Source: Chrysoporthe austroafricana (taxonomy: Eukaryota > Ascomycota > Sordariomycetes > Diaporthales > Cryphonectriaceae). Taken from it: 64,000 nucleotides of DNA. Shown here piece by piece: positions 1 to 64,000 of the stretch. The notes below the pieces were generated by a model. It worked only from the letters and a program-made list of their open reading frames with translations. It was not told where the DNA came from and did not search any database. The DNA lies in NCBI GenBank assembly GCA_001051155.2, contig JYIP02000006.1:2294001-2358000 (forward strand). Direction: 5' to 3'. Positions within the stretch are counted from its first letter, which is position 1; every line of letters starts with the position of its first letter. The position numbers were made by a program, and so were the translations under genes.

Positions 1-75
1 ACTTCTCGTCGGGTTGGCAGCCACTTCTGATGCCCGCCTCCCCGAGGTCGTCATCTCGGGTGCTGCAGCCTCTCG

Positions 76-883
76 TCATCTCCAGACGCCCGCCCTCTTC
101 ATGACGTTCTCAAACTCCCCCTTCTTGACGCCCCTGCCCACGCCCGAGCCCCCATTCGCCTCGAGTATCATGTCCCGCAACAGGTCGTCGTCGGGCTCCT
201 CCTTCAGCAGCGCCGCGACCCGCCGCAGGTGTGCCACGGTGATGACGCTGCTCTGCGGCTCCCCGTCCTCGTTGGTCCCCGTGAACAGCCCGAAGGCCTC
301 GTCGACCTCGCGGGAGTGCGCGCTGGAGCCGTGGTCACGCGCGTGGAACTTGAGCGCGCAGATGGCCACGAAGGAGGGGTAGTTCGCGTAGCCCTCGTCG
401 TCGGGGTCGAGGATCGAGGTGAATTCGGCGAGCTCGTTCTTGTCCTTGGGTGGGATGTCGAGAGCTCTGTAGGGAGAGGGGTTCTCAGCCGGCGGCTCTC
501 GTACCTTCCTGCACGGAAGTCTTGTCGTGCTGGCGCCGTGGACCAGGACGACAAAGGGGCCGAGGAGGGTAAGGAGCAGAGACGTACATCATGGCCCTCC
601 TCACGTCACCGATAGGTATGACACCCTCCTTCTCGCCCTCGCTGGGCTCTGCAAACAGCGCGAAGGCCTCCCTGATCTCAGCCTCCTCCTGCGCGGTGAT
701 GTCGTGCTCCTTGGCGAGCTTGGACTGCCGCACACCCTTTGCGCCCGAGCCCGATGCGCCCGGCTCAGCGGCACCCCCAGCCCTGCGTCTCGGTGGCTAC
801 TACATGTGTCAGAGGAGCGATGCACTCGGACAGGGCCCATAGCCACAGCCAGGAGGCTACCAGGTGGTTCGACAACTTACCAT
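76..883 (-). CDS. EF-hand superfamily protein (200 aa, 3 exons)
   Basis: Exons on the minus strand are 883-881, 796-588 and 466-76. The first coding exon is only the ATG, followed by a GTAAGT donor; the second starts MPPRRRAGG after a TAG acceptor. Donor GTACGT at 587 and acceptor TACAG at 467 restore the phrase RRAMIALDIPP. The protein has two EF-hand-like lobes: one around EEAEIREAFALFAEP with the loop region DPDDEGYANYPSF, and a C-terminal one around VDEAFGLFTG, ending in KRAGVWR. The loops lack the regular spacing of calcium-binding acidic residues, so calcium binding is doubtful. The overall plan is that of calmodulin or centrin-like proteins, but I do not recognise a named orthologue. 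Function unknown; the family assignment is fairly sure. Confidence 0.8.
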
Positions 884-1640
884 CGTGAGTGAAGAAACAC
901 CACGCCGTCGCGGTTGCGGTTGCGTGAACGGGGGACGGTGATGTCAAAAGGTGGAGACCTTCCGGGTTGGGCGATGGGGTTCCGCTGTTGCCGGGTCGTC
1001 GCCGGGTCGCCTGCTAGCGCCGGCAGTATTCACTTCACTTCGTCTCGCCTAAAATTTCTGCACGCTGCACACAGAGCTTACTCCTCTTCGTCCTCACACA
1101 CCATCCGCCAGCCCCGACACCGCGATGTACACAACCGGTGCTGGCTGGCAGTGTCCAGGTTGCTCATGAATCACGCATGCGCCGGCAGTTAAATGATCGT
1201 TGGTCTTTTACGCATGCGGCTAAGGTAAGAAAGACGGTGACCACGCGGGACGCGCGCAAGGGCACTGGGACAAGACCGAGATGGTTCACAACTACTGCAT
1301 CTCGCGATGGGGATATTGAACGCTTCAAAATATGCTAGAGCTTGCCGTTTCCGTATAATTACACCAGGACGGACAAGTGTGGACAGTGAAGCAAGAGCAA
1401 AAGCATAGCATTCCATCACTCGGTCGATGTCGCCTGTCCTCATCCCAGAGGCTGGTGACTGCTCTTGACATGGAGACATCACATCACACCAGACTTTTAC
1501 TAGCAACAAATTCATTCTCGTTTCACTGTGCGCTCGCTCTGCATCCAACTGTCGACTTGATGGCTCACAGCTTCAGACCATTCGGCTCTCTGCCACGGCT
1601 TAGCCCCGACTGGCTGCCCACCTCGCTGCCTGTGTCGTAC
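884..1640. other. Intergenic, no gene seen
   Basis: This stretch lies upstream of the EF-hand gene and downstream of GLO2. I see only short, non-conserved reading frames; it should hold the EF-hand promoter and the GLO2 3' UTR. Confidence 0.6.
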
Positions 1641-2759
1641 TCACTTGAAGTTGTTTTTCATTTCACGGAGCGCATGCATGACATCCACCGGGTCGGTCTT
1701 GCCGGTGGCCTTTTGCATATCAGGGTCCTGTAGATTTGAAGGTCAGCCATCGTTGTGAAAAAGTCATCGACGACTCATCGCTCACATTCGTCCTCATGAA
1801 CGGATTGTGTTGCTGTTAGAGGACCTGTCAGCCACCACACAAGATATCAGGCGCGGGCGTGACCTCGCCTACCTTCTCATCCCCAATCGTGAACTTCCCC
1901 TGCGTCTCCTGGTTCTCCTCCGCAAACTGCTGCAGCTTCCTCATCGCATCGTTCTGCAGCACCGTCGACGCGAACTTGACGTTGCTCTTTGTGTACTCGT
2001 GGCCGGGGAACACCTTGGTGTCGTCCGGCAGCGACGCGAGCGTCTTGTTCAGCGCGGTGTTCATCTCCTCCGCGCTGCCCTCGAAGAACTTGCCGCACCC
2101 GGCGTGGAACAGCGTGTCGCCTGTGAAGACGGCCCTCTCGCCACCGTCCTCCATAAACCAGCAGATACTGTCCTGCGTGTGGCACGGCGTGTACAGGCCC
2201 TTGACGGCGATGCTCCCGACCTTGAAGCCCGACCCGTTGGCGGGCGTCTGGGTGACACCTTCAGCGTCCTTGCCGGCGATGATGGGCAGGTCGGGCAGAT
2301 TGAGCTCGGCTTTCTAAAAGGGCACTTAGATACCAGCTCCAGGCGTGTGAGAGGGCAGTCGACTCACGAGCTTCTTGTTGCCGCCTGCGTGGTCCCAGTG
2401 GCTGTGCAGTGTCAATGCCTGCTCATCATCGTACAGACGGGTCCTGAGAAGGGGGCTCACTGGTGGGTGTTCACGATGGCCGTCAGGTTGATCTTGCCGC
2501 TGCTGATCGCCTCCTTCAAGACCGGAACAACCCTATCACATGGGCATCAGCACTGTATCTTGGCCGGATGCTCTTGCTAATACTCACTCAGGAGGGTTGG
2601 CAGGGTCAACAATGACGGCATCTTTGCTCTTGTCGTCCGAGACCAGGTAGGCGTAGTTATTGTGACTACCCACCCCTACCCGAGGCATTAGTGAACAGCG
2701 CCATCGTAAAGAAGCTCATCGTGCCCCAACGTACACATAGGAATCGACTGGATATGCAT
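1641..2759 (-). CDS. GLO2: Hydroxyacylglutathione hydrolase (glyoxalase II), 257 aa, 7 exons
   Basis: The enzyme hydrolyses S-D-lactoylglutathione to D-lactate and glutathione, the second step of methylglyoxal detoxification. Exons are 2759-2735, 2675-2588, 2532-2461, 2401-2368, 2313-1873, 1812-1786 and 1727-1641. It is a metallo-beta-lactamase fold protein: the metal-binding HxHxDH motif lies in THHHWDH (about residues 60-66) and is split across an intron inside the second histidine codon. Further family signatures are FTGDTLFHAGCGKFFEG and FPGHEYTKSN. The sixth exon codes for only nine residues (QHNPFMRTN). The protein starts MHIQSIPM with no obvious mitochondrial presequence, suggesting the cytosolic form. 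Length matches the family (about 255-260). Identification is secure; the exact donor at 1872 (GTAGGC) is a choice over a weaker GT 6 nt further on. Confidence 0.92.
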
Positions 2760-3363
2760 GGCGCGTGAGATGGCAAGCTGCAGTATCGTCAGTTTCAGAC
2801 TGAAAGGCTCACCCATCTAGGAGCCTGTTGAACTCACCGTTGAGGCTAGAGTTCCGAGCTTGTTCCGGAGAAAAGGTCTACGCAGGACTGTTGAATGCAT
2901 GAGGAGCCCTCAGAATGCTACTTCACGGTGCAGGACGCCTCCTCTTTTAATCAGGTAATCGTGATGAGGATGTCTCGTTGATGAATAATCCAAATCATAG
3001 TGACGTTATTGGACAAGAGGGGGAAGTCGTCGGCAACTGCGGAGCACGCAACCCGACCACACCAACAACCATCCGACGTCCAAAGTCAATGTCTTAGAAG
3101 CAATTCCAACACAGACCCAAAACTCCAGAGACAGGCGCGAAAAACCAATATACAAAATACAGAAATACAGAAAGAGTCAGTAACTGCTGGTAGGAAAACG
3201 CAACCCATGGTCGGCCCCGTTGGGAAGGACGGGGGCAACCCGTGGTAGATTGATGACTCTCAAGGCGAGGCCATGTGGAGACGATACTGCCAGCAACTTA
3301 ACGACTAAGGAGGGGGTATCATTCATTCAAGACAGAACCTCAGGCAGTAATTGACAGGACAAT
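2760..3363. other. Intergenic between GLO2 and LAS1
   Basis: It should contain the GLO2 promoter and LAS1 3' UTR. No conserved reading frame or structured RNA was recognised. Confidence 0.6.
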
Positions 3364-4692
3364 TCACAAGACGCCGATGGGCTTCGGTGACCACGGCCCG
3401 TCCCACCGAAACCAACCGCCCCTCTTCGTCTTCTCATCCTCACCACCCTCGTCGTCGCCGCCCTCTTTCTTCCGCTTGCCAGTCGCCCTTCCGGGCCCTG
3501 CCCCCTGCCCCACGCCCTGGAGTTCATCCCTCGCGCGATACAACTCCCTCCTGAGCTCTTCCTTGTCTGGAGGCTCCCCTCCAGCCGTAGCCCCAGTCAT
3601 CTCAGCCGGCAGGCCGCGCACCGCCCTAGACAACTTCACGGAGCGTAGCAGCATACCCTTATCCCTTATCGACCCTCCGATATCTGCCAGCATCCTCAGC
3701 ACAAGCACAGTGTCCCACTTGCTTAACTGCCTCATCAGCCCCTCTCTCGCAGCCTCCTCACCGACCTCGCCCTCCTGCCGCTGCAGGAAACCCAGCAGCG
3801 CGGCACGGCACATCCTCTCCTGGAGCGCCTCCTTCGACGCCACGACCGCCTTGCCCTTACCAACTGAGACCTCGTCGTGCATCCTACTCCCTCCGCCCAT
3901 GGTGGTGGTAGTATTCGTAGCAGTAGTAGTAGTAGCTCTCTCACCAGAGGCGTCCACTTCCCCTTCCACCACCACCACCTCCTCGTCCTCCTGCTCCTCC
4001 GGCAGATTCCTCCAGTAGTACTCCCAGATCCACACCAGGGCCCTCCTCGCCACCGGGCGCAGCTGGCCCAGCGAGGGCATGGGCTCGTGCGTCCCCTGGT
4101 GACGGAGCTCGACAAAGCTGGCCGGCAGGCCGATGGTCTTGGCGACGCCGTACATGCTCAGCTTGCGGGCTTTGTCCTGGTGGCTGTCCAGCAGCCCTGT
4201 GACGAACCTGGGAACCCCGATCTTCAGCACAGACCCGTTTTCTGCCAAAACACACCGCCAAAGGGGGAGATGGGAGGGGAGGGGGGAGGGGGGAAGGATG
4301 TAGGTCGGTAAGTAGGTAGGCCAGTTAGCTTACCGTGTGAACCCCACGAGATAGCCCGCTGTGACCCCCGCCCCGGACACGGCATCGTGCCCGCCTCGCT
4401 CGTCGAAGACGATCGCGGACATCAGGAGGGCGGTCGACTCCACGACGTGCGGGCACCCGCCGCGGTGGACCCACATGAAGACACGGGCGATGGCCCCCTC
4501 GATGGCCCGGAGCTCGTCTGGGGTAGACCACCACGGCGACGGTGGCGACGGTGTTGTCGCTGCCATGGAGGGCGTTGCGGTGCCGGCGGCGGTAGTGGTG
4601 GTGGTGAGGAAGGAGGTGTGCGGGTACAGCTGTGAGCGCACCCGGAGGAGCTCGGCGCGGTCGCGCCACGGGGTGAAGACGAACTGGACCAT
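3364..4692 (-). CDS. LAS1: Pre-rRNA processing endonuclease Las1 (400 aa, 2 exons)
   Basis: Las1 is the HEPN-type endoribonuclease that cuts ITS2 of pre-rRNA, working with the kinase Grc3 in 60S subunit assembly. Exons are 4692-4334 and 4207-3364. The N-terminus [16 protein letters not shown] is the family hallmark. The catalytic HEPN motif RHxxTH is visible as ELRHQGTHE, roughly residue 155-160. A variable acidic and Thr-rich linker (EEQEDEE to TTTTMGGG) follows YYWRNLPE, and the C-terminus WSPKPIGVL is typical. The acceptor at 4208 (CCCAG) joins GFT to RFVTGLLD as in homologues; the AG at 4242, 34 nt earlier, would break the frame. Identification is secure. Confidence 0.93.
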
Positions 4693-5479
4693 TCTCGCCC
4701 GCCCCGGAACTGCTCAGCCGCCGTTGTCGATGGTGGTTGGAATACCCGGTCTGCCTCGAGCCGACCGCTGCGGTGTGCGGGAGGTCCGAGTTGCGCGCTG
4801 GCGATATCTCGATGTAGGTAGTCTTCACACCGGAGCGTTTGATGCGCCCTCTGAAATCTCCTCACTTCCGCAGGTCGAATAAGCGTCAGGGCGAACGTGG
4901 AGACTAGATCACATGAAGATTCATGCCAGGCAATTCGCGGCCGCGTTTACTAATATCGTCCGGTCGGTGTGTCGCTCATTCGTCTGTTTGAGGTGAGTGG
5001 TCGAAAACGCCAGAAATTGGCCGGGTCGAGTTTTAGAGGGTATCGATGTCCACCCGACGCAAGACTCTTCGCACAACTGGCCAAAGCACTTCTCAAGGCA
5101 ATTTTGGGGATGCAGCAGTTGCCCACTTCTTTACTGTTTAATAGATTGCGACTTTCGGCGGTAAGTCTCCCGTACAGAATCTCTCGTCTCAGCATTTCGG
5201 AAGGCCTCGAGAAAATTTTCATCACGCCCCGCGATCATCCCCCCCTCTGGCGGGAAGGGAGGTTATGATGTTCACGGTTGATATATGGCACTTTTTACAG
5301 ACATCGCGGCAATTCATAATCGAAGTCGTGACACTTTGTTCTCAATCTCGTCTATGTGCTCACCACTTTTTCATGGGTATCGACCGTGTTGCGCGTCACG
5401 CCTCCCATCGGAACAGCCATCTCAAGCTGCGTCGTGCCGACAGGCATTCACATTCCCAGTGATCCGACTGTCCGAATTG
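4693..5479. other. Intergenic, LAS1 promoter side
   Basis: No supported gene. It lies between the LAS1 start and the end of the LYS9-like pseudogene. Confidence 0.55.
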
Positions 5480-6085
5480 CTAGACTGTCTTCTTCGCCAG
5501 GTAGATACCATACTTACCCTCCAGCCCCTTCACGATCGGCTCATGCAGGACCCATGAGCACGGCGCCAACACGCCCCTCTTGACGGTCGTCCCGTCCAGC
5601 ACAGGTTTGGCCGCCACGCCGCATGGCACGCCAACCAGCTTCGCCCGGGCGTGTGAGCGCGTCGCGCCCGAGCCGTCCGCGTGCCCGATCTCGAACCTGT
5701 GCTGCACCTTGACACCATGTCGCGCTCCTCGCCCTCGCGGTGCGTCTCCTCCTTTTCGAGCGTCGCGCACGGCGTGACGAGCGGGAGGGGGCGTGGTCTT
5801 CTCGTACGAGAAGATTCCGAACCGCGCCAGGCCCGACAGGACGCGGCTCTGCTCCCCGGGTGAGTCGAGCGTGGCCTCCCTCCCTTAGGACCGTGGGCCT
5901 TGAGCTCCGCCTCGCCAGACGAGGAGGCGTCGACGATGGGCCCACATCCGTCGCCTCCTCCTAGGCCACAGGCTCAGACGGGACGTCCTGCGGCGCCTCG
6001 GCCAGGAAGCCCGTCCCAACCAGCAGGGAGATGAACCCCCGGAGGCCCTCGCGACGAAGGGGGAGCGGGCAAGCGGGAAGCGAGG
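5480..6085 (-). pseudogene. Decayed C-terminal fragment of saccharopine reductase (LYS9-like)
   Basis: Reading the minus strand from about 6085 to 5480 gives segments in the order found at the end of fungal saccharopine reductase (glutamate-forming, lysine biosynthesis). First comes LRREGLRGFISLLVGTGFL, then EPVA and an in-frame TAG followed by EEATD. Next are RVLSGLARFGIFSYEKTTP and, in another frame, EGEERDMV. The fragment ends with QHRFEI, KLVGVPCG, VLDGTTVKRGVLAP and KYGIYLAKKTV before a stop. At least one stop and frame changes near 5715 and 5770 break it, and the loop between the HADGS-like part and KLVGVPC is shortened. Only about the last third of the parent gene is present, so this is a truncated copy rather than a gene. 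Whether an intact LYS9 exists elsewhere cannot be seen here. Confidence 0.78.
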
Positions 6086-8146
6086 GGGGGCGATGGTGAC
6101 AGTGGCGGCAATGGCCGCACATTGCGTGTTCGTGATACGAGGAGATTGGGATCTGACGATCAGCACCCATCCAGTCCGCGCGGCACGCAATGTTGCGACG
6201 CCATCTCGGCTCGGGGCCTTGGAGAGAGTGGCCTCCACCGGGGGGCCACGGCACGGGAAGACAGGAATGAGCTGTTCTCGGCCCAACGAAGGGTGGAACG
6301 GGAGACGCGAGCGAGCCCTCCCTGCGCGACAGCTGAGAGACGAGGTTGCTGGGTGACGAGGAAAAGGGTGTATCCCGTCGAGCCTGCACCGACCGCAGGC
6401 GGTTTGTTTGCCCTGTCGAGCCCTGTGTAGCAAGTTATCACGAGACGAAGAGCCCCCGTCAGGTTTTGCCGATCTCGGCCTCCTCGTACTGAGTATGACC
6501 AAGAAGGCATCGCCGCCCAACTGCCCCTCCTCTCAGGCACAGAGGGCCCTGGGGGGGGGTGGTCGCAGGTGGCGGGCGGCGGCATGGGGAAGGCATGAGG
6601 GAGCATGGCTTGCTGCTTTGCCCCCCAGTACTACTCAGTAGTACTATTGCTATGTACACCCTGCTCCGTGTTCCATAGTACGTACCCAGTAGCACTAGCG
6701 GTATTACTTATGATGTACGTACCCCAGCAGAGTACCGGCGTTCGGTGGTGGAGACCTGACGAGGGAGGGGCACGGTGGGAGGGACCGCTGCGTGGAAGGG
6801 AGAAGGGGAAGGGGACCAGGGGACCAGGGTGGAGCCAAAAGAACAAAACCTGGGAGCCGAAAACGAAGTCGATGGGGCCCCACCAGCCGTGTGCCCAGGC
6901 TCAGTCTGCAGGGCGTCCCCCCCCCAAGGTATCCGAGCCGCCCTCCTGCGGTGCCAGAGGTACGGGGGCGCTACCCCTGCTGGGTACAGCCGAACCACCC
7001 CCCTCCCCTCGAGTAACCCCTTCCCAGCAGAACCCCAACGCCCCTCCTTCGAGACCGGGGCGGGCAGGACGAGCCGGCAGGGGTTGCCCAAGGCGGCTCT
7101 GCAGAGGCTGCTCGCGAGGCCAAGACAGGGTCTTGGCGCGAGGGTACTTACCACAGTAGGCCTCGCGCGCCCCCCTCCCCCTCCCACCCCCCATGGGCCC
7201 CATCGAACATCGAACAATCGAACACAGCAGGCAGATCAGAGGGTCCACCCGCCGGCGGTGGCCTGTGCGCCCGGACAGGATTCCATCTGCGAGGCACTAC
7301 GAACCCGCGATCCACCATACCATCGTGCGCACTACGGTGGCACGGCACCAAAAGCTCTGACGGGCAGGCTCTAGGGGAACGCCCCCCCCTAAGTACTAAG
7401 TATCGGCGCCCGCAGGGGTCCGGGGTCCTGCGCGCGGTGGGCAGAGCTCCCCCCCCCTCAAGGGCTTCTTTGCCTTGGTGGTGGGTGGTGGTGACATCAA
7501 GAGGCCGGCTGTGTCCTCGAGGCCCTCTCGCTCTGGGGGACCAGGCTGGGCCTCACCCTTTCGAGCCGGGCGCGCTCCTGGCCCGGAGCGAGCGAACGCC
7601 CCGCGGCTGGCTGGTTGGTTCTCCCACCCTCTCCGTGAGGCCCGGCTAGCATAGCTTACACGGGACTTTCTGCTGTGTACTACGTGATGGCCTCTGTTGA
7701 CTGGCCGCGTCCCAGCTGCGTTGCGTATGCTGTATGCGTACGTCCATGCGCCACAGCCTGGGCACTCGCTTTCATTTCTAGGCAGTCACTTGCTGGCACC
7801 CACTTCCTAGGCGCCGTCCTTGGTTCGGTGTCTCTCTTCACGTGTGGTTCAGTAGATGTGTTGTAGACCGCTGGTCAATTTCTTCTCATTCAACCGAGCC
7901 CTCCAGGCTTCAGCAGTGTTGCTGGTATTGTAGTTGTACATTTCTACCTTCATCCCAGGGTATCATATCGAGCCTAATTTCCCAGATGGCCCAAAAACTC
8001 CGGCTGTAGACCCGGATTCTACCCAATTTTCCAAAAGATGACAAACTCCGTAAACCATCCAAGAATGCAAATCGTAAATCATGTGCCCGTGAGGTTATAT
8101 CTGGGGCGGCGATATCGGTGAAAAGGAGGGCCACATCAAAAGGACC
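6086..8146. other. Gene-free GC-rich stretch with G/C runs
   Basis: Reading frames here look random and match no family I know. There are several runs of 7-10 G or C and a cluster of GTAC/TAGTAC motifs at 6627-6730. It contains the presumed 3' UTR of the gene ending at 8147. Confidence 0.5.
6627..6645. repeat. Perfect inverted repeat, 8-bp arms, 3-nt loop
   Basis: AGTACTAC and GTAGTACT flank TCA. The hairpin sits in a cluster of further GTAC motifs in the gene-free stretch. No function is evident. Confidence 0.7.
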
Positions 8147-9277
8147 TCACTCATCGTCGCTGTCCGCCGCCTCTCCCTCACCATCTTCCTCTTCTTCCTC
8201 CTCCTCATCATCGGTGGCTGGTGGCTCCCAGGCGTCTTCCAGCCTCAGACCCTTCCCGGTGGGCTCGAAGGATGCACCGAGAAGTCCCAGCTTCTCCGGA
8301 GGGTCGTACAGGCCCAGCCCGATGAGGATGTCCCCTTCTTCCTCCTCCTCACTCTCGTCCTGCTGCTGCTGCTCCTCATCATCTTTCACTTCGGGTTCTG
8401 CGTACACAGATGATGCCTGCTTCACCACAACTGGCTCCGGTAGTTGGATATTGGGAATATCCTCCGGGGTTGGTGGGGTCGTCACGTTCTCACTGTAGCC
8501 TGTGGATGGGACGTTGACCCATGAGGCTGGGGAGTAAGAAGGCTCAACATAGCAAGGTGCGGGAGCTGGAGTGTATGCCGCAGTTGAGACGAAGGCGGCC
8601 GTCTGAGCGTGGTCCGTGGATGGCATGCTGGGAGCAACGGGGGCAGCAGACACATTCCAGACAGGCGAGGCGTACGCCTGCGCCTGCGCCTGCGCCTGCG
8701 CCTGAGAAAGCTCGTAGGGAGTGTATGAGGGCAGTGCCAGCGGCGAGAAGTTTGAGATAGGTGAGCTGTATGCCGAATAGGCCGCCGGCGTGGGAGGCAT
8801 CTGGACAGGAGGCGCGCAGAAGTCATAGTCACAGTAGTTGGGAAAGGGATACTGTGACGGCTGTGTCGACACTGATGAGAGCTGATACGTCTGAGGCAGT
8901 TGTGTCGAAGGGTGCCAGCTGACGGGTCGGGCTGTCCTCTTGACGGGCTCGTAGCAGCCGTTGCCATAGACCTCCGGGCCAGGAGTGGGCAGATACGGCT
9001 GCTCCAGCATCTGCTGCTGCGTCCTCTGCTGAAAGACGAGGTCGTTCATCATCGTCCGTCGACGCTGCTGCATGAGGTTGTTCCTCGGGCTGTTGCTGGC
9101 ACTCGAGGGCTTCACAACCCTCATGGCATTTCCAGAGAGAGCACCGTTCGATCCCCGTGACCGCCTCCTGCTCGCTGATATCGACATCTGTTTTGAGAGG
9201 TCCTCGAACAGGGCATCGTGGGTATAGTGGACTGGTGGTATGCAAGGGAGACTGGCTCCAACAAAAGAAGGCATCAT
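8147..9277 (-). CDS. Low-complexity acidic protein, 376 aa, function unknown
   Basis: A single uninterrupted frame starts ATGATG at 9277. The N-terminal third is basic and Ser/Arg-rich with a Gln-rich run (QQRTQQQM). The middle is Pro/Tyr/Ser/Ala-rich with an alternating Gln-Ala tract (QAQAQAQAQA). The C-terminus is strongly acidic: DDEEQQQQDESEEEEEGD, then a compact block (IGLGLYDPPEKLGLLG, TGKGLRLEDAWEPP), then a Glu/Asp tail. The LYDPPEK-TGKGL-EDAWEPP block looks like a conserved short motif of an uncharacterised filamentous-fungal family. No transmembrane segment or catalytic motif is seen. An intrinsically disordered nuclear or regulatory role is possible but unproven. Confidence 0.72.
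   Translation of the reverse strand: MMPSFVGASLPCIPPVHYTHDALFEDLSKQMSISASRRRSRGSNGALSGNAMRVVKPSSASNSPRNNLMQQRRRTMMNDLVFQQRTQQQMLEQPYLPTPGPEVYGNGCYEPVKRTARPVSWHPSTQLPQTYQLSSVSTQPSQYPFPNYCDYDFCAPPVQMPPTPAAYSAYSSPISNFSPLALPSYTPYELSQAQAQAQAQAYASPVWNVSAAPVAPSMPSTDHAQTAAFVSTAAYTPAPAPCYVEPSYSPASWVNVPSTGYSENVTTPPTPEDIPNIQLPEPVVVKQASSVYAEPEVKDDEEQQQQDESEEEEEGDILIGLGLYDPPEKLGLLGASFEPTGKGLRLEDAWEPPATDDEEEEEEEDGEGEAADSDDE
8675..8704. repeat. Coding hexanucleotide repeat, 5 units
   Basis: Five perfect copies of CGCCTG on the plus strand encode the Gln-Ala tract of the minus-strand gene. Unit gain or loss would keep the frame. Confidence 0.9.
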
Positions 9278-11610
9278 CTTGATGGCCGGCTGGTACTGTC
9301 GTGGTGGTGATGGGTGGTGGTGATGGTGTATAGTGGTAGTCGTTGTTGTTGTGGTTGACGAGTGGTGAGTGGTGAGTGGTAGGAGAACATGAGAAGGCCG
9401 TCAAACCTTATCAGCACATGGCATCATGGAGTGATATAGCAGGCCGAAGACTGCAACAACTTCTTGTTGTGGAATGGGTCTATAAAGGAGAAGGGAAGCG
9501 TTGAGACAGGGACAGGGAAGAAAGGGGCCATGTGGAATGGCTCGAAGGATAAAATCGAAGCTAGTTCGAGCAGGAGTGACATTGTCGTATTGGCACGGAG
9601 AACAAAAGTAATGAAATGGAACGGGGCCTTCTGACATGTGGATGTGTCTAGGTAGGGAAGTATCATGGGATCGAGTGTGGATGTGTCGGTTCCGGGTCAA
9701 AGAGAAAGCGCTCGCACGTCGTGAAGGAGTGGTGGCCTGCGTCATATGGGGTTGCAGGGATCTGCCACCAGCACCCACCCCCCCCGTTTGCTTGTACGGG
9801 ATACATGATGCCCTGCGCCGAGGGAGGCCAGTCTGCCCCCGTTCGACACAGGGCTACGTAGTGCAGGTACTTGCAGGCGGCAGCCCTGGCGGGCGCGGGT
9901 GGCTATGAGGGAAGAATGTACCATAGTACCGTGGAATGCCTACTGGGTAGTAAGCGGCAGGACGACTAGTCGGCCGGGCCTGCGCGCCTTGACCTCCAGG
10001 ATCTGTTTCTCTGCTGGGGGGAGCTACTTATGGAGGCGCGGATGAGCTAAGGACAACAGGTGGGAACGTCTGGTGTGGGCCAGGGTCAGGTCGCTGCTGA
10101 GGAGTCCCGGCCCTTCGATTGTGGACCCGCGCATCCCTGTCCACCCGGGCGGGATCTGTGTGGAGTCTTGTGTCGAAGGGCTGGTTTCCAGGCCAGCGAT
10201 CGATGCTCCCGCCCAGGCACAGGATCTGTGCTGCGTGCCGGCCTGCACAGGAAGCAGCAGCACGAAACAAAGCACCACCAGGCGGGTGTGAGACACGAAG
10301 GGGAGGCCCTATAGGACAGGGCGGCACGAGGCGGCAGGCCGTCCTCAGTCCAGTCTTGGTCCTGTGTTCCCTGGAGCCCGCGGAATGTACCACGCTTTGG
10401 GATGGCGGATCCCGGCCTCTGGCGGACGCTGGAATGTTTTCATCGAAGCGGCCCCATCTGGAGCCAGGACCAAGAAAAGAAAAGAAAAGAAAATAACCCC
10501 CCCAGCCAGCGCGGTCACGGTACGTATCGTCTAGTCTCGCGGGGCGTGCTGGTGCTGGGCGTGGGTCCAGGAGGGGGGGAAGGACTGGCAGGCCCGGCCA
10601 GACAATCCGCCCGCACGACAACATGGCTCCGGGCAGGGAGCATTGCCAGGAGCCGCGCGAAGTGTGTGCCTGTCTGTGGGTTCGGTCAGCAGGCTGTGAA
10701 CGTGTGGACCGCGACGTGTGTACGAGCCGACTGAGCTTACCGACGTATCAGACTTGGAGACAGGCCCGAGAACGCAACCTCTGCCCAAACCGTGGCACCT
10801 CCCTGCAAGAGCAGGCAGGGCTCTGCAAGGATGTGGACATGTGAGATGGCGGGGACAAGGGGTCAGGATGCAGGAGCCCTAGCCCAGGCCCCAGAAAGAA
10901 GGGTTGCATCTCGAGATGCAAATGCAGATGGAGACATGACGGTGGGCCGGGACAAAGGGGGTCGCAGGAGGGGCGTGCTCGTAGGGACGAGGCGCGATGT
11001 GCCAGCGGATCCAGCAACCGCTTCGGCCAGAGCCCGGTGCAACCCCATGTCTCTTGCCCGAACCTGCAGCGCCGTAGGGGTGCGCATCTCGGCTGGCGGG
11101 GCGTCGACGCAGTAGAGTTGTGGTCGGCGTGGTGCGCTGAAGAGCAGGGGTGCGTCGACGCTCCGACCCAGGGCGATGCGGTGGTCAAGGATTCTCTGGG
11201 AGACGACTGGTTTCTGTTTTTACCCACACACTAGCACATCCCAGGCCGTGGACCGCGACCAGGACCAAGAGGCCAAAAGCAAATACTTGCAGTCCGTACT
11301 TACGCCAACGCGGCGGGACTGGTGAGACGGGGGGGCGCCCGCGAATAATGAAACTGTGGGCCGACACCATCGTCGAGGGAATGCGAGCAAGGCCTCCACC
11401 CGGCAGCTACACGTCGATGGATCTGTGCCGGAGCCCTGCCTCGGCCCAGAGAAGGGCCACCCTGCCTGGCACCAGGTCGTGGCCGGGGCGCCGCTCGCCT
11501 CGACGCCGACGGGCGCACGCCGCCAGCGGTGACGACAGGAGAAGGCCTCAAGCCGTGCAGGCGCGAGGTGCTTGCTGCCTGGGAGCACCAGGGCGGCCGC
11601 AGCGCGCCGT

Positions 11611-11660
11611 TGTGCTGTGCTGTGCGGTGCAATGCTGTGCAGTGCAGTGCTGTGCAGTGC
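11611..11660. repeat. Pentanucleotide repeat, about 10 units of NNTGC
   Basis: Ten consecutive 5-bp units, all ending TGC and mostly TGTGC or AGTGC, lie in the gene-free region. Confidence 0.85.
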
Positions 11661-14011
11661 ATATCGCACGATACCTGCTGGCATTGGCTGGCGCCGGGCC
11701 TGCTGCATGATTGATGAACAGTGCCGCAGCGTTAAGCCGGCAGCAGCACTGCAGGGAAGCTCTTCCAGACCCGCCCGCGGCGCATACCACTTAGAGCCGC
11801 GGCTGCTGTCCGTACGCAGTAAGATTGCGAGGTCGTAAGATACCGGCCAGCTCAGCCCCGCGGGTGGCGACCGCGCAGAGCCGTTCCAGGATGGATCGAG
11901 CCCAGAGTTTCGCCGTAGGGCCTGCCGTTCTGGTCCTCCCAGGCCCGGACAGGGTGCGGATCGGCGCACCTGACGCCCAAGGCCTGACACTCCCACACCA
12001 CGACGGCTGCGACGAAGCAAGGTAGGTGATGGGACCTGAGGGCGGGCAGGGGGGGAGCGCCTCCTGGGCGCGCGAGACCATCTGTGCGTGTGCGGTATGG
12101 GTAGGGGTCGAACTGTGCACTCCCCAAGTAGGCTGCCCGCATCGTCTTCCCTGTGCGCAAATTTCATTACGCGTCCACTGGGGAACAAGCCGCTGTTGCC
12201 GGACGCCAGCGCTGTGTGCCTCCGCCGCATGACAGGTTGATGACTTGGCACATTCTTCTCTCGCCGCCCCGGCCTAATGCCGCTAGGCCTGAGGTTGGAC
12301 CTCGGGGTTGACGCACAGAAGCGAGTGGCCACAGGGCGTGACGTCGTCCTATCGCGTCCCGTCTGAGACCGGCCATCCGAGCTGCTCTGATAGTGGTCAT
12401 GACCACGAATCTGCGATCACACCGTCAGAGGCCGGGCGGATCCCGGCCAAGGCTCCCGTACCCTTGCCGGCGACCTGTTGCCTCGCAGCGCGCACTACGA
12501 GACGAGTAGTGCAGAGGAGCACCTCGTCAAGGGCAGCACGGCAGGGCACGACGAGAGGCCGGCTAGCGAGTCTCGCCTCGGGTGTGCGGATTCATGATTC
12601 ACAGACTCATCTCATTTCCCGTCGCCCAGATCGACGAGGCTGGCCGGATGAGGTCTCTCGCCCCTCCCGGTAGAGCTTGCTTCGCGATCACACGGTCACT
12701 GACTGATCAACAGCACGCAGGCACCGGGGGGAGGCAGGCGGGCACCTGTGAGAAGCGGGCTAAAAAAAGAAAAAAAGCAACTTTTTTTTTTTTTGTTTGT
12801 GCTGGGAGGGGCGGCGCGCAGGATCGCATGCCAGACGTGGTAAATGGGGCCGAGGGTTGAAATGTTGGCCCGCAGGGACGCCCAGCTGTCTGACGAGAAT
12901 GGAGGGATGGGAGATCATCTTGGGCAGATTTGTGCGTACGGAGCACCATGGTCACAAGGCGGAGCAAAGGATTGAGGCCCTGAGGACCCTTGCTTGCTGA
13001 GCACGCCGCCGGTACGGAGTAAGTAGGTACTCTCTGGTCGAACGCGGACTGGGGCCGGGGCTGGGATGGCACCTGGGCTTGCAAGCTCGGAGGGGCCCTG
13101 GCGCCACCGCGGTCACCTACCACGCCCCGTGTGCACGCCTACGCAGTACCCAGTAGTACCCAGCCCGCCTACTGGGCAGCCCCTACAACCCTCGCCTGCA
13201 GGATCCGATACTTGGCAGGCGCTGCTGGGAGGCGGCGCTTCACAGCGGTTTCCCACGGGCTCCTTGCTGTGACCCGAGACGGACAATCCCACCCTTACAC
13301 GCCTTACTATGGCGTCCCCCACCACCCACCCCCCCTCTACCTCTGCAACCCCCCGGCGGCTGACAGCATCTGGGCACCTGAGATTACGGCCACTTTAGGT
13401 GCGCACCCCGCCGAAGGCCAGCGCCTCCTTAGCCCGGCGTGCCCAGTTTTAACACCCACACACAGTACTTACGTGTTGGGCCTGGCCGTTGGGATCAGGG
13501 AGGCACGCCTCGCGACATGCCTAATGCGAGACAGGCCACCATGCCACAGCACTAAAGTACTTGGGTGTGCACGGCAGTCGGTCAGACGGTGTGTGGCACC
13601 GTGGCACCGTCTCGTTTGAGTTCCAATTCCAGTCCTAACCCCAGTCCCAGGCCCAGGCCCCGTCCTAGGTCAGCCACAGAGGACCACGGGCAGGCCCTGA
13701 GGCCACGCCCTGCTTCCAGGCTTACCGAGTAGGCCCAGTGTTCCGGCCTCATCTGCTATGGCATCGCTGCTGCAGCCTGCTGGCTACACCGACTCCCGCC
13801 GTGTCTGGGCTGCACGGCTCAAGCGCTTACTGGGTGTGAGTCTGACGACCAGTGCGCCGTCTCAGGTAATGGGGAGCGCGATCCTCTGCTGAGGTGGTCT
13901 GGTCGTACTGGGTGACTGGGTAAGCCGCCTGGTATTTTACGCGGGCGCCCGTGCTGGAGCGCTGGGTAGGAGGACGACAGGATGGCAGGTTCCGTGTGGA
14001 CCGTCGCACTG

Positions 14012-14043
14012 CGGTACGGCGGTACGGCGGTACCTCGGTACCT
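14012..14043. repeat. 8-bp tandem repeat, 4 units
   Basis: Two copies of CGGTACGG are followed by two of CGGTACCT. Each unit carries the GGTAC motif common in this region. Confidence 0.88.
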
Positions 14044-17000
14044 CGACACCCCCGTCTGTCTCCCTTTCCCGTGATTGATTGATTGATCTGCCCCAGAGCT
14101 CGGATGGCGACTTCCAGTTCCGATCTCACCCAGGCCGGGAATCGACTTCGTGTCTTCTCACTCCTTCACCATCCCACAGCCACAGAAACACCCCCCCCCC
14201 CAGCACGACACGGCACAACCCTCCTATGGTACCTGCGAGGCCCGGTCGCGTCGGGTCGGGTCTGGTCTGGTCTGGCACGTCTGGTCTGGTCCGTCCAAGG
14301 TTGGTTTGCGACCTGTTCATTTCCCTCCTGGATGGTCGATGATCGCCCCGAAAAAAGAACATTCTTCTGCGGGCATTCCTGGGCCCACGCGAGGCAGCGC
14401 ACGCACGCAACGCAGCACACTTTCAGATCTGCGTCTTGGAGCTTCTTCTCCTGCGATCACGCCCCCCGCTGCAGGCCTTCTTCGCCTTCTACTGGACAGG
14501 GACAGCCGACAGCCATCCATCCACGGGACACCTGCCTGCTGGGCATTCACAGTCACGCATGACGTGGGTGCTTCACACCTGCCAGAGGTCTGTGGCTCCC
14601 GGTGTCTGGCTGCGTCGGATCTCAGACCCCCATACGGCGGTCGGCTGCGTGCTCTCTGTCTGCCTTTCAGCTCGCGTCGATGCGTGGCTTGGATCCCCTC
14701 AGGACTTCACGTTTTAGACCAAGCTCTAGCCCGTGCCGATCTAGTAGTACGCTCGCTGGGCTAGCCGGTTCACGTCCGCGGGTTTCCAGCCGGAGTCCCA
14801 GCCTTCGAGGCTGGCTGTCTAGCAGTCTAGCAGCAGCGTTAGTCTGCGATGCACGCACGAGGTGTCTCTCGTGCCGCTGGCATCTCGACGCCGGCCTCGA
14901 GCCAAACGCCTCCACCGTCGGCACCTAAGACGCTACGGCTGCACCGCGCTACATGGCGCGTCGTTCTTGTCTCGTCCCACTGCTTAGACCGGCCTGGCAT
15001 GTCGACTGATAGACCGCCCGACTCAGCCCCGGGCCCCAAGAGCCGACGTGTGTGAGGGGCCTCTCGTCAATGCTGAACAGGCGAGTCATGCCGCCGGAGG
15101 TGATCTGTAGCACTTTGGCCGACATAGTACCGGCTTCCTGAGCCAAAACACCCAGGCGATGGAACGCGAGACTTCAGCGGCTGGACCGGCGCCGGTCGTC
15201 ATTGGACAGGGTCCTGGATCTCGTATTGGGCGCCTGCCTTGTCGACGGGCTCGTCGAGGTTCCCAGACGGCTCCTGGTGAGGAGCTCGTACCGCGGCCAG
15301 GGCACCAGCAGTGTGTGATTGGCATTGGGGGGGGGCGGTCAGCGAATGCTGGTACGCAGTCGCGGTAGTGTCATCGACCCATCAATTTCCCTCACCTGCC
15401 GCACCCGGACTTGCTGCAGGAATGTTGACGTTTCCACCCCCTCGGCCGCGAAACCTCGACGTGATCCCCTCTCCGTGGGGCAGCGCCAGAAGGGCAAGCC
15501 GAGAGCTGCCGGGTACGGAGGCACGGGAGGGTACGGAACGCAAAGTACCGCGGTACCTTCGCACGGCGCGCGGCAGGGATTGGAGGCGGGAAGAATTCAT
15601 CTGTAAGTCAAGCTCGCTCGAAAGCCCGTCAGCCTGCCACCCCTGTCGCTGGTGCTACCCTGAAACGTGAGGTGTGCTCCGGCGCGGTGGTACCTGTTCT
15701 CAACGCATACTAGCACTGGCTCCCAGGCGAGAGGCCGCGGCCCCTTTGGTCACTCGTATGTCAAGCGAGCGCTCGTCTCCGCCGGAGCGACGGCCTCGAG
15801 CCTGGCAGCCCCGTTGCGGGGAGAGGCCTCGCCGCCCTGCCCTCTCGACACGACCGAGCCGCAGTGCCCATGCCGCGTTAGTCGCCCTCCGGCAGCGCAG
15901 AGCCGTCAGAGCGGTTCATCATTCGTGGATCTAGGAAAACACCTAACACACCCCAAACGAGCTAGGTACATAGGTGGACGACGTCGAGGACGTCCCCCAG
16001 CGCGCTGGTCTCCACACACTGGCGTGCCACGGGCCGCAGGATGGCTTGGAGGGCAGCCCGGGTTGGGAGCCAGGATCGCGAGGCCTGGCCCCTGTCGGGC
16101 CCCAGACTGCATGCAGATGTGTCGAACAGGGCACTGCAGGGACACTACTGTACCCAAGGCCCAAACCTAAAAAAGCCGTTTCGAGGCCAGATCAGAGCGC
16201 CCCCATGTCATTGAACGGTCCTTCGGCGCCTCCAGGGGCGACAAGGCGCTGACAGGGACCAGCTGCCAGATCATTGAAACGCAGGGTGCCATAGGAGTGA
16301 CGCGCCCCCCCCCCCACCCCTGGCCATAGCTGAGCATCTATCTCCCCAATGCCCTGAAAGCTGCACGTCGGAAGTTCAGTGGCTCCAGAACCTACGATGT
16401 GGGATCCCTGCGCCCGGCCGCCTCCCACAGCATGCCTGGGCAGTGCTGCCCAGTACGCTTCCACACCCACGGCGCGGTATCGAGGATGCCGAGTCCCCAC
16501 AGCTGATGAGATTACCAGGACCTGTGTGAACATGGCTCGAAAGCCCGCAGTGCCTCGGCGATCAATGCACGCGGTCCTTACCACCTCGACCGCCGCGGAT
16601 CAGCAACATACCGCCCCGAAGGAAGATCCGCAGCAGTTCTTGCATCATCTTTCTTATCAACCCGCCGGCGGGATGTCGAGAAAAACGCCCGGCGCGGCGA
16701 CAACCTGGACGCAGCCTGCCACCAGCCAGGCCAGCGCTGGCCTCGCTAGGCCGCCAACAAACCTCTCCGTCTGCTAGGTTACGGACCAAGAATCCGCCGG
16801 GGCTGGCTCGCTCATGACTCGCAAGGGAAGAGCAGATTTGGATCGCCGAAAACAAGTCAATCTAGGGCGGGCAGAGAGGCTCCTTGCGGCTTACCACAGT
16901 ACGGCCCTCCTCACCGTGCATTGCTTGGACGAGGTTGGAACAGCCGCTACAGTACCTGGCTTCCTGCCCCCACACCTCATTCAATACCACAGTTCTAGAT

Positions 17001-19813
17001 GGGGTACGACCATAGCATTGTGGTACCACCATAGGTTGGATACTTGCCATAGTACACACACACAGCAGTCGACGGTAATGGCCCCCCACTCGCCCCCGGC
17101 TGCCAGCCGCATCCATCCTCCGCCCAAGCACTCTGCAGCTCTCTCGGACATCCCACAGGTCCAATCACACATTGTTCTGGAATCTTACCGGAGTGGATGT
17201 GAATGCAGGCGATTAGACTTGCCCCTAGCGGGGCCTCAAGTGATCCCTCCCTCTTCTATCCCACCCAGTTTTAGCGACAACCACCGCTCACACAATGTTC
17301 CCGCTACCATCGCGTAGACGTGTGCCACTGTACCATGCCGCGATAGCACCCCAGCAATCCTCTTAATTGTGCCATTTTCCTTCCCGCCCGAGTGCGCCTG
17401 GATCTAGCTCGGCTTTGGAATGTGTTGGTCTCATGATCGCTGTCATCCTGGATGGCATTATGGTGGTCTCGTCGGGACAAAGCTCGTCGCTACTGCCCTT
17501 GTGCGCTAGCTCGACTGACGGCGGTGCTGCAAATTTTTCCTATGGGCGCCCGCGAAGATCGTCACCCGTCCACCGTGCATGAAGCACACGACGTTTGCAG
17601 CAGGTCGCCAGCGAGCCCAGCGCCCGCCGCCCAGAAGCTCTGATCGCCGCTACTGGGTATACGCTGCCTCACCCCGTCCATAGATCGGTGCCCCGCTAGC
17701 GCGGTAGGTGCCGGACTCACCGGCAGAACCTGCTCTGTACGAAGCCTGCGCTCTTGTCTCAACCCTCGAGCCCTCGGGTGGGGACGAAACACCAGGGCCC
17801 CGATGCGACCAGCCCCGGAACGCCCAGAGAAGGCGCTGGGGTCAGATCTGCCCGCCGCGTAGCTTTCAGGCCTGCGTCTGTCCTAGGGGTACGGCGCGCC
17901 TCGGGCATTCGCTGGGAACGGCTTGTTGCCAACTGTCCGTGAAGCACGGAGCCTGATCGAGGCTGCTGAAGGTTTCGGCTTCCGTGACAGCGACCTGCAT
18001 CCTGTGCGTACCAAACAGGACACGTACTGTACGACATGGTCAGGACGGGGCGGGCGGAGACAGGCGCTTCGTGGTGGCGGTGGAGGGAGGGAGCCTTCCG
18101 GCCGCCTGGTGCAACCAACCTCCCCCAAGCAGCAGCTGATTCGTGCCATCGCGTTGTGGGCGGCGCGCTCGGCTTGGGGGAACCGGGGGTCGCATCTTGT
18201 TGCGGGCTGGGGCTCCCCCAAGCCTCCCACTCCAAGCGTCGCTGCACCTTGCCAGCCCTCGCATATTGGCCTGGGGTTGTCGTGGGTGTGCACAACCTCC
18301 AAATAGGAACATCGGACGACATCCGCGGCAGAGAAACCGTCTTTGTCCAACAACCCTGTCTTATCATGTTTTTTCGACATCGAAGCGAGGCTTGCGGCGC
18401 TGCTGCTTCCTGCTGGATGACTCTGCGCCCGCTTTTGCCGATCGATACGACACCAAGGTTGCGAAACGCTGCTGGGCCGAGAAACACCACCTCAGCGCCT
18501 CTATATCGCCAAGGGGGGGGGATGACCGCCGCGTGGGCCATCCAATAATGCCTGCTGCTGCACCAGCAAGGCCACCGCGGCGCCGCGAGGGCTTGGGCGA
18601 GGTCCCCAAATAGCTTTGGACCCGAAACGACCCCCAAATGCTGCCATGACACACGAGGCTCCCGGCGGCCCGTCAAGCGCAGTACGCACGCATGACGAGC
18701 CACAGTATTCTGCAACACCGACTCGCGAAAGATCTCCGTCTGTCACAGCGCGTCCAGCTTATCGGCAGCGCTCGCGGATGCCGCCGTCATGGGTTGGCTG
18801 CTGAGACCTCCCCAGGCCGATCTTCACTCGAGGCAGGCCAGGGAAAGAGTCTGCCCGTGTCTGCGTCATCTCTGAGTGGCACACTCGCTAGTGGATCTAC
18901 CAGGTGGGCAGGCGACACTGGTTGCGTCGCAGCGGCTATTCGATATTGGATGGGTTCTCCTGACCGACAGCCTTGTCCGTTCGCGCGCATTCAAAGGATC
19001 AACCAGCCGTTCGGTACGACCGTCCCAGTCTAGGGTTGGGCATGTTCGAACGCCACTCACGGCAGCTCATTGCGCCCCCTGGGTCGCGCTGGTCGGCCAG
19101 CATGTCTCATGCACGCCCGCTGCAATGGCAGGGCCGTGAGGCACACTTCAGTCCGTCACGTCCCCCTTTGCGCGGCGTCATCGGAACGCATGCATGTCTC
19201 TCTACAGGAGGCTAATCAGATTCAAACGCTATTTCCGGGATGGAACGGGCGGCGGCGCTCAGCGGGGCACGAGCGAGCGCTTCCTTCTCGGCCTGCCAGG
19301 ACGAGAGACGCTGGCCATCTCAGTCCGGTGGTCCTATAACCCACCGTCCACACGCTCCTGCATGACAAGTGCGGTACACCGCCCTTTTCACGATTTCTGC
19401 CCCGTCATCCAACGCAACCATGAGTCCATGGCACCTTAGCTGGTTTCAGTGGCTTGAGGGATTACTGTTCGGTCGGCCGACGAACTGCTTCCGTCGCTTG
19501 CCACGGCCACCGCCAACGACGCAGCACACACCCACCCGCCCGCTCGGAGAATTGGCAGAAGTAGCTTGCCTGCACGTCGCGATGCGGAACACTCCCGAGC
19601 GGGCATCTGCACTTACACCATCATGCTGGCTTGCTCCCACCCTCTCGCTCTCTCATGCGGGCCGCCAACGAAGCACAAGTCCTTGACCTTCTCGCTAGAG
19701 GATCGCCTGGCCACCCCTTATGTCTGCCAACACGCGACTGATCCATCTTTGGCTTCGGCCCTTGCCCCGATGCGGGCGGCGCTCTGACTCAACCCATCCA
19801 ACCCGATCTTGGG

Positions 19814-21494
19814 TCAAACTGCAGGCGGGATCTTGAAGACGAGTCCTTCGAACCCGTCCTGTTGAATCTTGGTCGTGGCAAGGTCTACAGCGAACCTCAC
19901 CGTCTTCTCAGCACCCCAGTCCCCAGTCCGACACAGCAGGCCGTACATGATCCCCGCTACGAAGGTATCACCCGCTCCAATGGCGCTACCGAAATTTTGT
20001 TCAGTCAGCATTGCGTTCTAGATTTGCGTCATACCCACCCAGTGGTGGGACCTCCGCAGAGGCAAGCGATCGACAGCAAAGGGGGGATGATGGGGTTGTT
20101 TCTTTACTCGACAATTTGCACGGCTACATCGGATACCGGCTCGACGTGTAGGACCTCGCGGCTTGGTGGTGTGAGGGCGCAGGCTCCGCGGGCGCCCCAG
20201 GTGCTCAAGAGAAGGGATCTGGGGCAAGAACCGATATGCGTTAGGATGAGTGGATGCGACGTCTGACAACCTTGACTCTGACCAGCCAGCGCAGGCCACC
20301 ACTGCCACGGGGACCGGACGCCGACTTACGCCTTCGGTGCGACCTCGCCCGTCAGGCAAGCCTCAGCGGTTGCATAGCCCTCGCCCTACATACAACCGTC
20401 GGTCTCGTCAGTACTGATCTACGCTGACACCAGGTCGACTACCTAGCCACTCGGTGCATTGCACTGCTTGATCCATAGTCGACTCACCTCAGCCCAAGTC
20501 CTTGAATAGAACACGACGTCCGCCTGCGCCGCCAGTCTGCGTAACCCTTCTCTACCAGGCTTTTCGACCTCGACGCTGACGCGAGACCGTGGGAGATGGC
20601 GGCGCAGGTGCTGGATGCACTCGTCTATCGTCTCCGGAATGCGACCCTGTGACTCCTTTGTTTAGCAGCGGCTCTGCGACCCCCGAGGTAGCTCATCTGG
20701 GAGCTCGTATTCGTTCGATAGTCTCGCCTCGCCTCTGCTTGTACCCGGGGAATGCGTTCAACTCAGCACGTCACACGCCAACTTTCACGAGCACCGGATG
20801 CTGTCAATTCCCCCGTCGGACGTAATACCAAAGAAGCCACCCCACATGAGAAAGATGCCCAACATCCTGATCTGATCTGTCTGATCTGAAGATGCCCACG
20901 ACGTCGTTGAGTGCGGTCCGAAGTCCTTGTGGACGGGGTGATTTCCGATATTGAGCTAACTTGGGGGGCCTCGAGTTTACGTACCTCGAAATGCCACCAC
21001 GTGTCAGCATCCATTCGCTTGAAGGCCCCTGCAATCTCGATGAATTCGTCGACTGTCATCTCAGCTAGCTCATTGTGGTTGACGATGGTTCGGCTGCCCG
21101 TCGCCTGGCTGCGGATGATGTAGCTGCTTGCTGCCTCCGTCTGGTCCTCGCGATAGATACAATGGCTGAAGTCCACACCAGAACCCGCGGCCCCGAACGA
21201 CGACAGCACCTTCTCCGTAGCTGCGGATCGACGGTTTGGAAGCACGGTGACGAGATGAAGCGCTACATCGGGCGACACAAATTGCTGCAGGACTTCTAGT
21301 GAGTTACCGCAGTTGCCACCGCGCCGTGTCCTCAGGCTTGTGGCGCGCAGTTTCGCGTCCTCTTCGGGGAAATAAGGGACACTGGAAGAGATAAGCAGGC
21401 GTTAGGTTTTTGTAATCTGCCGAGCTAACGTAACTGCGACTCACCTGAGGATGGTATCAAGGTAACAGGCGCCGACCATGACCAAGTGCTTCAT
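19814..21494 (-). CDS. PfkB-family sugar kinase, ketohexokinase-like (314 aa, 6 exons)
   Basis: PfkB kinases phosphorylate sugars or nucleosides with ATP; the likely relatives are fungal ketohexokinase-like proteins, and the substrate is unknown. Exons are 21494-21445, 21381-20985, 20646-20488, 20385-20330, 20218-20108 and 19985-19814. The start MKHLVMVGACYLDTIL is followed by the sugar-site phrase RRGGNCGNSLEVLQQF. WWHFE joins GRIPETIDECI across the long third-exon junction, then VEVEKPGREGL and ADVVFYSRTWAE. The catalytic GAGDTF signature follows in the last exon (DAIGAGDTFVAG), where Asp is the catalytic base. The intron 20984-20647 (338 nt) is much longer than the others. The length suits the family (300-330), so the gene seems intact. 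Confidence 0.88.
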
Positions 21495-22767
21495 GGTTGC
21501 GATCACACGTTAATTCCCGACCCAGCCGTAAAGTGCGACCCTCAAGTGGGGATCTGGCTGCAGAATTCTGCCGAGTAAACGACAATCTTTGTTGAGATCT
21601 GGAGGTGTGAGGAGGGAACCTCTTGTGTCGAGAGCTTCTTGAACGTTGGGGGTCTGCACCTTACGTCATAGGCTATTCCACTCACGTACATTGACGCATG
21701 TGTAGGCCGGTCGAGCTCGAGACACGACGAAGTGGTACGTTTCATGCCGACAAGATTGAAGCCGACAACGACGTCTTCTTGAGACATAAGCTGAGCGTGT
21801 GCGAGACCGGTGCAGAGCGAGACGCTGAGGGATTGGAAACTGGTGGCGGCTGCGCGCCGGGCGCCGATTGGCGAGCCCTACACAGCTTGCCGCCGACTAC
21901 CTCCTGAGTCTCCTCATCTGTGGACTTATCTGCCGTATTTTGATACATGGCGCTTCTACTGTCGACGGTCCTGGTCGCTCGCTATACTGGTCGCTTCAAC
22001 GAAGTGTCTGAAGCTATGTATTGCTAGCCACTAGGCTACATATCATGAGACTGAACGGAGACTGAAGGCCACGGACGTGACATCTAGGCCAGCCGCAAAG
22101 AGGGATCCTCTCCTTCCACAGAAAGCTGTGGAAATCTTGCGTGTGCTAAGATAGACACGTTGGAGACAAGTGTCATTTCTCTTGTGTCCTTCATATCCTA
22201 TTTCCCTAGTATACGAGTGCCTCGCATTCGATGCAATCCCAGTGAATCACACCGGACCTATTATATGTACTATACCCCAGAAGAAATCAGTGGTTCAAGT
22301 CAAGAACCAAGTTCCCAATGCACGGCCTTCTCCCAGGGCTGTCTTATAGCACGCCAAGAGGGAGACTCAAATTGACTGTACAATTCCGTCACCACGATGG
22401 CCAACCGCGCCACTCTCCACCGAGATCTCTACTGGATTATACTCCTCCTTCCTAAACAGCGAAACCTAGCTCGATCCACCACCAGCGCTATGTAAGTCTG
22501 AAGGTAGTGTCGAAGATGCCGTTTTCGCCGGAAGAGGACAAGCTTGCGAGACGATGGGCAGGTCGAGCAGACGATGAAGCTGTGATGTGGACAAGTGACG
22601 AGCTCTTGCCCGTGCTGGAGCGCAGACTCGACCGGGCACCCAGGCCGGGGGCCCACGAGTCTGTTCTTTAGCTCTTTAGCGGCTCATTACCAGGAAGAGA
22701 CGGGAGTGATACTATGTGTGAAAACGCGGCCGGGCGTTTCGACTTTGCTAAAGCAAAGCTGTATAAG

Positions 22768-22811
22768 ATATGGGAACAAGATCTTCCGGATATGGGAACA
22801 AGATCTTCCGG
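22768..22811. repeat. Perfect 22-bp tandem duplication
   Basis: Two exact adjacent copies (22768-22789 and 22790-22811) start ATATGGGAAC and end CTTCCGG. Confidence 0.95.
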
Positions 22812-23928
22812 CTAAAAGTATTCTAAATATATCACCGTTCCTCCTTCTGATCTGCCTCTGGCCGTACGCTCGACAGCTCCCGTCACAACTAGACAGAGTC
22901 TCGATGTCGTCGGAGCACTAGTCAATCACTTTCCGGCGTTAATACTCGAGTCGTGGCTTCTCCCAACCCTCCAGCAACAAGACCCAAGGGCTCAGCTAGC
23001 CGTGTAATAGTTGCTTAGGGTGCCGCCGTCGCCGCCGCGGTCGAGTCCTAGCGTCGCCGCGTTGGTGCGTACGAGCGAGTATCAAGCCCGGAGCGCTTCG
23101 CGCCAGGTGCGGTGTGCGCGCCCATGACCGCCGGGCCGAGCTGGCTTATGAGCAGGAGACGGACGAGTGGCAGTAGCAATGTGTCACAGTGTCTGGCTGG
23201 GTGGTGAGGGTTACAACTCGACTAGAGACTGGACTAGTAGGTGACCGAAGGGAATACGGTGTATATAGGGCGATGCTTTAGACATTTTGTTGACATTGAT
23301 CACCAGCTTCGAGCAGCCGGTGCTCAGCTCTTGTTAGTGGGCAAAAAAGCCCTCTCCAACTTGCCGGTTGTTATATTCCGTTAGTGAATACTTCTAGTGA
23401 GGCTATGAGAACGAACGAGGCATTGCCCTACATGCATTGGTGACTTTGATCGGCCCTCCTGCGGTTAGCTAGCTACCAGTGTTGGCAGAGGCAGTGCGAG
23501 ACATTGGGTCCTATGACTCGCAGACACATCCAATTACTATTTTCAATGTGCGTGTGCCAGTCTTTTGGGACGTGGGTGCTGCTCCCAAATCTAGGTTTGC
23601 GGGTTGCAGAATGGAGATGTCTCGTGCGCGCAGGCGGCCGCGGTCATGCGCTCGGAACCAACAGATGTGATAGCGGCAACCAAACTTATTGGCTGAGTTG
23701 CAATGTGGCGCCGGAGTGTACTTACCAGCTTTCAAACATGGAGGTTTGCTGGCCCATTAATGAGTGTGGGCAGAAGACGAATGAGCGCGTGTCTATATTA
23801 TCCTGAGTCTAGGGTATTTGAGGCCGCTGTTCCAGATTGGGTCCGTTTCTCGATTCGATCTGTAGATAGCGTGCCTAAGGATAGCAGGACAATGATTTAT
23901 AAGGTGCCCAGAAGGCTGCGAGCGGTCA

Positions 23929-23970
23929 AGGGATGGCGGTTAGGGGATGGCGGTTAGGGGATGACGGTCG
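23929..23970. repeat. 14-bp tandem repeat, 3 units
   Basis: The unit is GGGGATGGCGGTTA with slightly diverged outer copies. TTAGGGG appears at each junction but the period is 14, so it is not a telomere repeat. Confidence 0.85.
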
Positions 23971-25272
23971 CTCGATCAAGAGGATGTGGTCAGAAAACGA
24001 CCTCACCTAAAAAGTATATCGTGATACGGGAAATGCACCTTTGGTCGGAGGGCACTACGGACACGCCTTCAAAGAGGCTACGTAGCTTTCATGGAAGAAG
24101 GTTGTCTATTTGCAATCAAGCAACAACTTGTTGATGCCACATCAAACAATCCGGACCGACTCTGTTCTGGTTGTCGAGCTCAGTACCCCAGATACCCGGC
24201 ATTGTTCATCAAGACTACAGAACACCAACGCTTGCTAAGCGCGAATGCGGAAGACCTATCTCGGACTGATAGAAAACTGCATTCAATGCCTGAAGTGTGA
24301 AAACATGTTTCATAAAGGGGTATGATGTAGAACGCGCGCCCGTCAAACAATTACAGCAACTGCCATGAAAGCATGGCCGCTGGAATGAGGATTCCTCCAG
24401 AGCTTTTGAACAGATGCGTTGCAACAAGTCACACCTTTCTAGAATGAGTCCGACTTGATGCTTGTGTTGGAGCCAAGATTTTGATTGAGTGGTTATGGAC
24501 GTGACTGCAGAATTTATACGAGAATGGGGTTTTCGTTACTGTGTCCGTATTCATAAGAAGATCCGACTCTCCAACTACATTGTTTCTATCATCAACAATT
24601 GACTTGGGGGACGCAAATCGTAGTCTCCTGCGTACCAGCCGGGTTTGTTTAGTTAGTTAACCGTATCCAACCCTCGGGGCTAGCTCATACAAGGCCAGAG
24701 GCTTCATTCCTACCATTTGCGCGACTAGGTCGCTAAGGCATCGCAGATATTATCATCACCTGTCGACCGTGAACTGAGTTCCTTTGGATAGGGAGGGTAA
24801 ATTTTTGGGTGACTGGTACCTACTTGTGACGGCCCTGTCGATCCAGTAAAGATTAATAGCCGACCGTCTTTTTTTGTTCTTTCTCCTGAATTACCGTCCG
24901 ATGTACGTTGGTTTTGGGCTGGGGGCCCCGTATTCGGTCTTGAGAACGTTAATGGCTACTGTGTCCCCCATGGGTACGCATGGATAATTTGCAAAACATA
25001 TGTCACTCTGATATCATTCATGCCATCCGTCGTGGTTGCTCCCAAACCCCGTTCTGCGTTGATCGGAGCAATAGTTGACCGCCCCGGAGGCGCGTATCGG
25101 GGCGGCGGCCCGGACGCGGTGGTACAGGGGGCCCCAGCACGTCCCCTCACAGCCGAAGATTCTCCGTCACGTCACGGGGCTCCCTCCTGTTGGCACAAGA
25201 TGTAGTCTAAAGAAGCGGTCGAGGCCTGAGACTTTGGATTTCTGGCAGCTTCCGCAATCCCTCCCCGACATC

Positions 25273-27051
25273 ATGGCGGCGTCAACCCAGACGGTGGTGC
25301 TAGAGGCCCGGCAGGCCGCCCCGGGCGTGGAACATGAGCTGCGCCAGATCCGCAGGCCGACCGCGGCTGCGGCGACGTGGCCGGGAGCCGCAGCGGCAGA
25401 GGAGATATCCCCACCGGCGGGCGCGTGGCGACAACAACAGCGACAAGAACAACAACAACAACAATCTGCGCCGGTGACGACGACCTCAGCCCCGCCTCCG
25501 CTCTGGCGCAGGCTCAAGGTCTTCGGGGTCGGGTTCTCCTTCTTCTGCGCCGGCGTCAATGACGGCACGCTGGGCCCGTCCATCCCGTACATGCTGACCT
25601 CCTTCTCGATTGGGACGGGGGAGATCGCCATCCTGTGAGCCCTGCCCTCCCACGCCTGGGCTAGGGCTTCCGAGAAGAGGGCTGGACGGGTGCTGACCAC
25701 CGCTCCTAGATACGCCTGCTCCTTCATAGGGTGGCTCCTAGCCACCCTCACTAGCCCGCTGCTGACGCCGCGCCTGGCCCTCGGGCAGCTGCTCCTCCTC
25801 GGCGCGGCGCTCCAGCTGCTGGCCCAGTGCCTGCGGCCGTGGGCGCCGCTGCCCCTGTTCTGCGCGACGTTCTCCCTGCAGGCCCTCGGGACCGGCTTCC
25901 AGGACGCCCACGGCAACACGTTCGTGAGCGGCGTGAGGCGCGCCCACCGCTGGCTGGGGTTCATCCACGCCATGTACGCGCTCGCCCTCGTCATCGGCCC
26001 GCTGATCGCCACGTCCGTCGCCTCCCACCCGGGCGGCCCGGGCGGCGGCGCCACCGGCGGCGAGGGGTCGTGGCGGCGGACATATTTCGTCACGATCGGC
26101 GTCAACCTCGTGAATCTGGTGTGGGTCATGCTCGCGTTCAGGGACTCGCTGTGGCAGATCCACCGGAGGGGCGAGGAATCTGTGGCCGACGAGGAAAGGC
26201 GGGAGGGCGGTCAGCAGCAGGCGCAGCAGGAGGCAAGGCAGACGGACTCATCTGCCTTACGTGATATGGTTGTCATGTTGAAGGTGAAGGATGTCTGGCT
26301 GATCAGCCTGTTCTTCTTCTTCGCGCTCGGGGCGTCGATGACTTCTAGTGGTGAGCCTAATATCTTGCATGATAAGTATCCGGGGCACGACCCCGTTGAG
26401 ACTAGAGGATGGGCTTGCTGACTTGGGGGCTCCAGGCTGGGTCGTCGACTACCTCGTCCAAGTCCGCGGGGGCGACCTGTCAAAGGTCGGATACGTGCCC
26501 ATGGGCTATTCCGCGGGCCTCCTCCTGGGACGTCTTTTGCTTCCTGAGCCGACGTACCGGTTCGGAGAGAAGCGGGCACTCTTGGTGTTTTTCGTGATCA
26601 CCATCGGGTTCCAGTTGGTCTTCTGGCTGGTGCCGAACATTGTTGCGGACGCCACAGCGCTGAGCGTCCAGGGATTCTTCCAGGGGCCATTTTTCGCAAC
26701 GGCAAGTACTGTTCCGTGCCCATAATGGAGGCGAAGCAGCCACGATTCCATGCTAAGAAGACCCTTCCTAATAGGGCGTCTCGGTTGCGTCCAAGATTTT
26801 TCCAAGGAAGATCCAGGCCGCGGCTCTAAGTCAGTCTCTCCCCCGTCAAACTAACTCTCCCACTGATTGTCCTCCCTGCAGGCTTTGTCTTCGTTGTTGC
26901 CCAAGCGGGAGCAGCCATCTTCCCCTCGGTCACGGGCCTGATCGCCGAGAGGGCTGGCGTGCAGGTCCTGCAGCCCATGATCCTGGCCCAGCTCGTTGCA
27001 GCAACCATCTTGTGGTGGCTTGTGCCCAAGGCCGCGGAACGCAGAGAGTGA
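25273..27051 (+). CDS. Major facilitator superfamily transporter (497 aa, 5 exons)
   Basis: Exons are 25273-25634, 25710-26350, 26436-26701, 26775-26829 and 26882-27051. After a disordered Ala/Gln-rich N-terminus, the first helix region reads FGVGFSFFCAGVNDGTLGPSIPYML. This resembles the FHS-type sugar permease branch and fungal Bsc6-like proteins. Hydrophobic segments continue through LGTGFQDAHGN, a central polar loop (about WQIHRRGEES to RQTDSS), and a second half ending LVAATILWWLVPKAAERRE. The third intron starts GCAAGT (26702) and is needed to join FFAT to GVSVASK as in homologues: a GC-AG intron. The fourth donor, GTCAGT, is weak. ATG 25273 was chosen; an in-frame ATG at 25075 would add 66 unlikely residues. 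Substrate unknown. Confidence 0.87.
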
Positions 27052-28956
27052 GGTCTTATCTTTCAGGCCCGCCCTCCATACTATCACGGACAATTTTAGA
27101 AAACAGCTTGGCTGAGACCGGGGAGCGGGAGGAGTGATAGGGGGCCTGTGCAAGTAACAGGAGAGTGGTGAGGAAGTCATTGTGAAAGAGGCTCAGAACC
27201 TTGTTTCACAGTAGGAGATCTAGTCATGCGTTTGTATGAGAGCTTATGCCGCTCGGTACCAAGCTTCAGTAACTTTCTCCTTTTAGAACCCAGGGCCTCA
27301 GCACAGCAACTTTGTTCTGCTCTGCGACATGAAGATCTTCAAGCGCGACTTCGCAATGCGAGGAGCGTCCAGCAGTGGTCAACTGATCTGGAGACTACAC
27401 CCCCTCGGAGACCGCCCCTAGGACCAGCGATACGAGCTAGACGGCCCGACGTATTCCCAACAGACAGAACCGGAAAGTCGGCTGAACGGCTCGAGCGCTG
27501 GGTCTCAGGAAGGGCTCGACTTCTCTGGCGGTGTTGGTCACTGCACCGCTGGCTGATGCGGATTATTGGACGGCCGCCCGCAGTCTCCTGCTGCCGCGGT
27601 GCGTACTCGCAGTCGCTCTCGGGGCTGGGTTTCGATTCTGGGACAAGACTCCATCCCGTCTCCTTTTGAGGGTCGTGTAGTAGTGCGCCGCCCCCCGATA
27701 GTCTCGAGCCATTGGAGGCTCCGTCTTGCCCTTTCCCGAGGGCCATGGTCCATCTTGCATCGAGGCTCCTTGTGGCGGAGCCCGCGGGTGAGCTGTTTCC
27801 GTATTACGTCTCACAGTGCCCTCGTGTCGGCTGCCTGCGCGTCGAGGCCGACATCTTGGCCGAGATGGTGACTGCCGCCGGGCTCTCTGTTCCTGGGAGG
27901 AGGCAGAGAGATCTCGTATCGGACGGCGCCTGGGGACGCGCCCCAGCCCACTCCCCCTTGGCCTCCTTCTCGATTCACTTGAACCAAATATAACCAACCA
28001 GACCTGCGCGGCAGCGAAAGGGATCACCTTGTCCCGACCGACCCGTAGGAGCGACTCCCTTCTCGCTGATAGCGCGGAGCCACTCGGCGGGGACCCTGCC
28101 GACGCCATTGCGCGGCCTATACTCGTATAGAGCGGGAGCAGGCCGAGACGTGTACCGAGGCGGCCTTCCTTCTCTGCTCGTGGTTGCAGGAGGACGGGCT
28201 GGGCGCGCGCAGCAGAGGGGATGCCCGGCAGAGGCTCGGCGACCGTGCAGGCGGGGGGTTTAGCCTCTCGGCCGGATGCCAGATCTCTGCTGGTCATGGT
28301 GCTGCTGCAGCAGAGCCGGAGGGGGGACGGATAGCAGATAGGTTATACCACAGCATGCGCGCCATGCGCGCCACCGAGGCCCCTCCCCCCCGGTCGCTCC
28401 CCTCCCTGGCCACGATCATGCAGAGGGCAGCCTGATACAGCCATGATGCATACGCCGGTGGTGCGAGTTTCCCTCTCGGGGGTGGTGCTGGCAGAGTCGC
28501 AGAGTGGCGGTCAGTCGGTCGGTCGCTCGGCGGGCTAGACCGCTGGCCTGGGTGGCTGAGTCGCGGCGAGCCACGTGCTGCTCCGCGGTCGCGGTGCTCG
28601 TACCGTATGCAAGCTAATCTCGAGCCACTGCAGGGGGAGAAGAGATAGTGCGGATGGCCTCTGATCTCCTGCCCGTTGGGAACGACGCCGTCTTGGTGGC
28701 GCCTGCAGGGTGCCTGCGCCCAGAGCCGGTAGTGCTACCTAGGACCATGGTGTCATAGGTAGTACGGTAATATGTCGTATCACTGTAGTACTAAGTAGTG
28801 CTGGTGCTGATGCTGGCGCCGGCGCTCAGCCTCTTCGAGTTATTACGTGCCACACGAGGCGTTATCGCGGAGGAGAGATCTCCTCTGGATCTCAGGATCT
28901 GACAGGCCTGCATGGGCTCTGGACCGGCTGCGTCTTCCCTAGAGCGGAACAGCTTT

Positions 28957-28992
28957 TTGGGGGGGCACTTGGGGGGCCACTTGGGGGGCCAG
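28957..28992. repeat. 12-bp tandem repeat, 3 units
   Basis: Three near-identical TTGGGGGG(C/G)CAC/G units each contain a run of six or seven G on the plus strand. Confidence 0.9.
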
Positions 28993-30867
28993 CTGTGGTG
29001 GAGGAGCCCCTGAGGGGCGGCTTGTGGGGTGCTATCGCTCTCCCGCCGGCCCACTACCATAATATCGTACCATTCAGTAAACCTTGTTCAAACGGCCTGT
29101 CATAGTATCCTCTGCAGGGCCGACAAGTCGTATGTCAGTGGCTGCTAGGCGAAACAGGCTAACAGGCCAAGAGGATAAGGGTGTTTGTTGAGGCGCTGCC
29201 AGGGCCGCCCGCATGCCGTGGTGGTGTTGTGTTGTTATTACTATCATTATTGTACGAGCCACGAGTGGGACCCTGGGTCGATCGGCGATGGACTGACTTG
29301 ACCGATTGATTGATTGCTGGAGATGCGGACGTGCACGGCGCCAGCCTCTGCAGGATGCTCATCTTCATGCCATGTGCCAGCCACCTATCCTCCCACTGGC
29401 CGACTGTCTGGGATAGTGATATGGCACCGCATCCAGACCAGACATCGGCGGCGGCCTGGTGCAACGTTATTGGAGACAAAGAGAGAGACAGAAGAAAAAA
29501 AGAGGAGAGAGAGGAGGGGGGTCGAGACAGGCGAGATTGTGTCGGCTGTGTGGACCCACACAGGCACATGGGCCGGGGCGGATGGACACGCGTCAACCCG
29601 GCCGAGACTGTCGCCATTTTTAAACTGCACGTTCCAGGAAGGGCCCAGGCCAGCAAGACGTCGAGAGTGTGTGTGAGAGCGTGCGATAGACAGATAGATA
29701 GAGTGAGGTCGAGCAGATGGGACGGACCACCGACAGGTTACGCGTATCCTTCCTTCACCGCGGGCTCAACTTAGAACAGGGCGACGGCAGGACGCCCAAT
29801 CCACAGCTCATGACTGGCCGCGACCCCTGCGTCTCGTGTTCCAGATTTGAGCCTCCCTGGCCTGTGTCTCTGGGCCTGCAAGTGGCCGCTGAGGATGCGA
29901 GTATCGATGGAGGGGCGGCGCTCGCTGCACGGGGGGACGTTGACTCGCGTGTGCAGGGCACGGGATGATGCCGTGAGAGAGGGAACAAACACATTGATGA
30001 TGCTATGACAAGGGCCTGCCATTGCCTGGTCCGCACGCTGGCTGGATACCACCATACTACTACCAGTCCAGCAAGTAGCTAAGTGATTACGGTAGACACG
30101 CAGGAGTGGCAGGACAGTTCTCCTGATAGCAGACCAGGACGGTGCCCAGCGCGGGACACAGCAGCAGCCCATCCCTGGAGGCGAGCCGCCATCCCAAGTA
30201 AGTAGTGTCGGTGGGCGGCACCAGCCTTGCATGTGGGACGGGCCAATGGGCGGTGCTGCTGGAGGCAATGGACTACCTAAAACAGTAAGAGGTTCGCTGG
30301 GAGGGCCAGGACGGTGGACGGCAGGGCCATGGGAATATCCGCGGGTGGGGACAAAGGACGGCCCTCAGGGGCAAAAAGAGTGGCGGGCTGGGGGCACCCC
30401 CGCCGGCGGGCCTGCTGGGGACCACTGGGGGACCACTATCTGCTATAGCATACACACTGCCATGACTGCTGCTACAGCACCCCGTCGCCGTGCTAGGTAT
30501 AGGGTCGCTAGGCTCGTTTCGGTTATACCTGCAGATCCCACCTAGCAGGCGCCCCTAGGCTGCCCGTGCGCCTAGGTAAATTGAGCTTGTCGACGTGCCT
30601 GTACTACTATGGTAAGTAGGCAAAAACCACTGGCCAGTCAGGCCAATCATGCCAGTCATGCCAGTCGCTGTGGTGGTGTGTGTATGTCTCTCTCTCTCTC
30701 CGCCTTGGCATGAAAATCGTCGGCCGGGGGATGACCGCCAGGGTGCCCTCGCCTGCTCATTTCCCATGTGCGCTTCCCCAGGTAAAACTGCTCGTCCTCG
30801 CCCGTCCTGGTCCTGTTGTTTTCATCTGCCTGGTTGATGATCCTGCTCTTGGTCGGCCACAACCACC

Positions 30868-30909
30868 ACCGCTACCGTTACCGCTACCGTTACCGCTACC
30901 GCTGCCGCT
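30868..30909. repeat. 6-bp repeat, 7 units (ACCGYT)
   Basis: ACCGCT and ACCGTT alternate and end in GCCGCT, then run into a GCT/CTG-rich tract. Confidence 0.9.
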
Positions 30910-31087
30910 GCTGCTGACGCTGACTGTGACTGCCGGGTCCTGATCACGACGAGGCAGACGAGGCGAGGGAATCTGTAGCAGGTGTCACTTGTTTGCGCCC
31001 CTCTTCCCTCTCACGTCAGTCACGGGCCGCACTGCTGCGAGGCTGACCTGCAGCCGTACGGCGCACCGCAGACAACCTCTCACCATC

Positions 31088-31119
31088 CACCGCACCACCG
31101 CACCACCGCACCACCGCAC
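31088..31119. repeat. 8-bp repeat CACCGCAC, 4 perfect units
   Basis: Four exact copies, with more CACCGC-like sequence on either side. Confidence 0.92.
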
Positions 31120-31877
31120 CGCCGCCCGTCTCACAGCACCCCTACTCGCGCCCCTCCGCCGCGCCCTTCCTTCTCTGGACCGGATCGTTGATCCTCCCCT
31201 GGGGCCCTCGACCACTCGCAATCTCGAGAGAGACATACAGATGGGCCGGCAGTAAACAGTTGTGCCCCATCGCCTCCTCCCACTCCTCCCGCCCTCCCCA
31301 CTAATCGGCGGCACCGTGACCTCGCTCTCTCTCTCTTATTTTTTTTTCATTCTTACATCTCTCTCTCTTTATCTATCTGCCTCCATATCTCTCTCGACGG
31401 TTCCGGTCCGACTTGGCGCTGGCACCATCCGGTCACCTCGAGGGGTCTGGGTATCACAAGCGAAGCTGTTTGGCAAGCACCTCGCGCGCACACGCACACG
31501 CACGCACGCACACACACAAGTAGTAAGTCGCAGCAGAGCATGAGCCACCGGGTCCCACCCGCCGTCGCCCTTTCTCGAATGTTTTGGCCGCGGCGAGGCC
31601 CTCCCCTCCCCTCGTGCTGCTTGCGGAGAGGACCCGTCGTGTTGGCTAGCTATATCTGACATTCTCCCCCAGGCCTACACCGCCCGCCCGACGGCTCCCA
31701 GCTTTTTTTTTTTAACCCCCCCCACGGCTTGTGTCGAAGCTGCCGATTCCAACCAGCAAACACCGGCCGCCGAGCAGACCCGTCGTCACCTGGCATAATT
31801 ACTACTGCAACAGTTATCCTCCTGGCCCCCCCCCTCCCGCGACAGCAGCCCGTCCTGACCACCGCCTGCCCTTCGCC

Positions 31878-32411
31878 ATGGCCGCGCCAAACGAGAAGGC
31901 GGACGTCGCCGTCACCACCACGGCGCAGCACCTCACCGACAAGTCCCCCGCGATAATAACTAACACCTCGATCGAGAACCTGTCCCCGTCCCCGGCCGTC
32001 TCCACCACGCCCTCCCAATCCGTCGAGCTCCACCGCCCCTCCGACGTCTCGACTCCGGCCACCGCCCACAATGAGGGCCTCAACCCCTTCGACACCGACC
32101 TGGAGGCCATGGTCTCCTCGCGCACGCTGACCAGCGGCGACGATTCGTGCGGCATGAAGTCCACGACCAACATCAACGTCAAGGGCAGCCCGGACTGCCA
32201 GGTCTGGCCCGGCAAGGACCACTGGAAGAGGAAGGCCAAGACGGCGCGCGTCAACCGCCACTCGTGCCAGATGCTCGCCAAGATGAGCAAGCGCAACCGG
32301 ATAATAGCCAAGATCTCCATCATCGCCCTGATCCTCGCCGTCGCCGTCGCCGTGGGCCTCGGCGTGAGCAAGTCCCTGGGGGCCGCCATCTGGAGCCCCA
32401 AGGACGACTGA
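31878..32411 (+). CDS. Small tail-anchored-type membrane protein (177 aa)
   Basis: A single frame starts MAAPNEKADV; an upstream in-frame ATG at 31731 is ignored because the added residues look like translated 5' UTR. The first 100 residues are Ser/Thr/Pro-rich. NPFDTDLEAM is followed by a Cys/Trp phrase (SPDCQVWPGKDHWKRKAK), then a basic stretch (RVNRHSCQMLAKMSKRNR). One hydrophobic segment (about residues 142-162, IIAKISIIALILAVAVAV) lies close to the C-terminus GAAIWSPKDD. The NPFDTD, WPG and GLGVSKSLGAAIW motifs look like those of an uncharacterised family found in many filamentous ascomycetes. Membrane and topology are inferred; function unknown. Confidence 0.78.
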   Translation: MAAPNEKADVAVTTTAQHLTDKSPAIITNTSIENLSPSPAVSTTPSQSVELHRPSDVSTPATAHNEGLNPFDTDLEAMVSSRTLTSGDDSCGMKSTTNINVKGSPDCQVWPGKDHWKRKAKTARVNRHSCQMLAKMSKRNRIIAKISIIALILAVAVAVGLGVSKSLGAAIWSPKDD

Positions 32412-32418
32412 GAAGAGA

Positions 32419-32442
32419 AGAGAGAGAGAGAGAGAGAGAGAG
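32419..32442. repeat. (AG)12 microsatellite
   Basis: Twelve AG units start eight bases after the stop codon at 32411, inside the presumed 3' UTR. Confidence 0.95.
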
Positions 32443-34178
32443 GGCCTCGCTCGACCCACCAGCCCACCTCACTCACCACCCGCCCACTGCACACGTGTGA
32501 CTTCGGACGCTATAATGTACTACGCCCGGCCAATGGTTCGTGGGACGTGCCTGCGGACCGCACGGCTGCCGATAGGGCGGCTCTGGTCACACTTCGTCAC
32601 CCAGATCCGTCATATCTGAACGACGACAAACATCATCACCCCACCATCCTCATCCCACCCGAACGTCAGATGGCCAGAGCCCTGTTTGTCTGTACATACC
32701 TCGGACGCCCACCAAATCCTCCCGGTCTCACCACGAGTGGGGCCCCTGTTACGACTACCGCGAGATAACTAAACATTACAAGCACATGAGACTTGTACGG
32801 CGTTTCTGGAGTCCAAACCAAACGAATAAACAATCGTCAAATCGACCCGGTGTTGGGCGTTCGCGGAGCCGGACGGGAGCCAGACCTTCCTGTCTCCCGT
32901 CCTAGACTGGCTGGCAGCTTCTTATTTCCTTTTTCTATTTTTCCGCCCTGGATGTTTTTTGCTACTATTGTGCTGGATTTCGAAAGAGGGACGAGAGAAG
33001 ACGGACGAGCGCGAGCCTTCTTGGCGCTTTCGCCATTTTATCATGCTGGCGCGGGCGGGAAAGGGACCCAGGCCTTCGCCGAGGACAGAGAGCGGCAGAG
33101 GCCGGATTGCTTGTCTTTCATTATACCAACCACTAGGGAGAGGTTCGAGGCCTGATGACCAGGCCGCTTTATACCCATATTTCAATCAGACGAGGCCCGA
33201 GAGCATCTGCAACGCCTCTCCTGCTGTCATGTTCACCTTTCAGCTCCTTTCCGTCCCTTGCATGTTGTCTGCGCGCCGTGATATGTCCGCCCCCCCCTTC
33301 TCTCTCTCCCTATGACTCTTGTGCCATAGTGGAAGCCTAGCCGCTCGCCTGCGAGGCATCAGGCTTGGCCCAGCTCCCGTGCAGATCTGAGGGATTGGGC
33401 CACGACGAGCCAGAGCATGAAGGGGTCTTGCTTGGCAGGTGAGAGCTGAAACTACGGCAGAGCTGATCCTATGCCCATCCTACTCGCCGTGAGGGGGCCC
33501 GAGACCCTACTGCTATTATCGCAGGTGCTCGGGCCTGCAAAAGTCAGCAATGAAGTCTGTGACAGACAGATCCAAGGAACGGGCGCCCGCCCGGCGGACG
33601 GGTCGAGCTGGCCGGAGCCCGGGTCCCTGATGATCAGGGAGCTGGCGGGTCGACGAGGGAACGCGGCCGCATGGCCTGCTGGTTATGTTCGGGGAGACTG
33701 CGGACGGCTGACGGTTTCCCTGTGATGCGAAGGTCTGGTCGGTGCGGCTCATTGCGCGGCTCACACTGGATCTTCTCAGGCCCGGCTGGATGTCGTCTGT
33801 CGTGGAGGGCTGCTGTGTCTTCTCTTGGGGAGCTCATGCTACGGGTGGATAGCGGGCAACGAGCATCTGGATCGCCTCGCTGCAAGGCAAGTGAGCCGGT
33901 CACCATTGGTCATGAAAAAGCAAGTCACAAGTCAATATATATCGAAGTCAAGGGCGTCGGGGAACAGAAAATGGTTGTATTCATCATGAAGTGAGGGCAC
34001 ATCTATCTGTCCCTACATTGTACAGCTCAAGGAAAGCAATGACTGATGATTGGTTAGCACAGTCTAGGGGACAACTCACCTTCTGCTCCCACACCACAGC
34101 GTTAGCAGGGTGGGCATCATCCTACAGACGGAGACCAAAGGGCGCCGGCGGGGTCCGGACGCACGCTCATCTCCTCAC
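32443..34178. other. Intergenic, no gene seen
   Basis: Only short, non-conserved frames on both strands. The right end may include a 3' exon of the minus-strand gene that begins at 34766. Confidence 0.5.
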
Positions 34179-34766
34179 TCACTTGGCCCACGCACGGCTG
34201 GCTGCACCGGTGAGCGGGATAGCCTCGAACGCACTCTGCGGCTGCACGTAGAAGGAGATCGTCCTGGCGGGGGGCGCGGGCCGCTGCTGCATGAAGAGCG
34301 GCTCCGGGTCGAAGCTGTCGTCGAGGTCCTCGTCCGTGAGCTCGTACCAGGGCTTCGGGGTCGACGGCACGTAAGGGTTCCTGCTGCCGGTGCCGACGAT
34401 GGCTATGACGGAGTCCACGGCGGAGGCGATGCTCGCGGGGCGCGACGACGACGACGACGCCGCCGCCCGGGGCCGAGGGCCCGGGGCCCCGTCCCGGCCC
34501 GTGCTGAAGTCCGTGTACTGCGGCATCTCGGCCAGCTCCACGTCGCCGGAGCCCGGGCCGCTGCTGCTGCGGTCGGCGCGGCCCCTCGGCAGCCACTCGC
34601 CGTGTGCCAGCCCGTGCAGGAGGAACGCACCAAGCCCTAGGAGGCCCGGCGGCAGCGGGCGCGCAGCGCCCGCGTCGGGGTGGCGCTTCGTGTACCAGAC
34701 TGCGGTGATGAAGCCGAGCGGCACGAGGCCTACGAGGAAGTAGAGCGGGAGGAAGTTGGGCGCCAT
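34179..34766 (-). CDS. Predicted membrane protein, 195 aa, function unknown
   Basis: The frame starts MAPNFLPLYFLVGLVPLGF, giving a strong hydrophobic segment at about residues 4-24. A second, weaker one follows (PGLLGLGAFLLHGLAHG). The rest is polar: an acidic and Ser-rich linker (SSSSSRPASIASAVDS), then NPYVPSTPKPWYELTDEDLDD, FDPEPLFMQQR and a terminal ISFYVQPQSAF block. The last codons read GCC AAG TGA, but the same bases form AA|GTGAGT, a consensus donor. A branch-like CTAAC and a CAG acceptor follow at about 34084-34110, so splicing could change the last one or two residues. No family was recognised. Coding is supported by the ordered composition and the N-terminal anchor. Confidence 0.6.
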   Translation of the reverse strand: MAPNFLPLYFLVGLVPLGFITAVWYTKRHPDAGAARPLPPGLLGLGAFLLHGLAHGEWLPRGRADRSSSGPGSGDVELAEMPQYTDFSTGRDGAPGPRPRAAASSSSSRPASIASAVDSVIAIVGTGSRNPYVPSTPKPWYELTDEDLDDSFDPEPLFMQQRPAPPARTISFYVQPQSAFEAIPLTGAASRAWAK

Positions 34767-37718
34767 GGCTTCCGGTCGTGCGGCTGGGGAGGCTACGGCG
34801 GGTCTGGTCAGTGAGGTGGAGCAGCCCAGGGGGCCTGTGTTAGTGAACTTAGCTGTGGCTGTTATGTGTATGTCAGGAATCGGGGGCGATCTTGAGCGAA
34901 CGAGCACTCGCGGTTGACTACTAGCTTGCCTCCTCAACGATGCAGGTTGTCATGGTTGTCTCGAGCGTGTGGGCAGCAGACGCACGTCCTCGGATTCAGA
35001 CGGCAAATTATACCAACTGGGATTTCCAGTCGTCGGTGAGACATGGGTCTTTAATAGGAGCCCGGTCTTCTTTGTGTGTTGTGTATTTACAATAGCTTTG
35101 TCTCTCCCGCCCGCGGCAGAAGGGGCTTTCTCTGCGTGTTATGCCGCTATTCACCACAGCTCAAGGAAGACACAAAGACGCTAGCAGTGGGCAGAGTGAA
35201 TGGCATTGTTCTGGTTGCGAAGGATAGCTGAAAAGCCAAGCCTCCCGAGCCTATACTAGTCGAATTGTTTTTATGACTACACATCTTGAAGCACGAGTCG
35301 ACTATCTGCGGTGCTTAGGCACACGGATTGCTGCCCTTCTCCTGCCGTAGTCGGCTGCCCTACGCGAGATGTGTTTCAGATGTATCCCGAGTACATGGTA
35401 TGGGCGGCCAGCCAGCTAGAGTTCATCCTGTCAGGCAGACATGACTCTCCTTTTCGACCTCTGAAGAGGGCAAGAATCGAGGAGGGGATGCAGTCTGGCA
35501 ACAGGGCCGTCCGCCCAGGATACTTTCACTACAAGACGAATGATGATCGGAATCACGACCAAGTTGCTATACTCGCCGAGTCAGCGGAACTTAATTCCTC
35601 CTCGCAGCTCGGACATGAGGTCTAGACATGAGGTCTAAGTCCCTCGCCTTAGACAGCGGACACCTGATGTTGACTCGTTCATGCTTTGCAGGGGAACCAC
35701 AGACCATACTGCGATGATCAGTCCCCTAACACCCTGTGAATAACAGAGCAGGTCGTAATGCCGCCCTGAGAGGCCCGTCACGAAGTTTGGTCTATTCTAA
35801 TCACACGGAACGTGAGGCGGATATGGGATGTCTCGTGGAGAGAGGTTGGTTGGGACGATAGCGTCCCCCGCATATGTCCATCTGAGGCGCTAATTATAGG
35901 TATGGTATAGCTAGTACACGTGCCTCGACGTCCTCTGACGTATACAATAAATACTATGCGCTTAAGGGCGCGCACGCCCTGTCGTGTGCCAAGCTGGCCT
36001 GGGCGATTGGTCCTTGGTCCGGCAGCCTTGGCTCCGACGGCTGTTCCAGGTCGGCTCAAGACCTAAAACACATGAGATGAATCCGGCAGGCGACGATCTG
36101 GAATACCACGGGGCGCCGTCTAAATTTGGCCGCTTGGCGGTCTCCCACCACGAGATCGCTTCATCTCATCAGCGCGGCGACGTATACTTGGCCTGGGTGG
36201 GTATAGGAAGTCGGCGGGCGACTGGATGGTCCTGGCCCATCCTGTTCGGGAGGACGCGCGCGAGCCGGCACAGATCTGAGATCCCCGCCGCGCGCCCAGC
36301 TTGGAACGAGTTGTGTTGCGCCGGAGCATGTGTCTCTGGCCTCGGGGTTTCTCCAGAGGTGAAGGTTGTGAGGCTGAAAACCCTCGAGAGGATGATGGCC
36401 CACAGTGGAGGTGGAGTGCGTGGTGGGATGGCCGTTGGAGGAGGTTGGGTTTGGGTCAGTGCTGCCGCTTTGAGCGTGTTTCGTTTCAAGGCCTGCGCTA
36501 CTGTAGGTTTACGTGCTGGGTACTGTAATTACTGTAGGCCTGTGCAGAATAGGCTCCATTGCCGCACATGCGCACGCAATTGGACGATTCATGTCTCTTC
36601 AACGTCAACATCGGCGCGATCTTGGCCGCTTCACAGCAGCCCTCGAGCTGGCTGGCTGTCGAGGCGATGCACATGCCACACAGCATCTCGGCTCGACCAG
36701 CGCCTGCGCAGTGCAGCACGCTGCCCGGTCGCGAATCTCGCACATTTCGACGGGGCGTCTGCTTCTTGGCTCCTCGCCGCCCAGAGTGCTTGATCCCGAA
36801 GCTCACGAACGACGGGCCGCGAACCACGCAGCCGGGTCGGGTCGAGCTCGTGCCAGTGCTTATGGGACCAAGTGGTCTCCTCTGCCATCTCGGCTGGGGC
36901 CCTGGGGCCGCATTGTCGGCGTGCTTGGACTTCTTGACTCTTGTGTTTGCTTGGCAAGGTCTCAAGACTGCCTGACCCACTACGCGTTCGACCCGACACG
37001 CCCAGCCTACCACCGCTGCTGTGCAGAGCGCCGCCGCCGTCCGAACAGCCGTGCTGCTTGGACCCTCTCTTGGCTACAACAGCCAAGGTGAATCACATCT
37101 GGGTCCTCAAACAGGACGACGACGAGTCGAGATTGTTCGAGCAAGCGGTCGCCACCCTGCCGGCATCCCATCCTCCCCAGATCGCCACCAGGGCCCGATG
37201 GCCGGCGACCCCTCCACTCGCATCGCCCTGGGGACTGTGTGAGGCATCTTGGCGGCTGATGGGCGAATCACCGCGGGCAACCCCGCCGTGTTCAGACAGT
37301 CCCCCCCCCTCCAAGAAGCGCCCTGCGTTTCTGGGGTAGGGCGTCGACGGGACAAGCGTGTTTCCCACGTCCGGTATGGCACGGCAGCCCGGAAGGCTTC
37401 TTGGCAGCTTCAAGTGGAGCGCGCTGTCGGAGGGAGGGCACGGGAGGAGGGATGCCTGAGCATAGGTGCTTGATCGCCGCTCGAGCTCTCGACTCGCGGA
37501 TCGCATATATGACTTCGTCCTCCCGCTCGCAAGGTGAGCTGTGGGTGTGCTTTTGCTCCTCAGCTGTGCTCGAACATTCATCACTCTTGTATATCTGCTC
37601 CCCTTCCGCGGCCCGCTGGTTGATCTGGCTTTGTATTCGCATTCCGCTTCTCCTCTCGCAAGCATCACACTCTCTCTATTAATCAGGTCGAGCCCAGGAG
37701 GTCGTATTATCCGTCGAG
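34767..37718. other. Gene-free stretch of about 3 kb
   Basis: No supported gene. A plus-strand frame at about 35310-35625 (phrases MYPEYMVWAASQLEF, FRPLKRARIEEG) reads somewhat protein-like but has no good start and no recognised relative. The last 200 bases should contain the promoter of the secreted-protein gene. Confidence 0.45.
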
Positions 37719-38893
37719 ATGGTTGCCTACCGCATTGTGCTCCTGGCTGGCGCTGCTGCCGCCCTGCCCCTGAACATCAACCTCGGAGCCTACTCGCCGG
37801 CATTGGTGGTTGGTAAGCAGGCCCATCTGCTGGGACGTTGTGTTGCGGGATAGTCTACTGATCACGGATGCTGCCAACAGGTGATGGTGAAATCAGCTTC
37901 GGAGGTAATCAAGATGTGTCCGCGCTCATGAACACGCTCGAGGGCGCCGCCGTGACCGCAGCGAATGGAGCAGCAACTAATGCCGCTGCTCAAGGCGAGG
38001 CCCAACCGGCCGCAGCAGCAGAGGCCGCCGCCACCACGGCCGCCGCCCAGCCGGTCGAGCAGAACCAGGTTGAGCCTGCTGCCGTCCCCGTCGCTGCCTC
38101 TTCAGAAACCGTCCAGGACGCAACTCTTTCGGAGCAGGTGAGTCTCGGCACGGTAACCCATCCATTCCTGCACACAAGACGGCTGACAGGGCCACCCTTT
38201 CTCTCAGGCTCAGCAGATTGCTGCCCTCCAGGGCATGGGCAGGGCGATCCTGCCCCGGGACGAGGCTGCGGACGTCGCCGACGAGGTGTCCGCCACCGTC
38301 GAGAAGCGCGACCTCGCCAGCTTCGACCGGGCCCTGACGTTCGCCGAGGCTGCCCTGCAGAAGGGCCCCAAGATCCAGCTCGGCACCGGCCGCGAGGGCT
38401 CCGGCGTCGGCATCATCGTCGACAACAACCAGGAGGCCGCGGCGCGCCCGGGCACCGGCACCGCCGCCGAGGCCGCCAAGCGGGACCTGCCCGCCCCGGG
38501 GCCCAAGGTCAAGGTCACCACCATGTACGTGCGCTCTGGCATTCCTGCGTGTGAGTAGAGGCCGTTTTTCTTCTGTCGTGTCTGACCCATCTTCGCGCGT
38601 TGCGCCATAGATAAAAAAAAAAGAAAAAGAAAATCCCCCAAGGCTTGGTTCCCTCCCCGACTAATGCCCGTGTGTGCTCTCAAGCCCTTCAGAGCAGTAA
38701 CCAGATGGCCGCCCGCGACCTGGGTGCGGATGGCAGCGTCGAGCCGCGGTACGAGACGATCCAGATCGCCCCGAACAAGAGGGAGGCGAACCCGGCCCCG
38801 GGCGCGATCGACGCCGTGAATCTGAACGTCAGCGGCGACCAGGGCGTGACGATGACCTTTGTGGAGACTGTCGAGGACAGCGAGGCCGCATGA
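37719..38893 (+). CDS. Predicted secreted Ala-rich protein (300 aa, 4 exons)
   Basis: Exons are 37719-37812, 37881-38137, 38208-38550 and 38685-38893; all four junctions keep frame with GTAAGC or GTGAGT donors. MVAYRIVLLAGAAAALP is a clear signal peptide, followed by NINLGAYSPALVVGDGEISFGG. A long Ala/Gln/Glu-rich segment (about residues 45-110) comes next. The second half carries repeated KR or KRDL dibasic sites (VEKRDLASFDRAL, AKRDLPAPG) and ends NVSGDQGVTMTFVETVEDSEAA. The KR pairs could be Kex2 cleavage sites, but this is inference. No catalytic motif, GPI signal or cysteine pattern is seen. It may be a cell-wall or secreted matrix protein of filamentous fungi; function unknown. Confidence 0.8.
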
Positions 38894-39934
38894 GGGGTGT
38901 CCGGCGCGATACGTGGCGCATCATCCTTCACACACTTAATGCAGGGGCGGACAGCCTTGTCTTTTTTTTTTTATATTTCTATTATATCCATGGATTCTAT
39001 GGGCGCCAGGGGGCGGCGGGCTGAAGGGCATATGAGATTCCCCTTAGAGCGACGGAAAAGATATGACCGGCGTGGACGTTTGAACGAGCATCCAACTGAG
39101 ACGATCATCGTGGTACTATATTAATGCGACCAGCGAGTGACATTCACAGTGACATCGATCGGTGTTGTGGTTGTATCCCCCGTTGTGCAATAGAGAAAAG
39201 CTACACACGAGGCGCCTCCGGGCACGGCGCAAACATAACGTCAGCAGAAGCCCTATCTTAAGGAGACACCCACGCATTGATCAATCCATTGTGACTCGAA
39301 AGCCCTCGACCGGTGCTGACCCTGCGAGGCGGTGAGTCCCTCTCGCTCTTGGCGTGGAAGACATGACTGTGAAAGTTGTAGTGGCTACTGTGTACGGTCT
39401 GGGAGCCGGGGTCCCGACGTGTTTGAGGGCGTGGCAAGCAAGGCTGCCAAGCTGCCGCCAAGGCGCAAGAGACATCCCAGCTCGAAGCGAAGGGTATGTT
39501 TTGGAATCGCATCTCAAGTGTCAGTAGGAGGAGGGGGAGGGGGATTATGCTAAGTCATGCGGCTCTCTACGGCCGGTTGCTGGGCTAACAGAATATAGGA
39601 AATGCATGTTTAGTTTCAATATTTCTTTTCCGGTGTTGTTAAGACCTGGGTTGAGGCTGCGATGGCAGTGGATGTGAACAGAGTCCCGACGAGCTTGTTA
39701 ATGGAACCAGCAGGCCTGTCCTACGTTTCGCCCCTCAGATTCTCTGCGATTAAGTTCTATGGTCTACCAGCGCGCCTCGTGTATTCCAAGATCAATTTTA
39801 TTGCTTGATCGCCGTTGCCAGACCCTCCCCCCCATCTCCCTTCTCACAATGCGCCGAAGCAAAATGCACAGGTCCCGGTCCCCTCTCAGGTAGCCAGACA
39901 ATCCCAATCCATATCCTACGCTTGTAGCCCTTCA
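38894..39934. other. Intergenic between convergent genes
   Basis: This holds the 3' ends of the secreted-protein gene (plus) and NAD kinase (minus). No supported gene; a 12-T run near 38961 lies in the presumed 3' UTR. Confidence 0.6.
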
Positions 39935-41816
39935 TCAGTTATCCCACTCCCGGAAGGCCTTCTGCTTCTGCCGCGTGTTCCACCCAAGCTTGCCGCTGAT
40001 ACTATTCACCCAGTCCTCGCTGCGCCGCCCCTGCGCCTGCACGCTCGCAAAGGGGTACCGGCTCGCCGAGATCGTGACGTAGTCGCCGGGAAACAGCTCG
40101 ATCCGCTCGCGGCCGTCGAACGACGCCCACGAGCTCGTCCGCGCGCTGTAGGGGACCCCGACGCGCAGGACGATGGTGTCGGGCAGGATGATAGGCCGGA
40201 AATTCAGGGTGTGGGCGCAGATGGCCGTCACGAGCATGACGGGATTTTCCGGGTGGCAGAGGGATCCGCCTGCGGCGAGGTTATAGGCGGTCGAGCCGGT
40301 CGGCGTAGATACGCAGACGCCGTCGGCCAGGACGGAGGTGAAGTGCTCGTCGTCACCAAATATCTCGCAGTAGGACATTGCTGGGCGCCTATTAGCACAG
40401 GGTTCAACATATGGAAAAAAGGAGGAGCAACTCACTCGGATTCGGCCCGCGGTCCACCACGATCTCGTTGAGTATTTCGTATGTCCCATCCGGCTTGTGC
40501 GTATGCTCGTTTTCTCTCTCTTCGCCTACCAGCTCTTCCACCAGGTCGCGCTCGAATTGTGGCACCTCCTCGTCCTGGCTCCGGCTTTCGGCCTCACCGA
40601 CCGTCATTCCGTCTGTGATTAACACCTGCTTCCTTCTCTTCTTCTGGCTCCTCATGATGGTACCCTCGAACCGCAACCGTAAGCTCACCGTCACGCCTTC
40701 CCTAAAAGCCCCAGTGAGTGTGTTTTGGTAGTCATCGAAGTCGAATTTTGTCAAAAAGCCCAAACTTCCCAGCGCGAAGCTGAGCACAGGCGGCACGATC
40801 CTCTGGAACAGCCAGCTGGAGTACAGCACCGTTCCGTCGCCACCAAGAGTAATTGCAAAGTCGAACGTATGCGGCCTCGAACGACACATGTGCTCGTCCC
40901 ACCACTTTAACCGCTTCGAGATATCCTGGCTATTCTCTTCCTCCAGCTCGCCGGCCTGGACGTAATCCTTCCGTAGCTCCTCGATCAATCCTGGAGCGTC
41001 GAACTGCTCGTTCCCCTTCAGGTCCTTTTCCAAGTATACCGTATACCTGACGTCCCTTTCTTTATCCAACAGCCATCTAGCCAGCTCCCTTGTCTTGGGG
41101 ATAAGATCTCGGTCGTATATCTTCGTCAATATGAAAACGTTTCGAACCCGAAACTTTAACCTCATGCTCCCCAACCGCCGGCTCAACTCCCTGACGCCCC
41201 ACGCCATCTCGCTCAGCTGCTTTTTGGTCAACAGCCGGCTGTGCATCACGTCCTGGTCTGCACCGGTCAGGTCCATCTCCGACGTCGATTTGGCGATCTG
41301 CTTGGTCCAGTTGTGTTCATCCGTCTGACCTATATCGCTACTCGCGTCGCTCCCGTTGCCATTGCCCCGTGACAGGAACGCGCACTTGCCCTTGGGCTCG
41401 ACCAGGCGGTCGCCGAGGCCGTTCCCTTGCGGCGAAGTCCCGTTTACTGCGTTTGCCTGGACCTGCGGTTGCGACGGATGGTCATGGTGCTCGGAAAGAG
41501 GCTTGTCGCCGCCAGCGCCCTGCTGCTGCTGCTGGGCGTGGCGGGCGCGCCGCTGGGACTCGAGGAACTGGTGGACGAGACATTGGGTCTTGTCGTTCTC
41601 GCGCGGGCGCGGCCGTTGGGACTCGGAGGGGACGAGGGAGCTCTTGCGGCGATGGACATTGGCGGCATCGAACGTCACCTGGAGGACATGACATGTCAGC
41701 ACAGGAAGGAAGAGCGTGAGACGGCGATCCGGCGTTACCTCGACAGCCTTGGCATCCTCGTCGCTGGCGCTGGAGTGCGGATCCTCGAAGGATACTTGTT
41801 TGTCTTCGCGACTCAT
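39935..41816 (-). CDS. NAD+ kinase (588 aa, 3 exons)
   Basis: The enzyme makes NADP+ from NAD+ and ATP. Exons are 41816-41739, 41678-40436 and 40380-39935. The N-terminal 150 residues are low-complexity (HAQQQQQGAGG and so on), as in fungal Utr1-type kinases. Then come the kinase-domain signatures: TFDFAITLGGDGTVLYSSWLF with the GGDG motif near residue 305, SFALGSLGFLTKFDFDD, and NEIVVDRGPNP continuing across the second intron as TMSYCEIFGDDEHFTS. DGVCVSTPTGSTAYNLAAGGS completes the set. The middle exon ends CCG A with a GTGAGT donor, making Thr at the junction. No mitochondrial presequence is obvious, so a cytosolic enzyme is more likely. ATG 41816 has an A at -3. Confidence 0.93.
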
Positions 41817-42291
41817 GGTCGTGCAGGCGGCCAGTCGTCGAGAGGACGTCTGCACCGGGTCAATCCGGGGCCGAGAGGGTTCGAGATGATGATAATGGAC
41901 ACGCGCTGCAGTATCGCAGAGCGACCGTCGGCGGTAGTGGGGCTGCTCACCAGCACGTCGATGTCATTGCTCCCCCCACCTGCATATACTCTCCGGCGTG
42001 CATATTGATTACTCAGCCGCCCTTACCCCACTGACAACGTTCCGTCTTATAAATATATATATACATATATAAATAAATATACCTGGACGGTAGACGCATT
42101 AGAGTGTCCTCGCCGGCGATATGACGGTTTTTGGAGCAACGAATTCATTCTACGTCCTGGCACGGAGCACTTTAAACTGCTAGCCTTGTCACTGTTAAGT
42201 TATAGGGTCCGCCTGCTTAACTGTATATCGACGCTCGGGGCCGTCTCATGAGACACGTCTTGAGATATCAACGAATCTGTCCGTGTAATAG
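41817..42291. other. Intergenic, NAD kinase 5' side, AT-rich patch
   Basis: It contains the NAD kinase promoter and 5' UTR. A TA-rich patch lies at about 42050-42080. No clear start exon for the downstream hydrolase is seen. Confidence 0.55.
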
Positions 42292-43424
42292 CAAGCACTC
42301 GAGAGACCTTTTATATCGGCGGCAAGTATGTCAAAAATAAAGACCAGAGCCACTCCGTGCAAGGGCAGATGTATGTCGAACATCTCAAGCCCTTTCCAGA
42401 CGATAAGCTGCAACCATATCCCATGATCTTCGTCCACGGTGGCACGCGGACAGGAGCAGTACGTCAAGCTAGCTGAAGGACATCCAGAAAGCGATTGGCC
42501 TCCATGAGGCTGCCAGGCTGAATGAAGCACTGCAGGACTGGCTCACCAAGCCCGACGGCAACCCGGGCTGGGCCGACTACTTCCTTTCTCACGGCTACGA
42601 GGTCTACCTCGTAGATGTGCCCTACCGCGGCCGAAGCGCTTGGAGTCCCGACGTCGAAGACGTGATTACCCTCTCGGTCGAGACGATCCAGGCGAGATTC
42701 ACTGCATGCGCTCAGTATGGCACCTGGCCCCAGGCAAAGCTGCACACCCAGTGGCCGGGCTCAGGCGTCAAGGGCGACCCGATCTTCGATCGCCTCTATG
42801 CCTCGGGCGTTCAGATGATACCCGGCCAGGTGAAGCAGGAGCTGGCGTCGCAAGCTGCCCTCGCGGCCTTGTTGGACCGTATTAAGAGGCCGGTGATCTT
42901 CCTGTCGCATTCCAACGGTGGCGGTACGCCGTACTTGGTGGCGGACGTCCGGCCTCAGTTGGTCAAACTGATTGTCTCTGTCGAGCCAAAGGGTCCGCCG
43001 TTCGGGCCCACCGGGGGCCTTGCCGACCTTCGGGTGCCAGTACGGCGTGTGCCAGGCACCCATCACGTATGACCCGCCCGTGGCGGATCCGGAGAAGGAC
43101 TTGGTCAAGGTGGTCAGGAACGCCGAGTCTCCGGACCTGCAGGATGCGATCCTGCAAGCTGAGTCGCCGACTCCACGGAAATTGGTCAACTTGACACGCA
43201 TCCCGGTGCTCGTGGTCACGGCTCCGGCCTCGTACCATGCAGGGTATGACTGGTGCACTGTTGAGTATCTGCGTCAGGCTGGCGTAGAGGTGGAGCATTT
43301 CAAGTTGGTGGAAAGAGGCATCCTTGGAAACGGTCATATGATGTTTATGGAGAAGAACAGCGATGAGATTGCGGCCGAGATAGATAGGTGGATTTGCGCA
43401 CGCACTGTTGAGGCTTCCGGTTGA
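42292..43424 (+). pseudogene. Alpha/beta-hydrolase gene with frameshift and no clear start
   Basis: The plus strand reads RETFYIGGKYVKN, QMYVEHLKP and PMIFVHGGTRTGA. A GTACGT...GCAG intron (42459-42535) follows, then DWLTKPDGNPGWADYFLSHG, VPYRGRSAW, QAKLHTQWPG, a nucleophile-elbow-like FLSHSNGG and VSVEPKGPPFGPT. The frame then breaks near 43000-43040, next to a run of five G, and continues in another frame as GCQYGVCQAPITYDPPV to GNGHMMFMEKN. That last phrase carries the probable catalytic His. This is the domain order of a known fungal alpha/beta hydrolase family of unknown substrate. The missing ATG exon and the one-base frameshift argue for a pseudogene. A base-calling error in the G run is the main alternative for the frameshift. 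Confidence 0.75.
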
Positions 43425-43454
43425 CGGAATGCGAGGTTGACTAACTGAAATGAT

Positions 43455-43469
43455 ACTATATAATATAGT
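43455..43469 (+). promoter_or_regulatory. TATA-like palindrome upstream of tRNA-Lys
   Basis: A perfect palindrome with 6-bp arms ACTATA/TATAGT contains TATATAATATA, about 30-40 bases before the tRNA start. An upstream TATA-like element is common for fungal Pol III genes, where it helps place TFIIIB. The role is inferred from position. Confidence 0.5.
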
Positions 43470-43533
43470 AAAACTCGGCGACAATTCCAAGAAGCCGCCC
43501 GGCTAGCTCAATCGGTAGAGCGTGAGACTCTTA

Positions 43534-43552
43534 CAGAGTTTCCGATTCTGAA
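43534..43552 (+). other. Canonical tRNA intron, 19 nt
   Basis: It lies directly after base 37, the place cut by the tRNA splicing endonuclease. It starts CAGAG, which can pair with CTCTT of the anticodon loop as such introns usually do. Confidence 0.8.
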
Positions 43553-43568
43553 ATCTCAAGGTTGTGGG

Positions 43569-43625
43569 GTATGTTTAGACCAGCACAAGACTTCTGCTTG
43601 ACATTGATTCTAACAAGCCCTCCAG
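43569..43625 (+). other. 57-nt spliceosomal-type intron inside a tRNA gene
   Basis: The insert begins GTATGT, has TTCTAAC with the branch A at 43613 (12 nt before the end), and ends CCTCCAG. This matches the introns of protein genes in length and signals. Exact removal restores GTGGG joined to TTCGACC. Because the flanking base is G, the boundary could slide by one, but only the placement given has GT-AG ends. Confidence 0.75.
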
Positions 43626-43665
43626 TTCGACCCCCACGTCGGGCTCAATTCCCGTCGAAGATCTA

Positions 43666-43670
43666 TTTTT
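43666..43670 (+). terminator. Pol III T-run terminator
   Basis: Five T follow the tRNA end by 20 bases, and another five-T run lies at about 43679-43683. T-runs of this length stop RNA polymerase III. Confidence 0.6.
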
Positions 43671-44079
43671 GCATTTCATTTTTGATTCCTGCTGCTTCTG
43701 TGCTAAGCTGGGCATGGCATTGTCTCCTGCTCCCTCTTTGGAGAATAAGGTCTACATATTCACGGTTGGGACCTTTTTTTTGCACTTGGTGGGCTCATAG
43801 AAAGAGTCATGAGGTGGAGGGTATTTCGAAAATCTCGATGAAAGTGGCACGCTGCGGACCCCTGTAAATCCTACCTAGCAGTGCCTGGCTGCAGCTCGAA
43901 TCAATTGCAGCATGATTGGCGCGTGTGGCCCGTGCTCCAAAAAATTACTGCAGAGCTCTCGAGTCGACTTCTCACCAGCACCTCGCGACGCCGCCCGACC
44001 GTGATCCCCTTCCCTCTTGGGCACATCCATCTCCTCTCCTTGTTGTTTTTGTGTGGTTGTCTCCTTTTCCTTCTCCACA
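43671..44079. other. Intergenic, TUF1 promoter and 5' UTR
   Basis: It ends in a pyrimidine-rich stretch (about 44025-44075) directly before the TUF1 ATG, a common feature of strongly expressed fungal genes. No other gene is seen. Confidence 0.6.
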
Positions 44080-45527
44080 ATGTCGTCCTTGAGAACATTG
44101 GCTCCGTTCCTGCGGACAGCCCGCACCTCTTTCAGATCTGGCAACCCTTTAATATCACTCCAGCGACAGTCCACTTCGCCTGTTCTGAACCTGCGTCGCG
44201 GCTATGCTGTCTATGAGAGAACCAAACCCCACGTCAACATTGGTTAGTACCGTCGCAAGGCATCCTACCGTCTGTCCCGAGGCTAACGGCCCCTCCAATA
44301 GGCACCATCGGTCACGTTGACCACGGAAAGGTATAGCAGGCCCTCCCGGCCTCTAATCACGCGACCGAGCTAACCACAGCTTCCTGCGAGTAGACAACTC
44401 TCTCCGCCGCAATCACCAAGAGACAAGCCGAGAAGGGCTACGCAAATTTCCTCGACTATGGCTCCATTGACAAGGCTCCCGAGGAGCGCAAGCGAGGTAT
44501 TACCATCGCTACCGCGCACATCGAATACTCCACCGATAACCGCCACTACTCCCACGTCGACTGCCCTGGTCACGCTGATTACATCAAGAACATGATCACG
44601 GGTGCTGCCAACATGGACGGTGCGATCATTGTCGTTGCCGCCTCCGACGGTCAGATGCCTCAGACCCGAGAGCACTTGCTGCTGGCCCGCCAGGTCGGTG
44701 TCCAGAAGATTGTCGTCTTCGTCAACAAGGTCGACGCCCTCGAGGACCCTGAGATGTTGGAGCTCGTCGAGATGGAGATGCGCGAGCTGCTGAACACCTA
44801 CGGCTTCGAGGGCGACGAGACCCCCGTCATCATGGGCTCTGCGCTCTGCGCCCTCGAGGGCCGTCGGCCCGAGATCGGCGAGCAGAAGATCGACGAGCTG
44901 CTCAAGGCCGTCGATGAGTGGATCCCCACGCCCGAGCGTGACCTGGACAAGCCCTTCCTCATGTCTGTGGAGGACGTCTTCTCCATCGCCGGCCGTGGTA
45001 CTGTCGCCTCGGGCCGTGTCGAGCGCGGTGTGCTGAAGAAGGACTCCGAGGTCGAGCTGGTCGGCAAGGGCGGCGAGACCATCAAGACCAAGGTGACCGA
45101 CATCGAGACCTTCAAGAAGTCCTGCGACGAATCCCGCGCCGGTGACAACTCCGGTCTGCTGCTGCGTGGTGTTCGCCGCGAGGACATCAAGCGCGGTATG
45201 GTAGTCGCCAAGCCCGGCTCCGTCAAGTCCCACACCCAGTTTATGGTCTCCCTGTACGTCCTCACCAAGGAAGAAGGTGGTCGTCACACTGGCTTCATGG
45301 AGAACTACCGCCCCCAGATGTACATCCGAACTGCCGACGAGTCCTGCGCCCTGTTCTTCCCCGAGGGTACCGAGGACGCCTCTTCCAAGATGGTGATGCC
45401 TGGTGACAACGTCGAGATGGTTGCTACCCTGATCCACCCTGTGGCTGTTGAGGCTGGTCAGCGCATCAACATCCGTGAGGGTGGCAGGACTGTTGCCACT
45501 GGTCTGGTCACTCGTATCGTCAAGTAG
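44080..45527 (+). CDS. TUF1: Mitochondrial elongation factor Tu (441 aa, 3 exons)
   Basis: The protein delivers aminoacyl-tRNA to mitochondrial ribosomes as a GTP complex. Exons are 44080-44242, 44302-44330 and 44394-45527. Residues 1-45 ([18 protein letters not shown] to [16 protein letters not shown]) are basic and Ser/Arg-rich, a mitochondrial presequence. The 29-nt second exon codes almost exactly for the P-loop [10 protein letters not shown] (about residues 55-64). Next come effector phrase [13 protein letters not shown]3 motif DCPGHADY, G4 motif NKVD and G5-region SAL. Domains 2 and 3 end [13 protein letters not shown]. The exon is rich in C-ending codons (ATC, GTC, CTG), as expected for a highly expressed gene. 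Confidence 0.96.
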
Positions 45528-46332
45528 AGACTACTTGGGAATTGGACAATGAGCACTTAAGGACTTTGAGTAAAGCTTGGTCACAATGGGGTACCCCTAG
45601 GGGCAGGGTACATTGCATTTGCATGACACTTTCAGGGGCCAGGTCAAGGGAAAATGGAAGGAGTTCGCAAATGGCGTGCAGTGGCACGAATGCACGTATA
45701 TTTTTGAGACAAGCGCTGTAAATTTGTGCCGGAAACTACGAATTCTCTCCCCTCTTACCTCTTTCATATTCGTCATGGTCCTGTACTTTAGACGGGGAGG
45801 TGAAATGACACGGCTCTTTATGATCAGCCAAGGCTTTCTCCAGTGGAAGCTACGAGGTTGAAAGCAGAAAAGTCTTGCGAGTATCAAGCTTCACAAGGCT
45901 CGGTGACGATGTCCGACTTAACCTTGATTTCCATGTTAGGTTGTCGAGAAGTTGACAGTGACTTTCAAGAGAACATACGCGGCCTCGCGGCGCGACCCAG
46001 CTCACAAGACCCATGGAGACTCATGAAGACGCAGTAACCACCATGAAAAGAGTTGCTTTGATCGTTTCACTCGTGTGTATTCCGATGTAGGATGCTCAAT
46101 TCTAAGCCACCACACGGTCCTCCCCCTGCCTCGACTTTTTGCTCCATTCCGGGTGGTTCCCCATGTCCGATAGTCCCACCAACTCCAAATGCAAAGAGCA
46201 AAGACCTCAGCCGGTCGAAGGGTGTATCCATCGCGTGAGGATTGTCGAGGATGGTGGTCACTTCATTTCGTGTCGACTGGAAAACGCACATCCTCCTTTC
46301 GTCCCCTGCTCCCGTCTCGCCCGAGGATGCAT
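45528..46332. other. Intergenic between convergent TUF1 and RPS29
   Basis: The 3' UTRs of both genes should lie here; no coding frame is supported. Confidence 0.6.
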
Positions 46333-46709
46333 TTACTTGAGCTGCAAATCCACATGTTAGTACCGGGGTGTTGAACATCGTACTCTCTGCAAAGATTCGA
46401 GATTGCTAGTTTGACAGAAGAGGGCTCGTTTGCGCACCTTCTGGAAGCCAATGTCGGCGCTCTTCTCGCGGAAGCACTGACGGCAGATGTTGAGGCCGTA
46501 CTTGCGGATCAGACCGGCACGGTGGGTGCAGACACGGCTGTAAAAGATCAAGAATGGTCAGCGTTCATCCTCCAGCCGACTGCATCTCATGTCCCCAAGC
46601 TCTTTCTTTCGCCGTCCTCATCGTCCCTCCGGGGTGTAGATTCGTACCACTGGCGGGCGCCCTTGCCGTAGCCACGGGGGCGGGAGTTCCAGACGGATTC
46701 GTGAGACAT
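46333..46709 (-). CDS. Cytosolic 40S ribosomal protein S29 / uS14 (56 aa, 3 exons)
   Basis: Exons are 46709-46648, 46537-46438 and 46341-46333. The product starts [20 protein letters not shown], continues [15 protein letters not shown] and [18 protein letters not shown], and ends LK. The zinc-binding pattern C-x2-C-x14-C-x2-C is intact (Cys21, 24, 39, 42). The 56-residue length equals that of eukaryotic S29. The first intron splits the first zinc cysteine codon. The last exon contributes only Leu, Lys and the stop, placed by the TTTGCAG acceptor at 46342. The gene is divergent from the PDI gene across a 567-bp shared promoter region. Confidence 0.93.
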
Positions 46710-46819
46710 GCTGGGCAGTAGTAAGACGATCGACCTGATGAACTGTCGAGAATGACTTGTCGAAGATGGGTTTGTGGGATTGGCACGGTCGAATCGTTCG
46801 TCTGGCTGGCGAGAGGTGT

Positions 46820-46827
46820 GGTAGGGT
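46820..46827 (-). promoter_or_regulatory. HomolE-like motif (ACCCTACC)
   Basis: On the RPS29 strand this matches the core of the HomolE box of fission-yeast ribosomal protein genes. A match of eight bases can occur by chance. Confidence 0.3.
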
Positions 46828-46925
46828 GGAGTTTAGCGACAAGCGCTGCGGAAGTCTTTTTCCTCGCAAATTGGGAAACCGTGGGTTTCTTAGGTAAGCA
46901 GAAAGCCCCGGCAAAGCCTGTCACC

Positions 46926-46933
46926 CAGTCACA
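46926..46933 (+). promoter_or_regulatory. HomolD-like motif (CAGTCACA)
   Basis: An exact match to the HomolD box that drives ribosomal protein genes in fission yeast and is reported in other ascomycetes. It lies about 217 bases upstream of the RPS29 ATG in the opposite orientation. The order relative to the HomolE-like motif is reversed from the usual one, so caution is needed. Confidence 0.4.
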
Positions 46934-47276
46934 CTGTCAATTCACTGCTGCTTCCCTGGACGCGGTTTCTTATCACTTATCTTAGCGTCGTTCTCCAGGT
47001 TCCAAGGGGTCGCTTTGCCACATGCCAGCAACCCAGTAACTGCTGTGAAGGAGCTCTGTAGTTGGCTGAAGCTGTCCGTCATACGTATTGAATTAGAGTC
47101 CAGCCAGTGTGTCCTTTTGCTTCACATCAACCTGTCGGCTGATTTCAAAGCAACATTTCATCTCCGTACTTAATTGTACCTGGAGTATTTAACTTTTTCT
47201 TCTTTCTCTTTTCAGGTCAACCTCAATTGATCAATTCTATACTCAACTACTCCTACCTTGACATCCCTTCGCAACA

Positions 47277-48464
47277 ATGGTCCTCCTCAAGAGCCTCGTG
47301 CTCACTGGCCTGACAGCCGTCGTGGCCGCCAAGTCGGCGGTCATGGACCTGATGCCCTCCAACTTCGACAAGAACGTCTTCGACAGCGGCGTGCCCACGC
47401 TCGTTGAGTTCTTCGCTCCCTGGTGTGGCCACTGTAAGAACCTCGCGCCCGTCTACGAGGAGCTGGCCTCGAGCCTCGAGTTCGCAAAGAACAAGGTCCA
47501 AATTGCCAAGGTTGACGCCGACGCCGAGAAGGACCTCGGCCGCAAGTTCGGCGTGCAGGGCTTCCCTACGCTTAAGTTCTTCGACGGCAAGAGCAAAGAT
47601 CCGGTGGACTACAGCGGCGGTCGTGATCTCGAGTCGTTGCAGAACTTCATCGCTGAAAAGACGGGCGTTAAGCCGAGGAAGAAGGCCGAGAAGCCATCAG
47701 CTGTGACGATGTTGACGGATGCCACTTTCGACAAGGAGATTGGTGGCGAGAAGCATGTCTTTGTTGCCTTCACTGCGCCATGGTGCGGACGTAAGTTTAT
47801 CATCTCGTTGTCAACACTACACTGCTGCTCGCTCGATCCAGCTAGCTAACATGTCCGGCCTCCAACAGACTGCAAGAAGCTCGCCCCAACGTGGGAGCAG
47901 CTCGCTACCGACTTCGAGAACGAGTCCGACGTGCTGATTGCAAAGGTTGACGCCGACTCCGACGGCAGCAAGGCGACCGCTCAGGCCCAGGGCGTCTCCT
48001 CCTACCCGACCATCAAGTTCTTCCCCGCCGGCAGCAAGGAGGCAGAGCCATACAACGGCGGCCGCTCCGAGAAGGACTTCGTTGCGTTCTTGAACGAGAA
48101 GGCCGGCACGCACCGCGCTGAGGGCGGTGGTCTCGACGCCACCGCCGGCCTGGTGGATGCCCTCAACGTTGTGGTTGACAAGTTCACCGCGGGTCAGACC
48201 GCTCTGGCCGATGCCGCTGCCGAGGTTGCCAAGGAGGCTGCGTCTTTGAAGGAGGGCGCCCAGGCCAAGTACGCCGAGTACTACGTCAAGGTCTTCGACA
48301 AGCTGAGCAAGAACGACGACTATGCCTCTAAGGAACTGACGCGTCTTGATGGTATCCTGAAGAAGAGCGGCCTGGCGCCTTCCAAGCTGGATGAGTTCAC
48401 TACCAAGTCGAACATCCTGCGCCGTTTCGTTGAGAAGGCCAAGGATGTCAAGGACGAGTTGTAA
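47277..48464 (+). CDS. Protein disulfide isomerase, ERp38 type (369 aa, 2 exons)
   Basis: It forms and rearranges disulfide bonds in the ER lumen. Exons are 47277-47790 and 47869-48464. MVLLKSLVLTGLTAVVAA is a signal peptide. Two thioredoxin domains carry CGHC active sites: Cys50/Cys53 in FFAPWCGHCKN and Cys170/Cys173 in FTAPWCGHCKK, the second split by the intron within the His codon. A C-terminal helical ERp29-like domain follows (about residues 255-360), and the protein ends VKDEL, giving a KDEL-type ER retention signal. Length and domain order (a, a', D) fit the fungal ERp38 group. C-ending codons dominate, as in the highly expressed TUF1. Confidence 0.94.
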
Positions 48465-48777
48465 GCCAGCATGAGAGATCCGGGAATCCCGGGGGGTGGT
48501 GGATGAGAGGCCACGGCTAGCTGAATGGGGAGGACGACTGTTTTCTTAAACTCAACAATGAGATTTTGGCCTGGCGTGTAAAATGCATAGCAAGAACGTG
48601 AATGAGATTCAGCATGGAAACCCTCGCATACTTCGTGACTTCGTGAAATCTATTGCCGGGCTGAGCCTTTACCCCACGTCGAGCCCTTAGCCGACCGGAA
48701 TAAATGCGCTGAGCATCATCCTGTTCAGTTCTACTGGTGTCGCCATCAAATCTTGACTGACCCTCTTCGTCCCTATC
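48465..48777. other. Intergenic between convergent PDI and HSBP1
   Basis: 3' UTR sequence of both genes; nothing else seen. Confidence 0.6.
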
Positions 48778-49135
48778 CTATGACTGTTTAGAGCTCGACT
48801 CCCGATCACTGTTCGCAGCCAGCGTGGCCTCCAGGTTGTCGATCCTCCGTGACATCTCATCCACTTCACTGGAGATTAGCCAGTTACTATTACCTGTGAG
48901 TTCTCGCACAACCTGGACTCACTCTTGGCGAAGATCTCGCTAGAAACGCCGGCGAACTTGTTGGAAAGAGTGTTCAGGAGGTCGTCCAACTGTTGTGTCA
49001 GCTCGGCGCGAGCATCGTCGGCGCCCTAGACCGGGGCGGTCAGCTTAATGGGCTTCTTCCGAGTGGATAGAGATAAGGAGTGGACAAGCGTACGGCAGAG
49101 CTCTGAGCATTAGATTCGCTGTTATTTGAGGACAT
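48778..49135 (-). CDS. Heat shock factor-binding protein 1 homologue (76 aa, 3 exons)
   Basis: HSBP1 is a small coiled-coil protein that binds the HSF1 trimer in animals; its role in fungi is less clear. Exons are 49135-49094, 49025-48923 and 48863-48778. The core reads ELTQQLDDLLNTLSNKF, then AGVSSEIFAKMDEMSRRIDNLEATL, with the heptad-spaced hydrophobic residues of the family, and ends SSSKQS. The acceptor at 48864 (GTGAAG) was chosen because it restores KMDEMSRR. The AG seven bases earlier (CTCCAG) gives another frame. The gene is divergent from the Dsc1/Tul1 gene (486 bp between starts). Confidence 0.88.
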
Positions 49136-49621
49136 CCTAAATGTGAAGCCTGCGTGGTCTGCCGCTCTTTTGACAGCTTGCGTGCTGGTGGCGATCGTGA
49201 AGTTGTCTTGTCCGTAGGAAAGGGGCCTGTTTCTATTGCTGTTGATAGTTGCAAGGTGGTAACGGGGGTTGTCAGAAGCGCGGCGCCGAACTTTGGGGCT
49301 GCATTAGCGGCTAGTCTTTCTAGTCATCCGCCAGGGTCCCCAGTGGAAAGCCGCTATGGTACAACGCTCTCAAGCGCGGGTGCAACTTCGTCTTGACATC
49401 ACTAATGCACATAGCTGCCTCTCTTTGCCTGCAGAGCTCTCCCGAGCACCTACAATTGCAGCGCGCGAGTGCGAGCATGCCCGTCTAAAGGATCTGTGGC
49501 AGACGAACACTGCGTACCCAGAAAATCAGCAGCGCGCAAGCACTGCGAGCCTGATATGACAGACAGGTGATCCCGTTCCGACCTAGGCCTCACGCCGCAC
49601 CCTCCACCACCGACCGCGACG
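49136..49621. promoter_or_regulatory. Shared divergent promoter, HSBP1 / DSC ligase
   Basis: The region between two outward-facing starts; no specific site was recognised. Confidence 0.5.
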
Positions 49622-52288
49622 ATGCCCCCTCCGCAACAAGAAAGCGCCCGCTTCCTCGCCGTCATCATAATATTCATATGGCTGATGAGCTCGGGCGGCG
49701 GGGGCCAGGGCGGATACTTCGCGACGCCCTTCCTCGCACAAGAGCGGCTCGCGCGGCAGCAACATTCGTTTGGCGTCCTCAACTCCACGGCCTGGGGCGA
49801 CTTCAATCCGCGGCAGGTGACGGATCCGCCGAACGGTACGGAGACGACACGGTATTTAAATATGACGGGCTTCAGGGAGGCAGACGGTTTTGCCTGGGAG
49901 GACCTGGGGCGGTTCAAGGACAGGTGTCTGGAATGGAGCCGGAGCACGAGTCCCTCGTTGCCGGCTAGGAGCGAAGCAGACGGGGTGCAAGGGAGCGACG
50001 AGAGAAGGGGGAGGAGCGCCTGGGACCTTGGTTTGGGCAGCGCTGTCTGGCAGAACGCGACGGGGGTCGTGAAGGGGTCCTGGGTCCGTCGCGAGGCGAG
50101 CGTGCGCCGCACGTGGGCCGACTACAACTTCACGGCCATGACACCGAGCGTCAACTGGGTGGGCACGCATGGCGAGTGGAACCGCAACCTCACAGGGTCT
50201 GAAGGCATGATTCAGCTCCGTGTGGACGACAAGCAGCGGCATATCGAGTACGACGATGAGGTTGTCGACGTTGAGCACGGGCGGCTGAGCACCGGAGGTT
50301 CCGTGCGCGAGGTCGCGGCGACCCTGACCGTCGAGGATGCCAGCCCGAACGGCAGCGGCGGCACATATGAGATGCGTCTGCACGGGGTGCACTGGCCGCT
50401 CCAGGGCAACATGCTGCTTACCACAACGACTGAGAAGTTCGCGGGGATTTTTGGCCTGCCGCATCTCGCGCCCGGTCAGAATTTCTTTCGGTCGAGTCAG
50501 AGATTGCTCAACCAGACAGTCCGAGAGGTCCTTGCCAAGAAGGAGAAGTTGACGTTCACAGACCAGAGCAACCCCTGGACGTCAAGTGTCGGCGGTGCCG
50601 AGGATGCGTTCAATCCGAGTCCGCATTGCGAGTATGTGGTCTACTTGCAGGTTCATCCATTCCGTCAGGACCGGCCGCCGCCGACAGACGGCCAGGAGGA
50701 TTCGGTCGATGGTATGCGTGATGTGGTCAAGGCAATCGAGGATGAACTGCGAGACCCTACAGGAGCGCCGGTACAACATATTTCGGAGTTGCAGATGTCT
50801 GCAATCATCTACTCGCCTGACTGCGCTTATTTCCTAGAGTCCGAAGGTCCTCCGGACTTTCTTGAGGTGCAGGGTTATAACCACCTGGTCGGCTTCAAAG
50901 AGGAGATATGGATATACGACGTCAACTTTGCCATGCTGGTGATGGCCGCCATCGCCTTTGGGCAGGTGCAGCTGCTCAAGTACCAGACGAGAGAGTCGTG
51001 TACTCCCTCTACCATGGGCCGGGTGAGTTTCTGGACTCTCATGGTGATGGTACTGGCAGATGGCATGATGTTCGCACTCTCGGCTGCGCTGGCCCTCGAC
51101 TCTACGCACTTCTACCTCCGTGCTCTCATGTTGACGTTTGCGTTGTTCATGTCCATGATGCTTGGCGGCAGCTTCTTAAATGAGGTATACAGGATCCAGG
51201 AGCCGGAATGGCGACCGCGCGAGCGTGAACATACCCCAAACAACAGCACACCAAGACCGCCGTCGACGCGAGTTCCTCCAGCAGGCGAAACATTGCCGCG
51301 CCCGGTCACCGCAGGGGTAGGAACGGGTCAAACAGATCTACCGATCATAGTACCGTCGGATCAGGATGTCGACGCGGAAATCGCCGAGAACCTGACAGCT
51401 GGTGCTGCCGCTGTCCCTACCGCGGGCATGCCTGGAACTGGCGCTCGGCAGTCAGGAGTCCTGCCGTTCTCTACAATTGTGGCTCGACTCATCTTCCTCG
51501 GCTCGGTCCTCGGCTTCCTCTCACTCGCAGCACGGTCGTGGTGGAAACCAGTACGAAACAGCTTCATCAATGCGACGCTGTTTGCCTACCTATCGTTCTG
51601 GACCCCGCAGATCATCCGCAATACGCTGCGCAACAGTCGCCGGGCTTTCTCATGGCACTTCATGGTTGGCCAGTCAATCTTGCGCATTCTGCCTGTTTCG
51701 TACTTCTACCTTCACCCGAACAACCTCATCTTCTCGGAGCCGGACTGGACAGCATTTGCCGTGTTGGCTGGATGGCTATGGGTGCAGGTCTGGGTCCTGT
51801 TTTTCCAGGACATCCTCGGCCCACGGTTTGGCATGCCAAAGGGCTGGTTGCCCGAGGCATGGGACTATCACCCCATCCTCCGTGAGGACAACCTCGAGAC
51901 AGGCGGCCTCCCCATCGGCCTCGCACCGTCCTCCTCTGCTCCGTCATCCCCCAGTCTCGGGAGAGCTCGTAGCATATCCATCAGCAGCGGCGAGGCAGAC
52001 CGCGCGGTCCGGGAGAAGGGCTCTAGCTCGCACATGGCTACCAAGGGAAGTAGCCGGATGCATACGCGGGCGATCGACTGTGCCATCTGCTGCGAGGTGC
52101 TCGAGGTCCCCGTCGTCAAGGCAGGCGAGGAGGTCGACCCGGCTCGCGGAGGGGTTGCGGGCCTGTTAGAGAGGAGAAAGTATATGGTGACGCCGTGTAG
52201 ACATATCTTCCACAGCCCGTGTCTCGAGGGGTGGCTCCGATACAGGCTGCAGTGTCCGATCTGCAGGGAGGAATTGCCTCCTCTATAG
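49622..52288 (+). CDS. Dsc1/Tul1-type transmembrane RING E3 ubiquitin ligase (888 aa)
   Basis: This is the catalytic subunit of the Golgi Dsc complex, which marks mis-sorted membrane proteins in budding yeast (Tul1) and is needed for SREBP cleavage in fission yeast and Aspergillus. A single exon begins with a signal anchor (RFLAVIIIFIWLMSSGG). A long lumenal domain with NST, NGT, NMT and NAT glycosylation sites runs to about residue 430. Several membrane helices follow (for example VNFAMLVMAAIAFGQVQLL, FALSAALALD, IVARLIFLGSVLGFLSLAA). The cytosolic RING at the C-terminus, from about residue 818, shows CAICCEVLE, then TPCRHIFHSPCLEGW and CPICREELPPL. A Ser-rich linker (about 760-800) separates it from the membrane part. 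Length matches the fungal family. Confidence 0.92.
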   Translation: MPPPQQESARFLAVIIIFIWLMSSGGGGQGGYFATPFLAQERLARQQHSFGVLNSTAWGDFNPRQVTDPPNGTETTRYLNMTGFREADGFAWEDLGRFKDRCLEWSRSTSPSLPARSEADGVQGSDERRGRSAWDLGLGSAVWQNATGVVKGSWVRREASVRRTWADYNFTAMTPSVNWVGTHGEWNRNLTGSEGMIQLRVDDKQRHIEYDDEVVDVEHGRLSTGGSVREVAATLTVEDASPNGSGGTYEMRLHGVHWPLQGNMLLTTTTEKFAGIFGLPHLAPGQNFFRSSQRLLNQTVREVLAKKEKLTFTDQSNPWTSSVGGAEDAFNPSPHCEYVVYLQVHPFRQDRPPPTDGQEDSVDGMRDVVKAIEDELRDPTGAPVQHISELQMSAIIYSPDCAYFLESEGPPDFLEVQGYNHLVGFKEEIWIYDVNFAMLVMAAIAFGQVQLLKYQTRESCTPSTMGRVSFWTLMVMVLADGMMFALSAALALDSTHFYLRALMLTFALFMSMMLGGSFLNEVYRIQEPEWRPREREHTPNNSTPRPPSTRVPPAGETLPRPVTAGVGTGQTDLPIIVPSDQDVDAEIAENLTAGAAAVPTAGMPGTGARQSGVLPFSTIVARLIFLGSVLGFLSLAARSWWKPVRNSFINATLFAYLSFWTPQIIRNTLRNSRRAFSWHFMVGQSILRILPVSYFYLHPNNLIFSEPDWTAFAVLAGWLWVQVWVLFFQDILGPRFGMPKGWLPEAWDYHPILREDNLETGGLPIGLAPSSSAPSSPSLGRARSISISSGEADRAVREKGSSSHMATKGSSRMHTRAIDCAICCEVLEVPVVKAGEEVDPARGGVAGLLERRKYMVTPCRHIFHSPCLEGWLRYRLQCPICREELPPL

Positions 52289-53249
52289 CAGTCTCAGGAT
52301 AGGAACACAGACACCGTGTCTACGCATCCGTTCAGCTGTTTGAAAAACCGCGAGACACTATCTGTACTACGATGCACGTGCCATGGCACCTCGAGGTCGA
52401 GTTATCCCTCCCTCCCAGCAAGGCTATGAAGGCTAGGCTATGAGGTCATCGCCATTGGCAGGAGTGTAAGCGGGAGGTCAGCCCCGCCAACTTCCAACGC
52501 CCGACCCCGCACCCGGACCCCTGTTCCGCTAGAAGGTGCTAGTAGCTTCTATGACAGGGCTCAAGGGCAGCGTGGGAAGTTGACCACCAGCGACTAATGT
52601 ACTCCCATCGAATGCAAAACCGTCCGAAGACTTGAGACCTGGGCGGGGAAGAGGGCTCCCGTAAGATAACTGAAGAAAAGTGCAATAAAGGTCAGCACCA
52701 GCACTTTGTCAAGGCGCCCGCCCTTGGTGTGGCTCCAGGCTATTGTCTTTCTCTGGCAGGCGCTCCCACCTTTGTAGTTGTCTCGAGGGACTCCCTGCAA
52801 GACGGCGTCACTAGCCCACCAACGCCCATCGAATGTTCCTGAAGTTCCCTCCTCCAAGAGCCCACTTTTCCCTGCTGGAGTGACGGAGCCGCCTGCTCAC
52901 AGCCAACCTGACCTGGGCTCTCACTCTAACTCACATGACAACCTATAATTTGGCAGAAGACTGTCCTTTCACCAGAATCGTAGCGAGGCGGGGAGTAAAC
53001 CTCTCAAACATTACTGTTTGATCAACGCGAAACCTCACGCCATCCGATTGAGACAGCTAACTCAACCGCGACTTGCCTTTCATCACCTTACCTTTTCTAT
53101 CGAGATACCACACGGTCGACTAGACACCACCTGTCTCGCGATTGCTTTCCTTTCCTCTGCACAAAGGCCTCGAGCCTGGTGTTCTACCGATTCTTTCCGT
53201 TTGATCACGACGACACTGTCATAATCACCACACACCTCATACCGCCAAC
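52289..53249. other. Intergenic, 1 kb, Hsp40 promoter side
   Basis: No supported gene. The right part should contain the promoter and 5' UTR of the J-protein gene; I saw no convincing heat shock element. Confidence 0.5.
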
Positions 53250-54573
53250 ATGGTCAAAGAAACAAAGCTGTACGACCTGCTCAATGTCAAGCCTGACGCC
53301 TCTCAGGACGAGATCAAGAAGGCCTACCGGTAAGTGCCTCTGTCGCCACGACTTTGATCGTCTTCTTCATTTCCCAGCCATCCACGTTACCCCTCATTGC
53401 CAGCCATCCACTGGGACGGCGAACTAACCATAGGACTTCGAACAGGAAAGCCGCATTGAAATGGCACCCCGACAAGAACAAGGACAATGCCGACGCCGCC
53501 GAGAAGTTCAAGGAATGCTCACAGGCCTACGAGATCCTCTCCGACCCCGAGAAGCGCAAGATCTACGACCAATTCGGCCTTGAGTTCCTCCTACGAGGCG
53601 GCGCCCCGCCACCAGAGGGCGGCGCCGGCGGCGGTGCAGGCGGCAACCCCTTCGCCAGCTCAGGTGGCATGCCGGGCGGCTTCGGGAGCTTCGACTTCAG
53701 CAACCTGGGCGGTGCCGGCGGCGGAGGAGCCCGGACGTTCCACTTCAGCACGGGCGGCGGCGGTCCCAGCGGCGGCTTCAACCCCTCGAACCCGACCTCC
53801 ATCTTCGAGGCGTTCATGCGCTCGGGCGGCGGCGGCATGGGCGGCCCGGACGACGACGACGATATGAACGACCTCTTCGCCTCAATGGGCGGCGGCGGCG
53901 CGCGGCCCAGGACGCGCGTGAGGCCCCCATTCGGCGAGCCCGTGGGCCGCAGTGCGCGGCAGCACACGCCTGAGGTGACGACAGTCGAGAGGCCGCTGCC
54001 CGTGTCGCTCGAGGAGATGTTCAAGGGGGCCCAGAAGAAGATGAAGATCAAGTGCAAGCTGTTCGACGAGAACGGCAAGCGCACGACAACGGAGAAGGTG
54101 CTGGACGTGCCGATCAAGGCGGGCCTGAAGAAGGGCAGCAAGATCCGCTTCAAGGGCGTGGGTGACCAGGAGGAGGGCGGACAGCAGGACCTGTGCTTCA
54201 TTGTCGAGGAGGTAAGTCACACGCTACACGAGATCCCCGCCACACCAGGGAGCGGGACCAGATGCTAACACGCACGCAGAAACCACACGTCCTCTACACC
54301 CGCGACGGCGACGACCTGATCATGTCTGTTGACCTCGAGCTCAAGGAGGCCCTGACCGGGTGGAGGCGCACGGTCAGCACCATCGACGGCAAGCAGATAG
54401 GCCTCGAGAAGGCCGGCCCTACGCAGCCCGGCTCGCAGGACGTTTACCCGAACCTCGGCATGCCCGTCTCCAAGAAGCCCGGCCAGAGGGGCAACTTCAT
54501 CATCAAGTACAACGTCAAGTTCCCCACATCTCTGACAGCGCAGCAGAAGCAGAAGCTCAAGGAGATTCTGTAA
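53250..54573 (+). CDS. Type II J-domain co-chaperone, Sis1/Psi1-like (379 aa, 3 exons)
   Basis: It hands substrates to Hsp70 and stimulates its ATPase. Exons are 53250-53329, 53446-54211 and 54280-54573. The J domain ([19 protein letters not shown] to [10 protein letters not shown]) has HPD at residues 34-36, with an intron just before it. A long Gly/Phe-rich region with [17 protein letters not shown] and [12 protein letters not shown] follows. There is no Cys-rich zinc domain, so it is class II. Two C-terminal substrate-binding lobes follow: [21 protein letters not shown] to [13 protein letters not shown], and [25 protein letters not shown] to [13 protein letters not shown]. No EEVD-type tail or signal peptide; probably cytosolic and nuclear. 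Confidence 0.94.
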
Positions 54574-56470
54574 CTGCGGTGCTACAGAGATCTGTGCGAC
54601 ACGGACAGACTGGACGTCCCATCGTAAGGGCGCCAGAGGAAGAAAATGGAGTACCAACTGGGATTGTTGTGGAGGTTCGATGCTGCCGGGTACGGTGCAG
54701 AAGACGACGATACCCGAGCGGATGGAGTGCAAGACAGGCGCCTCTCTGCCCGGGTTAGTGGACAGCCTTTTCATGACGACACCCTTGACCCCATGCAAGA
54801 GCCATTCTCGGGCGGCGCTCTTGTTTCGTATCGGCGTTGTTGACGCAAGGACGAAGAAAGAAGACAACAGAATTCATGCCCGCCCGTCATGCCGTTCAAG
54901 CCTGACGGCTCGAGGAAGTTGCATGAAAAGAACGATAACGGATCACGATTGGCACGGAGTTCGGGGGCTCTTCATGGTTTTATTCATTTTTCTAATTTTG
55001 TTGGACGCTCGCCTCTTGAGCGTCACTCTTCATGTTTCTTTTTGTTGAGGAGACGGCCTGGAATTTGCACGGTTTCACTGTTTGTGTTTGCGGACGGCTC
55101 TGGGAAGCCATCGGGGGCGAGATGCGCTGTCATGATGGATTACCGAGTTCATCCAGCCCGAGGCCTCAGCGCGAGGGCCTTGTTTCACGCTTTACGATGA
55201 GCACATGCCGTCTGGTTAGTTTCATAGACTACCTAGGTAGAAATGCTAGGACTAGCTGGCGAGCTTTTGACGAACACTCCTGCGGCCCTGTACCACTGCA
55301 GCCTGGATTTGTCCACTGGATGTAGTACTATCGTTGCGATATCGGATCGTGCTCGAAGAGGGGATCGTCGAGGCTGTACCACCACGCATGCTATACATGT
55401 TCCCGCTTCCCTCAGGATGCGCCCGGCGGGCTGAGTGAGCGCCGAGGGGCTGGCTGACTGTGTTACTACGGGCGCACGCCAACCGCCCACTGGGACAGGA
55501 GAAAAAGAAATGTCGCCCTGTTCTGCCGCTCTCTGGTTGGGCATACTCGCTGGGCATGCTCACTTTGAGCCTGACCACTGGCTGTATCGGCCCTTTCTGT
55601 AAAGGCTGAGTCTTTCTCTTGGTTTTGTTTTGAGTTTCGTTTTCCCCGGCTCGGTGGACGGATGCCAGAAGGAGGGCCGGCGAGACACCATGCGAGTGAA
55701 CATACCGTGGTACTGCACATCTGCCTCCCAGCCCATGCGAGCCTGACCGCCTAGGTCTGTCTCATGGTCGCATCAACTGCCCGCCCATCCGTGCCACACT
55801 GGCTCTTGGGCGGCAGGCCGCACCGACGGCCACGGAGGACGGAAATAGCGCAGCTTCTGCTTATTGAAACAGCTCCTTCCCGTGCTGCTGGCGCGGAGGT
55901 GCCTGTGTCGCTGCCCTCAGCCAATTGTGGACTGCCAAGGGCCCATGCAGCTGCTTCTGCTGCCTGCGCGTCGCCATTCCTGCCCGCAGGGAGACCTGAG
56001 GGGAGCCTATGGGGGGCCTATGGGACCTATCGTGGGTCTCCATGACGTATGTGCACGGCAGGAGAGCTTGCTTGCACGGCAGCTGCAGCTGCAGCTACCC
56101 CTCCCCCGCTCTCTCCCTCCTCTCTGCAAATATAGGTAAAACTGTTGGCATTCCCAAAGAATTGGGGGGTATAAGAAAGGCCATCCTGATCTCTCACCCC
56201 CATCTTTTCTAGAGGCTGGCGATCTCCCGCTTTTCCCCCATCTCCAGTACATCTTCCCTTCGCCGTCTATCCACTAGACTGTCCTTGATTTGATTCGGTC
56301 CAATCCAGATTCACTTTTGTGCACCAGACTACACCAGACTAGACAAAGAGCATCTAGACCATCTAGAAGTCCCGTCTCTGCCATCCCGCCTCATCGTCCC
56401 AACAACCAGCCCAAACAAAAACAAGCCACCCGTCACCCCCAGTCACCACCACCACGGACCCCCATTCACC
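54574..56470. other. Intergenic, 1.9 kb, no gene seen
   Basis: No reading frame looks conserved. The last 250 bases before 56471 are C- and A-rich (CCACCACCACGGACC type), typical of a fungal 5' UTR. Confidence 0.5.
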
Positions 56471-57217
56471 ATGTCTGGCCACAAGATCACCACCATCCTC
56501 TTCGACTGCGACAACACCCTCGTCCTCTCCGAGGAGCTCGCCTTCGAGGGCTGCGCCGACCTGATCAACCAGATCTGTGAGAAGCGCGGCATCAAGCTCG
56601 ACAAGCCCTTCACGGGCGACACCCTGATCATCGAGTTCGTGGGCCAGAACTTCCGCGGCATGCTCAAGACCCTGCAGGAGCGCTACAAGTTCGAGGTCAC
56701 TCCCGAGGAGGAGGAGGCGTATGTCAAGGAGGAGGAGAACATCGTCATCGCCAAGCTCAAGGAGAAGGCCCAGCCCTGCAAGGGCGTCGACGCCCAGCTC
56801 GAGAAGCTAGCCGCCTCCGGCAAGTACAAGATGGCTGTCGTCTCGTCCAGCGCTCTGCGCCGTGTCAAGGCCTCGGTCGAGAAGGTCGGCCAGGACAAGT
56901 ACTTCGGCAACGACATCTTCTCTGCCGCCACCTCCCTGCCCAAGCCCACCAGCAAGCCTGACCCCGCCATCTACCTCCACGCCTGCAAGACCCTGGGCGT
57001 CAAGCCCGAGGAGTGCGTCGCCATCGAGGACTCCAAGTCCGGCTCCCTCTCGGGTAGCCGCGCCGGCATCAAGGTCATCGGCTATGTCGGTCCTTACACC
57101 GACAACAAGAAGGAGGAGATGAAGAAGGTCCTGAGCGATGCCGGCTGCTGCGTCATCATGGAGGACTGGGACGAGTTCCCCGCGATGCTCGAGCAGGTTG
57201 AGTCTGGCAAGGTCTAG
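56471..57217 (+). CDS. HAD-superfamily phosphatase (248 aa)
   Basis: A single exon. Motif I is FDCDNTLV, with the nucleophile Asp12 and second Asp14. The helical cap (about residues 20-95) includes FTGDTLIIEFVGQNFRGM. Motif II is AVVSSSA, and motifs III and IV are KPTSKPDPAIY and AIEDSKSGSLSGSRAG. This is the subfamily I pattern of small-molecule phosphatases such as sugar-phosphate or phosphoglycolate phosphatases; the substrate cannot be read from sequence. Strong bias to C/G-ending codons suggests high expression. Confidence 0.9.
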   Translation: MSGHKITTILFDCDNTLVLSEELAFEGCADLINQICEKRGIKLDKPFTGDTLIIEFVGQNFRGMLKTLQERYKFEVTPEEEEAYVKEEENIVIAKLKEKAQPCKGVDAQLEKLAASGKYKMAVVSSSALRRVKASVEKVGQDKYFGNDIFSAATSLPKPTSKPDPAIYLHACKTLGVKPEECVAIEDSKSGSLSGSRAGIKVIGYVGPYTDNKKEEMKKVLSDAGCCVIMEDWDEFPAMLEQVESGKV

Positions 57218-58043
57218 GGGAACAGCCTGCCCAACTAGCTGACGACGTACTTGTGGTCATCATCAGGCATCAGCCTTCATGTGGATTTTTTGTTACTGTG
57301 GGTATTGAGAGCGAGCGGGATCATACAAAAGTGGTTTGCTGAGATTTCGATTATGGACATGAACGACTAGACTAGTCGAACACTACACGAATGCAATGAA
57401 GACATGTCATCACGGGCACCATCCCTCCCCACCCTCTCTGAAGAGCCATGGACATAATCCCATATGAAGCTGACTACATCTTATTCAGCTGCATGCATGC
57501 TTTTCTTGTGGTCCAAACTGCCTCTTCAAGCTCTTTGTCGCAGCAGAGAGGAGTACATTCACATGAGCCCAGACGCCTCTCCCCCGCTTTTGAACTCTGC
57601 TATTGCATCACCATGCATACATGCCACGTAGAATTTCAAGAGGGAAATTCAAGAATGTGTGCGAATGAAGGCAGTGGAGGAGGAGAGGAAAAGGAAGCGA
57701 TCAGCCAGCCAGCTAGCGTAGACAGCAAGCATGGTGACCGCTCTAAGCGCCCCCACCCCCCAACCTTCGTTCCAAGCCCTCAGGAAACTCCTAGGTTGCT
57801 TCTATTATGGAGAGGATATTGACGTGGTGAATAATAAAAATGCTGAGAATCATGGGTAGAGGGAGAACTGGAACGTCTGCCGCCTACCGCGGGACTGTAT
57901 CAGTACTGGTAGCTTTGTTGGATGAGCCGGGGGTTGGGTGGGCAAAAGGTTGGCGAGTGGCTATCATTCGAGGGGCGTAGGGGCTCACATAGGCACTGCA
58001 TGTTGTCACGAAGGCATTCACAGGCCTGCTGAGGGCGATCGGT
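57218..58043. other. Intergenic between convergent HAD gene and RIT1
   Basis: 3' UTRs of both genes; no supported gene. Confidence 0.6.
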
Positions 58044-59740
58044 TCAATTCCGCCAGTCCATCAGGAAGCTATTCACGCTCTGCAGCGTCGCGCGGTTGGG
58101 GTTCGCGTCGGGCATCGCGGTCATGATGCGGCCCAGCCTGACCTTGACGAGGGCCTTGCTGAAGGACGGCGCCGCCGCCACCCTCCCCTCGCCGCTGCTG
58201 CTGCCGCCGTCCGGCCTCCTCACGGTCTCGCCCCCGTCGTCCTCGAAGCACCAGCACAGCAGCGCGAGGGCGACGCCCACGGAGAGGTCCTGCCCGCCCG
58301 TCTCGCACGCGACGAGGATCCGCCGCGGCCGGTGCTGCGGGTCCGGGTCCTCCCCGGCGGCCCCGGGCCCGGCCCCGCTGCCCGAGTGCAGGAACCGTGT
58401 TGCGAAGTCGCAGATGGTGGGCAGCGCCACCCGCAGGTTCCGGCTGGCTACTTTGTGCTTCCCGAGGCCGACCTCCATCCGGGCCGGCGAGGTGGTCCAG
58501 GCCTCGGCCGGCGTGGCGGCTGGCAGAAGGGCGATCGTGCACCACGCGGCGTCGCCTGGGAGGGTCTGTGGTATCGGGAGCGGCGAGACGTAGAGGTGGG
58601 ATGTGAGTTGCCGTATCGCTGGTGGGAGACCGGTGGGGCCGCCGCCGCTGGCGGTGCTCTCCTCCGGGGGGCGTTGTCTTGCGGACGCTACGAGGCGCTT
58701 GATGAGGTCCGGAAGGTCGGCCTCGGGGGTGGAGAGGAGCTGGTCCGCGTTTGCCCAGAATATAGGAGGCTCGAGGCCGTAGGCCCAGTTCTCGGTGTCG
58801 TCGCCTGCGCCCTGGATGTACCCGGCATGCCCGCTCATCTCGCCGTCGACCACTCTTCTCGAGGACGTACAGCAGATGACGGGGCGGAACTCCTCGAAGA
58901 TCTGCTGCTGGGAGCCGCCATCGCCGTCGCCCGCCTGGTAGTGGCCGAGGGCCGTTTCCTGGGTCACCCAGGTCGGCCGCAGGGGCTTTGAGATCTGCAA
59001 CCGGAGGCTGGCCAGGTCGATGTTGAGCTGCTTAAACGCCTCCAGCCCCTCGGGGATCCGTGCCAGCGCTTGGCTCCTTTCTGAGTCCGAGACTGCGTTT
59101 GGCGGGACGTAGAGGTTGTGAGATTCGGGCTGGTCTGGGAAGAGTGCCCGGTTGAGCACGCAGCACCATATCGGGACGGTCTTGCTGAGAGCGTCTGGCA
59201 TTCCTTTTTGGAAATGTCAGCAGGTGGGATCCTGGTATGTACCTATAGTATAGGTCTCTCGCCCTGGGCTGATCACCTACTCTTCCCCCTCCGGGTCGAA
59301 TCAACGATGATAATCCTTCACCCCCGTCTCATCTCAGTCAGCCCGGCTCACCGCCACCGAGCGCGCAGGTTCCCTCCGGCGCAAGGGTCCGCGACTCACC
59401 CGTCACACCTCTCGATGACCGGCAGCAGGTGCAGGTTCAGCCGCCTCGTCGAGAACCTCCACTGGCCGGCGTGCCCGTCCGTGCTCTTGAAGTACGCGCT
59501 CCCGCCCTTCACCTCCGGGCGGATGTACCAGCTGCCGCACCGCTCGTTCGCGACGAGCGGCCGCGCGCCCCCGAACGCGGCCGCGACCTCCTCGACGAAG
59601 CCCGCGTCCTGCCGAACCGACCTCAGGCGGTTCGTGATGGACAGGTTAGCGCGCTTCAGGTCGCCCAGGAGGCGGTTGATGTTGCTGGTGCCGGCATCGG
59701 CCGACTGGGAGGGGAAGAGAATGTCGGAGAGGGATGTCAT
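58044..59740 (-). CDS. RIT1: Initiator tRNA A64 2'-O-ribosyl phosphate transferase (511 aa, 3 exons)
   Basis: Rit1 adds a ribosyl phosphate to A64 in the T-stem of initiator tRNA-Met, keeping it away from elongation factor. Exons are 59740-59400, 59315-59281 and 59203-58044. Family landmarks in order are SITNRLRSVRQDAGFVE, NERCGSWYI, SAYFKSTDGHAGQWRFS, RRLNLHLLP, the short second exon giving IIIVDSTRRGKR, and MPDALSKTVPIWCCVLNRAL. Near the C-terminus are ILVACETGGQDLSVGVALALL and LVKVRLGRIMTAMPDANPNRATLQSVNSFLM. The 35-nt middle exon is fixed on both sides by frame and family continuity. An upstream in-frame TTG codon is not a start. Length agrees with fungal Rit1. Confidence 0.93.
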
Positions 59741-60635
59741 AGCAGCAGAGGAGGGGAGGTATGAGATGGCCCAGGTCGGCTCAGCATCGGATTGTCTGGA
59801 GGCTGTGCCTCGTGAGAAGCTTGGGGGGGGGGTGGATGAGGCTGTTGAGAGCCGCTCGCTGGAGGTGAATATCAATTTTGACTAGCAGGGCTCCCTAGAT
59901 CCGGCACTTGGCGAGAGCCCTGGAAAGGCTGATGGCTTGGAGGCTGTGGGCGGCCTGCGGTAGCAATCAGCACTAGCATTTTAGGGCACTAGTGGTAGAG
60001 TGGTACTCAGCACGGCCCATAGTGCTTGTGATGAGGTTTTAGGTGAGCTTTCCGGCAGCCTCAGGCCTGTAGTTTTCGGCATCCCAGAACAAGGCCACAG
60101 AATGGGCTCCAGATAACTCTGCACATCACAGCATTTTGTTTTACATGCTCCTCCATTTTAGTGCAGTGGTTTACTTATTGTACATGGCAAGCACTTGGAG
60201 TCTGCTTGCCATTAATGTGCTTGCTTTCAAGCTCTATTTATGCGACCAGCCACACGCCCAGTCTCTAGCTAATCCAGTTACTAAAGTTGCTAAAAGCGAG
60301 GACAAGTCCTAATCCAATCCTCCCAGTACTGCTGAACATACCCAATGCTTCCATCTTCACGCCCTGAAGTTTTCCATCGCCAGCTCTCAGGATCCGAGCA
60401 ACGTGCAGCAGGTTAGCCATCTTGTATCCCCTAAGCATATCCCACCCGGCCGCATTCAAGGGCCCCAACGCTGCGGAATAATCTACGCGTCGTACATATA
60501 TTCTGATTTGTGTAGGCCTCTGACACCAGCGCAGGCATTGCAAGCGATAGCGTAGCTTCTTTTTGCGTTACATAGCACTCAAAGCAGTTGCGAATTAGAT
60601 ACACATAGTAATCGATTCCGCGATGGCGTGGACTG
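59741..60635. other. Intergenic, RIT1 promoter side
   Basis: No gene supported. A minus-strand frame at 60265-60543 has no recognised relative. Confidence 0.5.
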
Positions 60636-61749
60636 TTAGTTTTGATTCAGAGTGTTTTCGATCTCAGTGCATTGGCCAATGCGTCCAGACCACTCCCCAG
60701 GCCTTCTGATCGAGCCTGGGATCTTCTCTACGCTATGCGCACCCAGGGCCCTCCTAATCGGCTTCCACCTCGGCACCTTAAACTCAGCCTCCGCAAGCGC
60801 ACGCAGCTGCTCGAGACGCATCGACGCCGGCCCCTCCATGCCGGTAGACTCAGCCCATCGAATAGCTAACATGATCAGGGCGTGAAGCGTATACGTAGCA
60901 TCGTTCCCTGCGTTGTGCAGGTGGTCCCAGTCATGAGGCAACACTAAGCTCTGTAAGGATATCCGAGAGGGCGAAGTGTTGTAATGGCGGGTGCTTTGCT
61001 CCCGGCAAACCGGGATCGAGGATGTGTTTGCTGAGCCGGTGTGTGTCGAGGATAGCGGCTACAGGTGCTGTGCGGCCGATTTGTACGCCTAGCCGTCGGA
61101 TGATTTCAAGGTCGCGTTGTGGGGTGTGTCCCACGATCACGATAGTGCGTAGACTGGACGCTGGTCCATTGTCATCATGATTCCTATTGTCAGCGGCATC
61201 TTCCTGAAACTGGAGGCAGCGGATAATAGTATCAACTAAGTCCTCCCTTGCAACATAGCGGGTCTTTGCAAAGGCGCACTCTCGAAAGTCGGCGACGTCA
61301 CAGTCCTCAAAATCTTCAGAGGCACAAGAAGTGGAGAACTGCTGTGTTAATATTAAGGGGCGCTTAGACGTAGACTTCGTCTTTTCCTCGTTCGTACTTT
61401 CGTTTGATACCGTCGGTTGGGACTCGGAAGAGGAGGTGAATATGGACCGGGTATCGAGGATGGCGAACCCAACCTCTCTCACGCCTTTGACCTGTTTTCT
61501 ATTAACTTGAAGGGTATTTCTCTTGCCACCCGAGGCCTCTAGATCAATAGACACGATGATCGCGTCCTGTGGGAACGGTGAAGCCAAGTCGGACAACCGG
61601 AAAAGCCGCTCAAGGCTTCCAGTCCTCCATCGGGAGCAACAAAAAGTCCGTCTTGGTCCATGGGCGCATTCATACTGCCAGGCTAAACTGCCAAAAAGCT
61701 GATGGAATTTGAAAGACGTAAATCCTGGGACCTTCGGAAATTTCAACTC
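60636..61749 (-). pseudogene. Gfd2/YDR514C-like nuclease-fold gene broken by a frameshift
   Basis: The minus strand reads from an acceptor-like TTGCAG (ending 61750). LVxxLE-type motif VSIDLEAS comes first, then VREVGFAILDTRS, TIVIVGHTPQRDLEIIRRLG, AAILDTHRLSKHIL and HFALSDILTEL. The frame then ends, and the expected continuation HLHNAGNDATYTLHALIMLAIRWAE lies one base out of frame from about 60940 down to 60636. Asp residues in VSIDLE, HTPQRDL, LDTH and GNDATYTL match the DEDD/RNase H-fold pattern of the Gfd2/YDR514C-like domain. The shift falls somewhere in the 30 bases around 60940-60970. No intron there gives a good join. No ATG start was found in the N-terminal exon, so an upstream exon is missing or lost. 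Confidence 0.65.
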
Positions 61750-62101
61750 CTGCAAGTGGAAGTGAAAGTTTGCTTTTGGCTTGGGGTGCCAATCCGGCGG
61801 CTTGGGCTAAACCAGAGGCCGCTTAACTTGACCTCCACGAACCGACACTGCCCAGGGGTCCCCTGCGCCAAGTAGCCTGTATTCTTAATGAGGGCGAACG
61901 CAACCGGGTTTTGTCTTAGTTTGGGCGAAGGGAGGCTGACTGGTGGTGGTTGAACAACAAAGGTGCCGGGGAGGGTGAAGCAAGACCAGTGCAGGCAAGG
62001 GTGCTTTTATATCGTGCGTCCTACATTAAGTAAGCCCGGCTTGTTTGACGGCCTGGAGCGACCAATCACAAATTCACTTTCAACTAGTCAATATTGCCAC
62101 A
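61750..62101. other. Possible 5' part of the Gfd2-like gene, and intergenic DNA
   Basis: A minus-strand frame at about 61800-61920 (phrases NPVAFALIKNTGYL, TPGQCRFVEVKL) is open without an ATG. It could be part of an upstream exon, but no family match was recognised. Confidence 0.35.
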
Positions 62102-62459
62102 ATGAAGTACCGTATTGCAACAAAATTTCAGTTCCTTAGCTATCTTATTACTGGCTATAATCGCGATACTATTCTTGAATATATTAATGTTCCGATGAAG
62201 ATTCAGCAGCGCTAGTAGCAAAAGGCTTTTGACCGGCGATTTGATTTACATCGACGGCCTCTTTTGATTATCGATGCATACGTTGAAGATGGCGCTCGGT
62301 CCGGACGACTTATGAAACGTAACGACGAGAAAGACAATGCTCTTGATATTGTTCGCAAAGACTGATATGGCAGAGAGCTTACTTTTGAAACAATACAATT
62401 GAACTTGTCTAGCCAAGGACGTCGTAAAAGAAGTTCAGAGGGTGGGTAGTTTGTTAAAG
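62102..62459 (+). mobile_element. Decayed Tc1/mariner-type transposase relic (N-terminal part)
   Basis: The plus strand from ATG 62102 reads QFLSYLITGYNRDTILEYI, then tandem TAG TAG stops, QKAFDRRFDLHRRPLLI, YVEDGARSGR, DIVRKD, a TGA stop, and YGRELTFETIQLNLS. This is the helix-turn-helix order of fungal Tc1/mariner transposases, where ARSGRP and KDRYGRE are typical. Three stops within 120 codons and the absence of the DDE catalytic domain show a dead, truncated copy. The TAG codons are what C-to-T change of CAG would give, as in repeat-induced point mutation, and the patch is visibly AT-rich against its flanks. No terminal inverted repeats were found. Confidence 0.7.
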
Positions 62460-63638
62460 TGTTTTTAGTAGTAAAATTAGTGAATTTATAAGGGTCCATC
62501 CTGTTTATTTAGCTTCTTTTAGAAAAGTGGGTCCTGACTGCAGTAGCTTCAGATACAACTCTTTGCAGTTCAGCACACTCTCATCCGTGAGCCTCATCCG
62601 TTCCTCCCTCACCTACTCGAACCGCGATGCACCTCGACAAGATGGCTGGCAGACGATCGCCAGCTCGCAGGCCCAAGTGAGCTAGGTAGCTGCTGCGTCC
62701 GACGAGGCGACTGAAACTCCCAGAGCCGGCCCGGCCTACGGGTCTCTGTGAAACCGGCCGCGCCCGGCTCTGACCTTGAGCCCATCACGGCCGTTGAGGC
62801 ATCATGAGGGCTTAGTAATGAAGCCGCCTGGACGTCCACCCGTGAGGTTTTTGGTGTCAGATGTCGGCACCGAATAGCAGAGAGGTTTGGGTACCAGCGA
62901 GTGCGTCCCGCCCCAAGACACACTCACGCAGCCCGACCACGAGAACGAAAGGCCTTGGGTCAACCACGTGGAACGAGAGGAGGAAAAGAGTCATGAGGAT
63001 AAGCAACCGACGTGTCCCACCAGGTGGAGGTGACAAGTAGCCACCACACCACGGCTGCAACGCTGCATTTCTTCTCGTCCACCAGACCTCAGGAGACACC
63101 CCCGGTCGTGTTGTTTACTTAGGGGGCCTAAGAGCGCTACCTGGCCAGGGGTCCTGATTGGCAGCCTTATCGCTGCTGGTCCCTCTTGGGCCGTACTCGG
63201 GCCTGCGTCCCTGGCCACACAGAACAGCCGCCCAGAGAAACGCACTGCCAGGGGGGTGGTCTCGATGCCTCCCCCCGCGAACTCCTGTAAGCTGATTGAG
63301 CCCACCTGTCCGAGACGCCTCTCTTGTGTCACGGCCACCTCGACGGGCAGAGTTGGGTGGCATCCGGAGCCTGGTCTGCGGTGCTTGGGCTTTCCCATCC
63401 CCTCCTGGCGAGCACCGAGCGCGGAACAGACCATCGCAGCAAGGGATTATTTAGGCACCGCCCTGGCCTCACCGACCCGGCTGCGCCCGCCTGCTCCTGG
63501 GCGCTGGGTTCGAAATCTGAACGTCTCCGCGGCTGACCGTTGCTGCCCCCGACGGCGGCAGCATCGAGCACACCCGTCTTGTCGATTTATGTCTTGACAA
63601 CTCTCACTCACGTCCCGCCTGCTCGCATCACCCCAACC
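62460..63638. other. Intergenic, promoter of the right-edge gene
   Basis: An AT-rich end of the transposon relic gives way to GC-rich DNA. No supported gene. Confidence 0.5.
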
Positions 63639-64000
63639 ATGGCGTCTGCCGGCGAGGGGTCAGACATCGAGGCTCTCAGGAAGAGGGTCGAGTATGGCCT
63701 CAGCCTGCTCGGGAGGGAGCAGAATGCGTCCACGAGAGAGAGGATGAAGAACGCGTGAGTCGCGCTGGTCACATGGCAACAAGGGCAAAAGAAAAAAGAA
63801 AGGAAAGAAAGAGAAAGAAAGAGGCTGACTCATTCCGACAGCATCCACGCTGATCGAGAGCGCCTGAGGCAGCTCGAGAAGGATCAGCCACGCCGGGAAC
63901 CTATGGGCACCGCGCCAGAGAGATCAAAAAGCAAGGTCTGGGATGCCATGTAAGTCTTACTCTCACGCCGCCTCGCAGTGGGCCCCGTGCGTTCAGGTGA
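63639..64000 (+). CDS. 5' part of an unknown coiled-coil protein (runs off the window)
   Basis: Exon 1 is 63639-63754, exon 2 is 63842-63949; a GTAAGT donor follows at 63950, so the gene continues beyond 64000. The visible 74 residues start MASAGEGSDIEALRKRVEYGL, continue REQNASTRERMKNA joined to IHADRERLRQLEKDQ, and then PERSKSKVWDAM. They are charged and helical, probably coiled-coil. The purine-rich tract before the CAG acceptor at 63841 is unusual, because introns normally have pyrimidines there. Family unknown. Confidence 0.6.

Follow-up and report, generated by a model that had tools for sequence, protein, structure and literature searches.

A candidate spliceosomal intron in the T-arm of a tRNA-Lys(CTT) gene of Chrysoporthe austroafricana

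The tRNA-Lys(CTT) gene found in a 64,000-nt stretch of Chrysoporthe austroafricana DNA (contig JYIP02000006.1; the whole stretch is called the window below) is interrupted in its T-arm, between positions 53 and 54, by 57 nt carrying the donor, branch site and acceptor typical of a fungal mRNA intron. This insert is probably an old nuclear U2-type spliceosomal intron, which was duplicated together with the gene and would still be spliced out. Nuclear tRNA introns are held to be substrates of the tRNA endonuclease. We know of no nuclear tRNA gene with a spliceosomal intron, and none was reported in the titles and abstract beginnings of open-licence PMC articles among the matches listed. An mRNA-type intron in a gene transcribed by RNA polymerase III (Pol III) is of a known kind; the tRNA as the host of such an intron appears to be new.

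The window gene matches the Rfam tRNA model RF00005 at 35.7 bits with the insert present (gathering score 29). All stems of the cloverleaf are paired, no non-standard pair is marked, and 64 letters stand at the place of the model's 7-base T-loop (Table 1). The ends of the insert are ambiguous by 1 nt (a G precedes it and a G is its last base), the GT-AG placement being the natural choice. Excision of the 57 nt from the window copy (L001) or from a second copy (L002) yields, letter for letter, the 92-nt gene of an insert-free paralogue (L004); insert-free paralogues with this identical body score 55.9 bits with the same model. The 5' half of the window copy is identical in L002, L004 and L005, and differs at two positions in L006 and at three in L003. 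The anatomy proposed in the sequence-only reading, namely a 57-nt insert with GTATGT, CTAAC 12 nt from its end and CAG, its exact excision restoring an intact tRNA, and a 19-nt tRNA intron at 37/38, is confirmed in all these points by the sequence, the RF00005 match and the comparison of loci.

Table 1. Features of the window gene (positions in the window) and the other tRNA-Lys(CTT) loci found in the genome
Feature	Position	Strand	Basis or remark
tRNA-Lys(CTT) gene, window copy (L001)	43497-43645	+	Rfam RF00005 match and sequence
5' half (1-53) with the 37/38 intron	43497..43568	+	RF00005 match
3' half, positions 54-73	43626..43645	+	RF00005 match, locus comparison
Anticodon CTT	43530..43532	+	RF00005 alignment, sequence
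Ordinary tRNA intron at 37/38, 19 nt	43534..43552	+	locus comparison
Spliceosomal-type intron (candidate) at 53/54, T-arm, 57 nt	43569..43625	+	sequence, RF00005, same junction in L002 and L003
Donor GTATGT	43569..43574	+	sequence
Branch site CTAAC, branch A 43613	43610..43614	+	sequence
Acceptor CAG	43623..43625	+	sequence
TATA-like upstream element TATATAATATAG, about 30-40 nt 5' of the tRNA	43457..43468	+	sequence
A box TAGCTCAATCGG (presumed)	43504..43515	+	sequence
B box (presumed), re-formed as AGTTCGACCCC; the intron's last AG replaces positions 52-53	43624..43634	+	sequence
3' trailer CAATTCCCGTCGA	43646..43658	+	13/13 bases in L002, 12/13 in L003
T5 run, candidate Pol III terminator	43666..43670	+	sequence
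L002	C21:2455258	+	insert-bearing, 57 nt
L003	C16:5225584	-	insert-bearing, 54 nt
L004	C20		insert-free
L005	C1		insert-free
L006	C19:1880240	-	insert-free

Simple arithmetic with equal base frequencies puts the chance of the insert's signals at about 4 × 10−6, which is the product of GTRWGT at the start (1/1024), YAG at the end (1/32), CTRAC 6–36 nt upstream (about 0.06) and two slides, since the tRNA fixes the ends of the insert with a 1-nt slide possible. Closely similar signals are kept in the second, diverged copy. The commonest fungal intron signals are given as GTRWGT for the donor and RCTRAY for the branch in the available portion of PMC5832005, from which the limits of 6–36 nt between branch and acceptor were also taken. 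The donor is GTATGT in the window copy and in L003, and GTAGGT, one base off GTRWGT, in L002. The branch site, lying at 12 nt in the window copy, is CTAAC there and in L003, and TTAAC, one base off CTRAY, in L002; each of the two L002 signals thus departs from the commonest form. The acceptor is CAG in the window copy and L002, and CAT in L003. Three candidate host introns joining long open frames in the window have lengths of 55, 68 and 78 nt and contain CTAAY, whose branch A precedes the intron end by 11, 11 and 19 nt; they remained from 509 candidate joins of open frames over GT-AG gaps of 45–99 nt after a donor, branch and YAG filter, which makes the sample circular for the motifs, and their gene models consist of open frames only.

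Six tRNA-Lys(CTT) loci were found in the genome assembly (48.15 Mb, 22 contigs, with the window lying in C19), the same six being returned by two DNA searches with the window locus and the insert-free gene as queries. The insert is present at exactly 53/54 in three of the six (L001, L002 and L003; 57, 57 and 54 nt). The insert-free copies L004 and L005 are identical at 92 of 92 positions and have intact bodies; L006 differs at positions 1 and 2, and its pair 1–72 is broken. ARAGORN reports no tRNA in the window and, whether its intron options are on or off, misses all three loci that carry the insert. It finds the three insert-free loci and calls their anticodon Val(TAC), presumably due to the unrecognised 37/38 intron. 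A genome-wide Rfam tRNA search, in which 63 of 1207 first-look candidates were scored, gave at least 57 tRNA matches, and the insert-bearing loci are not among the matches listed.

Comparison of the three inserts separates conserved signals from a drifted interior. The bodies of L001 and L002 show no differences over 92 positions (73 of the mature tRNA and 19 of the 37/38 intron). The 33 bases between the donor hexamer and the last 18 nt of the insert match at nine positions without gaps, and their alignment score is at chance level (1008 of 2000 single-base shuffles are as good). The last 18 nt, comprising branch site and acceptor, align so well that a single one of 5000 shuffles equals them. 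For the interior, L001 versus L003 is likewise at chance (470 of 2000 shuffles as good), and L002 versus L003 is somewhat above it (59 of 2000). Retained donor, branch site and acceptor around a drifted interior is, as far as sequence goes, the pattern of a functional spliceosomal intron, and it stands out clearly in a single comparison, that of the window copy with L002. The inserts appear to be homologous as well as old. The insert is most simply older than the duplication of the gene, because it is common to three loci and its interior is at chance level while the bodies of L001 and L002 are identical. In a dead gene the body should decay as well, and these identical bodies therefore argue against dead genes, although part of the identity could come from gene conversion.

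L003 differs in this respect. Its donor and branch site remain, its acceptor is lost and no AG is left between branch and exon; its body carries changes at 4 of 92 positions, all of them C:G to T:A, and gives no match to the Rfam tRNA model at E up to 0.1, as against 36.0 bits for L002. A killed copy, with its acceptor lost and its body beginning to decay, would fit these data, which represent one case. The alternative offered in the sequence-only reading, a freshly killed tRNA copy, therefore suits this paralogue and is not supported for the window locus, whose insert is old and whose body is identical to that of L002. Its other alternative was an intron gained by transposition or reverse splicing and still removable by the spliceosome, the intact cloverleaf being taken to speak for a recent insertion or for retained function. 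Removal by the spliceosome and retained function are what the data would best support; recency is not supported, given an insert common to three loci with an interior saturated between two copies of identical body.

The window gene is accompanied by candidate signals of Pol III transcription. The TATA-like element is assigned a putative role in Pol III transcription by analogy with Pol III genes, and the A and B boxes are what we take to be these elements from their known motifs. The B box would be split by the insert, yet kept readable by the intron's terminal AG. Five or more consecutive T stand 20, 22 and 24 nt downstream of the three insert-bearing genes (L001 to L003), counted from the discriminator, and 25 nt downstream of L006. 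The first T4 lies 170 nt downstream of L005 and 444 nt downstream of L004, the intact insert-free copies. In control tRNA genes (the best-scoring 30 of the 57 Rfam tRNA matches minus L004 and L005, n = 28) the first run of at least four T is found 0–63 nt downstream in 28 of 28. A T5 rule weakens the contrast, 24 of the 28 controls having such a run within 63 nt, three having it at 80, 99 and 143 nt, and one lacking T5 in 300 nt. L004 and L005 look poorly terminated; long trailers may be tolerated.

Some further features of the precursors were observed. The 5' leaders of L002, L004 and L005 self-pair through tRNA bases 1–2, with paired changes (GCGTC-TTCAA-GACGC in L002, GCGCC-TTCAA-GGCGC in L004), and this pairing is weaker in L001 and L003. 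Predicted folds of the full precursors contain the acceptor stem in L002, L003 and L005 and lack it in L001, L004 and L006, with no consistent logic. A weak match to RF02278 at 43721–43780 of the plus strand (27.4 bits, gathering score 50) is most likely due to chance.

Demand for the tRNA could be judged from the lysine codons of three open stretches in the window, read as DSC, EF-Tu and PDI genes, in which AAG occurs 50 times and AAA three times; tRNA-Lys(CTT) is therefore in demand. The neighbouring protein encoded at 49622–52285 is, by the names of its relatives, a subunit of the DSC E3 ligase. Its best relative is found in Cryphonectria parasitica (85% identity), and the next named relatives belong to Cytospora, Discula, Coniella and Diaporthe. 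All of these are Diaporthales, which very probably places the fungus in that order, close to the Cryphonectriaceae.

It is unlikely that every locus with an insert is a pseudogene, with gene conversion from intact copies keeping the bodies of L001 and L002 identical and the splice-like signals being leftovers. The visible decay of L003, which is without AG, and the presence of insert-free copies in the genome would agree with such an explanation. However, conversion acting across both halves of the gene should either carry or delete the insert, and what is found instead is identical flanks, a saturated interior and kept splice-signal ends. The T-run terminators also stand near the insert-bearing copies and far from two insert-free ones, contrary to what pseudogenes would suggest. 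Several intact tRNA-Lys(CTT) genes elsewhere in the genome had been named in advance as a sign of a simple pseudogene; this came out halfway, since two insert-free copies with intact bodies do exist, but their first T4 is reached only at the distances given above.

The 53/54 intron of tRNA-Ile(UAU) of Cyanidioschyzon merolae is generally assumed to be removed by a tRNA-type splicing endonuclease. By the same token, the insert in tRNA-Lys(CTT) could be an ectopic tRNA intron cut by such an enzyme, a reading which is quite improbable. According to the available portion of PMC9602550, the C. merolae intron occupies the same position 53/54 and occurs alongside a 37/38 intron, as here. The bulge-helix-bulge motif (BHB) of such substrates was looked for at both slides, in two topologies and in the three copies, with cuts after the second bulge base, and none was found with exact excision. 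In the usual topology no centre helix had more than 2 of its 4 pairs; in the other, L002 reached 3 of 4 on one occasion, and in no case did both outer helices form with it. This test is weak, since the ordinary 37/38 intron, taken as a control, gives 4, 1 and 2 of 4 pairs and does not satisfy the strict motif either. For the Guillardia theta nucleomorph, the accessible text of PMC3978253 describes ectopic tRNA introns that lack a defined BHB, so that absence of the motif alone is not decisive. Since the control fails and such introns exist, a better argument is the kept GT, TAAC and CAG: the retention of GTNNGT, TAAC and CAG would be left unexplained by an endonuclease. Unlike the insert considered here, the ectopic introns of C. 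merolae and G. theta are not described as GT-AG introns with a branch site in the parts of PMC9602550 and PMC3978253 at hand.

That the locus serves an RNA polymerase II transcript, whose untranslated region would include the tRNA-like sequence and whose splicing as an mRNA would remove the intron, is very improbable, and the neighbours are not the same from locus to locus: a same-strand open frame does end at 43424, 73 nt upstream of the tRNA, but L002 has no same-strand open frame of at least 110 codons in its 3.2-kb locus, the nearest same-strand upstream open frame of L003 ends 185 nt away, and the runs of at least five T come 20–24 nt after all three insert-bearing genes.

Two further origins were considered. 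A transposon or introner does not fit, since a 301-base query that contained the insert matched tRNA-Lys loci only (common words being skipped) and the three inserts share only their ends. Formation of L004, L005 and L006 from reverse-transcribed spliced precursors, which would be proof of splicing, is unsupported, target-site duplication being no more than expected by chance. L006 looks like an old gene because it shares with L002 a small trailer hairpin lying 5' of the T run, in which paired changes were recognised by eye (GTCGA-TAA-TCGAT versus GGCGA-TAA-TCGCC in the L002 and L006 trailers).

Pattern scans of the genome with the branch words TAAC and CTGAC and with four donor hexamers yielded no further tRNA with such an intron at 53/54. 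CTAAC before AGTTCGANNCC occurs at four places, one of which is the window locus. TAAC or CTGAC followed by AGTTCRANNCC occurs at 24 and 20 places, 44 altogether (74 and 13 for the reversed control patterns), and a fully paired T-stem strand stands directly before GT only in the window copy and L002. The donor scans with GTAAGT, GTATGT, GTGAGT and GTAGGT gave 3, 6, 3 and 4 places; two of these 16 are again the window copy and L002, and the remaining 14 were judged on the matched letters alone. L003 escapes the pattern scans due to its lost AG. A survey with an A-box pattern returned 19 places, the pattern being too narrow to count all tRNAs. Exact-pattern scans of public viral contigs (with the U6 pattern included) and genome contigs, the fungal genome collection lying outside this set, gave 0 matches. 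A SINE-like repeat whose head resembles a tRNA occurs in three copies (L093, L094 and L097, on C12 and C21), which by eye are alike over about 190 nt. Another place (L092, C12:1283100–1283300) has a tRNA A box and D-arm, the rest being unrecognisable, and yields nothing in Rfam up to E = 0.1.

Introns of the mRNA type in small structured RNAs are known from fungi, and one of the closest parallels is the U6 snRNA intron of Schizosaccharomyces pombe and other fungi, where a small structured RNA is likewise made from a Pol III gene with a short intron, which is spliced in the manner of mRNA; in the present case the host RNA is a tRNA and the intron lies in the T-arm. Canzler (2016) is said to be a survey of fungal U6 introns. 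The U6 gene of C. austroafricana (L039, near C17:1874463) itself has an mRNA-type intron of 64 nt (L039:1473–1536; GTGAGT...CTAAC...CACAG). Read by eye, it runs GATAC/GTGAGT ... CACTAACAGTTGTCACAG/AGAGAAGATTAGC; removal of the intron restores ACAGAGA, and the intron contains the B-box-like GTTCGAGTC. For the S. pombe U6 intron, reverse splicing near catalytic bases is proposed in the available portion of PMC10484740, a route not obviously applicable to a tRNA.

Fungal U3 snoRNA genes offer a second parallel. Within the accessible text of PMC5832005, they are described as containing GT-AG introns of 92 nt mean length, in which 15 nt on average separate branch and acceptor; some fungal genomes hold U3 copies both with and without the intron, and the introns of U3 paralogues are almost always very similar. 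The tRNA-Lys case shares the GT-AG intron in a structured RNA and the coexistence of copies with and without it. It differs in the length of the inserts (54–57 nt) and in the dissimilarity of the paralogue introns. As stated in that same portion of this 2017 survey, frequent interruption by an intron was so far known, among small structured RNAs, for U3 and U6 only, with no mention of tRNA as a further member (PMC5832005). The canonical nuclear tRNA intron at 37/38 is represented in the same gene, and the 53/54 insert differs from it in position, length and signals, as well as in the enzyme, the spliceosome being the one proposed for the insert.

RNase P, RNase Z and the tRNA endonuclease require the folded tRNA elbow. 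The spliceosomal intron would have entered the tRNA-Lys(CTT) gene long ago and then been duplicated along with it. RNA polymerase III would transcribe the gene with the help of an intact A box and of a B box readable through the intron's terminal AG. The spliceosome would cut at GTATGT and CAG via A43613, by which the T-arm would be closed; only afterwards would the three enzymes just named be able to recognise the molecule and finish it, and the 37/38 intron would leave late. This order is proposed because the later enzymes need the folded elbow. It is also proposed because in C. merolae removal of the anticodon intron follows that of the introns in the D- and T-arms, the processing mechanism being otherwise unknown as far as the available portion of PMC9602550 describes it. 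Transcription, splicing itself and the order of the steps are thus what we infer from the arrangement of letters.

The insert-bearing copies need not be essential, two insert-free copies being intact. Among the loci found, L001 and L002 alone combine an intact structure with a terminator close downstream, and for this reason decoding of the main lysine codon AAG may, tentatively, depend on the pre-mRNA spliceosome, in which case splicing capacity could set the supply of lysine tRNA and hence translation. If an old spliceosomal intron is indeed removed from this tRNA, tRNA would join the spliceosome's clients as a new RNA class, and tRNA supply would be tied to splicing. The gene would then serve as a natural experiment on whether splicing can be efficient in transcripts that come from Pol III and carry no cap. 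Counts of tRNA genes could also be too low, as the three out of three insert-bearing loci missed by ARAGORN would illustrate.
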